Shown here piece by piece: positions 1 to 64,000 of a DNA stretch of 64,000 nt (its first letter is position 1; the number at the start of each line of letters is the position of its first letter). Below the pieces are notes generated by a model. That model did not search any database. It was not told where the DNA came from and saw only the letters and a list, made by a program, of their open reading frames with translations. Origin of the DNA: a bacterium BMS3Abin11 (GTDB lineage: Bacteria > Pseudomonadota > Gammaproteobacteria > BMS3Bbin11); the NCBI GenBank assembly GCA_002897635.1, contig BDTD01000015.1:124001-188000 (forward strand), in the 5' to 3' direction. The position numbers and the translations under genes are program-made.

Positions 1-162
1 GAATGACCCCATAATACCTATTACGTACACAGATAAATTCATCCGTCACGCACATTTACCAGGACTCATATTCGAAAGGATACCGAAGGGGGACCATCGC
101 CTGACTGATCACATCCCACTAATAATTAGCCATATCGACTGTATATGGCAGGAGATTTACAA

Positions 163-612
163 ATGAGAGGCCTCCCGCTGGGACTTTTACTGTTCATCCT
201 TGCACCCATTGCTGAAATCTGGCTAATGATTGATATTGGCTCTGTTATCGGCGCCGGCTGGACCGTGCTGGCAATAATTGCCACCGCTATCATTGGTGGC
301 ACGCTGGTTCGCTATCAGGGTATCGGTATCTACGCCCGTATGAATCAATCAGTCTCCCGGGGAGAATTGCCCGCCATGGAAATGGTAGAAGGCCTGGCCC
401 TGTTTATCAGCGGCATACTGCTGCTGACCCCGGGCTTCATAACCGATACCATGGGTTTCCTGATACTCATCCCGCCCCTGCGCCGCTGGTTTGCACTCAA
501 CATGCTGAAACGCTTCTTCATTATCCCGAATGCAGAAAATCCAACCTCTGGCGACGATCTGAGTGCTGGCCCAAAAACGATTGAAGGCGAATTCCGGCGA
601 ATTGACAAGTAA
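163..612 (+). CDS. fxsA: FxsA family membrane protein
   Basis: Small inner-membrane protein of about 149 residues. FxsA overproduction is known to relieve F-exclusion of phage T7 in E. coli; the normal role is unclear. Visible family features are the N-terminal PIAEIW segment in a hydrophobic helix, RYQG, GELPAMEM and the LLTPGFITD motif between later helices, then a charged C-terminal tail. An in-frame ATG lies at 145, but AGGAG at 150-154 sits 8 nt before the ATG at 163, so 163 is preferred. It lies directly upstream of groES, a common gammaproteobacterial arrangement. Confidence 0.9.
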   Translation: MRGLPLGLLLFILAPIAEIWLMIDIGSVIGAGWTVLAIIATAIIGGTLVRYQGIGIYARMNQSVSRGELPAMEMVEGLALFISGILLLTPGFITDTMGFLILIPPLRRWFALNMLKRFFIIPNAENPTSGDDLSAGPKTIEGEFRRIDK

Positions 613-640
613 ATCAAAATCTTTTGATTTTCAGCAACCC

Positions 641-667
641 CTTGAAATTTTCCCTGTCACCCTTATT
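641..667 (+). promoter_or_regulatory. possible sigma-32-type heat-shock promoter
   Basis: CTTGAAA at 641-647 followed about 12 nt later by ACCCTTATT resembles the sigma-32 pattern (CTTGAA, 13-15 nt, CCCCATNT), but the -10 part is degenerate. It lies about 140 bp before groES. The call is by eye and weak. Confidence 0.3.
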
Positions 668-678
668 TGTCTAGCAGC

Positions 679-706
679 TTGACATACTTCGGTTCATGCT
701 TATCAT
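679..706 (+). promoter_or_regulatory. sigma-70-type promoter for groESL
   Basis: A perfect TTGACA -35 at 679-684 is followed after 16 nt by TATCAT at 701-706. The -10 overlaps the left arm of the CIRCE element, so repressor binding would block transcription start. Confidence 0.65.
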
Positions 707-732
707 TAGCACTCAACACTGTAGAGTGCTAA
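706..732 (+). promoter_or_regulatory. CIRCE operator (HrcA binding site)
   Basis: A perfect TTAGCACTC - 9 nt - GAGTGCTAA inverted repeat matches the CIRCE consensus. CIRCE is bound by the HrcA repressor, which releases on heat stress. Its position over the promoter -10 and 47 bp before groES indicates HrcA control of groESL here. hrcA itself is not in the window. Confidence 0.95.
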
Positions 733-779
733 TTTCGCACCGAAGTCTATAATCAATTAATTATTGGAGATTTAAAACA

Positions 780-1067
780 ATGAGTATTCGACCCCTTCAT
801 GACCGTGTAGTCGTACGTCGACTGGACGAGGAACGTACCACAGCCGGTGGTATCGTCATCCCTGATTCCGCCACCGAAAAACCAATGGAAGGTGAAGTCA
901 TCTCTGTTGGTAATGGCAAAATCAGTGAGAACGGCGATGTCCGCCCACTTGATGTTAAGCCTGGCGACAAGGTGTTGTTCGGAAAGTATTCCGGCACCGA
1001 AGTCAAGATCGATGGCGAGGAACTTCTCGTTATGCGTGAAGACGACATCATGGCAGTCGTTGAATAA
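780..1067 (+). CDS. groES: co-chaperonin GroES
   Basis: 10-kDa co-chaperonin (95 aa) that caps the GroEL ring in the cytoplasm during ATP-driven folding. It starts with the typical [12 protein letters not shown] strand, has the mobile loop around residues 17-32 ([12 protein letters not shown]) and ends with the DDIMAVVE signature. TTGGAG lies upstream of the ATG. groEL follows after 39 nt and the pair is expected to be co-transcribed from the CIRCE-controlled promoter. Confidence 0.97.
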
Positions 1068-1079
1068 ACGATTATTTAA

Positions 1080-2750
<1,671 letters not shown>

Positions 2751-2773
2751 GACCTGGCCATTTAATAGCACTA

Positions 2774-2803
2774 AAAAAGCCCCGCACTATTGCGGGGCTT
2801 TTT
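2774..2803 (+). terminator. rho-independent terminator of groESL
   Basis: A GC-rich stem (AAAAAGCCCCGCA / TGCGGGGCTTTTT) with a 4-nt loop and a T run, 23 nt after the groEL stop codon. Confidence 0.95.
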
Positions 2804-2869
2804 ATGCTGTGTTGCATAGTCCGGTCGAGCCTGTTGTTACCTGAACCGCTCCAGAAATAAGACTACCTC

Positions 2870-3322
2870 TCAATTTGCGGCAAACCTGGTCAGGAATTTG
2901 TCCAGTTCATTGGCAAAAGATTGTCGATCACTTTTACTTAACGCAGGTGGACCACCAGAATTAATCCCGCTAGCCCGTAGTGTATCCATAAAATCTCGCA
3001 TATTTAAACGCGCCTTAATATTTTCATCTGTATACAGCTCCCCCCGAGGATTTAGGGCATGAGCACCCTTATCAATCACCTCCGCAGCCAGCGGAATATC
3101 ACCGGTAATGACAAGGTCTCCGGCAACCAGGCGCTTAACAATCTCATTATCTGCAACATCAAAGCCAGCGGGTACCTGTAAAAAATCAATAAACCGCGAC
3201 GGCGGTATATGTAACAGATGGTTAGCCACTAGTGTCATTGGCACTTCTGTTCTAGTTGCTGCCCTGAATAATATGTCCTTAATCACAACTGGACACGCAT
3301 CAGCATCCACCCATATTTTCAT
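2870..3322 (-). CDS. yaiI: UPF0178 family protein, YaiI/YqxD-like
   Basis: A 150-residue member of the UPF0178 family. Family members have a PIN/NYN-like nuclease fold, but no confirmed activity is known to me. Conserved features include the N-terminal WVDADACP motif, VAN, the VITGDIPLA segment, and the C-terminal stretch with the GGPPA motif. It is convergent with groEL and shares no palindromic boundary with the genes to its right, so I treat it as core chromosome at the left border of the accessory block. Confidence 0.88.
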
Positions 3323-3349
3323 TTCTCACAATATCCAGTAGTTTGTGAA

Positions 3350-3415
3350 GTAGCGACGCTTTCTGGCATCTGGTTGAGGCTGTTTTTTGCTGGAACGAAC
3401 TTGAACGATTTGTAG
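3350..3415 (-). repeat. degenerate attC-like site (type shared with 21.9 kb)
   Basis: This stretch resembles the attC-like site at 21916-21989: both contain GAGGC, a T-rich core (GTTTTTTGC), then GGAACGAA, TTGA and a terminal TTGT. The outer boxes are decayed (TTGTAGG instead of GTTAGG). It lies downstream of the secreted-protein gene, where a cassette recombination site would be. Confidence 0.4.
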
Positions 3416-3564
3416 GTAATGGTTAATTTTGGTTTCATTATGCCTTTTAAATTAACAAACTTTTTATAGCCTCAATATTTACATAAGCAGTAGCTGGGCG
3501 CATCGTTCCCGGCTGTCCGAGTGAGTGAAACGAATAACTTAATATATTTGTTTGCCATGTGTAT

Positions 3565-3945
3565 TTAGTAACCCAATGATTTTCCAAACATACCAGTGGG
3601 TTTACATTCGCCACCCTTCATCGCCTCTGATACCAGCTGCTGTGCTAGTTCAGGTTGCCAGATATAATACTGGTAACCCCATGAGATCGAAGCTTTTTGT
3701 GTAATGCATTCGCAAAAATCAACTATGGATGGTTTTATTTTTTCTTCGGGAAAGACTGCATCAGTATTTCCCTCCTTATTTGCTCTTGCCTGGAAACCGC
3801 TTTTTGCCGGCTCCAGGATGCCTAAAACACAATTATCGGTCATTTCTTTCTTAGTGTCGTAATTCCAATCTGGTGTTTCTGCATTGGTATTTCCGCCTGC
3901 GACAAAAGTGGATAAAATCATGAAAGCGAGTAATTGTTTTTTCAT
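3565..3945 (-). CDS. small secreted protein of unknown function
   Basis: I do not recognise this 126-residue protein. It begins MKKQLLAFM and has a classic signal peptide ending near NTNA/ET, so it is likely periplasmic. The mature part has cysteines in TDNC, DFCEC and GGEC, which could form disulfides. A TTG codon at 3960 is in frame, but the ATG at 3945 places the signal peptide correctly. Attachment-like palindromes on both sides (about 3350-3415 and 3969-4058) make it a probable integron cassette gene. Confidence 0.65.
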   Translation of the reverse strand: MKKQLLAFMILSTFVAGGNTNAETPDWNYDTKKEMTDNCVLGILEPAKSGFQARANKEGNTDAVFPEEKIKPSIVDFCECITQKASISWGYQYYIWQPELAQQLVSEAMKGGECKPTGMFGKSLGY

Positions 3946-3968
3946 TTCAATAAAGCCCAATTTAGGTG

Positions 3969-4058
3969 GCTAACATAAGTAGCCTTGACATTTTTTGTAC
4001 AGCACATAGCGAAGCGGCACGGTGTAAAAAATGGTCAATATTGAACACATTGTTATAT
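3969..4058 (-). repeat. attC-like recombination site
   Basis: About 90 bp bounded by GGCTAAC (3968-3974) and GTTATATGC (4052-4060). Inside is an imperfect inverted repeat (TTGACATTTTTT... / ...AAAAAATGGTCAA) around a central AGCGAAGCGGC, the same core as the attC at 20888-20967. It sits just beyond the carbonic anhydrase stop codon, as expected for a cassette site. Confidence 0.68.
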
Positions 4059-4074
4059 GCAAACTTACGTATGA

Positions 4075-4692
4075 CTATGTTTTTTTTCTGTCCAGATCGC
4101 CTGATGCAATACAAGCATCCAAATCCTTTAGAATCCCGTTTTCAATATTATAAATCCATCCGTGAACGTAGAGCTCGCGTCCCTGTTTCCAGGCATTTTG
4201 AACCATAGTTGTGTTACAAATGTTTGTCACCTGTTCTCTTACATTTAGCTCACAGAGTAAATCTAATTTTTCATCATGCTTTAACCCATTAAATTTTTCG
4301 GCATTGAAACGGATAACATCCTTAACATGCCTTAGCCAATTATCAATAAGGCCATGCTCTTGATTTTCCATTGCAGCCTTAATGCCGCCGCACCCATAAT
4401 GACCGCAAATTATAATATGCTTAACTTTGAGGACATCGACGGCAAACTGTATAACAGAAAGACAATTTAAGTCTGTATGAACAACGACATTAGCAATATT
4501 CCGATGTACAAATACTTCACCAGGAGGCAAATTTACTATTTGGTTCGCAGGAACTCGACTATCTGAACAGCCAATCCATAGATAATCGGGAGCCTGTTGC
4601 CTGGATAATTGCGAGAAAAACTCTGGGTCTTTTTCCTTGATTGAGGCTGCCCACTCCAAATTCCTGTCAAAAAGATACTTTAGCGTTTTCAA
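4075..4692 (-). CDS. beta-carbonic anhydrase
   Basis: Zinc enzyme interconverting CO2 and bicarbonate in the cytoplasm (205 aa, normal beta-class length). The zinc ligands are visible as Cys42, His98 and Cys101 (CSDSR ... HYGCGG), with the Asp44/Arg46 dyad in the CSDSR motif. The short coding unit, minus orientation and palindromes on both sides (3969-4058 and 4724-4811) suggest an integron cassette rather than a fixed core gene. No CO2-fixation gene is adjacent. The product call is firm and the cassette status is inferred. Confidence 0.93.
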   Translation of the reverse strand: MKTLKYLFDRNLEWAASIKEKDPEFFSQLSRQQAPDYLWIGCSDSRVPANQIVNLPPGEVFVHRNIANVVVHTDLNCLSVIQFAVDVLKVKHIIICGHYGCGGIKAAMENQEHGLIDNWLRHVKDVIRFNAEKFNGLKHDEKLDLLCELNVREQVTNICNTTMVQNAWKQGRELYVHGWIYNIENGILKDLDACIASGDLDRKKT

Positions 4693-4723
4693 AACTCAAA
4701 TTATCCCCATACATTGTTTTTGT

Positions 4724-4811
4724 ATACAACATCGAAATCACTGGTGGAAAAGCGGGGCGCTATGAAGGAGCTTAGCTTTTTTTCATCCAGGTGAATTTAC
4801 CTTCGTTAGGC
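4724..4811 (-). repeat. attC-like recombination site
   Basis: About 88 bp from TACAAC to CGTTAGGC. Its arms are imperfectly complementary (AAATCACTGG... / ...CCAGGTGAATTT, with AAAAGC / GCTTTTTTT further in). It begins 3 nt beyond the ferritin-like gene stop codon. Mismatches fall in the arms as in attC sites, but the left box is weak. Confidence 0.55.
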
Positions 4812-4814
4812 ATT

Positions 4815-5102
4815 TTATTTGTGTGCAATTGGCTTATCTGTGAACAGGTAATCTTTTAACTCTTTGTCAAAAGATGTGTCTTGTCTACGAATCCACTCAA
4901 GAACCATTGCGGCGTGTTCCTTTTCTTCATCTCTGTTGTGGGCAAGGATAGCCTTTAATTCTTCATTTTTACATGCATCAACTCTCTGGTTATACCAATC
5001 TACCGCTTCAAGTTCTTCCATTAGCGACACTATTGCTCTATGCATGTCTCTTGTTTCATTTGTAATCTCATCAATCGGTTCGTGATAACCTTCATTTGCC
5101 AT
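4815..5102 (-). CDS. encapsulated-ferritin-like (EncFtn family) protein
   Basis: A 95-residue ferritin-like protein resembling the EncFtn family, which oxidises Fe(II) as an annular decamer of half-ferritin subunits, normally inside encapsulin shells. Residues 28-37 (MEELEAVDWY) and 55-63 (HNRDEEKEH) carry the iron-binding and ferroxidase Glu/His residues of the family, and the chain ends YLFTDKPIAHK. Family cargo proteins usually continue into a C-terminal shell-targeting peptide. That extension is absent here and no encapsulin gene is nearby, so it may work without a shell. It is bounded by attC-like sites, hence probably a cassette gene. Confidence 0.82.
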   Translation of the reverse strand: MANEGYHEPIDEITNETRDMHRAIVSLMEELEAVDWYNQRVDACKNEELKAILAHNRDEEKEHAAMVLEWIRRQDTSFDKELKDYLFTDKPIAHK

Positions 5103-5144
5103 TTTCTAGTCCTCGTTAAATTGATTGTTTTGATGCTGATCTGA

Positions 5145-5244
5145 TCTTGACGCTCTCATCAGGGGCTTTCAAAGGGGACGTATTGTGTGTTCTTTGCAAA
5201 CAATGTGACACTTTTGAAAGCCTCGCTGGATGAGTTCGTTAGGC
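5145..5244 (-). repeat. attC-like recombination site (type shared with 23.0 kb)
   Basis: A roughly 100-bp palindrome: CTCATCAGGGGCTTTCAAAG on the left and CTTTTGAAAGCC...GGATGAG on the right, ending CGTTAGGC. It is clearly the same type as the attC at 23027-23129, sharing the left arm and the central TTCTTTGCAAA. The left outer box is decayed (CTTGACG instead of CTAACG). Confidence 0.7.
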
Positions 5245-5314
5245 AATTTTCTCTTGAAACAGGCTTGACTAGGTACTGTGATTATACCGTATCTGTTATT
5301 TTCGGATATATCAA

Positions 5315-5386
5315 ATGCCTGCAATCACCCTGAAAAATATACCAGATTCTCTCTACGCACAAATAAAAGATGCTGTGAGGATTTGA
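5315..5386 (+). pseudogene. N-terminal remnant of a FitA/VapB-type antitoxin
   Basis: A 23-codon frame (MPAITLKNIPDSLYAQIKDA...) matches the N-terminal beta strand and first helix of ribbon-helix-helix FitA/VapB antitoxins, which typically read MP-ITLKNIPD-LY. It then hits a stop, and no continuation is recognisable in the other frames. It is on the plus strand, opposite to its neighbours. Confidence 0.5.
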
Positions 5387-5493
5387 ACTCAGCTGCGCCC
5401 TGTAGCGATATCAGGTGGAGACAAAGGAACCGTATTGCCCGCTGGAGCTTTATATTAGAGGAAATTTTATCGTACTACTATAAAGTCCTTTAT

Positions 5494-6354
5494 CTACACC
5501 ATGTAACCTAGATCCGAGGCATAACTAGGATAGGCGAAAATCACTCCTTTAAGCTGGTTTGCGGTCATTCCGACCTTCATGGCAATGCTTAAAACGTTTA
5601 TTTGTTCCTCGGAGCCAGGGCCTAGCAAATGTGCCCCTACAATTCTACCTGAGTCTTTTTCAATAAGAACTTTATACGCAGAGTATCGCTCTCCGACACG
5701 CATTGATGAGTACCAATCACCAGTCTTCCCAAATTTGACATCAAACTCTATGCCTTGTTGATGTGCGTCTTCCTCGAGAAGCCCAATACTCGCCATGGGT
5801 GGCAGTGTAAATACTGCACTTGGTATTGGTGGGTAATCAACAGCAAATTTATCTTCACCAGCAAGAAGGTTTTTCGTCGCTATCCGTGCTTCATACGCTG
5901 ATACAGGAGTGAGATTAGGTGCACCCGTATCCGCACAATCTCCTGCAGAGAATATAGCGGCATTAGATGTGCTGCGCATGAATTTGTTGACCTTGATTCC
6001 TCTTCTTCCAGTTTCTACACCTATGGCCTCAAGGTTAAGTGTATCGATATTAGGCACTCGTCCCGCACCGTGCACGACGAGATCACAGATAAGATTTTTC
6101 GTTCCCTGTGTCGTTGAAAACTCAACATGAAATTCATCATCCATCTTAATAACCTTTTCCACACGTGACTCAAGGCATATATCAATTCCCAACTCCTTGC
6201 TTCGCTCCATTTGCAATTCAACAAGGTCTGAATCAAAGTTAACTAGTGGGCGCTGCCCCATCTCAAGTATGATGACCTCTGACACTCCTGCACGCCTGGC
6301 AATGTGTGCAAATTCGAATGCTATGAAGCCACCACCGACACAACACGGTTTAAA
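5494..6354 (-). pseudogene. truncated pyridine nucleotide-disulfide oxidoreductase (glutathione reductase/lipoamide dehydrogenase-like)
   Basis: Only the NAD(P)H-binding and dimerisation domains remain (about 286 codons of a usual 450 or so). The frame opens right after a TAG at 6355-6357 and begins with the second Rossmann motif (VGGGFIAFEFAHIA). It continues through the second-domain ATG-like motif (HGAGRVPN), the FAD-contacting SAGDCA segment and an intact dimerisation domain ending YPSYASDLGYMV. The N-terminal FAD domain with its redox-active CxxxxC is missing, so the product cannot be a functional reductase. A later ATG at 6285 would give a shorter fragment. Confidence 0.8.
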
Positions 6355-6664
6355 CTAACGCCAGACTCAGCCGCCCCTATAGCAAGATGGCGATGAACCC
6401 AATGCAATGCAAAGCGGTATTTGAGAATATAGCATCTAATTTCTGATTGAAGGATAATTGAGTCGCATCCTTCTTTGGCAGTTGAGATTTGTATTGTTAA
6501 CATCCTGGAATTTACCTGTAACCAAAAAGAGTATTTCTTCTGAGTTATCGATGCCTGTTACGCGGCCCAGGGCGCAGGAATGTTTTAATCAGTCCTATGT
6601 ATCCCATCTATAATTATTCATACACTACCTACCATCCTGCTCTATTTTTGTTAAAAAAATACTT
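6355..6664. other. intergenic stretch without recognisable gene
   Basis: About 310 bp between the truncated flavoprotein and the PEBP gene. I found no coding frame with family features, no clear attC palindrome and no promoter. It presumably marks the deletion that removed the flavoprotein N-terminus. Confidence 0.4.
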
Positions 6665-7210
6665 TTACCGGGAGTAATATGCGATTAATGAAGCCTTTGC
6701 TATTGTATGTTGATTTAAGAAGGAACCAACCATAGCAGGCGGTGATTTTGCACCTACTCCTAGTTTTTCAACATTGAGGGCATAGACAGTAAAAATGTAT
6801 CGGTGAGGTTTATCTCCGCCAGGGGGACATGCTCCACCATACCCGGCATTACCAAAATCATTTATACTTTGTATGCTTCCTTTGGGGGAAAGATTATTTT
6901 TTAAATTACCGGCTCCTGCTTTAAGACCTGTAATATTTTGTGGGATATCAAAAACTACCCAATGCCACCACCCACTTCCAGTTGGAGCATCTGGATCATA
7001 GGCAGTTATGGCATAACTCCTGGTATTTTCTGGCGGGTTCTGCCAATTTAGTTCTGGTGAAATATTTTTTCCTTTACACCCAAACCCTGAAAGAACCTGG
7101 TCTTGCGATAACTGACCATTAATATCAGTACTTTTTAGCGTGAATCCTTGAGCGTAACTGCTTGATACCATAAATACCATAACACTCATCAGTAGTAAGA
7201 TTCTCTTCAT
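6665..7210 (-). CDS. secreted YbhB/YbcL-family (PEBP-like) protein
   Basis: A 181-residue phosphatidylethanolamine-binding-protein fold of the YbhB/YbcL (Raf kinase inhibitor-like) family. The bacterial function is poorly defined; small anion or ligand binding is presumed. Motifs seen are DPDAPTGSGWWHWVVFDIP and YGGACPPGGDKPHRYIFTVYAL, which line the ligand pocket. The start at 7210 is supported by GGAGG with good spacing and gives a clean signal peptide (MKRILLLMSVMVFMVSSSYA), so the protein is exported. It lies in the accessory block between cassette-like genes. Confidence 0.9.
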   Translation of the reverse strand: MKRILLLMSVMVFMVSSSYAQGFTLKSTDINGQLSQDQVLSGFGCKGKNISPELNWQNPPENTRSYAITAYDPDAPTGSGWWHWVVFDIPQNITGLKAGAGNLKNNLSPKGSIQSINDFGNAGYGGACPPGGDKPHRYIFTVYALNVEKLGVGAKSPPAMVGSFLNQHTIAKASLIAYYSR

Positions 7211-7230
7211 TTTTACCTCCATAATTCTAA

Positions 7231-7300
7231 GCCTAACGCTATGCTAACCAGCTGGCTAACCCAGATCGACGAGGAGCGGCGGGCTGGACAGTCCGAGTTG
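7231..7300. other. possible attC relic next to the toxin-antitoxin pair
   Basis: The sequence begins GCCTAACGC, like an attC outer box, but no matching GTTAG partner or stem can be recognised before the toxin-antitoxin promoter. It may be half of a site left after deletion. Weak. Confidence 0.25.
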
Positions 7301-7327
7301 ACGCAATTGATAGGCATGACTATACTA

Positions 7328-7350
7328 TGTAATAACATTTGTAATAACAT
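7328..7350 (+). promoter_or_regulatory. tandem operator-like repeats upstream of antitoxin
   Basis: Two perfect direct copies of TGTAATAACAT lie at 7328-7338 and 7340-7350, 18 bp before the antitoxin start and beside TATACT/TATAGGT -10-like sequences. Their position fits an autoregulatory operator, which is typical of toxin-antitoxin operons. Confidence 0.45.
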
Positions 7351-7368
7351 GCTATAGGTATAACTGCT

Positions 7369-7593
7369 ATGCTAAAAGTCAAAGTCACCGCTGTTGGCAA
7401 TTCTATGGGTATTTTGCTTCCAAAAGAAGCGCTTAACAAGCTAAGGGCTTCAAAAGGTGACACCTTGTATCTCGTTGAGAATCCCGAAGGATTTACACTT
7501 ACCCCATATCAAAAGGATTTTGAATCTCAAATGGAAGCCGCCGAGAAGGTACTGAGAAAATACCGAAATGCTCTTCATGAGCTTGCCAAATGA
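7369..7593 (+). CDS. AbrB/MazE-type antitoxin
   Basis: A 74-residue protein with the swapped-hairpin AbrB/SpoVT DNA-binding fold: residues 1-45 read VTAVGNSMGILLPKEAL...KGDTLYLVE. A helical C-terminal tail (residues 50-74) would bind and neutralise the toxin. It overlaps the Doc-type toxin gene by 4 nt (ATGA). Repeats upstream suggest autorepression. Doc toxins are classically paired with Phd, so this AbrB-like partner is the alternative pairing. It is encoded opposite to most genes of the accessory block, with its own promoter. Confidence 0.85.
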   Translation: MLKVKVTAVGNSMGILLPKEALNKLRASKGDTLYLVENPEGFTLTPYQKDFESQMEAAEKVLRKYRNALHELAK

Positions 7594-7982
7594 CCGAACC
7601 CCATTGGGTTTTGGGTGAAATTGTTGTTGCGGTTCACCAGATGCTAATTGCTGAGCATAATGGCAGTCCAGGTATCCAGGATGTGGGGTTACTCGAATCA
7701 GCCCTGGTCAGACCCCGGCAAATTTTTTCTTACGATCCCAAAGCGACGATTTTTGATCTCGCTGCTGGTTATGGTTTTGGCTTAGCAAAAAACCACCCTT
7801 TCATTGACGGCAACAAACGTACTGCGCTATCAATCGTCGCGACATTTCTAGAAATTAACGGATATAACCTTGATGCACCCGAGCCCGAGTCTGTGATTAT
7901 ATTTGGAAAGCTAGCTGCTGGCGATCTATCCGAAACGGAGCTATCTAAATGGCTCTGCGATTTTTCAATTTATACTGCCTAA
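7590..7982 (+). CDS. doc: Doc-type (death-on-curing, Fic/Doc family) toxin
   Basis: A 130-residue Fic-fold toxin. Doc proteins phosphorylate elongation factor Tu and halt translation. The catalytic loop is seen as HPFIDGNKR at residues 69-77, preceded by the helix motif LLESALVRPRQ typical of Doc. Translation is coupled to the antitoxin by a 4-nt overlap. The stop codon lies in GCCTAACGAG, which resembles an attC outer box, suggesting that the pair is or was a cassette. All catalytic residues appear intact. Confidence 0.92.
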   Translation: MTEPHWVLGEIVVAVHQMLIAEHNGSPGIQDVGLLESALVRPRQIFSYDPKATIFDLAAGYGFGLAKNHPFIDGNKRTALSIVATFLEINGYNLDAPEPESVIIFGKLAAGDLSETELSKWLCDFSIYTA

Positions 7983-8118
7983 CGAGGCTGTAGAAAAACC
8001 CAGTTCCCCGCGCGATCTGCATGAACGTCTAGTTTTTTTTGATTTCTCTAGTCAATCCAGCACAGGTTCAACCACTGACATTCTATGACTGCATATCTGT
8101 TCGTGTGAATTTTCCTTG

Positions 8119-8310
8119 TTATGTATTGTTGGTTCCATTTCCACCAGACAACGAGCTTCCATATTTTTCCTTAAATTCTGATACTATACGTTTTGCAACT
8201 CTCCGGTAGGAATTGAAGTCCGCTCGGTCCGTTGGTAGCCCATGAGGCGTTCGATTTACTAAGCCTTCGATACCTTTTTCATCAAAACTACCGCTCTTTT
8301 TCCCTGCCAT
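8119..8310 (-). CDS. small hypothetical protein
   Basis: A 63-residue polar protein starting MAGKKSGSFDEKGIEGL. AAGGAG six nt before the ATG at 8310 supports this start, although the frame is open further upstream. It has no membrane segment or known motif; the C-terminus is rich in Gly, Ser and Asn. I do not recognise the family. It is preceded by an attC-like site at 8328-8396, so it is a candidate cassette product. Confidence 0.5.
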   Translation of the reverse strand: MAGKKSGSFDEKGIEGLVNRTPHGLPTDRADFNSYRRVAKRIVSEFKEKYGSSLSGGNGTNNT

Positions 8311-8327
8311 GATTCTCTCCTTGTGAC

Positions 8328-8396
8328 TTATAACGACCAAACTATGTGGCGCACACAAGCGCAGCATAGTTTGCGTCCGAACGAGCGCCTTAGGTG
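8328..8396 (-). repeat. attC-like recombination site
   Basis: It starts with TTATAACG and ends with GCGCCTTAGG. Perfect 9-bp arms CAAACTATG (8338-8346) and CATAGTTTG (8365-8373) form the stem. The right outer box is degenerate (CCTTAGG). It lies between the small gene and the SpoIIAA-like gene, as a cassette junction would. Confidence 0.55.
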
Positions 8397-8423
8397 ACAT
8401 TTGTTCCGAAAACAACGGACAAG

Positions 8424-8786
8424 CTACTCGCTGATCCACTGTGTTGCTTCGGCGAGCTCGCAGTTGCGAAATACACGAACATGCCCAGGAATCCCAAGTC
8501 CAAAGATTTTGATGGCTGTCCGTATCCAATCGATATCCGATACGACTGCCATTCTCTCCCAGCCTGTGAAGTGCTTCAGGCCTAATTTTGCATCGTCCCA
8601 CATGGCGGCGGCTTCGAATCTTGTGAAGTCTTCGCCTAGGTGGTAGAGGAATCGAATCTTTTTCTGGTGGGAAAACAGTTCCTCCACCGCTGGTATTATG
8701 ACGGACTCGTAGTCATTCGCAGTTACCGTCCCTTTTGCAGTGAAACCGAGAGCGTTCTCTGGTAAATCAGGAATCTTTTCAATCAT
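8424..8786 (-). CDS. SpoIIAA-like (STAS-fold) protein
   Basis: A 120-residue protein resembling the SpoIIAA-like family (formerly DUF3478), with a STAS/CRAL-TRIO-like fold and no known enzymatic activity. Typical segments are LGFTAKGTVTANDYESVIIPAVEEL near the N-terminus, IRFLYHLGEDF in the middle, and the MWDDAKLGLKH...AVVSD region. Expected to be cytoplasmic. It is bordered on the left by an attC-like palindrome and on the right by the RAYT element. A weak AGGAG lies before the ATG. Confidence 0.78.
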   Translation of the reverse strand: MIEKIPDLPENALGFTAKGTVTANDYESVIIPAVEELFSHQKKIRFLYHLGEDFTRFEAAAMWDDAKLGLKHFTGWERMAVVSDIDWIRTAIKIFGLGIPGHVRVFRNCELAEATQWISE

Positions 8787-8810
8787 TTGATAGTCTCCTT
8801 TTTCAAGGTG

Positions 8811-8826
8811 TAGGGGACGGAGTTAA
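8811..8826 (+). repeat. left 16-bp inverted repeat of RAYT element
   Basis: TAGGGGACGGAGTTAA is the exact reverse complement of 9230-9245. The pair brackets the transposase remnant; such sequences are the REP-type ends recognised by REP-associated transposases. Confidence 0.8.
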
Positions 8827-9165
8827 AATGATAAGTTAACATCATATTCCCTGGCATACTTCTCACCCTGCTTAATACTATATGAAATTACCGGGCTAGG
8901 AACCCCAAAGTAATCGGCTATCTCCTTACCTGAAATCCCTAACTCTCTACTTGCCCAAAAAGAAATTAAATTCTTTGCCCTTAAAATACTTTTCGCATCA
9001 AATCGCTTAATGACCGCTCACCGGTACGAATCATGGCATTCACACCCGGTCTCCTCCAAGGCCTTTTCCAATCGAGATAGAAATTCCTCCCTGTCTTGAT
9101 TGTCTCTAAATAGCTTCCGTCGCTCTATTCCCCGGGTAATTACATGATATAGATACAACCAGGAG
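8823..9165 (-). pseudogene. decayed REP-associated tyrosine transposase (Y1 family)
   Basis: Two separated pieces are readable on the minus strand. The N-terminal piece (YHVITRGIERRKLFRDNQDREEFLS, about 9055-9160) ends in a stop. The C-terminal piece (FWASRELGISGKEIADYFGV...GEKYAREY) ends at 8823. The HUH motif and catalytic tyrosine between them are gone, so the enzyme is dead. Perfect inverted repeats flank the remnant, identifying it as a RAYT with its own REP-like ends. It separates the accessory cassette block from the hydrogenase operon. Confidence 0.82.
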
Positions 9166-9229
9166 TGTTAGTCTTTCGTGCCGGGGCATGTACGCAGAGT
9201 ACTTTTAATCTGGGAACAGGTCAATTATC

Positions 9230-9245
9230 TTAACTCCGTCCCCTA
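9230..9245 (-). repeat. right 16-bp inverted repeat of RAYT element
   Basis: TTAACTCCGTCCCCTA is the perfect partner of 8811-8826. Confidence 0.8.
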
Positions 9246-9291
9246 TCCGTTCTGTTCATGATACTCTCCCTTTGAATTTTTTTAAGACCAT

Positions 9292-11088
9292 CTAACAATC
9301 ACTTAAAAGTTCTTTTTTTACTTTAGCCAGCAACATATCGATTTGCTTCTCATCAATATTACCCCGGCAATGTTCAGCGATTTCCATGCCGATCAGTATT
9401 ACCTCTTGAGGGTAGCCGAGTGCTTTAGCTAGTTTCAGTGATTCAGCTAAGCCAAGATCATGGCTGGAAAAAACATCTGATTTGAGCTGGATGATTTCAA
9501 CAAAATTCAATCGCAGAACCTGCCCCGGCTTTCCGGTATTTTTCAGGGCATCGATCAGGATAATCCTGTCTGCATTTTTCAGCTGTTCAAGCAGAGCCGG
9601 ACCGGGCCGATCCAGTGAGAGGAATGATAGATGTTTGTCTTCCATTGTCTGTTTGCTGTATTCCTGCCTGAGTTTTTCAAGCACTTTCCAGCCGAGCTGA
9701 TCTTCTGCAAATGGAGAGCCAATCCCTATTACCCTTATTTTTTCTTCATCTTTTTCCAGTGAGCAGGTCTCATCAATAACAGGCTCAGTATGGCTATGAT
9801 GCTCCACCTTCAGCTCGAGAAAATGGGTTGCACAGGAAATGCAGGGATCATAATTTCTGATCACCTTCTCCGCATGTAACCTCAATACATCTTCATCCTT
9901 ATCCAGCCCAAGGTGCTCCAGTGACAAACGTAGATCCTGTTCGATGCGCGCCTGATTCTGGCTGGTAGGCGGGACAATGCGCGCCGTTTTAACCTGGCCC
10001 ATGCCATCCAGCTCATAGCGATGCCACAATAATCCTCGTGGCGCTTCAGAACAGCCAAAACCGATGCCGGCTTTGGCTGTTACCTTTACATGTGGCTTTT
10101 CGGGTTTGCTATAGTTTTCCAGTAAGCGTGCGGCTTGCAAAATCACATAGTGGATTTCAACCGCACGTGCCACAATACTATGGAACATATTGCGGCTGGG
10201 AAAAGTGATACCGGTGGCATCCATGGTCGAGGTGACTGCCTGAGGTAATTTATCCCGGTTTAAATTAATTCGCGCCAGCGGCCCAAGTAAATAAGGCAGT
10301 CCCTCTAATAAACTATGCAATGCCGTTGAATGGGCTACCTGATGTTCGGCAAAATATTTTTCATATTCCTCAATGCCTATATCCAGCCCCCTGTCCGATA
10401 CGATACGACCACCATTCAGGGGGTATTCACTGGCATGGCGCATGGCGACAGAGATAAAATCCTGTTCATCATCTGGCAAATCCAGTGATGCAGTCCATTT
10501 AACCAGCTCCTCAGCATCCCTGATTGCATCATGCAGCCGTGCAAGCATCAACGCCATCTTTTCTTCGCTCGGGGCTTTATGAAAGCCACCGGCGCAGACA
10601 CCCACTGGGTGTACTGAGCGGCCACCGAACAGGCTTATCAGATCGTTACCCAGCGATTGCAGCCTGAACCCACGGTGAACCTCATAGGCATAATCGGCGG
10701 ACATTTCAATTACACTGTTAAAACCAAGATAATCAGGTGCCGCCAGCATATGGATATGCAGGCTATGGCTTTGTAACCATTCCCCACAGTACATGACCCT
10801 GCGCATATCATGGGTCCAGGGAGTAATTTCCACCTCGAAGATGGACTCTATCGCATGTACAGCACTCATCTGGTAAGCCACCGGGCAAATACCACAGATG
10901 CGGGCGACCGTATCCGGGATGTCGTAGTAGTTACGGCCTTCGAGAAATTTTTCAAAAAATCGTGGCGGCTCATAGATGCGTAAACGCAGTTCATTAATCT
11001 GCTGTCCGCGGATTTTTAGCTCCAGTGCGCCTTCGCCTTCAACGCGAGCCAGCACCGGCACATGGATATCTATGCTTCGGTGTTTCAT
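9292..11088 (-). CDS. hyhL: group 3b-type [NiFe]-hydrogenase large subunit fused to a maturation protease domain
   Basis: Catalytic subunit carrying the NiFe(CN)2CO site of a soluble NAD(P)-linked hydrogenase. The proximal nickel ligands are in RICGIC (Cys65, Cys68) and the distal ones in DPCISCATH (Cys416, Cys419). In the family the chain is cut after this His by a dedicated protease. Here, after a charged linker, residues 450-598 form a complete HyaD/HycI-type endopeptidase: GIGSPFAEDQLG, LIDALKNTGKPGQV (Asp513) and SSHDLGL (His543), matching the nickel-sensing Glu/Asp, Asp and His. A free large subunit would be about 430 aa, so the fusion is the oddity. It overlaps hyhS by 4 nt and is last in the operon. 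Confidence 0.93.
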   Translation of the reverse strand: MKHRSIDIHVPVLARVEGEGALELKIRGQQINELRLRIYEPPRFFEKFLEGRNYYDIPDTVARICGICPVAYQMSAVHAIESIFEVEITPWTHDMRRVMYCGEWLQSHSLHIHMLAAPDYLGFNSVIEMSADYAYEVHRGFRLQSLGNDLISLFGGRSVHPVGVCAGGFHKAPSEEKMALMLARLHDAIRDAEELVKWTASLDLPDDEQDFISVAMRHASEYPLNGGRIVSDRGLDIGIEEYEKYFAEHQVAHSTALHSLLEGLPYLLGPLARINLNRDKLPQAVTSTMDATGITFPSRNMFHSIVARAVEIHYVILQAARLLENYSKPEKPHVKVTAKAGIGFGCSEAPRGLLWHRYELDGMGQVKTARIVPPTSQNQARIEQDLRLSLEHLGLDKDEDVLRLHAEKVIRNYDPCISCATHFLELKVEHHSHTEPVIDETCSLEKDEEKIRVIGIGSPFAEDQLGWKVLEKLRQEYSKQTMEDKHLSFLSLDRPGPALLEQLKNADRIILIDALKNTGKPGQVLRLNFVEIIQLKSDVFSSHDLGLAESLKLAKALGYPQEVILIGMEIAEHCRGNIDEKQIDMLLAKVKKELLSDC

Positions 11089-11879
11089 TTATTCTGTGTC
11101 CCATCTTCCGTGCTTAGATCGTGAAATTCTTTCGCGCCACTGTTGATAAACAGAAAACACCTTGCTGCCTCATCTTTCAATAGTCCCAGTCCTTCGATAC
11201 GCTGATACAGTGAATGAGTATTGATATTCTCGGCAGGGCCATAACAGGCATAACAGGCCCGTCCCATGGAAGGGCACAGGGCGCCACAACCTGTGCGTGT
11301 CACCGGCCCCATGCAGGGTTCGCCTTTGGTCACCAGTACGCAGACATTCTGCTGGCGTTTGCATTGCTGGCAGACATTTTCATTTGGCACTTCAGGTATC
11401 GCGCCAAACAGCAGGCTGCGTATCGCCTGTGTGACCTGCCAGCCATTCACCGGGCAACCCCAGAGTTCAAGGTCGACCTTGATGTGCTGGCTAATGGGCG
11501 TAGAGGTATCAAGGCTGTGAATATGCTCAGGCCGGGCATAGATCTCCGCAACCCATGCTTTTGCATCAGCCATATTGCGTAAAGCCTGTATGCCGCCGCT
11601 GGTTGCACAGGCACCAATACTGATTAAATAACGACTGTTAGCGCGTATTTTTTCAATGCGCTGCTGATCATGTGGGGTGGCAATGCTACCTTCAATAAAC
11701 GCAATATCGACCGGTATATCTTCATCAACCGGGCCTGCTTCGGCAAAATGCACAATATCGACCTGTTGCGTCAGTTTCAGTAAATCCTCGCCCATATTAA
11801 GGAAGGCCAACTGGCAACCGTCACAGGAGTTGAATTTGTGTACCGCTACTTTAGCCCTAAGTTCAGGATTGCTCGGCAT
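11085..11879 (-). CDS. hyhS: [NiFe]-hydrogenase small subunit (group 3b type)
   Basis: Electron-transfer subunit (264 aa) holding iron-sulfur clusters between the NiFe site and the diaphorase module. The proximal cluster ligands are in NSCDGCQLAFLN, IGACAT and LWGCPVNGW; further cysteines are in CQQCKRQQNVC and TGCGALCPSMGRACYACYGP, as in group 3b enzymes. There is no twin-arginine signal, so it is cytoplasmic. A TTG at 11900 is in frame, but the ATG at 11879 follows a GAGG Shine-Dalgarno and starts 1 nt after the hyhG stop, so 11879 is chosen. Confidence 0.93.
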   Translation of the reverse strand: MPSNPELRAKVAVHKFNSCDGCQLAFLNMGEDLLKLTQQVDIVHFAEAGPVDEDIPVDIAFIEGSIATPHDQQRIEKIRANSRYLISIGACATSGGIQALRNMADAKAWVAEIYARPEHIHSLDTSTPISQHIKVDLELWGCPVNGWQVTQAIRSLLFGAIPEVPNENVCQQCKRQQNVCVLVTKGEPCMGPVTRTGCGALCPSMGRACYACYGPAENINTHSLYQRIEGLGLLKDEAARCFLFINSGAKEFHDLSTEDGTQNK

Positions 11880-11880
11880 C

Positions 11881-12714
11881 TCAAAAACCTCGCTTGCCAA
11901 ACAGGGGCTTCAGTTCTTCATAATTAAAGACTGGGCCATCCCTGCAAACAAACTTGCTGCCATATTGGCAGTGTCCGCAATGGCCAATGCCACACTGCAT
12001 ATTACGTTCCATACTCAACCAGATTTTGTTTTCAGCAACACCCTGTTCCAGTATATAGTTAACCACCACCCGCATCATAGCCTCGGGCCCACAAAGCATC
12101 ACGATGGCCTGTTCCCGGTCAAATACCATTTGTTCAAATAAATCAGTGACCCGGCCGATATGAAAAGGCCATATCGGATCGCCATCATCTGCCGCGAGCA
12201 AAACCCGGGTGTCAGGCAATTCACGCCAGTGATCATAACGCTTGCGCCAGATAAGGTCGCTGCTATGCTTTACTCCCTGGACAATATTCAGTTTGCCAAA
12301 ACGCTCACGCCGATTCGCAATATAGTTGATTGCGGAAACCACCGGTGCGCAACCCAGTCCACCGGTTACGATCACAACATCATGTTGTTCTGCTTCCAGT
12401 ACCGGCCAACCACGGCCATACGGCCCGCGAACACCTATTACATCACCAACATTGAGACTGGACATGGCATTGCTCACCCGACCCACTGCGCGGATGGTAT
12501 GATCGATAATATCATCGTCTTTTGGATCAGAGACAATGGAAATGGGAATTTCACCCACGGCATATAAATACAGCATATTGAACTGCCCGGGTTCAAAATT
12601 ATAGGCCAGCTGTATCGCTGGATCAGTAAACTGCAGGCGCAGGGTATACATATTGGGCGATTCCTGAATGTACTCTATGATTTCCGCTGTCATCGGCAAA
12701 TAGGGGTTAGTCAT
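11881..12714 (-). CDS. hyhG: hydrogenase FAD/NAD(P)-binding diaphorase subunit
   Basis: A 277-residue ferredoxin-NADP reductase-type subunit passing electrons between the iron-sulfur chain and NAD(P). Order: FAD-binding barrel (around residue 50, the [20 protein letters not shown] motif), NAD(P)-binding domain ([10 protein letters not shown]), then the C-terminal [2Fe-2S] motif [17 protein letters not shown]. The frame is open to 12825, but GTGAGG precedes the ATG at 12714, which overlaps the hyhB stop by 8 nt. In group 3b enzymes this subunit gives NADP(H) dependence and allows sulfur reduction. Confidence 0.92.
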
Positions 12715-13825
12715 GCGCCTCACCCTCACAGATGATGGCTGCTTCTTCGGTAAAATCGATTCCAACCGGACACCAGGTAATGCAACGTCCACAGCCGACA
12801 CAGCCTGAACGTGCAAATTGCTCATGCCAGCTTCCCAGTTTGTGTACCATCCATTGACGATATCGCAGACGGGTATCAGGACGGATAGTCAGTCCATGAA
12901 TATAGCTGTGCTGCTGGCTGAAACAGGAATCCCATTGCCGAAAATGCACACTATGGCTTCCGTCCAGTGCGGCTTCTTCATATTCACTATGACAAAAACA
13001 GGTGGGGCAGACCGAGGTACAGTTGCCGCAGGACAGACAGCGCTCGGCTATTTCCTGCCAGCGCGGATGCTGCAGATTCTGCTGTAATTTTTCACTCAAA
13101 TTTTTTGATGGCAAATGGCGTTGCTGCTGTTTAGACTGCGCCATCGCCCTGTCTGCTGCTTGCCGTTGTGCTGTCGTCGCCTCGTTCAGCTTCAGTTGTT
13201 GTCTGACAGAAACACCTTTCTCCGTATGCGCCTGAATAATAAAACCATCATCCAGTTCCGTCAGCAACAGATCATAGCCATAACTGGCTGTGGGGCCATC
13301 ACCGGTGGAAGCACAAAAGCAGGTTTCAGCCGGATGGGTGCAGTTGACCGCGATAAGAAGCAGCCCATCTCTGCGTGCTCGATAGTAAGGGTCGGCATAG
13401 CCATGCTGAAGAAAATGTTTATCATGGATATATAATGCCGCAATGTCACAGCTACGCACGCCGATAATCGCCAGAGGCTTTTTCTCCGGCAACGTTTGCT
13501 GGAATGTGATTTGCCCTTTTGTTTCACAGCTAGATTGCCACAATGACTCATGTGGTGAAAACATCAAAGGCTTCAGCGCCTGTGGGCCATTGGCCCAGGC
13601 AAAATAACGTTTATGTCCACGGTCTTCAAGCCGGTAGAACCCCGGTTTTTGTGTATCGCTCAAGCCCTGTGGCAGGGAGTCAACACGACGAAGCACATCG
13701 TAGTGTATAGTCTGTTCATGAAGCTGAGGGCCGATGCAGGTATAGCCCTGTTGTTCCAGTATATTTACCAGCGTCTGGAATTTGCAGCGAGGCATAAACT
13801 CTATATTATGCGATGGTGTTGTCAT
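12707..13825 (-). CDS. hyhB: hydrogenase beta subunit, 4Fe-4S protein
   Basis: A 372-residue sulfhydrogenase beta-type subunit. Two C-terminal ferredoxin motifs are visible ([14 protein letters not shown] and [16 protein letters not shown]), together with extra cysteines in the middle ([12 protein letters not shown]). It links the small subunit to the flavin subunit. It is the first gene of the hydrogenase operon hyhB-G-S-L, which reads away from hypC across a 117-bp gap. The start at 13825 agrees with family length. Confidence 0.9.
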
Positions 13826-13942
13826 TTATTAGACCTGCATATATCCTTAATATTGATGCCTGTATGGTCGGGTAAGTGTGGTACCAATTTTTCTCAGCGT
13901 CAACTATACTGGCTGTTAAATCATCGGGATTTAATCAATATT
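13826..13942. promoter_or_regulatory. divergent promoter region between hydrogenase and hyp operons
   Basis: The 117-bp gap must hold the promoters of both operons. A TATACT hexamer at 13905-13910 could serve hypC, but no good -35 is visible. No operator palindrome was recognised. Confidence 0.4.
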
Positions 13943-14170
13943 ATGTGCCTTGCCATTCCCATGAAAATTATTGAGATAAAAGGCCCCCAGTCGCGTTGCT
14001 ACGCGAAAGGCGTCGAGCGTCAGGTGAGCCTGTTTATGATGCAGGATAAGCAACTGAAAATCGGCGACTATGTGATGGTGCATGTCGGTTACGCCATACA
14101 AAAAGTTAATGAGCATGAAGCTCTTTCGTCCTGGGAGCTTTATGATCAGCTGGCAGATCTGGACCACTGA
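13943..14170 (+). CDS. hypC: hydrogenase maturation chaperone HypC
   Basis: A 75-residue chaperone that with HypD assembles and delivers the Fe(CN)2CO unit to the large subunit. The essential N-terminal cysteine is present (MCLAIPMKI), as are the GDYVMVHVGYAI core and the HEAL segment. The frame stays open upstream to 13613, but only the ATG at 13943 exposes Cys2. First gene of hypCABDFE; hypA follows 2 nt later. Confidence 0.95.
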   Translation: MCLAIPMKIIEIKGPQSRCYAKGVERQVSLFMMQDKQLKIGDYVMVHVGYAIQKVNEHEALSSWELYDQLADLDH

Positions 14171-14172
14171 TC

Positions 14173-14517
14173 ATGCATGAACTTTCTATCTGTCAAAGTA
14201 TGTTGAAGCAGGTTAATGCACTTGCCAGAAAACACAGCGCGAGTCAGGTTCAGTCTATCCATCTGCAAATTGGGCCACTCTCCGGCATTGAAGCAGAATT
14301 GTTAATGCAGTCATTTCCGCTTGTCAGTGCAGGCACTATTGCCGAAGGGGCGGAGCTTCACATTGAAAAACTACCGGTGCGTATTCGTTGCCAGCTTTGC
14401 AATAAAGACTCTAATGTAAGTGTAAACCAGCTTATCTGTCCCCATTGCGGAGATAGCGCAACACAGTTACTCAGTGGTGATGAAATGTTTTTACATAGCA
14501 TCAAGCTTGATGGATAA
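14173..14517 (+). CDS. hypA: hydrogenase nickel incorporation protein HypA
   Basis: A 114-residue nickel metallochaperone acting with HypB. It begins MHELS, whose His2 binds nickel, and has a structural zinc site with paired cysteines in CQLC and CPHC near residues 75-95. It lies 2 nt after hypC, so translation is probably coupled. Confidence 0.95.
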   Translation: MHELSICQSMLKQVNALARKHSASQVQSIHLQIGPLSGIEAELLMQSFPLVSAGTIAEGAELHIEKLPVRIRCQLCNKDSNVSVNQLICPHCGDSATQLLSGDEMFLHSIKLDG

Positions 14518-14548
14518 CTAAATAGATAAAATTTCAGGAGCCGGTCTT

Positions 14549-15328
14549 ATGTGTGATACCTGTGGCTGCAATATTACGCCTGCCAATGAACACCTGATTA
14601 AAGCAGGCGGGAAACTGGCTAAAACTCCAAATGGCAATAACAGTATAAGCATACTGAAAAACCTGTTATCTGAAAACGATCATCAGGCCGCTCACAATCG
14701 TCAACACTTCAACAAACACAGCGTACTGGCTGTTAATTTGATGTCCTCCCCCGGTTCCGGCAAAACAGCTCTACTAGAGGCCACTATTGATATACTGAAA
14801 GACAGGTTCAATATCGCGGTTATTGAGGGTGACCTCGAAACTGAAAATGATGCATTGCGTATTCGCAATAAAGGCATTCCGGCGGTTCAGGTCACTACCG
14901 GCAGTGCCTGCCATCTGGATGCACATATGCTGCATGATGCCCTGCATCAACTGGATCTGTCCGCGCTGGATATCCTCTTTATTGAAAATGTAGGTAACCT
15001 AATCTGTCCGGCCAGTTTTGATCTGGGGCAACACAGGAATGTTGTTCTGCTTTCTGTTACAGAAGGGGATGACAAACCGGCAAAATACCCGGTTATGTTT
15101 CGTGCAGGCGATCTGGTATTACTGACTAAAAACGATCTTTTGCCATTGCTTGATGACTTTGATAGCGAAGCTGCCAGGCAGCATATTCGCAAGCTTGCCA
15201 ACCCGGCACCGGTACTGGAAATATCAGCCAGACAACCCGCCACTGTTTCAGGCTGGATTGACTGGCTAGAAACTGAAATGAATAAAATGAGGCATGAAAC
15301 GGTAATACCACACTCGCATGTCAGATAA
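14549..15328 (+). CDS. hypB: hydrogenase nickel-insertion GTPase HypB
   Basis: A 259-residue SIMIBI-class GTPase driving nickel insertion into the hydrogenase large subunit. The N-terminus MCDTCGCN is the high-affinity nickel motif. The P-loop reads SSPGSGKTALLE (about residues 68-79), followed by IEGDLETENDA, the ENVGNLICP metal-site region and TKNDLL base specificity. There is no His-rich storage stretch. CAGGAG precedes the start. It overlaps hypD by 11 nt. Confidence 0.95.
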   Translation: MCDTCGCNITPANEHLIKAGGKLAKTPNGNNSISILKNLLSENDHQAAHNRQHFNKHSVLAVNLMSSPGSGKTALLEATIDILKDRFNIAVIEGDLETENDALRIRNKGIPAVQVTTGSACHLDAHMLHDALHQLDLSALDILFIENVGNLICPASFDLGQHRNVVLLSVTEGDDKPAKYPVMFRAGDLVLLTKNDLLPLLDDFDSEAARQHIRKLANPAPVLEISARQPATVSGWIDWLETEMNKMRHETVIPHSHVR

Positions 15329-16430
15329 ATCAAAATACTGGCTTGATGCCATACATGAAATAGCAACAGAGCAAGCATTTCGTATTATGAATGTCTGCGG
15401 CGGTCATGAACGTACAATTAGCCTGGCCGGCATTCGCAGCCTGTTACCCAAAAGTATCGAACTGATCCCCGGTCCAGGTTGCCCGGTTTGTATTTGTCCG
15501 GAGGAGGACATCTATCAGGCCATGCAACTGGCGCTGCATGAAAACATCACCCTGCTTGCCTTTGGTGATATGTTGCGTGTGCCCGTGAATACTGCAAAAA
15601 ACCAACCGCGTTCACTGGAACAGGCGCGTAGCCATGGCGCTGATGTAAAACCCATTGCCTCACTGCTGGATGTCATCAGTATCGCCCGTGCGAATCCGCA
15701 GCGAAAAACCGTTTTTTTTGCCGCCGGTTTTGAGACTACCATGGCACCGGTTGCGGCCATGATGCTGGAAGGTATACCGGACAACCTGTTGCTGCTATTG
15801 TCAGGCCGACTGACCTGGCCTGCCGTCGCCATGTTATTGCAATCGCAACAGGCCGGCTTTGATGCGCTGGTGGCACCGGGACATGTTTGTGCAACCATGG
15901 GCGCGGAACAGTGGCAGTTCCTGATCGATGATTATCAGCTGCCCGTAGCCGTTGCCGGTTTTGAAACAGAAAGCCTGCTGGCGGCGTTTTATTCCGTATT
16001 GCGACAATATCAGGGGCAACGCCTGTTTCTTGATAACTGTTATTCACAGGTTGTTCTGTCCGCTGGTAACTCATGCGCACAGGAATATCTACAGATGGCC
16101 TTTGACGTGGTTGATAGTCAGTGGCGCGGAGTCGGTGCAATTGCGGTATCTGGTTACCAACTAAAGTCATCATTTACCATGCATGATGCACGGCTGCAAT
16201 TCCCGGACTACGAGGTGCAAAATCGACGCCGTCGCGGTGAGATGCCACCCGGTTGTGACTGCGCCAAAGTCTTACTGGGTAAAATTTATCCAGACCAGTG
16301 TCGCCTCTATGGCAGAGCCTGTATCCCGCAACATCCTGTTGGACCCTGTATGGTATCCGATGAAGGGGCATGTCAAATCTGGTGGGCCAGTGGCCTGCGC
16401 GATAATACGCCTGAACAACTCGCGTTATAG
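15318..16430 (+). CDS. hypD: hydrogenase Fe-cofactor assembly protein HypD
   Basis: A 370-residue protein with a [4Fe-4S] cluster and redox cysteines; with HypC it forms the scaffold on which CN and CO are attached to iron. Signatures are MNVCGGHE, PGPGCPVC, FFAAGFETTMAP, PGHVCA and the C-terminal cysteines (PPGCDCAKVLLGK, DQCRLYGRACIP, GPCMVSDEGAC). Length is normal. The 11-nt overlap with hypB suggests translational coupling. Confidence 0.95.
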   Translation: MSDKSKYWLDAIHEIATEQAFRIMNVCGGHERTISLAGIRSLLPKSIELIPGPGCPVCICPEEDIYQAMQLALHENITLLAFGDMLRVPVNTAKNQPRSLEQARSHGADVKPIASLLDVISIARANPQRKTVFFAAGFETTMAPVAAMMLEGIPDNLLLLLSGRLTWPAVAMLLQSQQAGFDALVAPGHVCATMGAEQWQFLIDDYQLPVAVAGFETESLLAAFYSVLRQYQGQRLFLDNCYSQVVLSAGNSCAQEYLQMAFDVVDSQWRGVGAIAVSGYQLKSSFTMHDARLQFPDYEVQNRRRRGEMPPGCDCAKVLLGKIYPDQCRLYGRACIPQHPVGPCMVSDEGACQIWWASGLRDNTPEQLAL

Positions 16431-16442
16431 TTAATATGCTCA

Positions 16443-18755
16443 ATGACGGTTATGCCTGAGGCGAATATTACCGACAAGGTTCAAGTGGCATACCAGCTAT
16501 GCATGAGCGGACAGGTGCAGGGGGTGGGTTTTCGCCCCTTTGTTTATCGCACCGCAACAACGCTCGGTATTACCGGCTGGGTTCAAAATGGCAAAGGAAA
16601 TGTCATAATTCATGCCCAGGCAGATGAGCCATGCATCAACCGGTTTATTTATCAGCTCCTCCATCAGGCACCGGCCATCGCCCGCCCGACTCTGGAACAC
16701 AAAAACAGCGCAGACCTGGAAGACCTCAGTGAGTTTACTATTCGCGCCAGTCGCTCATTGTCTAAACCGGTCATACATACCCCGCCGGATTATTATCTTT
16801 GTGGTGATTGTATCAGGGAGCTGAATGATCCCACCAACAGGCGTTATCGTTATCCCTTTATTAACTGCACCCAGTGCGGCCCACGTTACAGCATTATTCA
16901 CCAGTTACCTTATGATCGCATCAATACCAGCATGTCTGAGTTTGTTCTTTGCCCGGACTGTCAAAAAGAATACGCTGACCCGCATGATCGTCGCTTCCAT
17001 GCCGAACCCGTGGCCTGTCCTGTCTGTGGTCCGCAGTTAACTTTTTGCAGTGAGGAAAAAATCATCAGCGATACGCAACAGGCTCTGTCAAAAGCTATAG
17101 ACTTTTTACATGCCGGAAAGATTATTGCGGTTAAGGGAATAGGGGGTTACCACCTGATCTGTGATGCACGAAATGATGAAGCAATACAAAACCTGCGCCT
17201 ACGCAAAGCACGACCTCACAAACCGTTTGCCATTATGTTTCCTGCACAGGGAGATGATGGTCTGGATTTTGTACGCCAGTATACAAAACTGGATCAGGTA
17301 GCCGCACAATTATTAACTAATCCGGCAAGGCCGATAGTATTGCTGGAGACAGAACAGCGTCATGAGCTGTCAGATAATATTGCGCCGGGACTTAAGCAGC
17401 TTGGCATTTTTCTGCCCTACAGTCCGTTACATTATTTACTGCTGCAGGAATTTAATGCACCGATAATTGCAAGCTCGGCCAATATCAGTGGTGAACCTGT
17501 ACTGACTGACAATGATGAAGTTGAACAACGTCTTGCGCATATTGCCGATGCTTTTTTGCACCATAATCGTCGCATTGTTCGTCCGGCTGATGACAGTGTG
17601 TACCAGCTGATCAATAATCTGCCCCGACCAATACGCCTGGGTCGGGGTGTTTCACCTCTTGAACTCGAGCTGCCTTTTAATATTGATACACCTGTGCTGG
17701 CAGTGGGTGGGCAAATGAAAAATACCATCGCTCTGGCCTGGGATAATCGTCTGCTGGTCTCGCCGCATATTGGTGAGCTTGACTCGCCGCGAAGTATGGA
17801 AGTGTTTGAACAGGCAATCAATGATCTGCAAAATTTATATGAAATTGAGGCCACAATCGTTGCCTGTGATGCGCACCCTGATTACCGTTCTCATCGCTGG
17901 GCAAAACAAAGTGGCAAAAAAATAGTTCCGGTGTTTCATCACCATGCCCATGCCTCCGCCCTGGTGCTTGAAAACATTCAGGCAGAAGTGACGCAAAAAC
18001 CCTGGCTGGTATTTACATGGGATGGAACCGGCTATGGTGAAGGTGGCAGCCTCTGGGGAGGAGAAGCCCTGTTTGGGCAACCAGGGGCATGGCAACGGGT
18101 CGCCAGTTTTAAACCGTTTTATCTTCCCGGTGGTGACAGGGCCGGGCGTGAACCCTGGCGCAGTGCCGCTGCGCTATGCTGGCAGGCAGGTATTAACTAC
18201 AGGGCAACTCAGCAAGTTGCATTATTCAAATCAGCATGGGACAAACGCATTAACTGCCCATCATCAACTTCCGTTGGCCGCCTGTTTGATGCAGCAAGTT
18301 CATTAACTGGTCTGCTCGATAAGACCAGCTTTGAAGGGCAGGGGGCTATCTACCTGGAAGCACAGCTGGATAGCCGGACGGATGCGCTTTCAGAAGCCGA
18401 ACCCCTGGCAATGCATTTGAATGAAAAAAATATTCTCGAAGCAGACTGGAGCAGCCTGCTGCCAATATTGCGAAACAAAGACCTGAGTGTTGCTCAACGC
18501 AGCCAGTATTTTCATAGCACCCTTGCCGCTACCCTGCTAAAAAAATCAGCCCTGTTACGCGAATGTTATGGTGACTTTTATATTGGCCTGACTGGTGGTG
18601 TTTTTCAGAATAAACATCTGACTGAATATATTATTAAAATGATGCAGCAACAGGGTTTTGTGGTTCATTTAAATAAACAACTGCCCTGTAACGATGCGGG
18701 TTTGAGCGCCGGGCAAATTATGGAAGTTGCTAGCAGGTTAGCCAGAACAGATTAA
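16443..18755 (+). CDS. hypF: carbamoyltransferase HypF
   Basis: A 770-residue enzyme that transfers carbamoyl phosphate to the C-terminal Cys of HypE for cyanide synthesis. Domains in order: acylphosphatase (QVQGVGFRPFVYR), two zinc fingers (CGDCIRELND...CTQCGPRYS and CPDCQKEY...CPVCGP), YrdC-like (IIAVKGIGGYHL...RKARPHKPFA) and the Kae1/TobZ-like C-terminal part with metal-binding histidines (VFHHHAHASALVLEN, GTGYGEGGSLWGGE). Full length; start chosen 12 nt after hypD. Confidence 0.95.
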   Translation: MTVMPEANITDKVQVAYQLCMSGQVQGVGFRPFVYRTATTLGITGWVQNGKGNVIIHAQADEPCINRFIYQLLHQAPAIARPTLEHKNSADLEDLSEFTIRASRSLSKPVIHTPPDYYLCGDCIRELNDPTNRRYRYPFINCTQCGPRYSIIHQLPYDRINTSMSEFVLCPDCQKEYADPHDRRFHAEPVACPVCGPQLTFCSEEKIISDTQQALSKAIDFLHAGKIIAVKGIGGYHLICDARNDEAIQNLRLRKARPHKPFAIMFPAQGDDGLDFVRQYTKLDQVAAQLLTNPARPIVLLETEQRHELSDNIAPGLKQLGIFLPYSPLHYLLLQEFNAPIIASSANISGEPVLTDNDEVEQRLAHIADAFLHHNRRIVRPADDSVYQLINNLPRPIRLGRGVSPLELELPFNIDTPVLAVGGQMKNTIALAWDNRLLVSPHIGELDSPRSMEVFEQAINDLQNLYEIEATIVACDAHPDYRSHRWAKQSGKKIVPVFHHHAHASALVLENIQAEVTQKPWLVFTWDGTGYGEGGSLWGGEALFGQPGAWQRVASFKPFYLPGGDRAGREPWRSAAALCWQAGINYRATQQVALFKSAWDKRINCPSSTSVGRLFDAASSLTGLLDKTSFEGQGAIYLEAQLDSRTDALSEAEPLAMHLNEKNILEADWSSLLPILRNKDLSVAQRSQYFHSTLAATLLKKSALLRECYGDFYIGLTGGVFQNKHLTEYIIKMMQQQGFVVHLNKQLPCNDAGLSAGQIMEVASRLARTD

Positions 18756-18782
18756 TAATAATTCAATAACAGGCACACTAAA

Positions 18783-19796
18783 ATGGAACACACACATATC
18801 AGCCTCGCACATGGCAACGGCGGACGTTATATGCGGGAGCTGATCGAAAATATCTTTGCCCGCCATCTGAGCAATTCGCTACTGGATACAAACAGTGATG
18901 CAGTTCGCCTGCCACAGACTGAAGGTGAACTGATGATGACCACCGACGGCTTCATTGTGCAGCCGCTGGAATTTCCGGGGGGAAATATTGGTTCACTGGC
19001 AGTGCATGGAACCGTCAATGATCTTGCTGTTTCCGGTGCTATTCCCTGTTATCTCAGCCTCAATGTCTTTATTGAAGAAGGACTTGAAATTAAGTTGCTT
19101 GAACGGATTATCAATAGCCTGGGGCAGGCAGCAAAACAGGCTGGCGTTTATGTCGTTGCCGGCGATACCAAAGTTATACCTCGCGGTCAGGGCAGTGGGC
19201 TCACCCTCGCGACAACCGGCATTGGCTACAAACAGGCTGGCCCCGATCTTTCTATCCATCATATTCAGGCTGGTGACTGTATTCTTGTTAGTGGTCCGGT
19301 CGGTGATCACGGCACTGCAATTATGCTGGCACGGGAAGAGTTTGGCATCAGCGGCGACCTGCAATCGGATGCGGCCAGCGTTTATCCGCTAACCCATGAA
19401 ATTATGCATATTCCCGGTTTACGCTTTATGCGTGACCCTACCCGTGGGGGGCTGGCGACGGTTATGCATGAAATTCTTCAGGCCAGCGGTTTTGGTATCC
19501 GGCTGGAACAGGACAAAATCCCCATTCGTGATCCTGTTAGCGTCGTTTGTGAGATGCTGGGTTTTGACCCCCTCTATCTCGCCTGTGAAGGTCGGGTGGT
19601 TGCAGTTATTGAAAAAGACTATGCCACAATCGCATTACAACGCTGGCAACAACTCCCGCAAGGTAAACAGGCTGCCATTATCGGCCAGGTCACTGGCCAC
19701 ACGAGAAGGCAGGCACATGTAGTGTTGAAAACCCTGTTAGGCGGGGAGCGTATACTCGAAGAACTGGAGGATGAACCCCTGCCCAGAATCTGTTAA
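18783..19796 (+). CDS. hypE: hydrogenase maturation protein HypE
   Basis: A 337-residue PurM-like ATPase that dehydrates its C-terminal thiocarboxamide to thiocyanate, the cyanide donor to HypC/HypD. The C-terminus PRIC carries the required terminal cysteine. N-terminal HGNGGRYM, TTDGFIV and the HGTVNDLAVSGA and RDPTRGGLATV motifs of the ATP site are present. Last gene of the hyp operon. It uses the order F-E rather than the common D-E-F. Confidence 0.95.
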   Translation: MEHTHISLAHGNGGRYMRELIENIFARHLSNSLLDTNSDAVRLPQTEGELMMTTDGFIVQPLEFPGGNIGSLAVHGTVNDLAVSGAIPCYLSLNVFIEEGLEIKLLERIINSLGQAAKQAGVYVVAGDTKVIPRGQGSGLTLATTGIGYKQAGPDLSIHHIQAGDCILVSGPVGDHGTAIMLAREEFGISGDLQSDAASVYPLTHEIMHIPGLRFMRDPTRGGLATVMHEILQASGFGIRLEQDKIPIRDPVSVVCEMLGFDPLYLACEGRVVAVIEKDYATIALQRWQQLPQGKQAAIIGQVTGHTRRQAHVVLKTLLGGERILEELEDEPLPRIC

Positions 19797-19997
19797 GGAA
19801 GCTCTGATCATTTAGCATATCTTAAAAATTATCATTTTGATTTTCGTTAAACAATCAGATCTAGACAGTGAACCTGTATCGTCAATACTCAAAATACTAA
19901 AAAAAACTGGAAAACTTGTGTTGAAAGGGGGTGCGCCGGAGAATCAAAAAGACTTGTTCGTATAAAATCAATCAATTAACTACCAGGGGTATTTAGC
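19797..19997. other. intergenic stretch after hypE
   Basis: About 200 AT-rich bases between hypE and a transposase remnant. No gene, convincing terminator hairpin or attC site was recognised. Confidence 0.4.
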
Positions 19998-20176
19998 TTA
20001 TGTCTTCATCATGCAGTAGGCGTGAATAACTACATCAAAACGCTTACTGGCTTCCTGTAGTGTTTCCAGGAAAGCTTTGTAGTACGGTTCATCATGAAAG
20101 ATCGTCTTGCGACCACGACCTCGGTTCATTACATGATGAAACGCACTTCATATTCTATTCGTTGAGGTCTGGGCAT
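19998..20176 (-). pseudogene. N-terminal fragment of a REP-associated tyrosine transposase
   Basis: The frame starts MPRPQRIEYE, then after a one-base deletion continues AFHHVMNRGRGRKTIFHDE...FLETLQEASKRFDVVIHAYCMM and stops at 19998. This is the typical N-terminus of Y1-family RAYT proteins, cut just before the catalytic HUH (NHxH) motif. It lies at the border between the hyp operon and the integron, mirroring the RAYT remnant on the other side of the hydrogenase locus. Confidence 0.8.
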
Positions 20177-20227
20177 TTGGTGAGTCTATATCAGAGAGTT
20201 TACATTGTAAAATAGACCCCTTTTTTC

Positions 20228-20250
20228 TCTCTGGATGAGTTTGTTAGCCC
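20228..20250 (-). repeat. half attC site (right arm only)
   Basis: CTGGATGAGTTTGTTAGCC at 20231-20249 is identical to the right end of the complete attC at 23027-23129. The corresponding left arm is missing; the RAYT fragment lies where it should be. Confidence 0.6.
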
Positions 20251-20255
20251 AATTT

Positions 20256-20636
20256 TTATTGATGCAGATTTACTTTCAATACTTTATTTAAAAGACGAAA
20301 GTGTTTATCGAGCGAATAGATTGCGCAATCATTCTGTTTAGCATTTTGCGCAATGATTAAATCAGGAACCCCCACCCCATTTGCCCCTGATTTTAAACAT
20401 TTTACCTGGAATTCAATTATTTCCTCCCAGTGAATATCTAATGGTATTTGAGTTACTTCATAAAGTAGGTCAATGACTTTCGTTTGCTTCTTTATCTTTA
20501 AATAAGGCACTAGCTCAGCCAGTATTATGTCATTTGTAGTGATCAGATTTTCATCTATTAGAACTTCCATATCTGCGGAGTTCTCACCACCTCGAAAATA
20601 ATCTATCCATATTGATGTATCCACCAAGACTGCCAT
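20256..20636 (-). CDS. vapC: VapC-type PIN-domain ribonuclease toxin
   Basis: A 126-residue PIN-domain endoribonuclease; family members cleave tRNA or rRNA. Acidic catalytic residues are visible: Asp6 (LVDTSIW), Glu41 (ILAEL), Asp92 (VPDLIIA) and Asp110 (SLDKHF). The start overlaps the antitoxin stop by 1 nt (TAATG), so the two are translationally coupled. The stop lies just beyond the half attC at 20228-20250, which makes vapBC the last preserved cassette of the array. Confidence 0.93.
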   Translation of the reverse strand: MAVLVDTSIWIDYFRGGENSADMEVLIDENLITTNDIILAELVPYLKIKKQTKVIDLLYEVTQIPLDIHWEEIIEFQVKCLKSGANGVGVPDLIIAQNAKQNDCAIYSLDKHFRLLNKVLKVNLHQ

Positions 20637-20830
20637 TAACGACGGTCTCTTAATTCATCAAGATCAATATCTAAATCAAATTTCCCCTTATATTTTTTAA
20701 TATCAGAAATCTTTGATTTTCTTACTAATTCTTCAAGCGCTTTAACAATAACTCCTGTTTTTGTGCTTGTATGGGTTATTTTCATTGCTTCATCTAGTAA
20801 ATTCTCGGGTAAATCAAGAGTAGTTCTCAT
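20636..20830 (-). CDS. vapB: VapB-type antitoxin
   Basis: A 64-residue antitoxin with an N-terminal ribbon-helix-helix (MRTTLDLPENLLDEAMK) and a charged C-terminus (FDLDIDLDELRDRR) that would wrap the toxin. A GTG at 20836 is in frame, but AGGAGGT is ideally placed for the ATG at 20830. It is immediately followed by vapC. Two TATGCATA palindromes upstream are candidate operators for the VapBC complex. Confidence 0.88.
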   Translation of the reverse strand: MRTTLDLPENLLDEAMKITHTSTKTGVIVKALEELVRKSKISDIKKYKGKFDLDIDLDELRDRR

Positions 20831-20845
20831 ATGCACCTCCTAAGC

Positions 20846-20875
20846 TATGCATACGATAATAGGATATTATGCATA
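20846..20875 (-). promoter_or_regulatory. paired palindromic operator upstream of vapBC
   Basis: Two identical 8-bp palindromes TATGCATA occupy 20846-20853 and 20868-20875, spaced 22 bp centre to centre (about two helical turns), directly upstream of vapB. This is the arrangement expected for a ribbon-helix-helix autorepressor. Confidence 0.55.
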
Positions 20876-20887
20876 AACTTTCAAGGG

Positions 20888-20967
20888 GGCTAACGTTTAG
20901 GGTAAGTTGCGCATGAAACAGAGCGAAGCGGCGTGTAATGCGTCAACTTGACCCGCTTGTTAGAAGG
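20888..20967 (-). repeat. attC site
   Basis: An 80-bp site bounded by GGCTAACG and GTTAGAAGG. The arms AAGTTGCGCAT and ATGCGTCAACTT pair with one extra (extrahelical) base, a hallmark of attC, around a central CAGAGCGAAGCGGCG. Same type as the site at 3969-4058. Confidence 0.78.
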
Positions 20968-21011
20968 CATTGTATTTACACTGGTAATCGTTATGAGCTT
21001 TGCCATTGAAC

Positions 21012-21257
21012 CTACTTTTTTCTATTTAGTTTAGACGCCCATATAGCTAGTCTATGCTTCATTGCCAACTGAGATATCTGATCTTGAGGGATAGGTTGTA
21101 TTATTTTGTCGTGTACCAATAGACGATATATGAATTCGATTTTTTCAGTTGCCGAATCTGTGGGTTCAAATTCAACAACGCCTCTTTTTTCTCCGTATTT
21201 CACTCCTTCAGCGATTGCCTTTTTTACTAATTCCTTTTCATTCTTTAGTTTCTTCAT
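21012..21257 (-). CDS. DUF5062-like small protein (integron cassette)
   Basis: An 81-residue cytoplasmic protein. Segments such as ELVKKAIAEGVKYGEKRG, FEPTDSATEKIEFIYRLLVHDKIIQP and KHRLAIWASK resemble the DUF5062 family of marine gammaproteobacteria, recalled rather than searched. Function unknown. It lies between attC 20888-20967 and the group II intron, in the same orientation as the other cassettes. Confidence 0.68.
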   Translation of the reverse strand: MKKLKNEKELVKKAIAEGVKYGEKRGVVEFEPTDSATEKIEFIYRLLVHDKIIQPIPQDQISQLAMKHRLAIWASKLNRKK

Positions 21258-21287
21258 GGTTAGGAAATGCCTTCTAACGTCCGTCGA

Positions 21288-21915
21288 GTAGGCCGAGGGA
21301 ACCGCCCCTTCAGGCTCTCACAGAACCGTACGTGAAACTCTCGCTTCATACGGCTCTTCATGTCCCCCGCAAAGTACCAGGTTTGCATAAGCCGCTAGTT
21401 CCTCCCATTGCTGGTTGACCAGCAACCTATTTTGGACATTCGCTCCATTTCCATTACAGAAACTTCATCACTACTACGAGCTGATCCGCCCCTGTGCCCT
21501 GCATCGATACTCTCGCCTCGTGGGGTTGCCACTTGTGCTTCTCTCTTAACATCAGGGCGACAGGTTCTCAAGTTCCATACTAAAGCCTGTATTATGTTCA
21601 TGCCCCCTATATGCCGACTGCCGTCTTGCCTGTAATCCAGTTAACATCAAGGCTTATCCCAAACTTAAGCTCAGAGCTCGGTTTTGACAGTATCAGGTCG
21701 CCATTTCGACACTTCGTCAAGGGTTCACTTGCGTTCATCTCTATAACACTCACTTGACCATTCTTGATGGCCTTTTCCCAGATCGCTCACGACCATTGCT
21801 CTTTACAACAGCCGCATCGGGCAGTTTGATTCCAGCTACTGGCAGCCGAAACCGAGAGACCTACTCTCATCTTTAGTACAGCATGAATGTCTCACGACAT
21901 TCTTCATGACACACG
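21288..21915 (-). mobile_element. ORF-less group IIC-type intron
   Basis: Minus strand. The 5' end reads GTGTG (21915), as in group II introns. Domain V is the 34-nt hairpin at 21323-21356 (GAGCCGTATG ... CGTACGGTTC) with a GAGA tetraloop and the AGC triad, very like bacterial class C introns. A domain VI-like hairpin and a TAC end follow near 21288. No reverse transcriptase frame exists in about 628 nt. Only a short hairpin (GGTTGCTGG/CCAGCAA, about 21400-21425) remains where the protein would be encoded in domain IV. It abuts the attC at 21916, matching the known class C-attC insertion preference. Ends are estimated to a few nt. Confidence 0.75.
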
Positions 21916-21989
21916 AGCTAAACGGCGCGTTCACGCGTCCGGTGGAGGCGGGTTTTTTGCCGGAACGAATTTGAGCGTCTTGTTATGTT
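21916..21989 (-). repeat. attC-like site bordered by the group II intron
   Basis: It begins GAGCTAAACGG and ends GTCTTGTTATG, with CG-rich inner stems (GCGTTCACGC, GGCGGGTTTTTTGCC). The downstream ORF stops 3 nt beyond it. TTCTAACG at 21272-21279, on the far side of the intron, may be the displaced outer box of the same site. Confidence 0.58.
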
Positions 21990-21991
21990 TT

Positions 21992-22417
21992 TTACAGCAG
22001 ATCATTCGCAGCCTTAACGATGTCCGCAGACAATTCTGTTGGTTCAACATAGCGACCTTTTCCCTTGCCCACAACCTCAAGAAGCCCCATTTCGATAAAA
22101 GAGTAAACCATAGCTTTTCTAGTTGCACTAAAATTTTCAATATACTTGAATGAATCATTCTTCTGCTTAATAAATGCATCTAAAGCCCATAGGTCATGTC
22201 CTGTAAGGCCTCGAAGCTTTTTAATCTGTGTACTCGAAATGTTATTTTCTACTTCTAATTTCTTAAGAAGAACATTCGCCACATTCGAGTTAATTTCGAC
22301 ATGACCATATTGTGAAATGAATTTTAAAATTGACTTTCTTGAAAAGAAGAACAGTATCAGAACAACTATTGGCCATTTAAGAACATCTATTAATTTGATG
22401 ATTTCTTCAATGGGCAT
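21992..22417 (-). CDS. membrane-anchored hypothetical protein (integron cassette)
   Basis: A 141-residue protein not assigned to a family. One transmembrane helix near the N-terminus (about residues 13-25, WPIVVLILFFF) is followed by a soluble helical part whose last 60 residues (TRKAMVYSFIEMGLLEVVGKGKGRYVEPTE) look like a winged-helix fold. The topology suggests an inner-membrane anchor with a cytoplasmic domain. It is framed by attC sites at 21916-21989 and 22451-22535, in cassette orientation. Confidence 0.7.
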   Translation of the reverse strand: MPIEEIIKLIDVLKWPIVVLILFFFSRKSILKFISQYGHVEINSNVANVLLKKLEVENNISSTQIKKLRGLTGHDLWALDAFIKQKNDSFKYIENFSATRKAMVYSFIEMGLLEVVGKGKGRYVEPTELSADIVKAANDLL

Positions 22418-22450
22418 TTATTTGTTCTCTTGTGTTTGATTATCTATTAA

Positions 22451-22535
22451 CATAACGCCTAAATAACAGGCAATTTACTCAATGGGCGATTTTGCCCATT
22501 GAGTAAATTGTCCTTGTTGATTTTATTGTTAGGGC
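22451..22535 (-). repeat. attC site with perfect 17-bp hairpin
   Basis: CATAACGCC and TTGTTAGGGC bound an 85-bp site. CAATTTACTCAATGGGC (22471-22487) and GCCCATTGAGTAAATTG (22494-22510) are perfect inverted repeats with a 6-nt loop. The adjacent ORF ends inside the GTTAG box. The perfect stem is unusual, since attC arms normally carry mismatches. Confidence 0.75.
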
Positions 22536-23011
22536 TTATTTGCAGCATTTTTGCATGGCTCCCTTAGACTCTCAATTAACAATAGAGCCAACTCTTTAAC
22601 GATAGCAATATCTGGTAATGAATTAGGACTGCTTACAAGGTTCTTAATCTCAAAATATTCAAAACCTTTTCTAGCATACCATTTGTTTAATTCTTCAATG
22701 GTGCTTTCATGTGCCTTTGAAATATTTATAATATTAGAGATTTTCAATTCCTTACATTTTTTTAGTATTTTGTGTAGATCATGACCCAGATCTCTCTTTT
22801 TTAAATCATTTCTAGTAACGCTTTTTAGTAAAAGAAATGCTTTCAAAGATAGCTCGATAGATCGGCATGCCATATAGTATTGAGCAGGAGAAAATGGTCG
22901 TTTAGTTGAATGAGAGCAACAAGCCTCATAAAAGTCCTCACTATACGAGATAAACCCATAAGGACTTATAAAAAAATGTCCGGTTTTAACTTTGATTATA
23001 TGACTTGTCAT
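22529..23011 (-). CDS. HEPN-like hypothetical protein (integron cassette)
   Basis: A 160-residue, all-helical cytoplasmic protein. The stretch MACRSIELSLKAFLLLK...KRDLGHDLHKILKKC resembles the helix pair of small HEPN-domain proteins, where an LGHDL segment is common. The classical R-x4-6-H RNase motif is not clear, so activity cannot be claimed. The stop codon is part of the GTTAG box of the attC at 22451-22535. Its neighbour cassette is also HEPN-like. Confidence 0.6.
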   Translation of the reverse strand: MTSHIIKVKTGHFFISPYGFISYSEDFYEACCSHSTKRPFSPAQYYMACRSIELSLKAFLLLKSVTRNDLKKRDLGHDLHKILKKCKELKISNIINISKAHESTIEELNKWYARKGFEYFEIKNLVSSPNSLPDIAIVKELALLLIESLREPCKNAANKP

Positions 23012-23026
23012 TTAATGTCTTGTTTG

Positions 23027-23129
23027 CCCTAACGCCCTCATCAGGGGCTTTCAAAGCTGGCGTGGCTTTTGCGGGTTCTTTGCAAAAGCCGCGACAGGTT
23101 TGAAAGTCCCCTGGATGAGTTTGTTAGCC
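23027..23129 (-). repeat. attC site (about 103 bp)
   Basis: CCCTAACG and GTTAGCC bound long arms (CTCATCAGGGGCTTTCAAAG / TTTGAAAGTCCCCTGGATGAG) with an inner GGCTTTTGC / GCAAAAGCC stem. The extra bases in one arm are typical of attC. Same type as 5145-5244 and the half site at 20228-20250. Confidence 0.82.
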
Positions 23130-24134
23130 ATTTTTCAAAACGTTGAAGAAAGAGCACGGCATATCAGGTGAAAGAAAAGTTAATGGGTTTTTAGGCCCAA
23201 GTACATACTCCGGCCATTCCTCCGATAATTTCTGGACTGATAAATCATCTGCGTTAATCATTTTGCTTATTGTCATTGTGTTTTCTGTGGCATGTATTAG
23301 CTTATCGATTATTTCTATAACTCGTATACTTCCTAGCACTGCCGGCAATGTTACTCTTATAGACGTGGAAAATGTATCTAACAGTATATGTATAATTTCT
23401 GAGTGCAGCGAATTGGTTTGCAACAAGAAGCTACTATAATTAAATTGTCTTTTATTGCGTATGTGAATATTTACATCATATATGTATCCAGAGACACCAT
23501 CTATTGTTTCAGATTCCTCTGCCCAGATACGTTTGATAGTATTGACTGATACGATATAAAGCATATCGTTTGGCGCATGGCCGAAGGTTGCCCATTCATT
23601 GTCACTTATTTGCTTTGGGGCAAAAGGATCAGGATCAACGTACTTTTTTGTAACTGGATCATTTTCCTGAGGTAAAACTGGGTGTATATTGTTGTAACTT
23701 GTACAAAACTTCCAAAACCCAGTGTCAATATCTCTCAGTAACTGTAGTACTCTATCTAAATCATCGCGATGTCCTTGTCTAAAGTGTGCAACTCTGTTTC
23801 TTATGTTCACTATTTCTTCTAATTTTGCTTCCCATTGTTTTAACGGAGGAAGGTATGCAGAGAATAAATTCCAATTATTTTTTATTAATTTGGTTAATTC
23901 AGGAAAAGTTAGATATGTAACGGGGCTTTTGTCAGGTGTAGGCATGTGTTGTAATTTTTTATCTTCTTCGTAAGTGCTTTTTGTTTTACGAAAATTTATC
24001 CAGTTTTTTCCTTTCTTGGACTTTAATTCAACATATACCATTTCTCTGAGCCACATTTCAAATTGCCATAGCCTAGCGTATACAGCGATTGATTCTTCAT
24101 TTTTCTCAGAGATTTTATCTAATTCAGATAACAT
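23124..24134 (-). CDS. HEPN-domain protein, first integron cassette
   Basis: A 336-residue cytoplasmic protein. Residues 112-117 read RNRVAH, the R-x4-H motif of HEPN ribonucleases, in a helical context (LEEIVNIRNRVAHFRQGH) like that of Swt1/abortive-infection HEPN proteins. The N-terminal helices (WQFEMWLREMVYVEL) fit this. The C-terminal 150 residues are of unknown fold. As the cassette nearest attI it would be the last captured and best expressed from an integron promoter. A defence or toxin role is possible but is inferred only from the motif and context. Confidence 0.68.
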   Translation of the reverse strand: MLSELDKISEKNEESIAVYARLWQFEMWLREMVYVELKSKKGKNWINFRKTKSTYEEDKKLQHMPTPDKSPVTYLTFPELTKLIKNNWNLFSAYLPPLKQWEAKLEEIVNIRNRVAHFRQGHRDDLDRVLQLLRDIDTGFWKFCTSYNNIHPVLPQENDPVTKKYVDPDPFAPKQISDNEWATFGHAPNDMLYIVSVNTIKRIWAEESETIDGVSGYIYDVNIHIRNKRQFNYSSFLLQTNSLHSEIIHILLDTFSTSIRVTLPAVLGSIRVIEIIDKLIHATENTMTISKMINADDLSVQKLSEEWPEYVLGPKNPLTFLSPDMPCSFFNVLKNG

Positions 24135-24156
24135 AATGTGTAGTACTTTTTATTTT

Positions 24157-24163
24157 GGCTAAC
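24157..24163 (-). other. attI-cassette junction
   Basis: On the minus strand GTTAGCC marks the crossover point between attI and the first cassette; the cassette ORF begins 23 nt further on. The flanking 24164-24299 would hold attI and the integrase promoter, but no binding repeats were resolved. Confidence 0.5.
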
Positions 24164-24299
24164 AGTTATATCGACAGAGTCTGTATAAGACGCCATATCC
24201 AGACTCTATATAGCCTTTTGTAATTATTTTCACAATCAATCATAATCTGCCATGTTCATGGATGAACCTGTTATTTTCACGAGCTAAAGGAGTAGCGCT

Positions 24300-24668
24300 A
24301 TGTCAGATCTTTCCACTTCCCGTTTCTGGGATAAATACATCTTAAAAACAAATAGTTATAAAATCAAACCTTCTTCAGCAAAATGGTATGTACGCCATGC
24401 TGAAAACTACATTAAGTTCCACCGGGGGAACCGCCTCAGGCAGCATACTCCTGAGATTAAAAAAGCGGCGGATCATTCTGGTATAAGAAAAAAAATAAGT
24501 TCCCATGTTTTACGTCATTCATTTGCCACTCACTTACTTGAGAATGGCTACGATATTCGTACCGTACAGGAATTACTCGGTCACTCTGATGTGTCAACGA
24601 CCATGATCTATACCCATGTATTAAATAAACCCGGAGTTACTGTCACCAGTCCATTTGATATGCTGTAG
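24300..24668 (+). pseudogene. intI: integron integrase IntI with large internal deletion
   Basis: A 122-codon frame joining the first 50 or so residues of an integron integrase ([32 protein letters not shown]) in frame to its last 70 residues. The C-terminal part keeps His69-x-x-Arg72 ([10 protein letters not shown]), His95 ([10 protein letters not shown]) and the Tyr104 nucleophile (MIYTHVLN). About 200 residues are gone, including the first catalytic Arg, the Lys and the integron-specific patch, so it should be inactive. AAGGAG precedes the ATG. It is divergent from the cassette array, the normal integron geometry. Confidence 0.88.
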
Positions 24669-24669
24669 A

Positions 24670-25365
24670 TCACTGCTGTTTCATAACTTTGTGTAGATCA
24701 ATATACGGGTTGCGATTCCCCTGCAACTGCTCTATCCGGTCATTTCTTTTATATTCGGCCGGCTCCGGCGGGTATTTTTTATCCCAGTCTAGCAATAATT
24801 GCTTTAGCTCTTTCTTCAGGTAGAGATCATATTCTTCTGCCATATACAGCATGGCGCGTGCGATGCGCCCTCGTGCTTCAGGGGCAGGTTCAGCTATCCG
24901 CTGGTACTCATCAAACTCAAAATCGCACTTTCCAAACACCCGCTGCTCACCTCGAATAATGGCAAACCGGTAGTTGCTGCGTGCCTTGTTTATATCGCTG
25001 CGTGAAGGGTAGAGGTTATGCAGATCGGCCTCGATTAGATTAAATTGCGGACTATTTAACCGGCACTGTTTACGTTTCCCGCAACGCAGGCTGTAAGCCA
25101 CCCATGAGGCTGGGAAAACATGCTCGATATTGACGCCTTTGTTGTAAGAGGATTTTAACTTCTTCCCACAATAGAGGGTTTTACCGCCCCCAGTATAGAG
25201 CGCTTTCCAGAAAACTATGCGTGCAGTTTCATAGTCGGGAATTCGCTGACCCATGACAAATGAGTCAATCCTGCCTGAATCGTTAGCAGTAACATCTGAA
25301 AAACTGGCAAATGTTGGCAAGATTAATAAAACTGCCAGAAGTATGTATGGCGGAAATCGAGTCAA
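24670..25365 (-). CDS. endA: endonuclease I family periplasmic nuclease
   Basis: A 231-residue secreted DNase of the EndA/NucM family. A hydrophobic signal peptide occupies residues 6-22. The His-Me finger active site is visible as NIEHVFPASW, with DLHNLYPSRSDINKARSN further on, the standard family signature. It probably degrades DNA in the periplasm. It is convergent with the integrase relic and ends 1 nt after it, suggesting the integron was inserted right at its 3' end. Confidence 0.92.
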   Translation of the reverse strand: MTRFPPYILLAVLLILPTFASFSDVTANDSGRIDSFVMGQRIPDYETARIVFWKALYTGGGKTLYCGKKLKSSYNKGVNIEHVFPASWVAYSLRCGKRKQCRLNSPQFNLIEADLHNLYPSRSDINKARSNYRFAIIRGEQRVFGKCDFEFDEYQRIAEPAPEARGRIARAMLYMAEEYDLYLKKELKQLLLDWDKKYPPEPAEYKRNDRIEQLQGNRNPYIDLHKVMKQQ

Positions 25366-25433
25366 GGGCGTCTCTATAAATTCATGATTATCAAATTGAA
25401 CCCAAAAGCCTTCAGGATGCTGAACATTACATC

Positions 25434-25496
25434 TGTAGGTGCGAATTTATTCGCACGCAGACTACAAAAGAATGCGCGAATGAATTCACACCTACA
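25434..25496. repeat. REP-like palindrome, family GTAGGTGCGAA
   Basis: TGTAGGTGCGAATTTATTCGCAC and an inverted, diverged second copy (GCGAATGAATTCACACCTACA) form a hairpin of about 63 bp. Related elements occur at 28254-28318, 39636-39659 and 59565-59634. Confidence 0.75.
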
Positions 25497-25608
25497 TACT
25501 GCCAGAGAATACCGCAGGTTTTCCTTCAATGGGTTGCATATTTATCGTGGAGCTGTTTTAACATAAAATGGACTGCATCAACACTGCACCACATCCACTG
25601 GAAACTGC

Positions 25609-26928
25609 ATGACCCATCACATTCCTTCTATCGGTTTTATCAGCCTCGGCTGTCCCAAGGCGCTGGTTGATTCTGAACAGATCATCACTCGCCTGCGTGC
25701 TGAAGGTTATGCTATCCAGCCAGACTATAAAAGCTCGGATGTCGTGGTCATCAACACCTGTGCCTTTATCGATGATGCGGTGGCAGAATCCATGCAGGCC
25801 ATCTCTGAGGCAATGAATGAAAACGGCAAGGTCATCGTCACAGGCTGCCTCGGTGCCAAACAGGGGGTCGTCGAACAGGCCTTTCCTGATCTACTGGCCG
25901 TCACCGGCCCGCATGCTGCCGATGAAGTGATGGCCGCAATACACCTGCACCTGCCACCGGATAGCGATCCGAAACTCAGCCTGATACCGCCCGGTGGTAT
26001 CAAGCTGACCCCTCGTCATTATGCCTATTTAAAGATCTCGGAAGGCTGCAATCACCGTTGCACTTTTTGTATTATCCCTTCACTACGCGGTGGACTGGTC
26101 TCCCGCCCGGTGTCAGAGGTTATGGATGAAGCAGAAGTGCTGATCAGTGCCGGGGTAAAAGAATTGTTAGTGGTCTCGCAGGATACCAGCGCCTATGGGC
26201 TGGACACCCGCTATCGCAATGACTTCTGGCGCGGCAAGCCGCTGAAAACCCGCTTTCTTGAACTGTGTAAAGCACTGGGTGAACTGGGCAGTTGGGTGCG
26301 TTTGCATTATGTCTACCCTTATCCACATGTAGACAAAGTTATACCACTGATGGCAGAAGGCATTATCCTGCCGTATCTTGATGTCCCCCTGCAACATGCC
26401 AATCACGACATCCTCAAGGCCATGAAACGACCTGCCAATGCCGAGAATGTTCTGCGTCGCATTGAGGACTGGCGGCAGACTTGCCCTGATATTACCCTGC
26501 GTAGCACCTTCATCGTCGGCTTTCCGGGCGAGACTGAAGAACAGTTTGAAGAATTGCTGGATTTTCTGCAGGAGGCCCAGCTCGATCGTGTCGGTGCCTT
26601 TGCCTATTCACCGGTTGACGGGGCAGCCGCCAATGATCTTGAAAATCCTGTCCCTGAAGAGATTAAACAGGATCGCCTGCGGCGTTTTATGGCGCTACAG
26701 GAGGAAATATCGGAACAAAGGCTGGCCACGCGCGTTGGCCACATAGAAGACATCATCATCGATGGCAAGGATGAGGAAGGTTATATCGGCCGCAGCAAGA
26801 GTGACGCACCCGAAATTGACGGTATTGTCTTTATTGATAGTAATAAAGACTTAATGGCAGGTGATATCGTCCGTGCTAAGATCACCGACCATAGTGCGCA
26901 TGATCTTTGGGCTGAGACAGTAGAATAA
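25609..26928 (+). CDS. rimO: ribosomal protein S12 methylthiotransferase RimO
   Basis: A 439-residue radical-SAM enzyme that adds a methylthio group to an Asp of ribosomal protein S12. The N-terminal UPF0004 domain has its cluster cysteines in SLGCPKA, INTCAF and VTGCLGA. The radical SAM motif is CNHRCTFC, and a C-terminal TRAM domain begins near residue 370 ([22 protein letters not shown]). Full length. The IMPase-family gene follows 15 nt later. Confidence 0.97.
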
Positions 26929-26943
26929 TGAAATTAACAGCGT

Positions 26944-27747
26944 ATGTCTGACTTTCCACAAAGCAATCTTTCATTACTGAAGCAACTGGTCATTGATGCT
27001 GGCCAGGAAGAGTTGTTACCCCGCTTTCAGCATACCGACTTCTCCTACAAACAGGATGGTAGCATGGTGACGGAAGCTGACTTAAGAGTGCAAGCCCGAT
27101 TACAACAGGTACTGCTGGATCTTTCGCCGCAAATACCTCTGCTTGGGGAAGAAATGACTGAGCGGGAGCAGGCTTCTATCATAGGTGATGGCACGGCGAC
27201 CTTCTGGTGTCTAGACCCACTAGACGGTACCCGTAATTTTGCTTCCGGCATCCCCTTTTTCAGTATCTCCCTGGCATTGATTGAAAATGGCCAGCCTGTC
27301 ATTGGCATCATTTACGACCCGATGCGGGATGAATGCTTTACGGCCGGGTTTGGCCAGGGAGCGTCTATTAATGGCAGTCCGTTGAGAACTAACAATATCG
27401 CACATAATGTCCTCTCGCGCTGTACTGCCATCATTGATTTCAAACGGCTGCCAGACGACCTGGCGGAACGGCTCGCCAGCAATCCTCCCTACTCTTCACA
27501 GCGCAGTTTTGGTTCTGTCGCGCTGGACTGGGTGTGGCTTGCGGCGGGACGGGCCCAGGTGTATCTGCACGGCAAACAAAAATTATGGGACTATGCCGCC
27601 GGCTGGTTAATCCTTGCTGAAGCGGGTGGCATTTCATCGACGCTGGAAGGTGTTAGCAGCTTCCAGGCAGTGCTCGAGCCACGCTCGGCAGTGGCGGCAT
27701 CAAATATCGAACTTTATCAACAGTGGTTTGAATGGCTCGGTGCCTGA
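26944..27747 (+). CDS. inositol-monophosphatase-family phosphatase
   Basis: A 267-residue Mg-dependent, lithium-sensitive-type sugar phosphatase. Metal ligands are seen in LLGEEM (Glu), LDPLDGTRNF (Asp-Pro-Leu-Asp-Gly-Thr) and the C-terminal LWDYAAGWLILAEAGG. The substrate is unclear (inositol phosphate, histidinol phosphate or another small phosphate ester). It forms an operon with rimO and with the DUF523 gene, whose GTG start it overlaps by 8 nt. Confidence 0.9.
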   Translation: MSDFPQSNLSLLKQLVIDAGQEELLPRFQHTDFSYKQDGSMVTEADLRVQARLQQVLLDLSPQIPLLGEEMTEREQASIIGDGTATFWCLDPLDGTRNFASGIPFFSISLALIENGQPVIGIIYDPMRDECFTAGFGQGASINGSPLRTNNIAHNVLSRCTAIIDFKRLPDDLAERLASNPPYSSQRSFGSVALDWVWLAAGRAQVYLHGKQKLWDYAAGWLILAEAGGISSTLEGVSSFQAVLEPRSAVAASNIELYQQWFEWLGA

Positions 27748-28240
27748 ACAAAAGAATAAAATTCTTGTAAGCGCCTGCCTGCTTGGCCAGCCAGTCCGCT
27801 TCGATGGCCGGGCCAAAGAGATAAAACACGTTATATTGCATCACTGGCAGGAACAAGGTCGTCTGCTACCAATCTGCCCGGAAGTAAGTGGTGGCTTACC
27901 AGCCCCGAGACCCGCAGCAGAAATTTCTGCCTGTTCTGCAGAGGATGTTATTGATGGCAGGGGGCAAGTCCTGACTGAAAATGGAGATGATGTCACTCGC
28001 TATTTTCTTTGCGGTGCTCAACATGCATTAATTCTTTGTCGTCAACAAAAAATACGGCTGGCAATTCTAAAAGAAAACAGTCCATCCTGCGGCTCTGCAC
28101 AGGTTTATGGTGGTACTTTCGATGCTAAACTGGTCCCCGGTGCTGGCATAACTTCGACTCTCCTGCGCCAGAACGGGATAGCCGTTTATAATGAGCTTGA
28201 GATTGATGAAGCAGACAAATACTTGAAGACACTGCTGTGA
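27740..28240 (+). CDS. DUF523 family protein
   Basis: A 166-residue DUF523 (YbbK-like) protein of unknown function. Conserved cysteine segments include VSACLLGQPVRFDG, ICPEVSGGLPAPRPAAE and KENSPSCGSAQVYGG, which suggest metal or cluster binding. No ATG fits; the GTG at 27740 in frame gives the expected N-terminus and overlaps the upstream phosphatase gene. The frame is open further upstream, but that part is a shadow of the phosphatase. Confidence 0.88.
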   Translation: MPEQKNKILVSACLLGQPVRFDGRAKEIKHVILHHWQEQGRLLPICPEVSGGLPAPRPAAEISACSAEDVIDGRGQVLTENGDDVTRYFLCGAQHALILCRQQKIRLAILKENSPSCGSAQVYGGTFDAKLVPGAGITSTLLRQNGIAVYNELEIDEADKYLKTLL

Positions 28241-28253
28241 GTAAAGAACCCTA

Positions 28254-28318
28254 TGTAGGTGCGAATTCATTCGCACATTATGATGAAAAAACACCTGTGC
28301 GAATGAATTCGCACCTAC
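28254..28318. repeat. REP-like long palindrome, family GTAGGTGCGAA
   Basis: TGTAGGTGCGAATTCATTCGCACA and its inverse copy lie around a short centre, making a nearly perfect hairpin of about 65 bp after the DUF523 gene, where it could also act as a terminator. Confidence 0.85.
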
Positions 28319-28399
28319 GGGTCTATTTTTAACAATCTATAGCACTCTTGATTTAATATGAATTTTCACAAATTTATAAAGGCGCCCTGAACTTTATCC

Positions 28400-29428
28400 A
28401 TGCGTGTACTGATCATCAAAACCTCTTCTCTCGGCGATGTCCTGCACACTTTGCCCGCATTAACTGATGCGCGGACTGCGAATCCTGATATCAGCTTTGA
28501 CTGGATAATAGAAGAGGCCTTCGCACCAATACCCTCATGGCATAGCGCCGTAAACCAGGTCATCCCTGTGGCTCTGCGCCGTTGGCGTAAGTCGCCTTTT
28601 TCAAAACAGACACGGCAACAGTGGCACGAGTTCAGGCGCAGAATAAAGGCAGATGATTACGACCTGGTCATCGATGCCCAGGGACTGATCAAGAGTGCAT
28701 GGCTAACTCACCTGTCAAAAGGTACATCGCATGGGCTAAACCGTCAATCGGCACGCGAGGGACTGGTGGCGTTTAGCTATGATGTTGTGCATCAGGTAGA
28801 CAAAGGCCAGCATGCGATAGAAAGGGTGCGGGAGTTGTTTGCCAAGGCGCTGGATTACCCGTTACCTGAGAGTCCACCTGATTACGGTATCTGTACCGGC
28901 GACCCGGATAACCGCTCCCGCCAACTGGTCTTTCTTCATGGCACGACATGGCAAAGTAAACACTGGCCAGAGCAGTACTGGCTGGAGATGGTAGAATTAG
29001 CGACAAATGATGGTTACCAGGTACAACTCCCCTGGGGTAATGATGAAGAAAGAGCTCGTGCAGAGAGACTTGCTCAAGATAATGAGAAGGTCCGGGTGTC
29101 ACCTGCCATGGATTTGAATGGCATAGCCTCACTGCTTGCCAGTTCAACTGGCGCAGTAGCAGTCGATACCGGGCTCGGCCACCTTGCTGCAGCTCTGTCA
29201 TTACCAAACGTGTCATTATATGGTTCAACAGATCCGTTTTTAACCGGGACTCGGGGGAGCCACCAGGCACAGCTAAAAGTAAATTTTGAATGTTCGCCCT
29301 GCCTGGATCGCAAATGCCGCTATACAAAAACCTCGGTAGTCAGCCCTGCCTGTTACCAGACTCTGCCACCGACTCACGTCTGGCAGAAACTTCAGCAACT
29401 TATTGATGAAAAGGAAAACATTAAATGA
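28400..29428 (+). CDS. waaC: LPS heptosyltransferase I
   Basis: A 342-residue GT9 glycosyltransferase adding the first heptose to Kdo of the LPS inner core, at the cytoplasmic face of the inner membrane. N-terminal MRVLIIKTSSLGDVLHTLPAL is the WaaC signature; HGTTWQSKHWP and AVDTGLGHLAAALS are the donor-binding segments. It opens the LPS-core cluster and overlaps galE by 4 nt. Confidence 0.95.
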   Translation: MRVLIIKTSSLGDVLHTLPALTDARTANPDISFDWIIEEAFAPIPSWHSAVNQVIPVALRRWRKSPFSKQTRQQWHEFRRRIKADDYDLVIDAQGLIKSAWLTHLSKGTSHGLNRQSAREGLVAFSYDVVHQVDKGQHAIERVRELFAKALDYPLPESPPDYGICTGDPDNRSRQLVFLHGTTWQSKHWPEQYWLEMVELATNDGYQVQLPWGNDEERARAERLAQDNEKVRVSPAMDLNGIASLLASSTGAVAVDTGLGHLAAALSLPNVSLYGSTDPFLTGTRGSHQAQLKVNFECSPCLDRKCRYTKTSVVSPACYQTLPPTHVWQKLQQLIDEKENIK

Positions 29429-30468
29429 AAAAATCTGTGCTGGTCACCGGTGGTGCCGGGTATATTGGGTCACACACCTGCCATCAACTCGTTGAAACAG
29501 GTGAACACGTTGTCGTGGTTGATAACTTTTATTCCGGCCACCGTTGGGCCGTACCCGATCAGGCGGTTCTTGTTGAAGGTAATGCGGGTGACATTGAACT
29601 GACCTCAAAGCTGATGCGTGAGCATGACGTTGATACCGTCATTCATTTCGCCGGTCATATCGTCGTGCCTGAATCTGTCACTGACCCGTTAAAGTATTAC
29701 CGCAACAACACACAAAACTCCCGCAATCTGCTGGAGGCCTGCATCAATAGTGGTGTCAATCAGTTTGTCTTCTCATCGACGGCCGCTGTCTATGGCATCC
29801 CCAAAGAGCAACCCGCTACAGAGCAGACAGATACGGCACCGATCAACGCCTATGGCAGATCAAAGCTGATGACAGAATGGATGATGCAGGATCTGGCAGA
29901 TCGACCAGATATCGATGATGGTTTTCGCTTTATCGCACTACGCTACTTTAATGTAGCCGGTGCACGGGCCGACCTTACAATCGGTCAGGCAACACCGGAA
30001 GCGACACACCTGATAAAAGTAGCCTGTCAGACAGCACTTGGCCTGCGGGATTCTGTCAGTATATTCGGTACCGATTACCCGACACCGGATGGTACAGGCG
30101 TACGGGACTATATCCATGTTGATGATCTCGCTACGGCCCATCTGTCTGCGCTGAATTATCTGCGCCGGGGTGGTAAATCGACAATAATGAACTGCGGCTA
30201 CGGGCAGGGATACTCTGTACGTGAAGTTATGCGGATGGTAAAAAAGGTCAGTGGTGTCGATTTCACTATCATCGAAACACCCCGACGTGCCGGTGACCCG
30301 CCGGAGCTGATTGCGGGCAATGAACTGATACATAAAACACTGGACTGGAAAATACGCTATCAGGATCTTGAAGTTATATGTCAGACTGCGTATGAATGGG
30401 AAAAGAAATGGACGGAAATGCAGGGGAAAGGGGAAAGGGGAAAGGAAAGACTAAAGATAAAGGACTAA
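29425..30468 (+). CDS. galE: UDP-glucose 4-epimerase
   Basis: A 347-residue short-chain dehydrogenase interconverting UDP-glucose and UDP-galactose for LPS or capsule sugars. It shows GGAGYIGSHT for NAD binding, SSTAAVYG and the YGRSK catalytic Tyr-x3-Lys, and RYFNVAGA. The last 14 residues (GKGERGKERLKIKD) are encoded by the start of a purine-rich repeat tract, so the repeat has replaced or extended the native C-terminus. The start overlaps waaC. Confidence 0.95.
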   Translation: MKKSVLVTGGAGYIGSHTCHQLVETGEHVVVVDNFYSGHRWAVPDQAVLVEGNAGDIELTSKLMREHDVDTVIHFAGHIVVPESVTDPLKYYRNNTQNSRNLLEACINSGVNQFVFSSTAAVYGIPKEQPATEQTDTAPINAYGRSKLMTEWMMQDLADRPDIDDGFRFIALRYFNVAGARADLTIGQATPEATHLIKVACQTALGLRDSVSIFGTDYPTPDGTGVRDYIHVDDLATAHLSALNYLRRGGKSTIMNCGYGQGYSVREVMRMVKKVSGVDFTIIETPRRAGDPPELIAGNELIHKTLDWKIRYQDLEVICQTAYEWEKKWTEMQGKGERGKERLKIKD

Positions 30469-30546
30469 GGACTAAGGACTAAGGACTAAAGACTAAAGAC
30501 TAAAGACTAAAGACTAAAGACTAAAGACTAAAGACTAAAGACTAAA
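30461..30546 (+). repeat. heptanucleotide tandem repeat (GGACTAA/AGACTAA)
   Basis: About 12 head-to-tail 7-bp units: four of GGACTAA and then eight of AGACTAA. The first units cover the galE stop codon and the last ends 23 bp before waaQ. Members of the same 7-bp class recur at 52900, 53478 and 62183. Confidence 0.95.
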
Positions 30547-30568
30547 AAAGTATAGCGGTTTATTAAAT

Positions 30569-31657
30569 ATGCAAGAATCCTACCTTTCTGATGCGATTGA
30601 CCTGACGCTTGTTCGTCGTGTGCTGGTCATCAAGTTGCGGCATTTTGGTGATGTATTATTGACCTCGCCTGTCTTTACCGTTCTGGCAAAAACTATTCCT
30701 GATGTTGAAATCGATGCGCTGGTTTATGTAGATACATCACCTATGCTGGAACTACACCCATCTATCAGCCAGCTTCACTGCATAGACCGCAAATGGAAAA
30801 AACAGGGTATCAAATCTCAATGGCAACATGAACAACAACTAATGCAAGTACTGCGCAGTCGGGAATATGATCTAGTCATACACCTCACTGAGCATGCCCG
30901 TGGTGCGCGCCTGGTACGTCGCCTCAAACCGCGTTATGCCGTCGCCCGGTCCTACCCGGGAAAACGCGGTCACTGGTGGCGCGACAGCTTCACTCATACC
31001 TACCAGGTCCCGGCAAAGCCCCGCCACACAGTTGAGATACATCTTGATGCTCTACGTCGCCTCGGCATTTACCCTACTATAGAAGACAGGCGACTGGTGC
31101 TTACACCTGGCCCTGATGCAGAAAAGAAAGCCAGTGAATTAATGCATAAGCATGACCTCAAAAAAGGCAATTACTTACTAATACATCCTACTTCTCGCTG
31201 GATGTTCAAAGGCTGGTCACGTCGGGGGTTCGCTGAAGTACTGCAACTACTCCATGGCAACGGACACAGGTTAGTATTATGTTCAGCGCCGGATCCGGCC
31301 GAAATGGAAGTCATTAAACAAATCTTATCTGATATCGTCGAACTGCCTGTTGTAAACCTTGCCGGTACACTGAGCCTGAAAGAGCTTTCAGCATTGATTG
31401 ATCGTGCCAGTTGTTTCATTGGTCTCGATTCCGTACCCATGCACATCGCAGCAGCCATGAACACACCCTGTGTGGCCCTGTTCGGGCCCAGCAATGAAAA
31501 AATATGGGGTCCATGGCAAGTTAAGCATACCCTCCTGGCGAAGGAATATTCCTGCCGGCCCTGTGGTCTGGATGGTTGTGGTAATGGAAAAATTAGTGAT
31601 TGTTTAATGGCGATTAATGCTGAGGAAGTTGTTTCTGCTGTAAAGAAAATATTGTAG
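30569..31657 (+). CDS. waaQ: LPS heptosyltransferase III (WaaQ-like)
   Basis: A 362-residue GT9 glycosyltransferase. N-terminal VLVIKLRHFGDVLLTSPVF, HPTSRWMFKGW, IGLDSVPMHIAAAM and the C-terminal CRPCGLDGCGNGKISDCL are typical of WaaQ, which adds the branching heptose III to heptose II of the LPS core. Cytoplasmic side of the inner membrane. It is separated from galE by the heptad repeats and is convergent with the next glycosyltransferase gene. Confidence 0.92.
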   Translation: MQESYLSDAIDLTLVRRVLVIKLRHFGDVLLTSPVFTVLAKTIPDVEIDALVYVDTSPMLELHPSISQLHCIDRKWKKQGIKSQWQHEQQLMQVLRSREYDLVIHLTEHARGARLVRRLKPRYAVARSYPGKRGHWWRDSFTHTYQVPAKPRHTVEIHLDALRRLGIYPTIEDRRLVLTPGPDAEKKASELMHKHDLKKGNYLLIHPTSRWMFKGWSRRGFAEVLQLLHGNGHRLVLCSAPDPAEMEVIKQILSDIVELPVVNLAGTLSLKELSALIDRASCFIGLDSVPMHIAAAMNTPCVALFGPSNEKIWGPWQVKHTLLAKEYSCRPCGLDGCGNGKISDCLMAINAEEVVSAVKKIL

Positions 31658-31681
31658 GGGCGCCATCTCGGCATGATTATT

Positions 31682-32728
31682 TTACGAAGATAATTTCTTC
31701 ATCGTCGCTTCAATCAGGGCAAGTGTTTCCCTGGCATTTCTTTCTATCGAATATTCTCTAACGACATCTAAATTTTGTTGTTTTATATTTTCTAGATGAT
31801 CAGAATTATCTAACAAGTTTCTCAGTGCTGGTAATATTTTTTCATCGGTGCTGTTTTCCATAAGTAGTTCATTTTGAAGAATTTCAGCCGCACCATTCTG
31901 ACGTGTAGTAATAACTGCATTTCCACCTCGCATGGCCTCCAGTACAACATTACTGAATGGTTCATAATGAGCTGGCAGTATCAGGATATCACTATCTACA
32001 TAATAGCGATCGATTTCTCTCACCGGCCCTGTGAACTTCACTTTTTCTGCCAGGCCGAGTTGTTCACTCAAAGTAATGTAACGCTGAAGGTGTTTATCCT
32101 TGCCCACAATAATTGCGAAAAAGTTGCGATCAAGTTTTGCCAGCAAGTGCAGCATTTCTGAAACACCCTTGCGTGCAAAACCAGAACCTGCAAACAAAAT
32201 TAACCGTGTCGAAGGATCAATAGATAGCTCCTGCCTGACAGAACCGGCAAGTGAATTATCGATATCGAGTTCAACCCCTGAATAGATCACGCGAATCTTG
32301 TCAGCTTCAATCCTGTAATGACGAATAATGTCATTCTTGACCATCATTGAATTGGCAATAATCTTATGCGCATTTCTGAAACAGCGCTGCTCGAGAAACA
32401 GATAAACAGGGTTCAGCAAGTTAAAACTCTTCTTCTTGCTTAACAGAAACTCCCTGTGAACACCATCACCTGCCCGATAGATATCCGGGCAACTTATTCG
32501 TTCAAGCGAGAAATAAAATCGAGGGCCTTTGAACAAACAAACACCCATATTAAATAGTAAAACACGCAAAAATGAAGGTAGAAAGCTGGGAAGTCTTGAA
32601 TGGATCAACCTATGTGCATAACCCTGTTCCGTCAACTGATTTGACAGACGTTCCAGATATTTTTCCGCACCGCCAAATGGTGTGCGGTTTCTTCGAACGA
32701 AACAAATCTCCGCTTTAGAATCGTTCAT
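31682..32728 (-). CDS. GT4 glycosyltransferase (WaaG-like)
   Basis: A 348-residue GT-B glycosyltransferase. RTPFGGAEKYLERL at the N-terminus and the donor-site E-x7-E region (HYEPFSNVVLEAMRGG) identify GT4. The length and the N-terminal RRNRTPFGGAE motif resemble LPS core glucosyltransferase WaaG, but the sugar cannot be assigned from sequence. It ends 24 nt from waaQ (convergent) and lies 9 nt downstream of the epimerase gene in the same operon. Confidence 0.85.
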   Translation of the reverse strand: MNDSKAEICFVRRNRTPFGGAEKYLERLSNQLTEQGYAHRLIHSRLPSFLPSFLRVLLFNMGVCLFKGPRFYFSLERISCPDIYRAGDGVHREFLLSKKKSFNLLNPVYLFLEQRCFRNAHKIIANSMMVKNDIIRHYRIEADKIRVIYSGVELDIDNSLAGSVRQELSIDPSTRLILFAGSGFARKGVSEMLHLLAKLDRNFFAIIVGKDKHLQRYITLSEQLGLAEKVKFTGPVREIDRYYVDSDILILPAHYEPFSNVVLEAMRGGNAVITTRQNGAAEILQNELLMENSTDEKILPALRNLLDNSDHLENIKQQNLDVVREYSIERNARETLALIEATMKKLSS

Positions 32729-32737
32729 TAAGGTATT

Positions 32738-33763
32738 TCAGCTGTTTTCAAGATACCACTTAGCCGCTTCATCAAGCCCGGTACTCACCGAATACTCAGG
32801 CGAATAACCCAGCAGCTGTTCGGATTTGCTGATATCGGCCAGTGAATGGCGTACATCTCCGGCGCGAAAATCCCGGTAAACCGGCTCTTTGCTGCTGCAA
32901 GCGGGGTGCTCTGCTGCAACACGTTCCCGAATCATCTGGTAAAGTTCATTCAGTGTTGTTCTCTGGCCAAACGCCACATTATAAACCTGGTCAACAGCTG
33001 ACTCATCGGTAACTGTAGCGGCAAGTAAATTCGCCTGTACACAATTATCGATATAACAAAAGTCACGGCTGGTCTCACCATCACCATTAATAAAAGTGTC
33101 CTCACCCCTTATCAATGCAGCAAACCACTTCGGCATTACGGCCGCATAGGCCCCCTCCGGATCCTGACGACGGCCAAAGATGTTGAAATACCGCAGGCCT
33201 ATCGATTTGAAATTATAGGTTCTGCTAAAAACACTGGCGTACAATTCGTTGACCAGTTTGGTAACGGCATAAGGCGACAGGGGATTGCCGATAGTATCTT
33301 CCTGTTTCGGCAAGCCTGGATGATCGCCATAGGTCGAGCTGGAAGCCGCATAAACAAAGCGTTTAACGCCTGCGCTTTTTGCTGCCTGCAACATATTGAG
33401 AAAGCCGGTGATATTGTTTGCATTGGTTGTTAACGGGTCTTCGATGGAGCGTGGAACTGAGCCTAGTGCCGCCTGATGCAATACATAATCAATACCCTTG
33501 CATGCCTGCAGACAGGCGTCTGCATCACGAATATCATTATTGAGAAAGCTGAAGCCACGCCACTGATCACCAGTAACCAGCGACTGTACGGCATCGAGAT
33601 TATGCTGGTGACCGGTGGAGAAATTATCAATGCCAACAACTTTTTGATCCAGTTTTAATAATGTCTCCAGCAGGTTGGAGCCGATAAAGCCTGCTACGCC
33701 GGTGATCAGCCAGTGGTATGGCTGAGCCCGTAGCTCCTGTTTAAGTTCCTGGTATCGGCTCAT
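32738..33763 (-). CDS. NAD-dependent epimerase, UDP-GlcNAc 4-epimerase (WbpP) type
   Basis: A 341-residue short-chain dehydrogenase. The Rossmann motif is [11 protein letters not shown], with [14 protein letters not shown] and the YAVTK catalytic pair following; the sequence fits the WbpP/TviC group that epimerises UDP-GlcNAc or its uronic acid. The frame is open to 33808, but GGAGGT sits 7 nt before the ATG at 33763, so this start is chosen. It would supply a nucleotide sugar for LPS or O-antigen. Substrate inferred from similarity by eye. Confidence 0.88.
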
Positions 33764-33986
33764 ATAGGGCACCTCCAATAGTTCTGTACATATCGGATTG
33801 AGATTCAAAATGAGTCATATCAAGGTGGAAATCGAACGTACAGCGATTGATTATAGCAGCATGAAAGACAAAGGTGCCAAATCTACCAGGGTGGTTGTTT
33901 ATGCCGCATACAAGCGTAAAATGCGCTAACGCTTTCTTTCTGGATCACTACATGCTCTGCCGCTCCCCCTTACTCATCAAAAAACA

Positions 33987-35087
33987 TTGAAAATCCTCCA
34001 TACAGAAGCCTCCCTCGGCTATGGCGGCCAGGAAATGCGTATCGTCAAAGAAGCACAGGGTATGGTGGAGCTTGGGCACGATCTCACATTGCTGTGCCCG
34101 GGTGAAGCAGAGATAGGCACGTTGGCCAAAAAGCATGCCCTGAACGTACACCTGTTACCGATAGGCAGGAAAAATGTCAGCGCAGTTCTTGCCCTGCGCA
34201 ACTGGCTCAAAGAAAACCCTCCGGACGTAATCAATACCCATAGCTCTACTGACAGCTGGCTGATTGCCCTGGCCACTAGAATGATGGCGGATCGCCCTGC
34301 GATCGTACGTACCCGGCACATTTCGACGCCAATACCGAGAAACCTGTCATCCCGATGGCTTTATACTAAATCCTGTGACCATATTGTTACCACTGGAGAA
34401 AAGCTTCGACAGACACTGATCGATGTCAATCATTTTCCTGCCGACCATATCACCTCTGTCCGTACCGGCATCAATCTCGATTATTTCAGCCCGGTAGATC
34501 AATCCGTGGTGCGCAGCAAACTGGGCATGGACAAAAAGGCCTTTATTATCGGCATCGTTGCTACACTGCGTAGCTGGAAAGGACATCGCTATCTGATCAG
34601 GGCGTTCAGTCGCTTCAGTAACAAAAACAGCCGCCTGTTAATCGTTGGCGAGGGCCCGCAGTGGGATACCCTGCACACCCTGGTGGATAAGCTGGGTTTG
34701 CGTGATCGTGTTATTTTCACCAACCGTCAACAGAATATTGCGGAGTGGATGAATACCATGGATGTATTCTGCCTTCCATCCTATGCCAATGAGGGTGTGC
34801 CCCAGGCACTGATGCAGTCTCAAGCGTGTGGTATTCCTGCGATCACAACACTCAACGGCAGTATCAATGAAGCCGTTATCCCGGACAAAACAGCACTTAT
34901 TATTGAACCCAGAAACAGTGATGCTGTACTAGCCGCCCTCGAACATATGTATAAAGATCATAAAATGATTTCTACTATGTCTGAAGCCGCCCATCTAAAT
35001 GCACAAAAGAATTTTTCCAGTCAACAAATGATTGAGAAAATGGATGCTGTATTTACTGCTGCCATTGAAATAAACGCCACTAAATGA
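33987..35087 (+). CDS. GT4 glycosyltransferase
   Basis: A 366-residue GT-B enzyme of the LPS or polysaccharide type. N-terminal ILHTEASLGYGGQEMRI, middle GIVATLRSWKGH and the donor site LPSYANEGVPQALMQSQACG are seen. The only plausible start matching the family N-terminus is TTG at 33987, with no clear Shine-Dalgarno; an upstream sequencing error or weak expression is possible. It overlaps the first ligase-like gene by 4 nt, so the three genes 33987-37536 form one unit. Confidence 0.87.
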   Translation: MKILHTEASLGYGGQEMRIVKEAQGMVELGHDLTLLCPGEAEIGTLAKKHALNVHLLPIGRKNVSAVLALRNWLKENPPDVINTHSSTDSWLIALATRMMADRPAIVRTRHISTPIPRNLSSRWLYTKSCDHIVTTGEKLRQTLIDVNHFPADHITSVRTGINLDYFSPVDQSVVRSKLGMDKKAFIIGIVATLRSWKGHRYLIRAFSRFSNKNSRLLIVGEGPQWDTLHTLVDKLGLRDRVIFTNRQQNIAEWMNTMDVFCLPSYANEGVPQALMQSQACGIPAITTLNGSINEAVIPDKTALIIEPRNSDAVLAALEHMYKDHKMISTMSEAAHLNAQKNFSSQQMIEKMDAVFTAAIEINATK

Positions 35088-36325
35088 CGCCAGAAAAACT
35101 ATACAAATACGAACTTGGCCTGCTTTCACTACTGGTACTGGTATTGCCAAGCCTGGAAGCACTAAAAACCCTCTTCTGGTTTTCCTATCTCATTATTTTT
35201 CTGATCAGGCGTTTTCAGAATGGCAGTCTTACATTAATACCGAAAAAATCTGCCAATATTGCTGTCACACTCTATCTTTTCGCCACCCTCATCAGCACCC
35301 TGGTCAATTGGCCATTTGACAATGGCTTTAAAGGATTCCTCGATGAATTTCGATTTTTAACTTTATTCCTCTGCCTCTATAGCGCGGGTTATACTGAAGC
35401 AGAATACCGTCGAATTGCTCTGTTAATCGTGGTCGGTGTACTCGGTGGACTGGTTTATGGGCTGGTAGAGTTTTTGTTCCACTTCAGGACGGATTTTCAG
35501 TTCCATTCAGCTGGAATACTAACTCAATCATCGATATACCTGGGGATTTCAATTTTAGTGAATGCAGGATTGTTACTGGATAAACAGCCTGTGTCACGAA
35601 AACTGACAACCTTTCTTCGCGCTTCACTGTTGATTCAACTTGTTGCTCTGGTCTATATGGGTAGTCGCGGTAGCATGCTAGCCATAAGCCTGACCTTTAT
35701 CCTGCTCGCTATCCTGATCCTTCAGTTTAGAACGGTGATAACCTGGCTCGCTGGAATTGGCCTGTCAATCCTGGCGTTCTCTGTTTTGATCCAGATATTT
35801 CCTGATAACATTTTCAGCAAGGACTTAACGACACAATATTCCATCGACCGTATAAAGGCATCAGATAGCCAACGTATAGAAGCCTGGGAGGTTGCCTTTG
35901 CTAAACTCGCCGATGGAAAAGACCTGGTATGGGGAATTGGGCCAAGGAATTATAAAGCCATCAAAGATATGGAATTTGTCAGACAGAACGACAACCTGTT
36001 GAAATTGAAGAAGTACACCCATGCACACAATCTATTTCTGACCCAACTAATAGAACAGGGTATTTTTGGTCTACTTGCCATGTTGTACTTATTTTCTCTG
36101 TTCCTGTTAAAGATCATTTCTATCTGGCGCTCTGGACCAGATCATTCTCCTGGCTGGGCATGGTATGGGGGTATAGGGGGTTTAGCAATTCCAGTTATCG
36201 CCGGGATGTTCAACACCCCTTTTTATCAGGAACACGCCATGCTGGCGATGCTGGTCATGGGGATGATGTTTGCGGTAGCTGAAAGAAATTCCAATGATAC
36301 ACATACATTGCGACAAAAATCCTGA
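35084..36325 (+). CDS. O-antigen ligase/polymerase-like membrane protein, copy 1
   Basis: A 413-residue polytopic membrane protein with 10 or more hydrophobic helices. The Wzy/WaaL (Wzy_C) region shows YMGSRGSMLAI, then a periplasmic loop with IEAWEVAF...LVWGIGPRNY and HAHNLFLTQLIEQGIFGL, the typical HxH-N-x5-E-x-G signature. It probably attaches O-antigen or another polymer to lipid A-core, or polymerises it. It is followed 14 nt later by a clear paralogue. Confidence 0.88.
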   Translation: MTPEKLYKYELGLLSLLVLVLPSLEALKTLFWFSYLIIFLIRRFQNGSLTLIPKKSANIAVTLYLFATLISTLVNWPFDNGFKGFLDEFRFLTLFLCLYSAGYTEAEYRRIALLIVVGVLGGLVYGLVEFLFHFRTDFQFHSAGILTQSSIYLGISILVNAGLLLDKQPVSRKLTTFLRASLLIQLVALVYMGSRGSMLAISLTFILLAILILQFRTVITWLAGIGLSILAFSVLIQIFPDNIFSKDLTTQYSIDRIKASDSQRIEAWEVAFAKLADGKDLVWGIGPRNYKAIKDMEFVRQNDNLLKLKKYTHAHNLFLTQLIEQGIFGLLAMLYLFSLFLLKIISIWRSGPDHSPGWAWYGGIGGLAIPVIAGMFNTPFYQEHAMLAMLVMGMMFAVAERNSNDTHTLRQKS

Positions 36326-36339
36326 CGCACGATAACAAG

Positions 36340-37536
36340 ATGAAACAGCTTGAGATTATATTACTTGGACTACTGGTTTTTGTGTTACCAAGCCTGGAAA
36401 CACCAAAAACAATATTCTGGGCATTTTATATACTTGCTTTCCTTGTTCGCCGGTACCGGGAGCATGGCTTTGCTTTCAAAAAGCAAAACGCCATTACCCT
36501 CTCAGTAATCGCACTCTTTCTGGTAAGTCTCATTAGCACTTTTGTTAACTGGCCAATTACGAAAGGTCTCAGTGGTGCCTTTTATACACTCAGCTATGCT
36601 TCACTTTTTCTTTGTCTCTATTATGGCGACTATACTGGCAGGCAAATAAAAGCTGTTGCGCTAGTGATAGTGGCGGGCGCACTCGTAGGGCTATGGTTCG
36701 GACTTGTTGAATTTTCCAGCGGTGTCACGAGCTCGATGGGTTTTCATTCAGCGGGAGTAACTACCCAGTCTTCTATCTATCTTGGCTTAGTTATCATAAC
36801 AGGTTTTGGTCTACTGGTTGATGGTACTGAAAAACATCTTCTGTTAACTCTGTCTTTGTATATATCACTGTTTCTGATGGGTATAGCAATACTCTACATG
36901 GGTAGCAGGGGGGCAATATTTGCTACTTTCATCAGTCTCGTTATATTTCTCTTTCTCAATCACAGCCGGCGTATAATACTTATATCGTCCAGTCTTATCG
37001 TCGCTACAACAGTCACTGCATTTATCCTGATCAGCACTTATCCTACCAACATGAATAAACCTGATAAAAGAGAAAGATTCTCAGCAGAGCGACTTCATAA
37101 ATCAGATAATGAACGCCTTGAAAACTGGCAAATAGCAATTAGAAAAATATCAACAGGCAAGGATCTGGTCTGGGGTATAGGACCAAGAAATTACTCTACA
37201 ATAGATCCTCGTGAATTGGGAATTAAACTGAATTTCCTTCAACCCACTGACAAGTTAAACCATGCCCACAACCTTTTTCTCACTCAATGGGTTGAGCAAG
37301 GACTTGTGGGATTGGTTGCTATGTTTACTTTTTTCACTCTCGTGCTCATGCGCCTGATAAAAAAATGGCCTTATTGCAGGGAAACCAACAGGCAATGGGT
37401 ATGGCTCTCTGGGCTGGGTGGGCTTGTTATTCCTGTCATAGCCGGTTTTTTTAATACACCTTTTTATCAGGAACATGCCATGCTGGCGATGATATTAATG
37501 GGTGCTATGTATGCAGAAACAAAAAGAATTTCCTGA
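36340..37536 (+). CDS. O-antigen ligase/polymerase-like membrane protein, copy 2
   Basis: A 398-residue paralogue of the preceding protein. The two share the start (LEIILLGLLVFVLPSLE), a LYMGSRG segment, ENWQIAIRKISTGKDLVWGIGPRNY, HAHNLFLTQWVEQGLVGL and the C-terminal IPVIAGFFNTPFYQEHAM. The tandem duplication suggests that one copy ligates and the other polymerises, or that they use different acceptors. It ends 2 nt from the convergent GT2 gene. Confidence 0.88.
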   Translation: MKQLEIILLGLLVFVLPSLETPKTIFWAFYILAFLVRRYREHGFAFKKQNAITLSVIALFLVSLISTFVNWPITKGLSGAFYTLSYASLFLCLYYGDYTGRQIKAVALVIVAGALVGLWFGLVEFSSGVTSSMGFHSAGVTTQSSIYLGLVIITGFGLLVDGTEKHLLLTLSLYISLFLMGIAILYMGSRGAIFATFISLVIFLFLNHSRRIILISSSLIVATTVTAFILISTYPTNMNKPDKRERFSAERLHKSDNERLENWQIAIRKISTGKDLVWGIGPRNYSTIDPRELGIKLNFLQPTDKLNHAHNLFLTQWVEQGLVGLVAMFTFFTLVLMRLIKKWPYCRETNRQWVWLSGLGGLVIPVIAGFFNTPFYQEHAMLAMILMGAMYAETKRIS

Positions 37537-37538
37537 CA

Positions 37539-38288
37539 TTATTGTGTTCTTTGTAAAGTAATTAGCTTTGCATACTTAATAAAAGTATTCTGGCAGCCAA
37601 TACAAATATGAACCAGTCCCGGCACACCATCGAGAAAACCAAGCCGGAACAGGTAAAATTTAAAAAATCGGAACAGGGGATTTAGTAAAATTTTACCCAC
37701 ACCCGCTGTTTTGCCTGCCTGGTACATTTTCTCGGCCTGTAGACTGGTATATTGATTCTGCTTTTCCAGATAGCTGGCCAGAGATGCTGCTGAATCATGC
37801 AGGAGATCACCTTTCAGCGTGCCTGTCGATACATCCGTCTGTACGAACTCATGGACTGCATCATTGCTCCAAAGGGCATGCTGGCGATTGAAAAGTCTAA
37901 GGCTTATGTCCGGATAGCCTTCACCATGCCTTAACCATCTACCCATAAAGCGATTGCAGCGCGGGAATTGGTACGCCTGATATTGCGGACTCTCCATCAC
38001 TGACTGGATTGAAACAGCGAGTTCCTCAGAGATACACTCGTCCGCATCCAGGCACAATACCCAGTCATGTTCTGCTAGCTCTACTGCTTTCTGTTTCTGT
38101 GGCCCATAGCCCAACCAGTCCTGATGAATGAATCTTGCATTGTACTGCTGGGCAATATTTCTGGTTTCGTCGTCACTGCCGGAGTCAAGAATAAGAATTT
38201 CGCTGACAAATGATAAAGAGTTCAGACAGTCTACAAGCTGCCTGGCGGCATTGTATGTAATAATAATGGCCGACAGGTGTGTATTCAT
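37539..38288 (-). CDS. GT2 glycosyltransferase, WaaE/KdtX type
   Basis: A 249-residue GT-A glycosyltransferase. SAIIITYNAARQL, ILDSGSDDET, and the metal-binding LCLDADE are present, with the C-terminal FKFYLFRLGFLDGVPG segment typical of the WaaE/KdtX family that adds a core glucose. A GTG at 38315 is in frame, but the ATG at 38288 gives the family N-terminus. It is divergent from waaA, its usual genetic neighbour, with starts only 47 nt apart. Confidence 0.88.
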   Translation of the reverse strand: MNTHLSAIIITYNAARQLVDCLNSLSFVSEILILDSGSDDETRNIAQQYNARFIHQDWLGYGPQKQKAVELAEHDWVLCLDADECISEELAVSIQSVMESPQYQAYQFPRCNRFMGRWLRHGEGYPDISLRLFNRQHALWSNDAVHEFVQTDVSTGTLKGDLLHDSAASLASYLEKQNQYTSLQAEKMYQAGKTAGVGKILLNPLFRFFKFYLFRLGFLDGVPGLVHICIGCQNTFIKYAKLITLQRTQ

Positions 38289-38335
38289 TTTTCTATTCTC
38301 GAAGGGATCAATCACTTACTCTAATCATATACTCT

Positions 38336-39640
38336 ATGCTAAAGCTTTACTCACTGTTATTACCACTGCTTGTGCCGCTAGTCATTCTACATCTGCTACT
38401 TCGCGGGTTAAAGAATCCTGATTACTTCCGGCGCTGGGGCGAACGTTTTGGTTTTAGCAACATCAACCCTGGTTCACCGGTGATCTGGATACATGCGGTA
38501 TCTGTTGGTGAAGCACGTGCTTCAGTTCCTCTCATAAACGCATTGTTCGAGCGTTTTCCCGATGCTCAAATACTCGTTACGACAATGACACCGACAGGAT
38601 CTGCTGAAGTCGTACGACAACTGGGAGGCCGTGTACTGCATTGTTATGTCCCTTACGACCTCACCAGTTCTGTAAATCGATTTCTAAATCAGATACAGCC
38701 ATGTCTGGCGATCATTATGGAAACCGAATTATGGCCAAATATTTACCATGGCTGCAAAAAACGAAATATACCCGTTGTCGTCGCCAATGCACGCATGTCG
38801 GAATCGTCTATGCACGGTTATCTGCGTTTCGAAAAGCTGACACATGCTACGCTCAGTCAGGTTTCCCTGATCGCCACCCAATCAAGAGCCGACGCACGCC
38901 GTTTAAGGCGTATGGGAGCATCAAATGACAAAATATTTATCACCGGCAGCATCAAGTTTGAAATCAAACTGCCGGCCAGTCTACGTGAGGCAGCGGAATC
39001 CCTGCGGCGAGACTTCGGCAGCATGCGACCCATCTGGATTGCCGCCAGCACGCATGATGATGAAGAAAAGAAAGTTCTCGTCGCATTTCGGGAATTAAAG
39101 CGCAGTTACCCGGATCTATTACTATTGATTGTTCCGCGCCACCCGGAACGTTTCGTAGCCGTTGAAAAAATCAGCCGCCGGGATGGTTTCAACACCGCTC
39201 TCAGAAGTGAATTGCGTGGTCCTGTTTCTGACGATGTGGAAGTGATCGTAGCTGACAGCATGGGTGAACTGCTTAAACTCTATTCTGCCTCAGATGTTGC
39301 TTTTGTCGGGGGTTCACTGGTACCTGTCGGTGGCCATAATGTACTCGAAGCCTGCGCGGTCGGCCTGCCGGTTATCTTCGGCCCCCATATGTTCAACTTT
39401 GATGAGATCAGCAAGCTGACCCTGTCACGCTACGCGGGTATGCAAGTAGACTCAGAAACCGATCTCGCAGCAGCGGTTGCCAGCTATCTGGGCGATGCCA
39501 ATCTGCGATTTGAAACGGGGGAAAAGGGTAAAAAACTGGTGCAGCAAAATCGCGGCGCGCTGGAACGCACCTCCGAACTTATATTCTCTCTTGCTGAGGC
39601 TAGCTGTATAGAAACACGCTCGCATGGCAAAAAATTGTAG
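38336..39640 (+). CDS. waaA: 3-deoxy-D-manno-octulosonic acid (Kdo) transferase
   Basis: A 434-residue membrane-anchored GT30 enzyme that adds Kdo to lipid IVA, the first LPS core step. An N-terminal hydrophobic anchor (MLKLYSLLLPLLVPLVILHLLL) is followed by WGERFGF, HAVSVGEARAS, METELWPN and the C-terminal VGGSLVPVGGHNVLE motif. The frame is open from 38279, but the ATG at 38336 gives the anchor start typical of the family. A REP-like palindrome follows the stop. Confidence 0.95.
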   Translation: MLKLYSLLLPLLVPLVILHLLLRGLKNPDYFRRWGERFGFSNINPGSPVIWIHAVSVGEARASVPLINALFERFPDAQILVTTMTPTGSAEVVRQLGGRVLHCYVPYDLTSSVNRFLNQIQPCLAIIMETELWPNIYHGCKKRNIPVVVANARMSESSMHGYLRFEKLTHATLSQVSLIATQSRADARRLRRMGASNDKIFITGSIKFEIKLPASLREAAESLRRDFGSMRPIWIAASTHDDEEKKVLVAFRELKRSYPDLLLLIVPRHPERFVAVEKISRRDGFNTALRSELRGPVSDDVEVIVADSMGELLKLYSASDVAFVGGSLVPVGGHNVLEACAVGLPVIFGPHMFNFDEISKLTLSRYAGMQVDSETDLAAAVASYLGDANLRFETGEKGKKLVQQNRGALERTSELIFSLAEASCIETRSHGKKL

Positions 39641-39659
39641 GTGCGAATTCATTCGCACA
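39636..39659. repeat. single REP-like unit, family GTAGGTGCGAA
   Basis: One 24-bp unit (TGTAGGTGCGAATTCATTCGCACA, shown here as a single palindromic motif) lies across the waaA stop, without the inverted partner found at other sites. Confidence 0.75.
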
Positions 39660-39683
39660 GAAGGGTTAAGCGGGATACATCGA

Positions 39684-40322
39684 TCAGAAATTAAAGGCTT
39701 CCTTTTGCTCCGCATTGGTAAGACGGGGCAGTGATGTCTCAAACAGGGCCTCTTCAGACAGACTACCATCCACATCGCGGCTAATCAGTGTTGCTGACAT
39801 AGCAGGCTGCTCACCAATCACAGCAAATAGTCTTCCACCTGCGTTCAGTTTTTCGAGCAGGCCTTCAGGAATCGACTGCACTGAACCATTCAACACAATC
39901 ACATCAAAATTCCCTTTATCCTGCCAGCCTTCCTTGATACTTCCAGTTTCGAAATGAATATTACCAAGTTTTTTCCGAATTCCCGGCTGCACATGATCCT
40001 CGGTATCAAGGGTCGTAACATTGCCCGAGAGATCCGCCAACATCGCTGTCAGATACGCACATCCCGTCCCAATCTCAAGCACGGCTTCATCTGCCTGTAC
40101 GTTCAATGCCTGAAGGATCCGTGCCTCCATACCGGGAAACAGCATACAGCTGCTGTCATCAAGTACAATATTCGTATCGGCGTAAGCCAGCTCGCGCCAT
40201 GATTCAGGAACAAATTCCTCACGCGGATATTTGTACATCAGTTCTATCACCCGGGGATCAGTCACATCCCAGGTACGGACCTGCTGTTTAACCATATTTT
40301 CACGCGCTTGTTTCTGATTCAT
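39684..40322 (-). CDS. protein-L-isoaspartate O-methyltransferase-like protein
   Basis: A 212-residue SAM-dependent methyltransferase of the Pcm family, which starts repair of damaged Asp/Asn residues. The N-terminus ENMVKQQVRTWDV and PREEFVPE, then the SAM motif VLEIGTGCAYLTAMLA, are clear. Several later motifs are shorter than in true Pcm, as in the second, Pcm-like family common in proteobacteria. The frame is open to 40379; the ATG at 40322 gives the typical start. It may be a paralogue rather than the repair enzyme. Confidence 0.85.
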   Translation of the reverse strand: MNQKQARENMVKQQVRTWDVTDPRVIELMYKYPREEFVPESWRELAYADTNIVLDDSSCMLFPGMEARILQALNVQADEAVLEIGTGCAYLTAMLADLSGNVTTLDTEDHVQPGIRKKLGNIHFETGSIKEGWQDKGNFDVIVLNGSVQSIPEGLLEKLNAGGRLFAVIGEQPAMSATLISRDVDGSLSEEALFETSLPRLTNAEQKEAFNF

Positions 40323-40586
40323 AACACTATCCATATTTTGGGGCATGCAAAGAGTAAAAGTTCTGCAATCAATGTTCAAGCACTATCTTTAATGGGCACC
40401 ATAAATAAATTGCGTGAAAAACCTGAAAGCCTTAAAAGCTTTAACCACAAAGGTCGCAGAGACAGGCAGAGGTTTAATATTAATTGGTCAGCTAAAGTAG
40501 CTACTCTCTGCGAACATCTGCGCCCACTGCGATTACATTTTTTTGAAACCGGAAACCGGGAACCTGGAACTGTTTCCCAATAAAGC
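40323..40586. other. intergenic stretch with CACAGAGG-type repeat remnants
   Basis: No gene is recognised. TTAACCACAAAGGTCGCAGAGACA around 40441 and GGAAACCGGGAACCTGGAAC around 40553 are diverged relatives of the tandem repeats found at 44.1-44.4 kb. Confidence 0.4.
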
Positions 40587-40877
40587 TCATTTCGTCAATT
40601 TTTGACCTGCAAGTTGTTCGACAACACTTAACGGGGTGCCTCTTTTCTTTGCAATTTTCTGGTATTCTACTTTACGTCCTGCGTTGATTTGACCCACCAG
40701 AGCGTTCACTTCCGCTGAAGGCTTCACGGCTGCGATATAGCCACTGGGGGTTTCCTTAACCAGCCCCTGAGCTTTTGCCTGAGCCAGATTTAGTGCGGCG
40801 GCTGGCAAAGCAAACAGCATCAGTGCGAGCAACGCGGGGGCCGCCCAGTAAAATTTATTTCTAAATACATTTAACAT
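40587..40877 (-). CDS. ydbL: YdbL-like (DUF1318) periplasmic protein
   Basis: A 96-residue exported protein with a signal peptide ending near LPAAA. The DUF1318 features LAQAKAQGLVKETPSGYIAA, the NAGRKVEYQKIAKKRG segment and the final VEQLAGQKL are visible. In E. coli it is encoded with ynbE and ydbH, the outer-membrane phospholipid transport system. Here it is the last gene of the same three-gene unit. Confidence 0.9.
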   Translation of the reverse strand: MLNVFRNKFYWAAPALLALMLFALPAAALNLAQAKAQGLVKETPSGYIAAVKPSAEVNALVGQINAGRKVEYQKIAKKRGTPLSVVEQLAGQKLTK

Positions 40878-40893
40878 TCTCTGTTCCTCTCAA

Positions 40894-41091
40894 TTAGAAT
40901 AAACTACTGTCTTTTTTCATCAATGTATTGAGATCATTATCAACTTTAACTCGGATCTCCTGATCAATCTTTACATTCAGGTTAATCGTAATCGGCTTAT
41001 CCGGTATCGCAACCTTAACCGTCGGTGTGCATGCAGTCACTGCAAGCAATAATAATGAGCCGCTAAAAATCTTAATCAAATATTGATACAT
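40894..41091 (-). CDS. ynbE: YnbE-like lipoprotein
   Basis: A 65-residue outer-membrane lipoprotein. The lipobox LLAVTAC is at residues 15-21, followed by TPTVKVAIPDKPITINLNVKIDQEIRVKVD. YnbE is known to pair in beta-strand augmentation with YdbH to form the periplasmic bridge. It lies 16 nt upstream of ydbL and downstream of ydbH. Confidence 0.9.
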   Translation of the reverse strand: MYQYLIKIFSGSLLLLAVTACTPTVKVAIPDKPITINLNVKIDQEIRVKVDNDLNTLMKKDSSLF

Positions 41092-41217
41092 TTTTCTTCC
41101 TCGTACGCAACACGCTGCTGATCTACGGCATAGTGTTATTATACTGTCTACATTGTGAATATAAGCTGAATGATAAACGACAGGTCTTCAGTGCACTACG
41201 CAGTTTACCGGATTTTT

Positions 41218-43608
41218 CTATTTTCTGAAGTGCTTCTGTACATTTTTATCGATATCCTTACTAAGGCCCTCCGCATAGCGCAAGCCCTGTAATAACTTCA
41301 GTACATTCTGCTGTAAATTAAGATTAAAATGGATCGGCCTGTTCGCATCCACTTCTGGACTCATCCCCTTGATACTAAGCTTCATTTCCATCTCTCCATC
41401 TTCATCATAATCAACATCAATGTTAAGTGAATCATAGTCCAGATCCTCGAGAATTCTAAACACAAATTCAGAACCTATTGCTGATTTTTCAATCCCCTTC
41501 GTACCGCCTTTCGGCCTGTAATGAATATATCCACCCTGTGGCTGCGCAACAATTTTCCCTTTAGTTATCTTGATTCCTTTATTGGTGATGGTAATCGGAA
41601 TATAGCCATCTAACCGTCCTGTCGCAGTTAATCCTTCGATTTTTTGCATAGCAACAATTTGAGCTAAATCCAGACCAACTACGACTAGTACCAGGTGATG
41701 TTCATTATTATTCAGATCAATTTCCAGGCCATTCCCCTTCACTTTGCCATCGAGCAGTGACAGACTCAGCCCGTTCACCTTAACCAATGGCAGTGGCCCG
41801 TTGCCGGATACACTTAGTAGAATCTCTGTCCTTACTGAAGTAACTGGTATACCAATATCAATATTTTTGACTGTGATCTCTGCAAATTTTGATGATTTAA
41901 TGGCAGGCAAAAGTTCGATATGGTCTTTGTAATTTAGCCCGGAAAATAATACCCCTCCATAATATCCTCCCGCACTATCAATATTCAGCTCCATACTGAG
42001 CTTTTCACTGTCCTGGCCTTCGCTGTTTTTCCACCAGCGGTATCTGCCCTTAGCCGAGAGTAAGCCGGAAATGATGTCAAACGGCTGCTGCCAGTTTTTC
42101 AGCAGCTTGCCGAACAGGGGTTTATCGTTGTCTGGTTTGATTCCATCAAATGAATAGTCCGCATGGCCTGACTCTGAAGCAGTATTGAGGAGAAAGTGGG
42201 TGCTGACCTTAGCATTTTGATTTTTACTCTGGCATGTCACATTGCCTGTTATTTCAGACAAGTTGCCATCACTTGCACTCTCTGTTGCCATACGGCATTC
42301 GGTCAGCGGCAGCTGAAAATCATCATCTTCAATGACCACCCTATGGCTTTCAGCGACAACTGACCACGGCAAGCTTTCTGCATTCGGACAGACGCCTTCC
42401 ACCTTAAACGGTGAGGACTGGAACTGTATATCGTTTATTTGTAGGGCAGGAACAATTAGCTTCATATTAAAACTGCAATTGTCTGGACTTCCGTTTACTG
42501 AACCAGTAGCAAGGGCAATCTCTTTTATCTGCGTGTCAGGGATTCGGATGTTATCCAGCACGACATTTTTGAGCGTGATCTCAGCACCATTTTCTCCATT
42601 AATCAGTGGCCTGCCCTTTACAAAAACCAGGGTCTGGGGAAACTTGAAAATCGCCTTTTCAATTCTGTTATTTTCCTGCTGCAGGCCATCCATTTCTACC
42701 ATCGACGATGGTGCAAACTGCATTCTGAAGCCGTCATTCTTCCCCGTAAGAACCGCTTGCAGATCTACTGTGATTGATTTGGTGCGACTGCCGGCAAAAC
42801 CTGCATCGACTATTTTTGCGCTTAGGCTGATGGCTTTTCTCGCGCTACCATCCTGTCTGAGGTAGCTGAACTTTGCCTGCATCTGGCCGGATAGACCATT
42901 CAGTTCTGCTGCAAGACCTTTAACTGCGGACAAATCGATGCTGGCCTGCCCTGCCAGCCCTGAGCCATTATTTACCGGATAAATTCGTACGGAAACAGGG
43001 TTTTCACTAACACTATCAGGAATCTGCCATTGCAAATCGACGCCGCTGTCAGGTGAAGCCAGCAATTCCAGTTGATGATTTTTACCCTTACTGTCTACCA
43101 GCCTGATCTCTGCCTGAGTATTATCTCCCTGTCTGCTCACATCAATGGATGCCGACAGTGATAATTTGCCGTTTATGCCATAGAGAGAAAAGGTATCCAC
43201 TGACAAAAAATCTGCTGGAATATACTGCTGCCAGTGCAGTGACAGCAAGCCTGATAGCAAAGCAGGATCAGGCAAAGATATAGCATTGCCAGCAGTCTGC
43301 AGCCTGTTCAATACAATATCTTTAGCCTCTATAGAAATCAGTTTCCCGGAAATCAGTTGAGACAGATGGTATCTTGCCTGCAACCCTTCGATAACAATAT
43401 CCATATCGGCATTAGACATTTTCAGCCGTTCAACAGTGACAGACTGTAGGCCTATATCACCGATTTTTACTTCAACATTCGAAAACCCGGACTGCGATAG
43501 CTGATTTTCTACCAGCTCAGCCAACAGACGCGGTAGACCTAACCAGATCACCCCGAGCAGCAGCAAAAAGCCCAGCATGGTCAGCAATAGTTTATATAAT
43601 AATTTCAT
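41218..43608 (-). CDS. ydbH: YdbH-like AsmA-superfamily phospholipid transport protein
   Basis: A 796-residue protein with an N-terminal membrane anchor (about residues 5-26), then a long beta-rich periplasmic part. YdbH, with TamB and YhdP, forms a hydrophobic groove moving phospholipids to the outer membrane. The C-terminal stretch (about residues 660-790) has RLDGYIPITITNKGIKI and PIHFNLNLQQNVLKLLQGLRYAEG, characteristic of the C-terminal domain. It is followed by ynbE and ydbL, the conserved order. Confidence 0.9.
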   Translation of the reverse strand: MKLLYKLLLTMLGFLLLLGVIWLGLPRLLAELVENQLSQSGFSNVEVKIGDIGLQSVTVERLKMSNADMDIVIEGLQARYHLSQLISGKLISIEAKDIVLNRLQTAGNAISLPDPALLSGLLSLHWQQYIPADFLSVDTFSLYGINGKLSLSASIDVSRQGDNTQAEIRLVDSKGKNHQLELLASPDSGVDLQWQIPDSVSENPVSVRIYPVNNGSGLAGQASIDLSAVKGLAAELNGLSGQMQAKFSYLRQDGSARKAISLSAKIVDAGFAGSRTKSITVDLQAVLTGKNDGFRMQFAPSSMVEMDGLQQENNRIEKAIFKFPQTLVFVKGRPLINGENGAEITLKNVVLDNIRIPDTQIKEIALATGSVNGSPDNCSFNMKLIVPALQINDIQFQSSPFKVEGVCPNAESLPWSVVAESHRVVIEDDDFQLPLTECRMATESASDGNLSEITGNVTCQSKNQNAKVSTHFLLNTASESGHADYSFDGIKPDNDKPLFGKLLKNWQQPFDIISGLLSAKGRYRWWKNSEGQDSEKLSMELNIDSAGGYYGGVLFSGLNYKDHIELLPAIKSSKFAEITVKNIDIGIPVTSVRTEILLSVSGNGPLPLVKVNGLSLSLLDGKVKGNGLEIDLNNNEHHLVLVVVGLDLAQIVAMQKIEGLTATGRLDGYIPITITNKGIKITKGKIVAQPQGGYIHYRPKGGTKGIEKSAIGSEFVFRILEDLDYDSLNIDVDYDEDGEMEMKLSIKGMSPEVDANRPIHFNLNLQQNVLKLLQGLRYAEGLSKDIDKNVQKHFRK

Positions 43609-43694
43609 AGCCGATTGTGAATCAGTCTGTAAGCCAGAGATATGGCATAATTAATCAGAGGTTCCTTAAGCACTTTTCATATAGATTACGCGCT

Positions 43695-44099
43695 ATGTCA
43701 AAAAAAATTACCGTTGAAAGACCCAGTCCCTGCATAAAATGCACCAAATCCTGGTGTTGCACCTATTTTACCCAACAGATCGACACCCCTCGCTCACGAG
43801 AAGACTTCGATGTCATCCTGTGGCAAATATCACATGAACACACCGAAGCCTACAAAGACGAAGACGGCTGGTTTCTTTTAATGACCAATCCCTGCGCCCA
43901 TTTATTACCCAATGGCGATTGCGGTATCTACGATGTCCGACCCAAAATATGCCGCGATCACTCCAGCGAAAACTGCGAAAAAGACGGCCTGGCTGGCGAA
44001 GATGACTTTAAACTCTATTTCAAAAATTATGCTGCTCTACGCAAGTACTGTAAAAAGAAATTTAAGAAGTGGGACAGGTGGGAGAAAAAGAAGAAGTGA
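43695..44099 (+). CDS. YkgJ-family cysteine cluster protein
   Basis: A 134-residue cytoplasmic zinc/iron-chelate-binding family protein. Clustered cysteines occur in CIKCTKSWCC, then NPCAHLLPNGDCGIYDVRPKICRDH, followed by a Lys-rich tail. The frame is open to 43617, but the ATG at 43695 (MSKKITVERPSPC) fits the family. Function is unknown. The 3' end runs into a tandem-repeat palindrome. Confidence 0.85.
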   Translation: MSKKITVERPSPCIKCTKSWCCTYFTQQIDTPRSREDFDVILWQISHEHTEAYKDEDGWFLLMTNPCAHLLPNGDCGIYDVRPKICRDHSSENCEKDGLAGEDDFKLYFKNYAALRKYCKKKFKKWDRWEKKKK

Positions 44100-44413
44100 A
44101 GTTTCAAGTTCCAAGTTCCAAGTTCCAAGTTCCAAGAATAATAACAAAATCAAGAACCAAAGAATTTTCACCACTGAGGACACAGGGGGACACAGAGGTT
44201 AAAAGAGAATTATAAAAAAATATTTCGAATTTTCATCCTGACAGAATTATTTTCAGGCTCGAATAATCCTTTGAACACATAAAAACCTCTGTGTCCCCCT
44301 GTGTCCTCTGTGGTGAATGAATTTGAATTTGGTTTTGAACTTGGAACTTGGAACTTGGAACTTGGAACTTGGAACTTGAAACTTGGAACTTGAAACTTGG
44401 AACTTGGAACTTA
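44099..44413. repeat. composite inverted-repeat region built from AAGTTCC heptads and CACAGAGG repeats
   Basis: Heptads AAGTTCC (44099-44137) and a CACTGAGGACACAGGGGGACACAGAGG tract split across 44170-44200 are repeated in inverse order: CCTCTGTGTCCCCC...CCTCTGTGG at 44284-44315 and GGAACTT heptads at 44339-44413. The region lies between convergent genes and includes the xerC stop codon. Transcripts would form long hairpins. Confidence 0.85.
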
Positions 44414-45313
44414 TTTTTTCCGTTTCGCTCTTGGATGCGCCTTATCGTACACCTTCGCCATGTGCTGAAAATCCAGATGGGTGTAGATTTGTGTAGTAGA
44501 GATATTCTGGTGGCCGAGTAATTCCTGTACCGCACGCAGGTCGCCGCTGGATTCAAGGATATGGCTGGCAAAGGAGTGCCTTAGCATATGTGGGTGAACA
44601 TTCCTGCTGAGTCCCTGGCGTATGGCCCAGTCTTTTATTCGTTTTTCGACACTGCGTGCTGCCAGTCTTCCTCCGCGCTTGCTGACAAATATTGCCGTTT
44701 CTGTTTCATTTGCCATAGCCTGGCGTATAAACAGCCAGTCCTTTATAGCCTCGCGTGCATAACGACCGACCGGAACGATACGCGTTTTATTGCCCTTGCC
44801 GGTCACCCTTGCTTCGCCCGCGGACAAGTCCACCTCGCCCATATCCAGTGACACCAGTTCAGACAAACGCAGGCCAGATGAATAGAATAGCTCCAGAATC
44901 GCCCTGTCTCTAATGGTCAGAGGATCATCACCCTTCAGCGCCAGCAACTGCTGTACAGTATCGATGTCCAGCGTATTTGGCAGCCTGCGTGGTCGGCGCG
45001 GTGCCTTGAGTAGATCAAACGGGTTTATCGAGACATGCTCCTCTCTAATCAACCATCGGTAGAAGCTCCGGCAGGCCGATAAAATCCGTTGAATGCTGGC
45101 ACTAGCGAGTCCATGCTGGCGCAGGCTACCCAGCCATTTTCGGCCGTGCAACAGATCCATCCCAGACCAGCTGGTGATATCCTGTGCCTCGCAGTAAATG
45201 GTCAGTCGTGTCAGATCATGTTGATAGGCAGTTAGAGTGCGGGGTGAATTTCGACGTTCGTAGCGTAGATAATCAATAAAACCATCCAGCTGATGTTGCG
45301 CCGCAGCATGCAT
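44411..45313 (-). CDS. xerC: tyrosine recombinase XerC
   Basis: A 300-residue site-specific recombinase resolving chromosome dimers at dif with XerD. Catalytic residues are visible: Arg in SSGLRLSEL, Lys in TGKGNK, the HPHMLRHSFASHIL box, His in LLGHQNISTTQ and the Tyr nucleophile in QIYTHLDFQ. It lies downstream of DUF484 and dapF, the conserved gammaproteobacterial order. Confidence 0.95.
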   Translation of the reverse strand: MHAAAQHQLDGFIDYLRYERRNSPRTLTAYQHDLTRLTIYCEAQDITSWSGMDLLHGRKWLGSLRQHGLASASIQRILSACRSFYRWLIREEHVSINPFDLLKAPRRPRRLPNTLDIDTVQQLLALKGDDPLTIRDRAILELFYSSGLRLSELVSLDMGEVDLSAGEARVTGKGNKTRIVPVGRYAREAIKDWLFIRQAMANETETAIFVSKRGGRLAARSVEKRIKDWAIRQGLSRNVHPHMLRHSFASHILESSGDLRAVQELLGHQNISTTQIYTHLDFQHMAKVYDKAHPRAKRKK

Positions 45314-45330
45314 TTCATCTGGTGATATGG

Positions 45331-46038
45331 TTAAAAATCATGGTTACGCTTCAATGCTGTGGAAAACTGCTCGCCCAGGCGTGACAGGATCAGCGTCCCC
45401 ATCTGTGGTGAAAATCGCTCCCGCTCACTGGCGCCAAGGGCAATCAAACCGACCCGATGTGGCGTGTCCAGTGCCAGCAGGGCACAGGACTTAACAGCGG
45501 AAGCGTCGTCGCCAAACAGCGATGTTAAAAGTTCATCATCGAGTGCATTCTGGCAGCTGCTGGTATCTTTACCCAATGTGTCAAAAAGTGCTGCAAATGT
45601 CTTCTCAGTGAGCGTAGATGTCTGCAGGCTGCCGTTCTGGTACTCTGGCTTAATATATATACCGACGACAGCAAGATCAAATAACTGCTGCAGCTCAGCA
45701 GCCGTATTCTGCAACAGTTCATTTATGCTGGACGCGCTGGACAGCTGCAGGCTGTAGTGATGCAGCTTTTCTGTAATTTCTTCATTCTGCTGCGCGTTGT
45801 TCACCAGTGCCAGTAGCTGTTCCTCCTGCTGCCGGTTCTTGTCACGCAATACCTCTACCTGGCGCTCTATCAGCGAAACCATGCCCTGGCCCGTATTGTG
45901 TGGAATCTGCAGTTTTTCAAGTAAATCAGGATGCTTCATCAACAGATCGGGGTGCTTTTCGAGATAGGAGAGAATCGCTTTTTCGCTTATTTCTGACACT
46001 GCATTCCCGCTGTCACTATTTCCGCCTTGTTTGCTCAT
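45331..46038 (-). CDS. DUF484 family protein
   Basis: A 235-residue cytoplasmic protein. The N-terminal helical [26 protein letters not shown] is the DUF484 signature, followed by a coiled coil ([17 protein letters not shown]) and a GAF-like domain. Its function is unknown but it is conserved between dapF and xerC. It overlaps dapF by 4 nt. Confidence 0.92.
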
Positions 46039-46874
46039 AATTTCTCCATTTCAAACATGCCTTCATAAACGTACTCTGCTGGCCCTGTCATCAAAACAGG
46101 CGCGTCATCTCCTGCCCATTCTATGTCTAGTGACCCTCCCCGTAAAAACACCTTAACAGGGCTGTCCAGTAGTCCCTGGTCAATCCCGGCAGCAACTGCC
46201 GCACAGGCACCTGTCCCACAGGCAAGTGTTTCGCCTGAGCCACGCTCCCAGACACGTAAACGAATAGCCTGGCGACCCAGTATCTGCATAAAGCCCGCAT
46301 TGGCCCGTTGCGGGAAACGCGGGTGGTGCTCAATTTGAGAACCCGTTTCGCTGACACTGGTTTCATCAATATTTTTGACGATCTGCACCGCATGAGGATT
46401 GCCCATTGAGACGGCGGCGATGTTTATTTCTACCTCGTCCAGCGACAACTGGTAGAGGCGTTGCCTGCTTTCGGCAATAAAGGGGATTTCCTCCGGTTCA
46501 AACTCCGGCGCCCCCATGTCGACACATACCAGACCGTCATCAAGCAGATGCGGCACGATGATACCGGACGGGGTGCCCACGCGTATTTCTGTTTTCTCGG
46601 TCAGTCCCCGATCATAGACAAAGCGTGCAAAACAGCGTGCACCATTTCCGCATTGTTCAACTTCGTTTCCATCAGCGTTGAAAATCCGATAACTGAAGTC
46701 CATTTCCTCTGACATTGGAGGCTCAACCAGCAATAATTGATCAAAACCAATGCCGAAATGGCGATCGGCCAGCTGCCTGATCTGCTCAGGTGTTGTATTG
46801 AAACTATGATCCAGGGCCTCAATAACAATAAAGTCATTACCCAGGCCATGCATTTTAGTGAAAGCGATATTCAT
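46035..46874 (-). CDS. dapF: diaminopimelate epimerase
   Basis: A 279-residue cofactor-independent racemase converting LL- to meso-diaminopimelate for peptidoglycan and lysine. The catalytic cysteine pair is in [14 protein letters not shown] and [12 protein letters not shown]. The N-terminal [13 protein letters not shown] and PHAVQIV motifs are conserved. First gene of dapF-DUF484-xerC. Confidence 0.96.
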
Positions 46875-47132
46875 ACGATTACTCTACCCTGCCCAGTCCA
46901 TTCATGAAAGAGCATAAGCCCAGGGAACCTCTAATTAATGAAAAATATTGACATCTTTCTGTATGCTTCTGTTTTAGCAGAAAGAAAAAGAAAAATTCAG
47001 CCTACGGCATACAAATTGCTTGCCCATATAGTAGTTGAAACTGCTGATTGAGAGGAGTAGAAATATAGGTATAGAAGCAAACTGAGCCTTGGGCGCTATT
47101 CTTAAAACGTTACGATTCTATCGGGGGCAGAA
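46875..47132. other. intergenic stretch upstream of dapF and the acidic small gene
   Basis: About 260 bp of divergent promoter region. No gene, RNA or operator was recognised; it is AT-rich from 46930 to 47030. Confidence 0.4.
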
Positions 47133-47423
47133 ATGAAAAATCATCCTACACCAGCCATCGGCAAATGGTTTCTTGATAATGCGGACGGTCAATTATTCGA
47201 GATCGTGGCGATAGATGAAAATGACGAAACGATCGATATCCAGTATTTTGACGGGGCAATCGAGGAACTTGATGTAGATTTATGGGATGAAATGGAACTT
47301 ACCTCGGCCGCAGCGCCGGAAGACTGGTCAGGCCCTTTCGATGACCTTGAGGCCGATGACATGGCAGATCCCGACACACCCGTAGATACCAGCGAGTTCG
47401 CTCAGTATATTAATAAGATGTAA
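47133..47423 (+). CDS. small acidic protein (DUF6763-like)
   Basis: A 96-residue, strongly acidic cytoplasmic protein. The region PAIGKWFLDNADGQLFEIVAIDENDETIDIQYFDGAIEELD followed by WSGPFDDLEADD resembles the DUF6763 group of short gammaproteobacterial proteins (recalled, not searched). Function unknown. GGGGGCAG lies about 10 nt before the ATG. It stands alone, divergent from dapF. Confidence 0.7.
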   Translation: MKNHPTPAIGKWFLDNADGQLFEIVAIDENDETIDIQYFDGAIEELDVDLWDEMELTSAAAPEDWSGPFDDLEADDMADPDTPVDTSEFAQYINKM

Positions 47424-47472
47424 GAAGCCAGCTCAAAAATCCAGGCATTCAACTTTCAACTTTAAACTGCCG

Positions 47473-48534
47473 TCAATACGCATCCATCCGCCCGAACCGG
47501 TACTCCAGATACGTCGGGTACTTTTTGTAGGCATCTGACAGCACATACCTCATCACGCCCTGCAGGCGGTGCAAGCCAGTCACCGAATCAAGACGAATGA
47601 TTTCCTTACCGGATCGATCGAAAAAGACCAGCGCGGGGGTGTAAAAGATTCCCAGTTTTTCGAACCATTTTCGTGCTGTCAGGTTTTCACCTGCCGGGGT
47701 CAGCACAGGATCATCCGCTTCGACGTCTAGCTGAACCACGTCGAATTTTTCTATCAAGTCCAGTACATTGGGATTTCCAAGTGGTTCGGTATGCAGAATG
47801 TCGCAGGCGTGGCAGTTCTTCTGTTCGAAGAACACAATTAATGGTTTCTCGGCCTTGAAATGACTGCGGTCAAGGGCGTACGGTGGCCGCTCAAAGAATG
47901 GCTGGCTATTTAAATCTTCCAGGTCAAATTTACCCGGCGGATCTGCTCTCTCCATATAGGCCTGCAAAGTTTCTTCTTTGTAAAACCCCTCGACGACATA
48001 CCTCAGCGCGGCACGAAACGAATAGGGTGGATAATAGCCACGCAGGCGTAAGGCAATATTGCCATCAACATCATAAAAGATGAATGAGGGTGTAAAGTTG
48101 GTTTTTTCACGGATTGAGTACTCCCGTTCGGTCAGGCTCACGCCCTCTATGTCATTTACCTGCCGACTGTCCCAGATATCGATCGGTATCACATCAAAGT
48201 TTTTCCGCATAGTGTTCTTGATATCGGGAATTTTTAGATTTATCTCCATCAGTGCTTTGCAATAGGCGCAATCCTTCTGGCCAAAATAAACCGCCAGACC
48301 GATCTTCTTCGCCTCTTTTGCTTCTTCCAGGTCGTCTTTCAGATTAAGTAAACTATTTTTAAACCAGGCAGGTATGACCACCTGATTTGGTGCCGGCCTG
48401 TCATCCACCAGCTGGTCTATCTGTTTATCGTAATCATCGAATTCACCCGCCAACGCCGGTAAAAATACCAGCACCGACGCAATACTACAGACAAAATATT
48501 TATAGAGTTTTTTACTGTTACTAAGCCGAACCAT
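47473..48534 (-). CDS. periplasmic protein with two thioredoxin-like domains
   Basis: A 353-residue exported protein with a signal peptide (residues 11-30). Two thioredoxin-fold domains carry C-x2-C pairs: Cys89-Ala-Tyr-Cys92 (GQKDCAYCKALME) and a second near residue 240 (QKNCHACDILHT). They resemble SoxW/DsbD-gamma-type thioredoxins, so a periplasmic reductase role is likely, with substrate unknown. The ATG lies inside the arm of the palindromic element at 48518-48786, without a normal Shine-Dalgarno, so its translation may depend on that structure. Confidence 0.8.
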   Translation of the reverse strand: MVRLSNSKKLYKYFVCSIASVLVFLPALAGEFDDYDKQIDQLVDDRPAPNQVVIPAWFKNSLLNLKDDLEEAKEAKKIGLAVYFGQKDCAYCKALMEINLKIPDIKNTMRKNFDVIPIDIWDSRQVNDIEGVSLTEREYSIREKTNFTPSFIFYDVDGNIALRLRGYYPPYSFRAALRYVVEGFYKEETLQAYMERADPPGKFDLEDLNSQPFFERPPYALDRSHFKAEKPLIVFFEQKNCHACDILHTEPLGNPNVLDLIEKFDVVQLDVEADDPVLTPAGENLTARKWFEKLGIFYTPALVFFDRSGKEIIRLDSVTGLHRLQGVMRYVLSDAYKKYPTYLEYRFGRMDAY

Positions 48535-48786
48535 GATTAGGCGACACTCAGCTTCTCTGTGCCTTGTTCACGGCAAGGCATCGGAACGCCACTGTAGTAA
48601 TTCTACAGTAAGTTTCGATAACGAAGTCCGTGAAAAGGCACAGAGAAGCCCGTAGGGAGGACCCAAAATGATCCAGCTCTGCGTTACGACTCTTGATAAG
48701 GGAATAACCATTATCTGCGAGTCGTGTCTTAATCTGAATCATTTTGGATCCTCTGAGTGTCGCCTAATCATGGTTCGGCTTAGTAA
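48518..48786. repeat. 269-bp multi-stem palindromic element
   Basis: Perfect 34-bp terminal inverted repeats (48518-48551 and 48753-48786) enclose two further hairpins. Stem 2 pairs 48552-48573 with 48628-48648 with one bulged base, with an inner ACTGTAG/CTACAGT hairpin (48591-48609). Stem 3 pairs 48657-48676 with 48734-48753 (the last base also belongs to the outer arm), with inner ACGACTC/GAGTCGT and GATAA/TTATC pairs. It includes the cysQ stop codon and the start codon of the next gene. Nearly every base is in a stem. Confidence 0.9.
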
Positions 48787-49610
48787 GCATCATTCTGCCG
48801 GGTATCGTTGATAAGAGGCAACCAGTCATAATCAGAATCACTAACGACAAACCAGGGGTTGAGCAAATCCTTTTTATTGTATTGCAGTTCTTTACCATCC
48901 AGGTTGGTGACCCGGCCACCGGCCGCATTTACCACAGCATGTGCTGCCGCGGTATCCCACTCTGAGGTGAGGCCCAGTCGCGGATAAATATCTGCTTTTC
49001 CTTCAGCTACCAGGCAAAGTTTGAACGAACTTCCCATGCTGAGTATTTCTGCCTCACCGTGGGTTTCGTTGATACGCTCTATCGCATGATCCAGTGCTTC
49101 GCCGCGGTGTGAGCGACTGGCAACAACGGTGGGCCTGCTGCCAGAGTAATGGCGGACTGCTATTTTTTTAACAGGGCCATTTTTTTCTGTGCGCGTCGCA
49201 GCAACGCCTTCACAGCCGGTATAAAGGATATCGTACACAGGCGCATAAACCACTCCCAGCACCGGCCTATTGCCGCTGATCAGGGCAATATTTACCGTAA
49301 ACTCACCGTTTCGATTAACAAATTCCTTCGTCCCATCCAGTGGGTCAACTAGCCAGTATGTATGCCAGCCTGAACGCTCCTGCCAGGAGATGTCGCGGGA
49401 TTCCTCAGACAATAATGGTAATTCCGGCGTTAATTTCTGCAACGCCTCCTTGATCAGATTATGTGCTGCAAGGTCAGCCTGGGTCAGTGGGGAGCCGTCC
49501 TCTTTATGCTGAACATCAAAATCCTGTTGATAGATGTCCATGATAGCCGCACCTGCCCTGGTGGCGATTTCTGCGACACTATCCAGGTAATTACACGGGT
49601 TTTGGTCCAT
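48780..49610 (-). CDS. cysQ: 3'(2'),5'-bisphosphate nucleotidase CysQ
   Basis: A 276-residue phosphatase of the inositol-monophosphatase superfamily that removes 3'-phosphoadenosine 5'-phosphate, a by-product of sulfate assimilation. The metal site shows LLSEESRD, VDPLDGTKEF and the C-terminal EWDTAAAHAVVNAAGG. It is preceded 8 nt away by nudE, as in many gammaproteobacteria. The stop codon is inside the right arm of the palindromic element. Confidence 0.93.
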   Translation of the reverse strand: MDQNPCNYLDSVAEIATRAGAAIMDIYQQDFDVQHKEDGSPLTQADLAAHNLIKEALQKLTPELPLLSEESRDISWQERSGWHTYWLVDPLDGTKEFVNRNGEFTVNIALISGNRPVLGVVYAPVYDILYTGCEGVAATRTEKNGPVKKIAVRHYSGSRPTVVASRSHRGEALDHAIERINETHGEAEILSMGSSFKLCLVAEGKADIYPRLGLTSEWDTAAAHAVVNAAGGRVTNLDGKELQYNKKDLLNPWFVVSDSDYDWLPLINDTRQNDAY

Positions 49611-49618
49611 TCTTATTC

Positions 49619-50167
49619 TTAGTACGGCAGCACTTTCATTACATGGCCAAGTGCATACAGGGCCAGTTGATTAACACCATCGCAAAAATCCTCCCGCTCC
49701 AGCAGTTCCCACATACGATTTACCGGCCAGCGCAACTGCTCTAACTCTTCCGGTTCGTCACCCGGCAGGGGGTCTACCGATAAATCTGTTGCCAGCAGAA
49801 TCCAGATTGGCCGGTTAACATAAGCCGGTGAAACAATGACGCGACGCAACAGGCGGATATTACTGCTCGCCATGCCGATTTCTTCCTGCAGCTCACGACA
49901 GGCCGCGACATGTGGTTCCTCACCAGTATCGATATTGCCTTTGGGAAAACTCAGTTCATAACGTTCTGTACCAACGGCATATTCCCGTATCAAAACAAGC
50001 TCATCACCCTCTACAGGCACAATCAAAACAGAGCCCGCTGAGTCGCTTTGCAGTCGTTCAAACTGAACTTCCGTACCATTGTTAAAACGAAGATCGACCT
50101 GTTCGATATGAAACAATCGACTGCGAGCTACGCTGGTAACAGAGAGAATTTCAGGTTTTAATGTCAT
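49619..50167 (-). CDS. nudE: ADP compounds hydrolase NudE
   Basis: A 182-residue Nudix hydrolase acting on ADP-ribose, NADH and related ADP-linked compounds. The Nudix box is complete: GNIDTGEEPHVAACRELQEEIG. The frame extends to 50404, but the part before 50167 lies over the divergent yrfG and has no family features; MTLKPEILSV matches the expected start. It forms a unit with cysQ. Confidence 0.92.
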   Translation of the reverse strand: MTLKPEILSVTSVARSRLFHIEQVDLRFNNGTEVQFERLQSDSAGSVLIVPVEGDELVLIREYAVGTERYELSFPKGNIDTGEEPHVAACRELQEEIGMASSNIRLLRRVIVSPAYVNRPIWILLATDLSVDPLPGDEPEELEQLRWPVNRMWELLEREDFCDGVNQLALYALGHVMKVLPY

Positions 50168-50273
50168 CTTGTTTGTGGCGGTTGTGGCAAGAATTTTTTG
50201 AAACGCTATAGTGCCGTAGAATACATCAGAATAAAAGCAAAGGCTCCCTGGCCAGGGCCGGTAAAGTGAAATC

Positions 50274-50963
50274 ATGTGCAAAAAATCGATAAAAAATACG
50301 CTTATTCCACCCTGGGCCGACATTGATACCGTCCTGCTGGACATGGACGGCACCCTGCTGGATCTGCATTTCGACACCCATTTCTGGCTTGAGCATGTTC
50401 CCATCCGCTATGCTGAAGCGAACAACCTGTCACTTGAACAGGCCCGTGAACAACTCATGATTCGCTATCACCAGGCAGAAGGCAAGCTTGAATGGTATTG
50501 TGTTGACTACTGGTCTGACCAGCTCAAACTCGATATCGAGACCCTGAAGCAGGAAGTTGACCACCTGATCAGTTTACGCCCTGATGTAATCAGCTTCCTG
50601 CAGTCACTGGGAAATACCGGCAAACACCGTGTTCTGGTCACTAACGCCCATGGCAAGAGCCTGTCGCTGAAGATGAAGAGAACACCCATCGGTGAGCATC
50701 TCGATGAAATCATTACCGCACATGACATCGGACTGCCTAAGGAACATGATGATTTCTGGTACAGGTTACAGCAGCAACTGCCATTTTCACCCTCACACAC
50801 TCTACTCATTGATGACAGTGTTAATGTTCTGCAATCTGCCGAAAAGTACGGCATTAAATATCTGCGTGCTATCCTGCAGCCCAATTCAAAACTCAATCCA
50901 GAACCACATGACAGATATATCCATATTGATCGTTTCGCTGATATCGTCCCTTTCTCAGATTGA
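50274..50963 (+). CDS. yrfG: HAD-family GMP/IMP nucleotidase YrfG
   Basis: A 229-residue haloacid-dehalogenase-type phosphatase. The motif LLDMDGTLLDLHFD is the HAD nucleophile site (DxD), with VTNAHGKSL (motif II), and LLIDDSVNV (acidic motif IV). The gene family is linked to nudE and cysQ, consistent with nucleotide housekeeping. Cytoplasmic. Confidence 0.93.
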   Translation: MCKKSIKNTLIPPWADIDTVLLDMDGTLLDLHFDTHFWLEHVPIRYAEANNLSLEQAREQLMIRYHQAEGKLEWYCVDYWSDQLKLDIETLKQEVDHLISLRPDVISFLQSLGNTGKHRVLVTNAHGKSLSLKMKRTPIGEHLDEIITAHDIGLPKEHDDFWYRLQQQLPFSPSHTLLIDDSVNVLQSAEKYGIKYLRAILQPNSKLNPEPHDRYIHIDRFADIVPFSD

Positions 50964-51105
50964 TTGAACGCTTTAACAGCAGAGGTCGCGGTTCCAAAAT
51001 ACTCCCATCAAACAATAAACCTACAGATCTATGAGTAAATGCCAAACTACATCTTATCTCTGCTATTATTAGAAACTCGCTATAATCCAGCATACAGGCA
51101 GGAAT

Positions 51106-51477
51106 ATGTCGCAAAATATAAATGTTGATGTCGATACCTTATATATCGAATCAGAGTCCTCTCCGGCAAATTCGCAGTACGTTTTTGCCTACACGATTAC
51201 CATTACCAATACCGGCAGCGTGTCGGCCAGGTTGCTGACGCGTCACTGGGTGATCACGGATGCCAATGGCCATATTGAAGAAGTCCGTGGCGATGGCGTT
51301 GTAGGGGAACAGCCATATTTGAAACCCGGCGAAGGCTTCCAGTATACCAGCGGTGCAGTGCTGAAAACGCCGGTTGGCACGATGAGCGGCAGCTATCAGA
51401 TGGTGACCGATGATGGTGGCAGTTTCGATGCAGATATCCCCGAATTCATACTGTCCAGTCCCCGCACGCTACACTGA
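51106..51477 (+). CDS. apaG: ApaG protein
   Basis: A 123-residue beta-sandwich protein of the ApaG/DUF525 family, linked to Co2+/Mg2+ homeostasis in enteric bacteria. [27 protein letters not shown] and [24 protein letters not shown] are the family signatures. The stop overlaps the next start by 1 nt. Confidence 0.95.
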
Positions 51478-52211
51478 TGCCACCACCTGCAACACCGCTA
51501 CTGCAAACATCCGCCACATCCATTCGGGCACTATTTGAGCCGGCTTTTAAACAACTGCAGGAACAATCCAGCGATTCTGACAAATCTGAGCTGGCCGAAA
51601 CCGGTCAGGCCATGGTGCAGGCGTTACTGGTTATAGATCGCACATCCCCTGCTGAAGATGTTCTGAATGAGAATGATATTAATCAGATCAGGGATTTTTT
51701 ATTCAGCTTGCTGGCACGATTTGTCTCTCGGGCTGGTGATAAGCAGCTACCGGAAGTTAAAGACAGCTTTCAGCGCCTCTATATACCCTTCTCACTATGG
51801 ATCGCTGAACAACAGGGAACACTCATCGAACTGGAACCTGTCGTTGATGCCTTTGCCAGCTTTGCCAATCAGCAGCACGATACCGGCACATTATCCGAGC
51901 TTTCTACCGCTATAGGCAAAATACTGGCGGCCGTGCCCGCACAGATAAGAGAAGATATAGTTGATCGTAATAATCCCGGGCGACCCTGGCGCATCCTGAA
52001 CCTGAACCGCGGAATCGTTGCCACGCGCAGTCACAATCCTGAAATAATGCGACAGGCCTACTCGGATCTTGTTAATAATATACCGGAAGATGCGCGAGAG
52101 TTTTTTAATGAGGGCCAAAAACAGATGGAGATAGTTGACTATCCCGACCATGTAAAGGAAATTTTGCAACAGTACAACGACCTCTGGGGAGGCGAAAATG
52201 CTTTACATTAA
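51477..52211 (+). CDS. hypothetical protein
   Basis: A 244-residue, mostly helical cytoplasmic protein. I recognise no family or motif; the N-terminus is PPPATPLLQTSATSIRALFEP and it contains conserved-looking acidic helices (EQQGTLIELEPVVDAFASFA). It is translationally coupled to apaG (1-nt overlap) and overlaps the SIMPL gene by 14 nt, so the three are one operon. It is unlikely to be membrane bound. Confidence 0.7.
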   Translation: MPPPATPLLQTSATSIRALFEPAFKQLQEQSSDSDKSELAETGQAMVQALLVIDRTSPAEDVLNENDINQIRDFLFSLLARFVSRAGDKQLPEVKDSFQRLYIPFSLWIAEQQGTLIELEPVVDAFASFANQQHDTGTLSELSTAIGKILAAVPAQIREDIVDRNNPGRPWRILNLNRGIVATRSHNPEIMRQAYSDLVNNIPEDAREFFNEGQKQMEIVDYPDHVKEILQQYNDLWGGENALH

Positions 52212-52899
52212 ACAAACAGCACTTATCCTGCTGCTTTTTATGTTTACACATGCATTATTTGCCGCTGAGACACGCACCTATAATCGTGTCTCCTATCAGG
52301 TCACAGTACAACAGGAAGTCGCTAATGATGAAATCACAGTAACCATGGGAGTTGAGCGCAATAATCAGGATGCGACAAAGCTGGCTAATGAAATCAATCA
52401 ACTGATAATTTCAGCAAACTCTACTATAAAAAAATTTCCCACTGTAAAAAGCAGCGCTAGCGACTATTCAATACACCCGGTATATTCCCGTGATAAACAA
52501 CTCGACCACTGGCGCGGCGTATCCTCTATTACTCTCAGAAGCCAAAATATAAAGGGCATGGTGACACTGGTACAAATATTGCAGAAAACACTGTTGATTA
52601 AATCAACCCGCTATAATGTATCTGCTGAGCACAAAGAAAAAATCGAGACCAGTATGATTGAAGCTGCCCTGAAAAAATTCAATACCCGGGCGGGGATGAT
52701 CAGTAAAGACATGGGCTTTAAAAAATATCGCCTGGTCAATATCAACATCAATGATTCCGGCAACACACCACGTCCCGTCTATGAGATGGCCAGGTCAAGC
52801 ATGGTATCAGCAGATATCGCTCCCCCTACATTCGAGTCCGGTCAATCGACATTAAAAGTAACTGTTTCAGGGACGATTGAAATGGAGCTTAGCCCTTGA
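52198..52899 (+). CDS. SIMPL-domain (DUF541) periplasmic protein
   Basis: A 233-residue exported protein. A signal peptide (residues 5-23, ending FAAE) precedes the SIMPL/DUF541 domain, with NEINQLIISANSTIKKFPTVKSSASDYSIHPVYSRDKQLDHWRG typical of the BP26 family. These proteins form oligomeric shells in the periplasm with unclear roles. It ends directly before a heptad repeat. Confidence 0.85.
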   Translation: MLYIKQTALILLLFMFTHALFAAETRTYNRVSYQVTVQQEVANDEITVTMGVERNNQDATKLANEINQLIISANSTIKKFPTVKSSASDYSIHPVYSRDKQLDHWRGVSSITLRSQNIKGMVTLVQILQKTLLIKSTRYNVSAEHKEKIETSMIEAALKKFNTRAGMISKDMGFKKYRLVNININDSGNTPRPVYEMARSSMVSADIAPPTFESGQSTLKVTVSGTIEMELSP

Positions 52900-52949
52900 G
52901 GACTAAGGACTAAGGACTAAGGACTAAGGACTAAGGACTAAGGACTAAG
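52900..52949 (+). repeat. heptanucleotide tandem repeat GGACTAA
   Basis: Seven perfect copies of GGACTAA begin 1 nt after the SIMPL gene's stop codon. Confidence 0.95.
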
Positions 52950-52970
52950 GAGCAGCATAGTCTGGTTTTT

Positions 52971-53093
52971 TCGTCTTTCGTCTTTCGTCTTTCGTCTTTC
53001 GTCTTTCGTCTTGGAACTTGGAACTTGGAACTTGGAACTTGAAACTTGAAACTTGAAACTTGGAACTTGGAACTTGGAACTTGGAACTTGAAA
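52971..53093 (-). repeat. heptanucleotide repeats GTCTTTC and GGAACTT
   Basis: About six GTCTTTC units (52971-53011) run straight into about 11 GGAACTT/GAAACTT units (to 53093). Two different 7-mers abut, and the second 7-mer is the one found at 44.1-44.4 kb. Confidence 0.95.
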
Positions 53094-53110
53094 CTAATAT
53101 AGGTCTACAC

Positions 53111-53476
53111 ATGAAATTATTAAAAACTTTATTTGTCATTCCGATTTTGCTTCTGGTATACAGCCCGGGCTTCGCCAGCCCGGCTGAAATAGTTGGTGTT
53201 AAAGTCACTAACAACCAGGGTAGTTATCGTTTCGACGTTACGCTGAGGCATGCTGATACCGGCTGGGATCACTATGCCGATAGCTGGGAAGTGCTTTCAC
53301 CTTCCGGTGATATTCTTGGCAAGCGTGTACTGGCACACCCACATGTCGATGAGCAGCCCTTCACACGCAGCCTCTCCAGAGTGAAGATCCCACAGGGAAC
53401 CAGCTCGGTCTTTATTCGTGCGCATGACTCTATTTCTGGCTATAGCAAGAAACTGTTTGAGGTTAAACTGCGCTAA
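53111..53476 (+). CDS. secreted hypothetical protein
   Basis: A 121-residue protein with a clear signal peptide (MKLLKTLFVIPILLLVYSPGFA). The mature part is rich in beta strands (VGVKVTNNQGSYRFDVTLRHADTGWDHYADSWEVLSP) and may be an Ig-like fold. No family is recognised. The frame opens at 53060, but this part is encoded by the tandem repeat; the ATG at 53111 gives the signal peptide start. Confidence 0.72.
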   Translation: MKLLKTLFVIPILLLVYSPGFASPAEIVGVKVTNNQGSYRFDVTLRHADTGWDHYADSWEVLSPSGDILGKRVLAHPHVDEQPFTRSLSRVKIPQGTSSVFIRAHDSISGYSKKLFEVKLR

Positions 53477-53477
53477 A

Positions 53478-53622
53478 GGGGAAAGGACAAAGGACAAAGG
53501 ACAAAGGGGAAAGGAGGAAAGGGGAAAGTAAAGTCAAAATCGTAACACACTTTCATATTTCATTTTTTATCCTTTGTCTTTAGTCTTTAGTCTTTAGTTT
53601 AGTCTTTCCCCTTTCCCCTGCT
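53478..53622. repeat. inverted heptad repeats between convergent genes
   Basis: GGACAAA units (53485-53510) and GGGGAAA units (to 53530) face GTCTTTA and CCCCTTT units (53572-53618) across a 40-bp centre. The two sides can pair, so a long hairpin would form between the two convergent genes. Confidence 0.85.
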
Positions 53623-53624
53623 TT

Positions 53625-54500
53625 TCAGTCCAACCGACGAAATAACATCATCTGCCCATCTGCAGAACGAAATACCAGTTGCCCATCAGCCATACGATAC
53701 TGCATGTATACGGGTTCATCATGATTGATAATCTCGGCCTTCATAATGCCATTTTTGACCTGGTAGGTTCCCTGCATTTCAGAATACTGGGAACGTAAGT
53801 AAAACCTGTAACGGCCCAGTTCAAGAAATTCTCCATTTACACCCTGCCATCGGCCTGGTAGCGGGTTGTCATAGTCCCAGGGATCGTATGCATTTACTGG
53901 GGGCGGTGGTACTGCGGCATTTGGGCCCGCGCCGGCTGATGGAACCCGCTTAACCGGGTCTACTGATTGTGCGGGTAAAATTTCAACCTTTGGTGCCTTT
54001 GTTCCATCAGAATTCTGACCGAGACTGACAATAATCGGCTGGATAATAACTGGCGAGGTTTTTCCCTGCTTAGGGTAATCCGCCCCATACTGATTGTATG
54101 AGGGATAATAAGGGTCAGCATAACCATATCGGCGATAACTGTATCGGCTATTGTATGGATAACCGTATGAATTGTTGTATGAACCATAATAAGGTGAGCG
54201 CGCACCATAGCCGTATTGTGAATACGGCGATCCACCCCATCTGCCAGAATACCCTGGAAATGAACTGCCCTGAAATGGAAAACCCTGCCCACCCATGCCG
54301 CCAAAGCTGTATGGGTTCATACCATAGGGGTTCATACCGTAGGAATTGAGACCCGACATGCCACTGCCACCACTCATCATCCACAGGAATAGCTGCATCA
54401 TGGTGCTAATAATGTCTGTCATGCCATTGCCCGCGTACGCAGGCATCGGTGCAGCCTGCAGGCTAAATATCAGAACCAGTGATAGAGAGAACCTTTTCAT
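53625..54500 (-). CDS. exported Gly/Tyr/Ser-rich protein
   Basis: A 291-residue exported protein with signal peptide ending near AYAG. Residues 45-140 are a low-complexity Gly-Tyr-Ser-Pro-Asn segment (MNPYGMNPYSFGGMGG, YGYPYNSRYSYRRYGY). The C-terminal 90 residues (PLPGRWQGVNGEFLELGRYRFYLRS...GQMMLFRRL) look like a small beta domain. I know no family. The start overlaps the speE relic stop (ATGA), so it was once translationally coupled. Confidence 0.7.
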   Translation of the reverse strand: MKRFSLSLVLIFSLQAAPMPAYAGNGMTDIISTMMQLFLWMMSGGSGMSGLNSYGMNPYGMNPYSFGGMGGQGFPFQGSSFPGYSGRWGGSPYSQYGYGARSPYYGSYNNSYGYPYNSRYSYRRYGYADPYYPSYNQYGADYPKQGKTSPVIIQPIIVSLGQNSDGTKAPKVEILPAQSVDPVKRVPSAGAGPNAAVPPPPVNAYDPWDYDNPLPGRWQGVNGEFLELGRYRFYLRSQYSEMQGTYQVKNGIMKAEIINHDEPVYMQYRMADGQLVFRSADGQMMLFRRLD

Positions 54501-54828
54501 TTTCTATTGGCTTGTTTATCCGTATTCAACATAAATTGCGGCATGGCATGGGCTGCCTGATGAATAGCATTATTATAATATTCTGTCTCAATGTCGACCG
54601 GCCTGTAATTTGACGGCCTGTCAGCCTTAAATGCCGCACTGGCACTCCACCAGCCGGAAGGGTAGGTACATTGAGGAAAAAACAGGGTCGTTGAATCATT
54701 AAATCCAGCATCTGCCAGTCTGTCTGTTCCTCATGCAGTTTTTCCGACAGTTCAAGCGACAGCGCGCAGCCATCATCCGGGTATACTTCGGTAAACCATT
54801 TTTCTGTATCTAACTTCATTGTAGTCAC
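54497..54828 (-). pseudogene. speE: decayed spermidine synthase gene
   Basis: An N-terminal piece (WFTEVYPDDGCALSLELSEKLHEEQT) is joined out of frame to a C-terminal piece (LFFPQCTYPSGWWSASAAFKAD...YYNNAIHQAAHAMPQF). The N- and C-terminal pieces match spermidine synthase. Around 170-190 central codons, including the SAM-binding core, are missing, so the product is dead. The stop of the C-terminal frame is at 54497. Next to it speA is also frameshifted. Confidence 0.82.
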
Positions 54829-54913
54829 TCAGGCAGCAGACAGCAGATTATATAACTCTTCTCATGCTAACATTGTGGAGCCGCTGATTAATATCCTTAT
54901 TGAGTTCCTGGTA

Positions 54914-56792
54914 ATGTCAAACTGGACCACAGAAAAGTCGCTGCAGGCCTATAACATAGGTAAATGGGGCGAGGGTTACTTTAATGTCTCCGCAACGGGC
55001 CATCTGGTAGTCGATGCAGCAAATAACAAGCCGGCCATAGATCTGCATCGGGTAGCCGAACTGGCTCGGCAATCGGAGTCTATCACTACCCCTGCTGGCA
55101 CGCTTTCCAGACATCTTACACAACCGGGTAGATGAACTTTGTCAGGCCTTTGACGGTGCACTAAAAAGATCAGGGCAGGCTGCCCACTACCAGCCGATCT
55201 ACCCGATAAAGGTAAATCAAAACCGCAACGTGGTTGAAGAGTTGCTGAAAACAAAAGGTGGCAGACTGGGCCTGGAAGCCGGCAGCAAACCGGAACTGCT
55301 CACGGTTCTGGCCTTATCATCCGATAATGGCGTTATCATCTGCAACGGTTACAAGGATCGTGACTATATCCGCCTGGCACTTGCCGGTACACGGATGGGC
55401 TTATCCGTTTACCTGGTCATTGAAAAACTGTCTGAATTACCACTCATCCTCAATGAATGCCGACGTTGCGGCACGACGCCCCTGATAGGCATACGTCTGA
55501 AACTGGCCTCCATCGCCAGCGGAAAATGGCAAAGCTCCGGCGGTGAACGTTCTAAATTCGGCCTGACCGCATCACAACTGCCTGGCGCCGTTGAACAATT
55601 GCGTGATGCCGGTATGCTGGACTGCCTTGAATTGCTGCATGTACACATGGGCTCCCAGATATCCAATATCCGTGACATTCAAAATGGCCTCGGCGAAACC
55701 GCACAGTTTATTGTTCAGCTGACGAAGATGGGCATCCATATCCGGGTAATTGATGTTGGTGGCGGTCTCGGTGTTGACTATGAAGGCACACGCACTCGCA
55801 GTGAGTGCTCGGTCAATTACACACTAGCCGAATATGCTGACAAAGTAGTGCAAACACTGGCCAGTGCTTGCGCACAGTTCAAAATCAAAATGCCTGATAT
55901 CTTCAGTGAATCTGGCCGCGCACTAACCGCCCATCACGCGGTGCTGATTACCAATGTGATAGAAGTCGAAAAACATGATTTCGAAATTCCTGCCGAAGGG
56001 GTCAATGAAGCCGACTTTCTGCAGGAGCTGTACCATCAACTTAATGCCCTGCAACTGGATAAGCCGATACATGAAATCTATCATGATCTTGGTTCTGCCA
56101 TGCAGGACATACAGGACCGCTTTAACCAGGGAACACTAAGCCTGGATGAACGAGCAAAGGCTGAACAACTAAAATATGCAATCTGCTATCGCCTGCATGC
56201 AGAAATCGACCCTGCCAATCATTCACAACAGGCTATCAGGAATGAACTGGAGGAAATACTTGCCGACAAAGTGTTTTGTAACTTCTCCATCTTCCAGTCC
56301 ATGCCTGATGTATGGGGAATTGATCAGGTCTTCCCAATCGTGCCGCTACAACGACTCGATGAAGAACCCGACCATCGCGCCATCCTGCACGATCTGACCT
56401 GTGATTCAGATGGAAGAATTGATCACTATGTCGACCAGTACGGCATAGAAAACACCCTGCCTCTGCACAACATAAAAACCGACGAAAAATACCTGTTAGG
56501 CTTCTTCATGCTCGGTGCCTACCAGGAAACACTGGGCGACATACACAACCTGTTCGGCGACACAGCAAGCGCCAATGTCGTGCATGATAAGGATGGCAAT
56601 ATTACTCTGGAAAATATTTTTCATGGTGAGAATGTCAGTCAGTTACTTTACCGGGTGAATTATGACCCTGATCAGATTCGGCAGCGTATTCTGGACAGGG
56701 CGCAGGACTGCCATCTGACTGATGATGAACGTGGGGAACTGATAGAGGAGTTGCAGGCCAGTTTGTCGGCGTATAGTTATTTAGTAGACTAA
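54914..56792 (+). pseudogene. speA: biosynthetic arginine decarboxylase with a frameshift
   Basis: A PLP enzyme making agmatine from arginine (about 626 codons once). The N-terminus (MSNWTTEKSLQAYNIGKWGEGYFNV) is in one frame to about 55098. Then at ACTACCCCTGCTGG the reading must shift to continue (PLLARFPDILHNRVDELCQAF...YPIKVNQNRNVVEELL) and is open to 56792. The PLP-lysine site PIKVNQ and later motifs such as DVGGGLGVDY and the C-terminal YQETLGDIHNLFGD are intact. A single indel explains it: either a real early pseudogene or a sequence error. Confidence 0.88.
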
Positions 56793-57064
56793 AACCACCC
56801 GAATTCTAGTCCTGTGGATTTGCTGTGATGCTCCAATGGACCGGTGGGATGTGAATAACTTTGGCCATTCGGTGCGGCCCCTTTTCTAGTGCAATAGTGC
56901 AACTATTCGCTTGACCTGTGCCTTACACACATGTTTTATATCTTCAATACTTCCCTAAGCGTAAAGTCTAAGCGTAAAGTCATAGATACGTTCAATCTGG
57001 AGCGTAGAAGTAAGGTTCTACCCACACATAGTTCAATCGTGGTCTCGATAACATTGAAGGAGAT
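56793..57064. other. intergenic stretch before YVTN gene
   Basis: A 272-bp gap. AAGCGTAAAGTC is duplicated at about 56957-56979. No coding frame or clear promoter is recognised. AAGGAG at 57057-57062 serves the next gene. Confidence 0.45.
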
Positions 57065-57067
57065 ATG

Positions 57068-58225
57068 ATGAAGACAAAACTGATGAATATGAAAATAAAG
57101 AACACAAGCCTGATTTTAATCTTCAGTATGTTCATAACGGGAGCAATTTTTGCTGGATCCCTCCAGGCAGCGCCGGGTGAAAAGACAGATGATGCGACGA
57201 TCCTGTATATCACTAACGAAGGAAGTAACACACTTTCGATAATAGATGGATCAAAACAGGAAGTTATAGCAACAATACCGGTGGGTAAAACCCCTCACCA
57301 TCCCTGGCTAGTGCCGGGAGGTAAATATGTGTTTACGGATAACCGAGGTGAGAACACCTTGTCGGTGGTGGATGTAAATGCCGGCAAGATGATTAAGACA
57401 ATCACCGTAGGGAATGCGCCTACTCACATGGTGTTTACGCCCGATGGAAAATATGCCTATGTGGCCAATACCAAAGACAACACTACATCAGTAATAGATC
57501 TCGCAAAGCTTGAGGTCGTCGCCACTATTCCTACTGGGGGAGGCTCGCACGATCCGGCCATCACTCCAGACGGCAGGTATGTCTATGTCACCGCCAGAAA
57601 GCCTGGACATGTTGCGGTGATCGATACGGCCACTAATAAGGTCATTAAAACTATACCCACGGGTGGCAAAGCCAATGGCGTGCGTATGACCAGTGATGGC
57701 AAATTTCTCTGGGTGGGCAACACCTCGGCCGGGACGGTGTCCGTCATCGATACAGCTCAAAATAAGGTTGTCGCTACCATCCAGTCTGGTGCGGGGACAC
57801 ATAACATCCGCTTCTCCCCGGACGGTAAATATGCCTACGTCGGCAATATGAAAGAGGGTACCCACGCGGTAATCGACACTGCCACTTACAAGGTCGTCGC
57901 ACGAATACCGACCGGCAAAGGCGCAAACATCGCCTACTTTCATCCAGACGGTAAGCACATCTACTTCTCCATCAACAAAGCTGATGAAATCCCGGTAGTA
58001 GAAGCTAAAACCAACAAGATAATCAAGAGGATACCAATCGGAAAAGGCGGCACGCATAATCTGGCCTTTGTCGATGGTGGCAGGTACCTCTACGCCACCA
58101 GCTGGTTCGGCGATTATATTCTTGTGATCGACACCAGGAAAAATGAAGTTGTCAAAAAGATACCAGCAGAGTTCTCCAACGGCATAAAAGTAAAAGGTGC
58201 GCCGCCAGCGACCGGGAGAGGTTGA
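57068..58225 (+). CDS. secreted YVTN-repeat beta-propeller protein
   Basis: A 385-residue exported protein. A signal peptide (about residues 8-36, ending QAAPG) leads into seven or so beta-propeller repeats with the pattern VIDTATNKV...TIPTGGxA...PDGKYAYV. It resembles YncE and the YVTN/NHL-like proteins that accompany redox enzymes. Binding of DNA, metal or partner proteins is possible; none is proven. ATG codons at 57065 and 57068 are both possible; AAGGAG spacing favours the second. Confidence 0.87.
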   Translation: MKTKLMNMKIKNTSLILIFSMFITGAIFAGSLQAAPGEKTDDATILYITNEGSNTLSIIDGSKQEVIATIPVGKTPHHPWLVPGGKYVFTDNRGENTLSVVDVNAGKMIKTITVGNAPTHMVFTPDGKYAYVANTKDNTTSVIDLAKLEVVATIPTGGGSHDPAITPDGRYVYVTARKPGHVAVIDTATNKVIKTIPTGGKANGVRMTSDGKFLWVGNTSAGTVSVIDTAQNKVVATIQSGAGTHNIRFSPDGKYAYVGNMKEGTHAVIDTATYKVVARIPTGKGANIAYFHPDGKHIYFSINKADEIPVVEAKTNKIIKRIPIGKGGTHNLAFVDGGRYLYATSWFGDYILVIDTRKNEVVKKIPAEFSNGIKVKGAPPATGRG

Positions 58226-58256
58226 GCGGTCACCTGCAAATATGCCAAATCCCCGA

Positions 58257-58303
58257 GTCAGATCCCAGTTTTTGCTTTTTATAGAGAAACCAGGGGTCTG
58301 GCC
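58257..58303. repeat. REP-like hairpin, GTCAGATCCCAG family
   Basis: CAGATCCCAGTTTTT pairs imperfectly with AGAAACCAGGGGTCTG. A second copy lies at 58571-58615, on the other side of the small membrane gene. The run of T after 58308 may make this a terminator. Confidence 0.65.
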
Positions 58304-58334
58304 CGGGCTTTTTTTTACTGCGTATTTATCAACA

Positions 58335-58541
58335 TTATATTCTCACAAAATACGGCAGCACTGACAAAGTAATACCGGCGATTACAAGCACATACACATT
58401 AGATATAAAGTAGGGGAATATAAACAGGGCAATACCGGTAACTAGTGGAACTACTGCTTTTTGTCTTCTACCATACGTAAAGAATCCAAGACCTGCTGCA
58501 CCGAAAAGCATTCCCCAGATAAGTAGTGATGTGCCTTCCAT
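58335..58541 (-). CDS. small membrane protein
   Basis: A 68-residue protein with two to three hydrophobic helices (LLIWGMLFGAAGLGFFTYG, VPLVTGIALFIFPYF, VLVIAGITLSVLPYFV), separated by a GRRQKA turn. Small proteins of this type are widespread and of unknown function. It is bracketed by direct repeats of the same REP-like hairpin. Confidence 0.68.
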   Translation of the reverse strand: MEGTSLLIWGMLFGAAGLGFFTYGRRQKAVVPLVTGIALFIFPYFISNVYVLVIAGITLSVLPYFVRI

Positions 58542-58570
58542 TTTAAAATTTCCAATCTTCTCAAAACCCG

Positions 58571-58615
58571 GCTCAGATCCCAGTTTTTACTTATATTAGA
58601 GAAAACCTGGGACTT
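58571..58615. repeat. REP-like hairpin, GTCAGATCCCAG family
   Basis: CTCAGATCCCAGTTTTTAC pairs with AGAAAACCTGGGA; it is a direct-oriented copy of 58257-58303. Confidence 0.6.
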
Positions 58616-58668
58616 CTCTGGTTCTTAGAATCTGATCCTGGTTCTTAAAAAATGGTGGATGATTTTTT

Positions 58669-59136
58669 CTACCGAGTCTGAACCCGCTGGGCTCCCTTTG
58701 GCGCACAACCCGCACTCATATGTTTAGATCCCTGGCAAGCGAGTATATTTGGGCTCCATAAACTCTTGATATATGCGACGATATCCTGCGCATCCTTTAC
58801 TGAAAGTTTATTCCTCCCCGCCGGCATACGTTTTGTACTTGGTGTGCCATTAAGAATCGTATTAACCATCTGTTCATCAGGATGATGCCAGGCATGTGAT
58901 GTTTCATTCAGCGGCATGGCCGGAATATAACCAGGTTTACGTAGAGCAATTGGAGCTGGCGTCTCGCCAACACCCTCTTTTTGATGGCACGTCTGGCAGT
59001 TTTGCACATATAGCTTTTTCCCAAGGGAAACTGATGCTGGGTCAGGCTTCTTACCTGTTTCTGCGTATGCAACAGCACTGGACATTACAAAGAAAGTAAA
59101 CAATACAAATTTAAACCCCGAATTCACAATAGACAT
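58669..59136 (-). CDS. exported c-type cytochrome
   Basis: A 155-residue periplasmic monoheme cytochrome c. Signal peptide ends near AYAE. The heme motif is Cys47-Gln-Thr-Cys50-His51, and the distal ligand is probably the Met in RMPAGRNKLS. The ALRKPGYIPAMPLNETSHAWHHPDEQMVNTILNG segment is typical of electron-donor or dehydrogenase-associated cytochromes. The final 25 residues with two more cysteines are unusual. A role in electron transfer from a nearby exported enzyme is possible. Confidence 0.9.
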   Translation of the reverse strand: MSIVNSGFKFVLFTFFVMSSAVAYAETGKKPDPASVSLGKKLYVQNCQTCHQKEGVGETPAPIALRKPGYIPAMPLNETSHAWHHPDEQMVNTILNGTPSTKRMPAGRNKLSVKDAQDIVAYIKSLWSPNILACQGSKHMSAGCAPKGAQRVQTR

Positions 59137-59564
59137 CTATTTAGCTCCTCACAACAGATATAGCACCAGGTACTTAACCTGCTGGTAAAAGCCCGCAGGG
59201 TCAGACTCGATTAAACCTGGAAAATTATTACAATTTAGTCAAACCAACTACCTGGATTATAGCATTTTGCATATGAGGTGTTAATGTTAAATGGCACGTC
59301 TTTCCCGATATCTTCTACCAGAGTATCCCCATTATATTATCCATCTACAAAATGGAATGTATAATTCAAAAACCAGCAGACCTTGTCCATGTACGGCGCA
59401 TTATTTATTGTTCGAGAGGCTTCCAAAACCTGAGTACATTACCCCCGATAATAGAGCCATTTCACAGGGTGAAGGCCATGAATGGACTTCATAAATGAAC
59501 TCGTCCATGAAGGGCGAAAAACTCAGAATAAACTACCCCGCAGCAAGCTGACGGGGTATTAAAT
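59137..59564. other. intergenic region with transposase relic and hairpins
   Basis: An AT-rich stretch between cytochrome c and the SPOR gene. The frame at 59291-59494 starts MARLSRYLLPEYPHYII, which resembles the first residues of a RAYT, but nothing further matches. AATACCCCGTCA-type pairs around 59536-59560 form a short terminator-like hairpin (ACCCCGCAGCAAGCTGACGGGGTAT). Confidence 0.4.
59291..59350 (+). pseudogene. possible N-terminal stub of a RAYT transposase
   Basis: About 18 codons (MARLSRYLLPEYPHYI) match the usual RAYT start (MARLPR...PG-PHHII). The rest of the frame has no matching motif. Low support. Confidence 0.35.
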
Positions 59565-59634
59565 GTAGGTGCGAATTCATTCGCACAGCGATGCCAATGT
59601 TTATGCACATTGTGCGAATGAATTCGCACCTACA
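59565..59634. repeat. REP-like long palindrome, family GTAGGTGCGAA
   Basis: TGTAGGTGCGAATTCATTCGCACA and its inverted copy form a nearly perfect hairpin; this is the fourth member of the family in the window. Confidence 0.85.
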
Positions 59635-59678
59635 GTTTTCGTGGCAAGCCACGGGGAATTATGCCCATAGGGATTAAA

Positions 59679-59747
59679 GATTAAAGACGAAAGATGAAGG
59701 AAGCACCCATTTTTTATTCCTTAGTCCTTTGTCCTTAGTCCTTTGTC
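59679..59747. repeat. inverted heptad-like tract
   Basis: AAGATTAAAGACGAAAGATGAAGGA (split across 59679-59702) faces TCCTTAGTCCTTTGTCCTTAGTCC downstream (59719-59747). It is a degenerate member of the 7-bp repeat class, at the SPOR gene's stop codon. Confidence 0.65.
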
Positions 59748-60341
59748 TTATTTCTCGACTTTAAGATGCAAAGGTTTAATCCCCAAAGCTCCCAGACGCT
59801 TAACAACATCCTTCTTCGTACGTATGCTGCTATAGGGGCCTAATCTGACACGATAGAACTGGCCCCTGCCATCGACTGAAATCTTTTCTATTCGGGATGA
59901 CAGGCCATTCAGTGCCAGTTTAGCCTTAAGTTTATCTGCATCTTTGAAAGAGGAATATGAGGCTGCTTGCAAGATATAGGTGCTTTCAGTTTTCTGCTTC
60001 CTAGCTGGCTTCGGAGCTTCGCGGAAAAACTGTTTTTCATCGACCACTGTTTCGTATTCTGGTAATACTGTGTAAAAATCAAATACCAGTTTTGGCTCAT
60101 CGGGTATTTTTATGCCTTTACGGGCCCTCCCTTCAGTCTTCTCCAGACGACTATTGACCAGGTTTTTGATGCCCGCACCCAGATTCATTTTCATGCCGCT
60201 GGCATAAATATACATCCCACCAAAGCTGAGCAATCCACCAAGCAAAATACCTGTGATTAATGTTGGCCATCGAATAGCTATAGGTGAAGCCGGTTTACGG
60301 CTGGCTCCTTTACGTTTTCCAGTCTTTTTTCTCGGTGGCAT
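59748..60341 (-). CDS. SPOR-domain membrane protein
   Basis: A 197-residue bitopic inner-membrane protein. A basic N-terminus (RKKTGKRKGASRK) leads into one transmembrane helix (about residues 28-49), then a periplasmic linker and a C-terminal SPOR domain (about 123-197, TYILQAASYSSFKDADKLKAKLALNGL...FYRVRLGPYSS) that binds denuded peptidoglycan. It is the FtsN-like gene found after argS. Its start overlaps the argS stop by 1 nt. Confidence 0.92.
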   Translation of the reverse strand: MPPRKKTGKRKGASRKPASPIAIRWPTLITGILLGGLLSFGGMYIYASGMKMNLGAGIKNLVNSRLEKTEGRARKGIKIPDEPKLVFDFYTVLPEYETVVDEKQFFREAPKPARKQKTESTYILQAASYSSFKDADKLKAKLALNGLSSRIEKISVDGRGQFYRVRLGPYSSIRTKKDVVKRLGALGIKPLHLKVEK

Positions 60342-62101
60342 TACATGCTCTCCGGTGCTGAAACACCCAGTAATCCAAGGCCATTGGCCAGCACCTGTCG
60401 CGTAGCCTGGATCAATACCAGCCTCGCATCACGAACCCCTTTATCATCAACCAGAAACTGACAGGAGTTGTAGTAGCTGTGGAACCCATTGGCCAGCTCT
60501 CGCAGATAATAGGCTATCTGGTGTGGCTCATGGCTTGTTGCGGCGCTTTCTATCACTTCATGGTAGCGGGATAATTCATTCATAATGTCTTTTTCATGTT
60601 GTTCGGTCAGTAATTCCAGTTTTGCATCGGCAGGATCAGCTAATTTCATCTTCTTTTCAGACAACTGTGACATCACACTGCAGATTCGCGCATGTGCATA
60701 CTGCACATAGTAAACAGGGTTTTCACTGGAGTGGGATATGGCGAGATCGAGGTCAAAGTCCATATGCTGCTCGCATTTTCGCAGGACGTAAAAGAAACGT
60801 GCCGCATCATTACCCACCTCGCTGCGTAACTCTCGTAAGGTGACAAATTCACCTGAGCGGGTGGACATGGCCAGCTTTTTACCCCCCCGGTAGAGAATGG
60901 CAAACTGCACTAGCAGCACCTCAAAACGATCCTTATCGGCATTCAATGCCTGCAGGGCCGCCTTCACCCGGGCCACGTAGCCATGATGGTCTGCGCCCCA
61001 GATATCAATCAGTCGATCAAAACCCCTGTCCAGTTTATCCAGATGGTAGGCTATATCGGAGGCAAAGTAAGTGCTTTGGCCGTTATCACGAACGAGGACC
61101 CTGTCCTTCTCATCACCGAAATCGGTAGAACGAAACCATTTTGCGCCGTCTTTCTCATACAGATAGCCACCATTTTCCAGTGTTTGTATCGCCTTCTCCA
61201 TTTCACCGCTATTGTGCAGGCTACGTTCGGAGAACCAGCGATCAAACACGACGCCGAACTCCGCAAGATCACGCCGGATATTATTGGTAATCTCATTCAA
61301 TCCCTGATCAAACACCAGTGCATAGTCATCTACCAGCAGTTTTTGCGCACGCTCAATCAATCCGTCGATATGGGCTTCCCTGTCGCCACCGAGTGGTTCG
61401 TCGGGCGGTACGCCAACGAAGACCTCATCAATCTTTCGGTGCAGTGCATCACCCTGGCTACGATGTATGCTGGCCGCGATGTCCCAGACGTAATCGCCCT
61501 GATAGGCATTCGCCGGAAAGACTATCTCTTCCCCGCACAGTTCCAGATAACGCAGCCACACACTGAGCGCAAGTATATTCATCTGCCGGCCAGCATCATT
61601 CACATAATATTCGGTACTGACTTCATAGCCGGCAGCCCGTAATAATCGTGCCAGCGCATCGCCATAGGCTGCACCACGGCCGTGACCAACGTGCAAAGGA
61701 CCTGTCGGGTTAGCTGAGACAAATTCAACAATTACTTTCTGCCCGGCTCCGATATCTGTCCTGCCAAATTCACTGCCTTCAGAAATGACATCTCTGACCA
61801 CCTGATAAAGCGGCTCATCGGTGAGAAAGAAATTGATAAAACCCGGCCCGGCCAGCTCAACCTTATTGACGATGCCCGAAGCAGGCAGCCTGTCTACAAT
61901 CATGTTTGCCAGGTCACGCGAGGTACAGCGTGCATGCTTTACCAGTAGCATAGCGATATTGCAGGAGAAATCACCGTGCTCTTTTTGCCGGGTTCGATCT
62001 ATGTTGATTTCAGGTAGATCAATTTCAGGCAGCAGATCTTCTGCAACAAGTATCTTTAGAGCAGCACTAACAAGTGCCTGTAACTGGGGTTTCAACTTCA
62101 T
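60341..62101 (-). CDS. argS: arginyl-tRNA synthetase
   Basis: A 586-residue class I tRNA synthetase charging tRNA-Arg. The HIGH-type motif is in [16 protein letters not shown], with the [14 protein letters not shown] and [15 protein letters not shown] regions (KMSK-like) following, and the C-terminal DALR anticodon domain ([25 protein letters not shown]) is complete. Conserved context: priA, argS, SPOR. Confidence 0.97.
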
Positions 62102-62182
62102 TTAGTAAGTGTATCTTCAGACGGGGAACCGGGTTGCGGATTGTAGCATCTCTGAAAGCTCAGAATGAAGCTGGAATATGAG

Positions 62183-62260
62183 ACTCGGGACTAAAGACTA
62201 AGGACGAAGGACGATGGATAAAAAGTTCCTTAGTCCTTAGTCCCGCGTCTTTTGTCTACG
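62183..62260. repeat. inverted heptad-like hairpin
   Basis: GGGACTAAAGACTAAGGACGAAGGA pieces (62188-62214) face TCCTTAGTCCTTAGTCCC (62228-62245) over a short centre, so a strong hairpin would form upstream of argS. Confidence 0.75.
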
Positions 62261-62323
62261 TAAATATACCGGGGCTGCGGTCATGCAGGACTTTATTGAG
62301 TATCTTTTATCTCTGGAATTATT

Positions 62324-64000
62324 TTAAAACAGGTCAACCGGATCCACATCCAGCGACCAGCGTACGCGTCGTGCACCACGATCGTTTTCTATCAGGCCGC
62401 GCCATTGAAAAAGAAAATCATGCAGAGGTTTTCTGCTCGCCGCCTGTACTAGTAACTGGGCCCGGTAACGACCAGCACGTTTTTCCATCACCGAAGGCAC
62501 CGGTTCGGATAGGTTGACAGACTGTATCATTGTACTGGATGCAATCAATGATCTTGCCTTTCGATGCATACCGTCTAAAAATTTCAGGGCTTGCTGCTGC
62601 TCTGTTGCTTCGGCACGCAGCAAAGCGATATGTGTATAGGGCGGATAATCTGCGCTCTTGCGTTCCGCTAATGCCATCTCGGCAAAGCCTTTATAGTCAT
62701 GCTGCGCAATTACCTGCAGCCAGGGACTATCAGGAAAACGCGTTTGCACCAGGACCATGCCCCGTTTATCCCCTCGCCCTGCCCTGCCTGCCACCTGTGT
62801 AAGCAACTGGAACAGACGCTCACTGGCACGAAAATCGGAGGAAAATAATAATTGATCACTATCGAGTATGCCGACCAGGCTTAAATTCGGGAAGTCATGG
62901 CCCTTGGACAGCATCTGGGTACCTACCAGCACATCTGCCTCACCGCTGTGTGCACGTTGCAGACGCTGTTCAAGCTCACCCTTTCGTCGAGTGGTATCTC
63001 TGTCGATACGCTCTATCGATGCCTCAGGAACCAGCTGCTGAATGGACTGGTGAATATTCTCTGTACCCTGCCCGATAGTAACCATTTCACTACCATCACA
63101 ATCGGGGCAGTGCTCAGGCCATCGGCTACTCTTGCCACAATGATGGCATAGCAAACGGCCTTCCTTCCTGTGCCAGGTCATGCGTGCATCACATCGTGTG
63201 CATTGCACCAGTGCATTACATGATGTGCAGCAGACAGCGGGGGCAAAGCCCCTGCGGTTAATAAATAACAGGCTTTGCTCACCCTGCTTAAGACATTTCC
63301 TGACACCGTCACGTAAAGGGATACTGATACCGTTCTCTAGCGGCTGTTTTTCAACATCCAACAGGTGAATTTCGGGTAAACCTCCGGCAGTCGCCCGTCG
63401 TTCCAGCGTTAATAATCCAAACCTGCCCTGCTTAGCATTATGCCAGCTCTCCAGTGACGGCGTCGCACTGCCCATGACGACAGGAATACCCTCTATACTT
63501 GCACGCTTGATTGCCACATCGCGAGCATGATATCGAAAACCATCCTGTTGCTTAAAAGAGCTATCATGCTCTTCGTCGAGAATGATAATCCCTGGACGTG
63601 CCAGCGGCACATATACCGCAGAGCGTGTACCGATAAGGATCGCCGAGTCGCCACGCCTCGCTCGCTCCCATGCCTGCATGCGCTGTGTATCATTCATGCC
63701 TGAGTGCAACACATCAATTACAGCATCAAAACGCTGTCGGAATCGATTGACCAGTTGTGGCGTAAGACTGATCTCCGGAACAAGCACCAGGGCCTGCTGA
63801 TTATTCACTAACACAGCAGAAATGCAGCGCAGGTAGACTTCCGTCTTGCCGCTGCCGGTGATGCCATGTAGCAGAAAACAATTGAAGTTGTCTAAACTGT
63901 CGCAAATGCTATTAATGGCCTGTTGCTGGTCAGGGGTCGCGCTCAGTGCAGGCAGGCGGGCTGCCTCTTCAGTAGCAGGCAACTCTATTCTCTCAATCAG
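62324..64000 (-). CDS. priA: primosomal replication helicase PriA (partial, N-terminus beyond the window)
   Basis: The visible 559 codons are open to the window edge, so this is the C-terminal three quarters of PriA (usually about 730 aa), the 3'-5' DNA helicase restarting stalled forks. Walker A is HGITGSGKTEV, Walker B LDEEHD, and the zinc-binding cysteines are in CTSCNALVQCTRCDARM...CHHCGKSSRWPEHCPDC. The C-terminal domain ends DVDPVDLF. Strand minus; the true start lies to the right. Confidence 0.97.
   Translation of the reverse strand: MIERIELPATEEAARLPALSATPDQQQAINSICDSLDNFNCFLLHGITGSGKTEVYLRCISAVLVNNQQALVLVPEISLTPQLVNRFRQRFDAVIDVLHSGMNDTQRMQAWERARRGDSAILIGTRSAVYVPLARPGIIILDEEHDSSFKQQDGFRYHARDVAIKRASIEGIPVVMGSATPSLESWHNAKQGRFGLLTLERRATAGGLPEIHLLDVEKQPLENGISIPLRDGVRKCLKQGEQSLLFINRRGFAPAVCCTSCNALVQCTRCDARMTWHRKEGRLLCHHCGKSSRWPEHCPDCDGSEMVTIGQGTENIHQSIQQLVPEASIERIDRDTTRRKGELEQRLQRAHSGEADVLVGTQMLSKGHDFPNLSLVGILDSDQLLFSSDFRASERLFQLLTQVAGRAGRGDKRGMVLVQTRFPDSPWLQVIAQHDYKGFAEMALAERKSADYPPYTHIALLRAEATEQQQALKFLDGMHRKARSLIASSTMIQSVNLSEPVPSVMEKRAGRYRAQLLVQAASRKPLHDFLFQWRGLIENDRGARRVRWSLDVDPVDLF

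Follow-up and report, generated by a model that had tools for sequence, protein, structure and literature searches.

The folded element between cysQ and the thioredoxin-like gene

Within the window (the whole stretch of 64,000 nucleotides analysed here), a cysQ-like gene and a thioredoxin-like gene (trx) are joined by a long folded sequence whose outer stem contains both the cysQ stop codon (48780-48782) and the trx ATG (48532-48534), which raises the question of what this sequence is and how trx is translated from a start codon placed inside a stem. The first-pass annotation had left two answers standing, a structured RNA that controls translation of trx, or a MITE-like insertion that supplied a start codon. 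The features referred to below are as follows, in the order of transcription.

48780-49610, minus strand: cysQ-like gene (inositol monophosphatase family, Pfam Inositol_P), with its last codons derived from the element
48795-48797, minus strand: CAG in place of the cysQ stop codon TAG of relative G001, so that cysQ extends to the element's TAA
48764-48793, minus strand: mini-ORF from the native trx start, ATG ATG CTT ACT AAG CCG AAC CAT GAT TAG (MMLTKPNHD, stop), with ATG ATG aligned to G001 and G005
48519-48785, minus strand: whole element including both TA copies, 267 nt with a net insertion of 265 nt, delimited by comparing the copies and by the relatives' empty junction
48784-48785, no strand: TA target duplication, upstream copy in the operon sense, as TA occurs at both ends of full copies
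48753-48785, minus strand: 5' terminal repeat, holding the cysQ stop TAA and the TAG (48764-48766) that ends the native trx mini-ORF, from sequence and frames
48657-48753, minus strand: hairpin A, from the consensus fold of six copies
48650-48656, minus strand: mini-hairpin CC-UAC-GG separating both long hairpins, same consensus fold
48551-48649, minus strand: hairpin B, same consensus fold
48519-48551, minus strand: 3' terminal repeat, holding the trx ATG and the MVRLS codons, which continue the native trx frame in the ORF 47473-48534
48519-48520, no strand: TA target duplication, downstream copy, on the same grounds
47473-48534, minus strand: thioredoxin-like gene with two thioredoxin-like domains and an element-derived start codon

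The 34-bp perfect terminal inverted repeats reported at first pass were found again at 48518-48551 and 48753-48786, and the arm sequence had 0 chance matches in 100 shuffled windows. The reported extent of 269 bp (48518-48786) is thus right as to the repeats, while the element proper, running from TA to TA, is slightly shorter. Both genes are read on the minus strand, as had been reported. The minus-strand RNA folds at -164.3 kcal/mol in comparison to -68.9 +/- 5.0 for 200 dinucleotide shuffles, none of which was as good (z = -19), so the anticipated excess over shuffled sequence is large; the predicted shape is a Y, with the outer stem closing the two long inner hairpins that had been described. 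Inside its 267 nt the element has short ORFs only and no transposase gene. The search for a promoter or an intrinsic terminator within it returned a single weak match to each, no better than shuffled sequences give, and Rfam covariance models gave no match to the element up to E = 1.

Insertion history of the junction

In relatives of the same genus, cysQ and trx are adjacent and the element is absent, and their empty junction fits the removal of 265 nt with one TA left behind. The junction in G001 reads ACT CGG TAG AAT GATG TTC TTC AGT AAA, with the cysQ stop TAG and the trx start ATG ATG, in comparison to ACC CGG CAG AAT GATGCT-TA-element-TA-ACAGTAAA in the window. This comparison indicates that the element entered codon 3 of the original trx frame and duplicated the TA, and the placement exactly between the two genes proposed at first pass is therefore not supported. 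A single TA restores the codon length relative to the relatives. The cysQ stop may have changed from TAG to CAG after the insertion, or it may have been lost earlier.

The 3' repeat ends in CCTAATCATGGTTCGGCTTAG-TA, and its ATG lies in the old trx frame, giving a predicted start of MVRLS-NSKKLYKYF. As had been noted, this ATG has no Shine-Dalgarno sequence before it, a property of the subfamily to which the element belongs (subfamily 1 below), whose 3' arm ends ATG GTT CGG CTT AG-TA. The net insert is not a multiple of three, so the idea that it might be one proved wrong, and stops at positions 4, 20 and 45 of the element, one per frame, leave no in-frame read-through.

Copies of the element in the genome

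The genome (2.67 Mb in 38 contigs) was covered by our searches together with the loci that these returned. Subfamily 1 is represented by five full-length copies (86-100% identical), flanked by TA on either side, and by three partial ones, as expected of a mobile element. The frame and layout seen at trx recur at ubiG, at an egtB-like gene and at yidD, making four full copies of this kind in all. The ubiG product now starts MARLS-NVDPAEVGK, while five relatives have an uninterrupted MTTDTxN(V/I)D; the EgtB-like product starts MVRLS-IDRLSSLHD, and that of yidD starts MVRIS-NIPVSILKF. All four genes retain their native start, which now begins a mini-ORF ending at the TAG of the 5' arm (MMLTKPNHD, MTTDTLTKPNHD, MNKVLTKPNHD and MCTNPSLN, each followed by the stop), the native starts of the egtB-like gene and yidD being read from this genome alone. 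At yidD the 3' arm keeps the ATG and the 5' arm is without its complement. Like several other copies, the remaining full-length one (L004) is away from gene starts: it is found at the 3' end of a gene that gave a weak HTH match, and both of its arms now carry GTG in place of ATG. In relative G005 a copy precedes xni, and a search of the named genome collection with the exact end pattern returned one record, a solo arm in the Gammaproteobacteria MAG M_MetaBat.99.

The copies, the empty site, the TA duplication and the in-frame ATG repeated at other genes uphold the second of the two first-pass answers, the MITE-like insertion that supplied a start codon. The first, a structured RNA controlling translation of trx, did not hold, since every copy carries the structure wherever it landed and the relatives' junction is without it. 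The hairpin may still affect translation in general, which is the mechanism proposed below.

The surviving native starts also allow a different account, programmed bypass, in which the ribosome would take off at the native CTT, land at the CTT of the 3' arm and skip the element. The last native codon is CTT at trx, ubiG and the egtB-like gene, an in-frame CTT is present in the 3' arm, and the presence of a stop in the gap and of a strong hairpin resembles T4 gene 60. However, the corresponding codons differ at yidD (TGT and ATT) and are unmatched at tolA, the native TTG start has been lost at trpS (both genes are described below), the CTT follows from target preference, and the in-frame ATG makes bypass needless. 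We regard bypass as very improbable.

Other subfamilies and their spread

Searches with the inner hairpin placed the element in a superfamily, whose other members are likewise about 265 nt long and Y-shaped and have related hairpins but different terminal repeats. Subfamily 2 (TA-GTGTAGTGTTTCATAT...) reads outward as ATGAAACACTACAC-TA, with the start ATG AAA CAC TAC AC-TA, and supplies MKHYT or MEHYT to tolA, recG, trpS and yggX; at rpmC and corC the ATG is lost, and a native ATG lies directly downstream there. A stop in the matching place is present in only some subfamily 2 copies. The tolA junction is empty in both G001 and G005. The native TTG of trpS, still present in G001, G005, G006 and G003, is TTA here and the element's in-frame ATG remains; together with the change of TAG to CAG at cysQ, this suggests that native signals decayed beside the element.

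Subfamily 3 (TA-GTGCTCCTTCAACC...) has no ATG and reads outward as GAAGGAGCAC-TA, with a Shine-Dalgarno-like GAAGGAG. It immediately precedes urtE, pilC, a family 2 glycosyltransferase gene and a hexapeptide transferase-like gene, and atpH is preceded by a 41-bp internally deleted remnant of it. For the genes with element-derived first residues, the protein families were confirmed, and the conserved part of each protein starts after those residues. Related forms occur at scpA-scpB, ispA-dxs, ftsY-ftsE and others. When 369 genomes drawn from the class were queried with subfamily 3, relatives turned up in 36, spread over about 30 families. Element ends could be recognised at 14 of these loci, and at 9 of the 14 a long ORF begins at an element end. 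Judged by sequence comparison, differently ended relatives gave starts to many other genes here and, in several further bacterial families, also lie where genes begin.

Several further forms were observed. Palindromes of 31-41 bp at L083, L092 and L029 consist of the two terminal repeats only and are internally deleted elements; the palindrome at atpF-atpH still gives a Shine-Dalgarno sequence and GTG to atpH. At L022 (G000:C16, 1392-1921) a subfamily 3 element is nested in a subfamily 2 element upstream of ftsE. Further subfamilies (ends GTGTGG...) at L047, L050, L051, L102 and L103 are not at gene starts and have a longer repeated intergenic context. In the subfamily 3 elements L014 and L017, hairpins A and B have tips complementary to each other over some 22-25 nt (GGCAATGGTTATTCCCTTG and CAAGGGAATAACCATTACC), which makes a loop-loop contact possible.

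The window also contains other repeats. Heptamer arrays (AAGTTCC) lie on both sides of a 34-bp inverted repeat (44167-44200 and 44284-44317, TTCACCACTGAGGACACAGGGGGACACAGAGGTT) at 44086-44425, and a short hairpin based on GTAGGTGCGAATTCATTCGCACA occurs twice, at 28255-28318 and 59561-59637; hairpins in relative G005 (L047 1858-1912 and L051 55-110) resemble it.

Placement at gene starts

An element was counted at a gene start when an ORF of at least 100 aa opened within 270 nt, with its start -20 to +15 nt from the element end. The percentage of elements at gene starts was 63% (27 of 43; 14 of 21 in this genome) in comparison to 16.2% (499 of 3077) for random TA sites from the same loci, with a nominal p of 8e-12; yidD, yggX and rpmC were missed only through the 100-aa cut. 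A second, simple estimate from the window placed in-phase start insertions at 4.6% of survivable TA sites. The pattern was already known when the two tests were designed, the copies are not fully independent, and one orthologous site pair is included. Placement counts do not separate targeting from random insertion followed by selection.

These counts bear on the most serious competing explanation, a plain MITE whose fold has no translational role, in which the ATG is a lucky one, the gene-start insertions are the survivors, and ribosomes initiate there independently, or on an mRNA that has been processed or begun internally. In-phase cases may be enriched by survivor bias, and the one weak promoter-like match inside the element, which is no more than chance, could be placed on the same side. 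On the other hand, three subfamilies with unrelated terminal sequences all offer a start signal that could be used, at about the same position, placement at gene starts is far above the controls, and the subfamily 1 ATG is buried in a 31-bp stem and is without a Shine-Dalgarno sequence. Taken together, we consider this explanation rather unlikely, and still the one most deserving of attention among the alternatives.

Pairing changes and recombination between arms

In the consensus fold of subfamily 1, 11 of 110 pairs were changed on both sides with pairing kept, in comparison to 39 of 105 for subfamily 2. Such double-sided changes show that the palindrome is maintained, and they do not tell whether at the level of DNA or RNA. 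In the insertion at scpA-scpB that is common to two species (L072 and L128), the interior is inverted while the outer repeats are collinear and co-varying, which suggests that recombination or correction between the arms is at work and that elements can flip. The inversion weakens the interior orientation as a clue to a strand-specific function, and since arms recombine, the co-varying arms are explicable at the DNA level by the plain MITE as well.

It had been noted that mismatches of the stem become G-U pairs on the sense strand. This is true of the present copy (2 G-U and 0 A-C single mismatches), but other copies vary; over 22 elements, which share ancestry, there were 33 G-U in comparison to 16 A-C single mismatches on the sense strand. 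The excess is suggestive of selection on the transcript, and we do not count it as proof. The extreme fold, and the excess of G-U over A-C in this copy and over the set, speak for a structured RNA that specifically regulates the cysQ-trx operon. That explanation nevertheless seems highly unlikely to us, because the sequence is missing from the same junction in relatives, near-identical copies stand at unrelated genes, Rfam gave no match and the 33:16 count is not independent between copies. In its stricter form, a conserved operon-specific riboregulator, it is refuted by the copies, the empty junction and the absence of an Rfam match.

A model of start rebuilding by the terminal repeats

The reading we prefer, with a probability of roughly 0.7, is that of a non-autonomous, TA-inserting MITE-like element whose terminal inverted repeats double as translation signals, with re-initiation opened by the ribosome. 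Mobility, copies, empty sites and in-frame starts are established at the level of sequence; use of the element's starts by these genes is well supported by the same comparisons; and we hypothesize, from folding models, that coupling across the hairpin is opened by the ribosome.

In subfamily 1 the stop and the start lie on opposite strands of one stem, a few base pairs apart. In free mRNA the ATG would be concealed by the long outer stem. A ribosome ending the mini-ORF or cysQ at the stop of the 5' arm would pull the outer stem apart and expose the ATG facing that stop on the opposite arm, where the same ribosome could re-initiate or another could bind, the folded interior holding stop and start spatially near. 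Re-initiation would keep cysQ and trx translationally coupled although they are 265 nt further apart. Subfamily 3 could rely on its Shine-Dalgarno sequence instead. In free RNA the predicted probability that the ATG is unpaired was 0.001 for trx, egtB and ubiG, and 0.36 for yidD without a ribosome. When a ribosome footprint on the mini-ORF TAG was imposed in a constraint model, the mean unpairing of the 30-odd nucleotides around the ATG rose from 0.02-0.07 to 0.36-0.48 at the four genes, and the probability for the ATG itself after opening ranged, by constrained folding, from 0.02 (ubiG) to 0.87 (yidD). A start opened by a stop in this manner would allow the element to be tolerated in operons and at gene starts where an ordinary insertion breaks the gene.

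The buried start and the missing Shine-Dalgarno sequence could also mean that the insertion inactivated trx translation and that the gene is decaying. This is hard to reconcile with an intact frame of 353 aa that is 84% identical to the G005 orthologue, and the same layout would then also have had to kill ubiG, yidD, tolA, trpS and recG, several of which are normally essential or important; we give decay very little weight.

A broader form of the preferred reading is that the superfamily is widespread in Gammaproteobacteria and consists of mobile hairpins adapted to operons, whose subfamilies independently evolved start-rebuilding ends (a TA-phased ATG or a Shine-Dalgarno sequence), whose starts are opened by the terminating ribosome, and which in this way enter the gene starts of housekeeping operons, leave the genes intact and rewrite host N-termini. 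We offer this tentatively, at somewhat less than even odds.

Relation to known elements

The element has most of the features by which MITEs are recognised: it is shorter than 600 bp and without a transposase gene, it has 34-bp terminal inverted repeats and dispersed copies, and the TA duplication is accompanied by empty trx, ubiG and tolA junctions in relatives. TA duplication is also a trait of IS630/Tc1-mariner elements. A search for an autonomous partner by the end pattern, with 3 mismatches allowed, returned the short element and fragments only, and a search of the genome for an IS630-type transposase with Pfam DDE_3 alone gave no match above the cut-off.

RUP of pneumococcus is mobilised by IS630-Spn1 and uses TA targets (PMC2229807), and ERIC-type elements have TA ends (PMC2759123). 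As MITEs derived from IS630/Tc1-mariner, RUP and the enterobacterial ERIC/RU-1 are like the present element in being short, with inverted ends, TA duplication, a long hairpin and dispersed copies; the present element differs in its sequence, in its Y shape with two long inner hairpins, and in having ends that hold start, stop or Shine-Dalgarno signals with copies within gene starts. Rickettsia palindromic elements (RPE) are palindromic and insert in genes with the frame unbroken (PMC10969869), but they are translated through as an internal peptide, whereas here the incoming frame is stopped and a new start supplied. The RU-1, RU-2 and RU-3 elements of Delihas are small mobile sequences fused to coding frames (PMC2759123); in those fusions the element's own open frame forms a peptide of the annotated gene, while here the terminal repeat supplies the start, and no case of a terminal repeat as the start codon of conserved housekeeping genes was found in that paper.

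In integron arrays, an attC/attI hairpin lies between co-transcribed genes and a small ORF couples translation to a gene without its own initiation region (PMC8876359); attC, however, is moved by an integrase and hinders downstream translation, whereas here a TA-inserting element supplies the start. Bypass in T4 gene 60 and in mitochondria involves a structured insert in a coding frame with a stop after the take-off point (PMC5009743), and it yields one protein across the gap, while here an in-frame start follows the gap. Promoters, IHF sites, RNase III sites and peptide fusions are covered in MITE reviews and in the RU/ERIC work (PMC10969869, PMC2759123, PMC2229807), and in the open-access papers searched we found no description of a bacterial MITE terminal repeat as the start codon or Shine-Dalgarno sequence of conserved genes. 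The element may thus be placed as MITE-like, in a new subfamily, and its start-rebuilding terminal repeats are an apparently new property, as far as we are aware.

Implications

One would expect gene-dense operons to be kept clear of mobile elements. Elements at the starts of ubiG, tolA, trpS, recG, yidD, atpH, scpB, pilC and urtE appear to provide translation signals to these genes, which, if true, would represent a separate means by which selfish DNA avoids doing harm. The copies offer a ready-made series of hairpins in which translational coupling across a gap of 265 nt could be measured. Each of them predicts an exact N-terminal peptide (such as MVRLS... or MKHYT...), so that the claim can be checked directly by proteomics, and, if it is true, many annotated starts and N-termini in these genomes would be of transposon origin.
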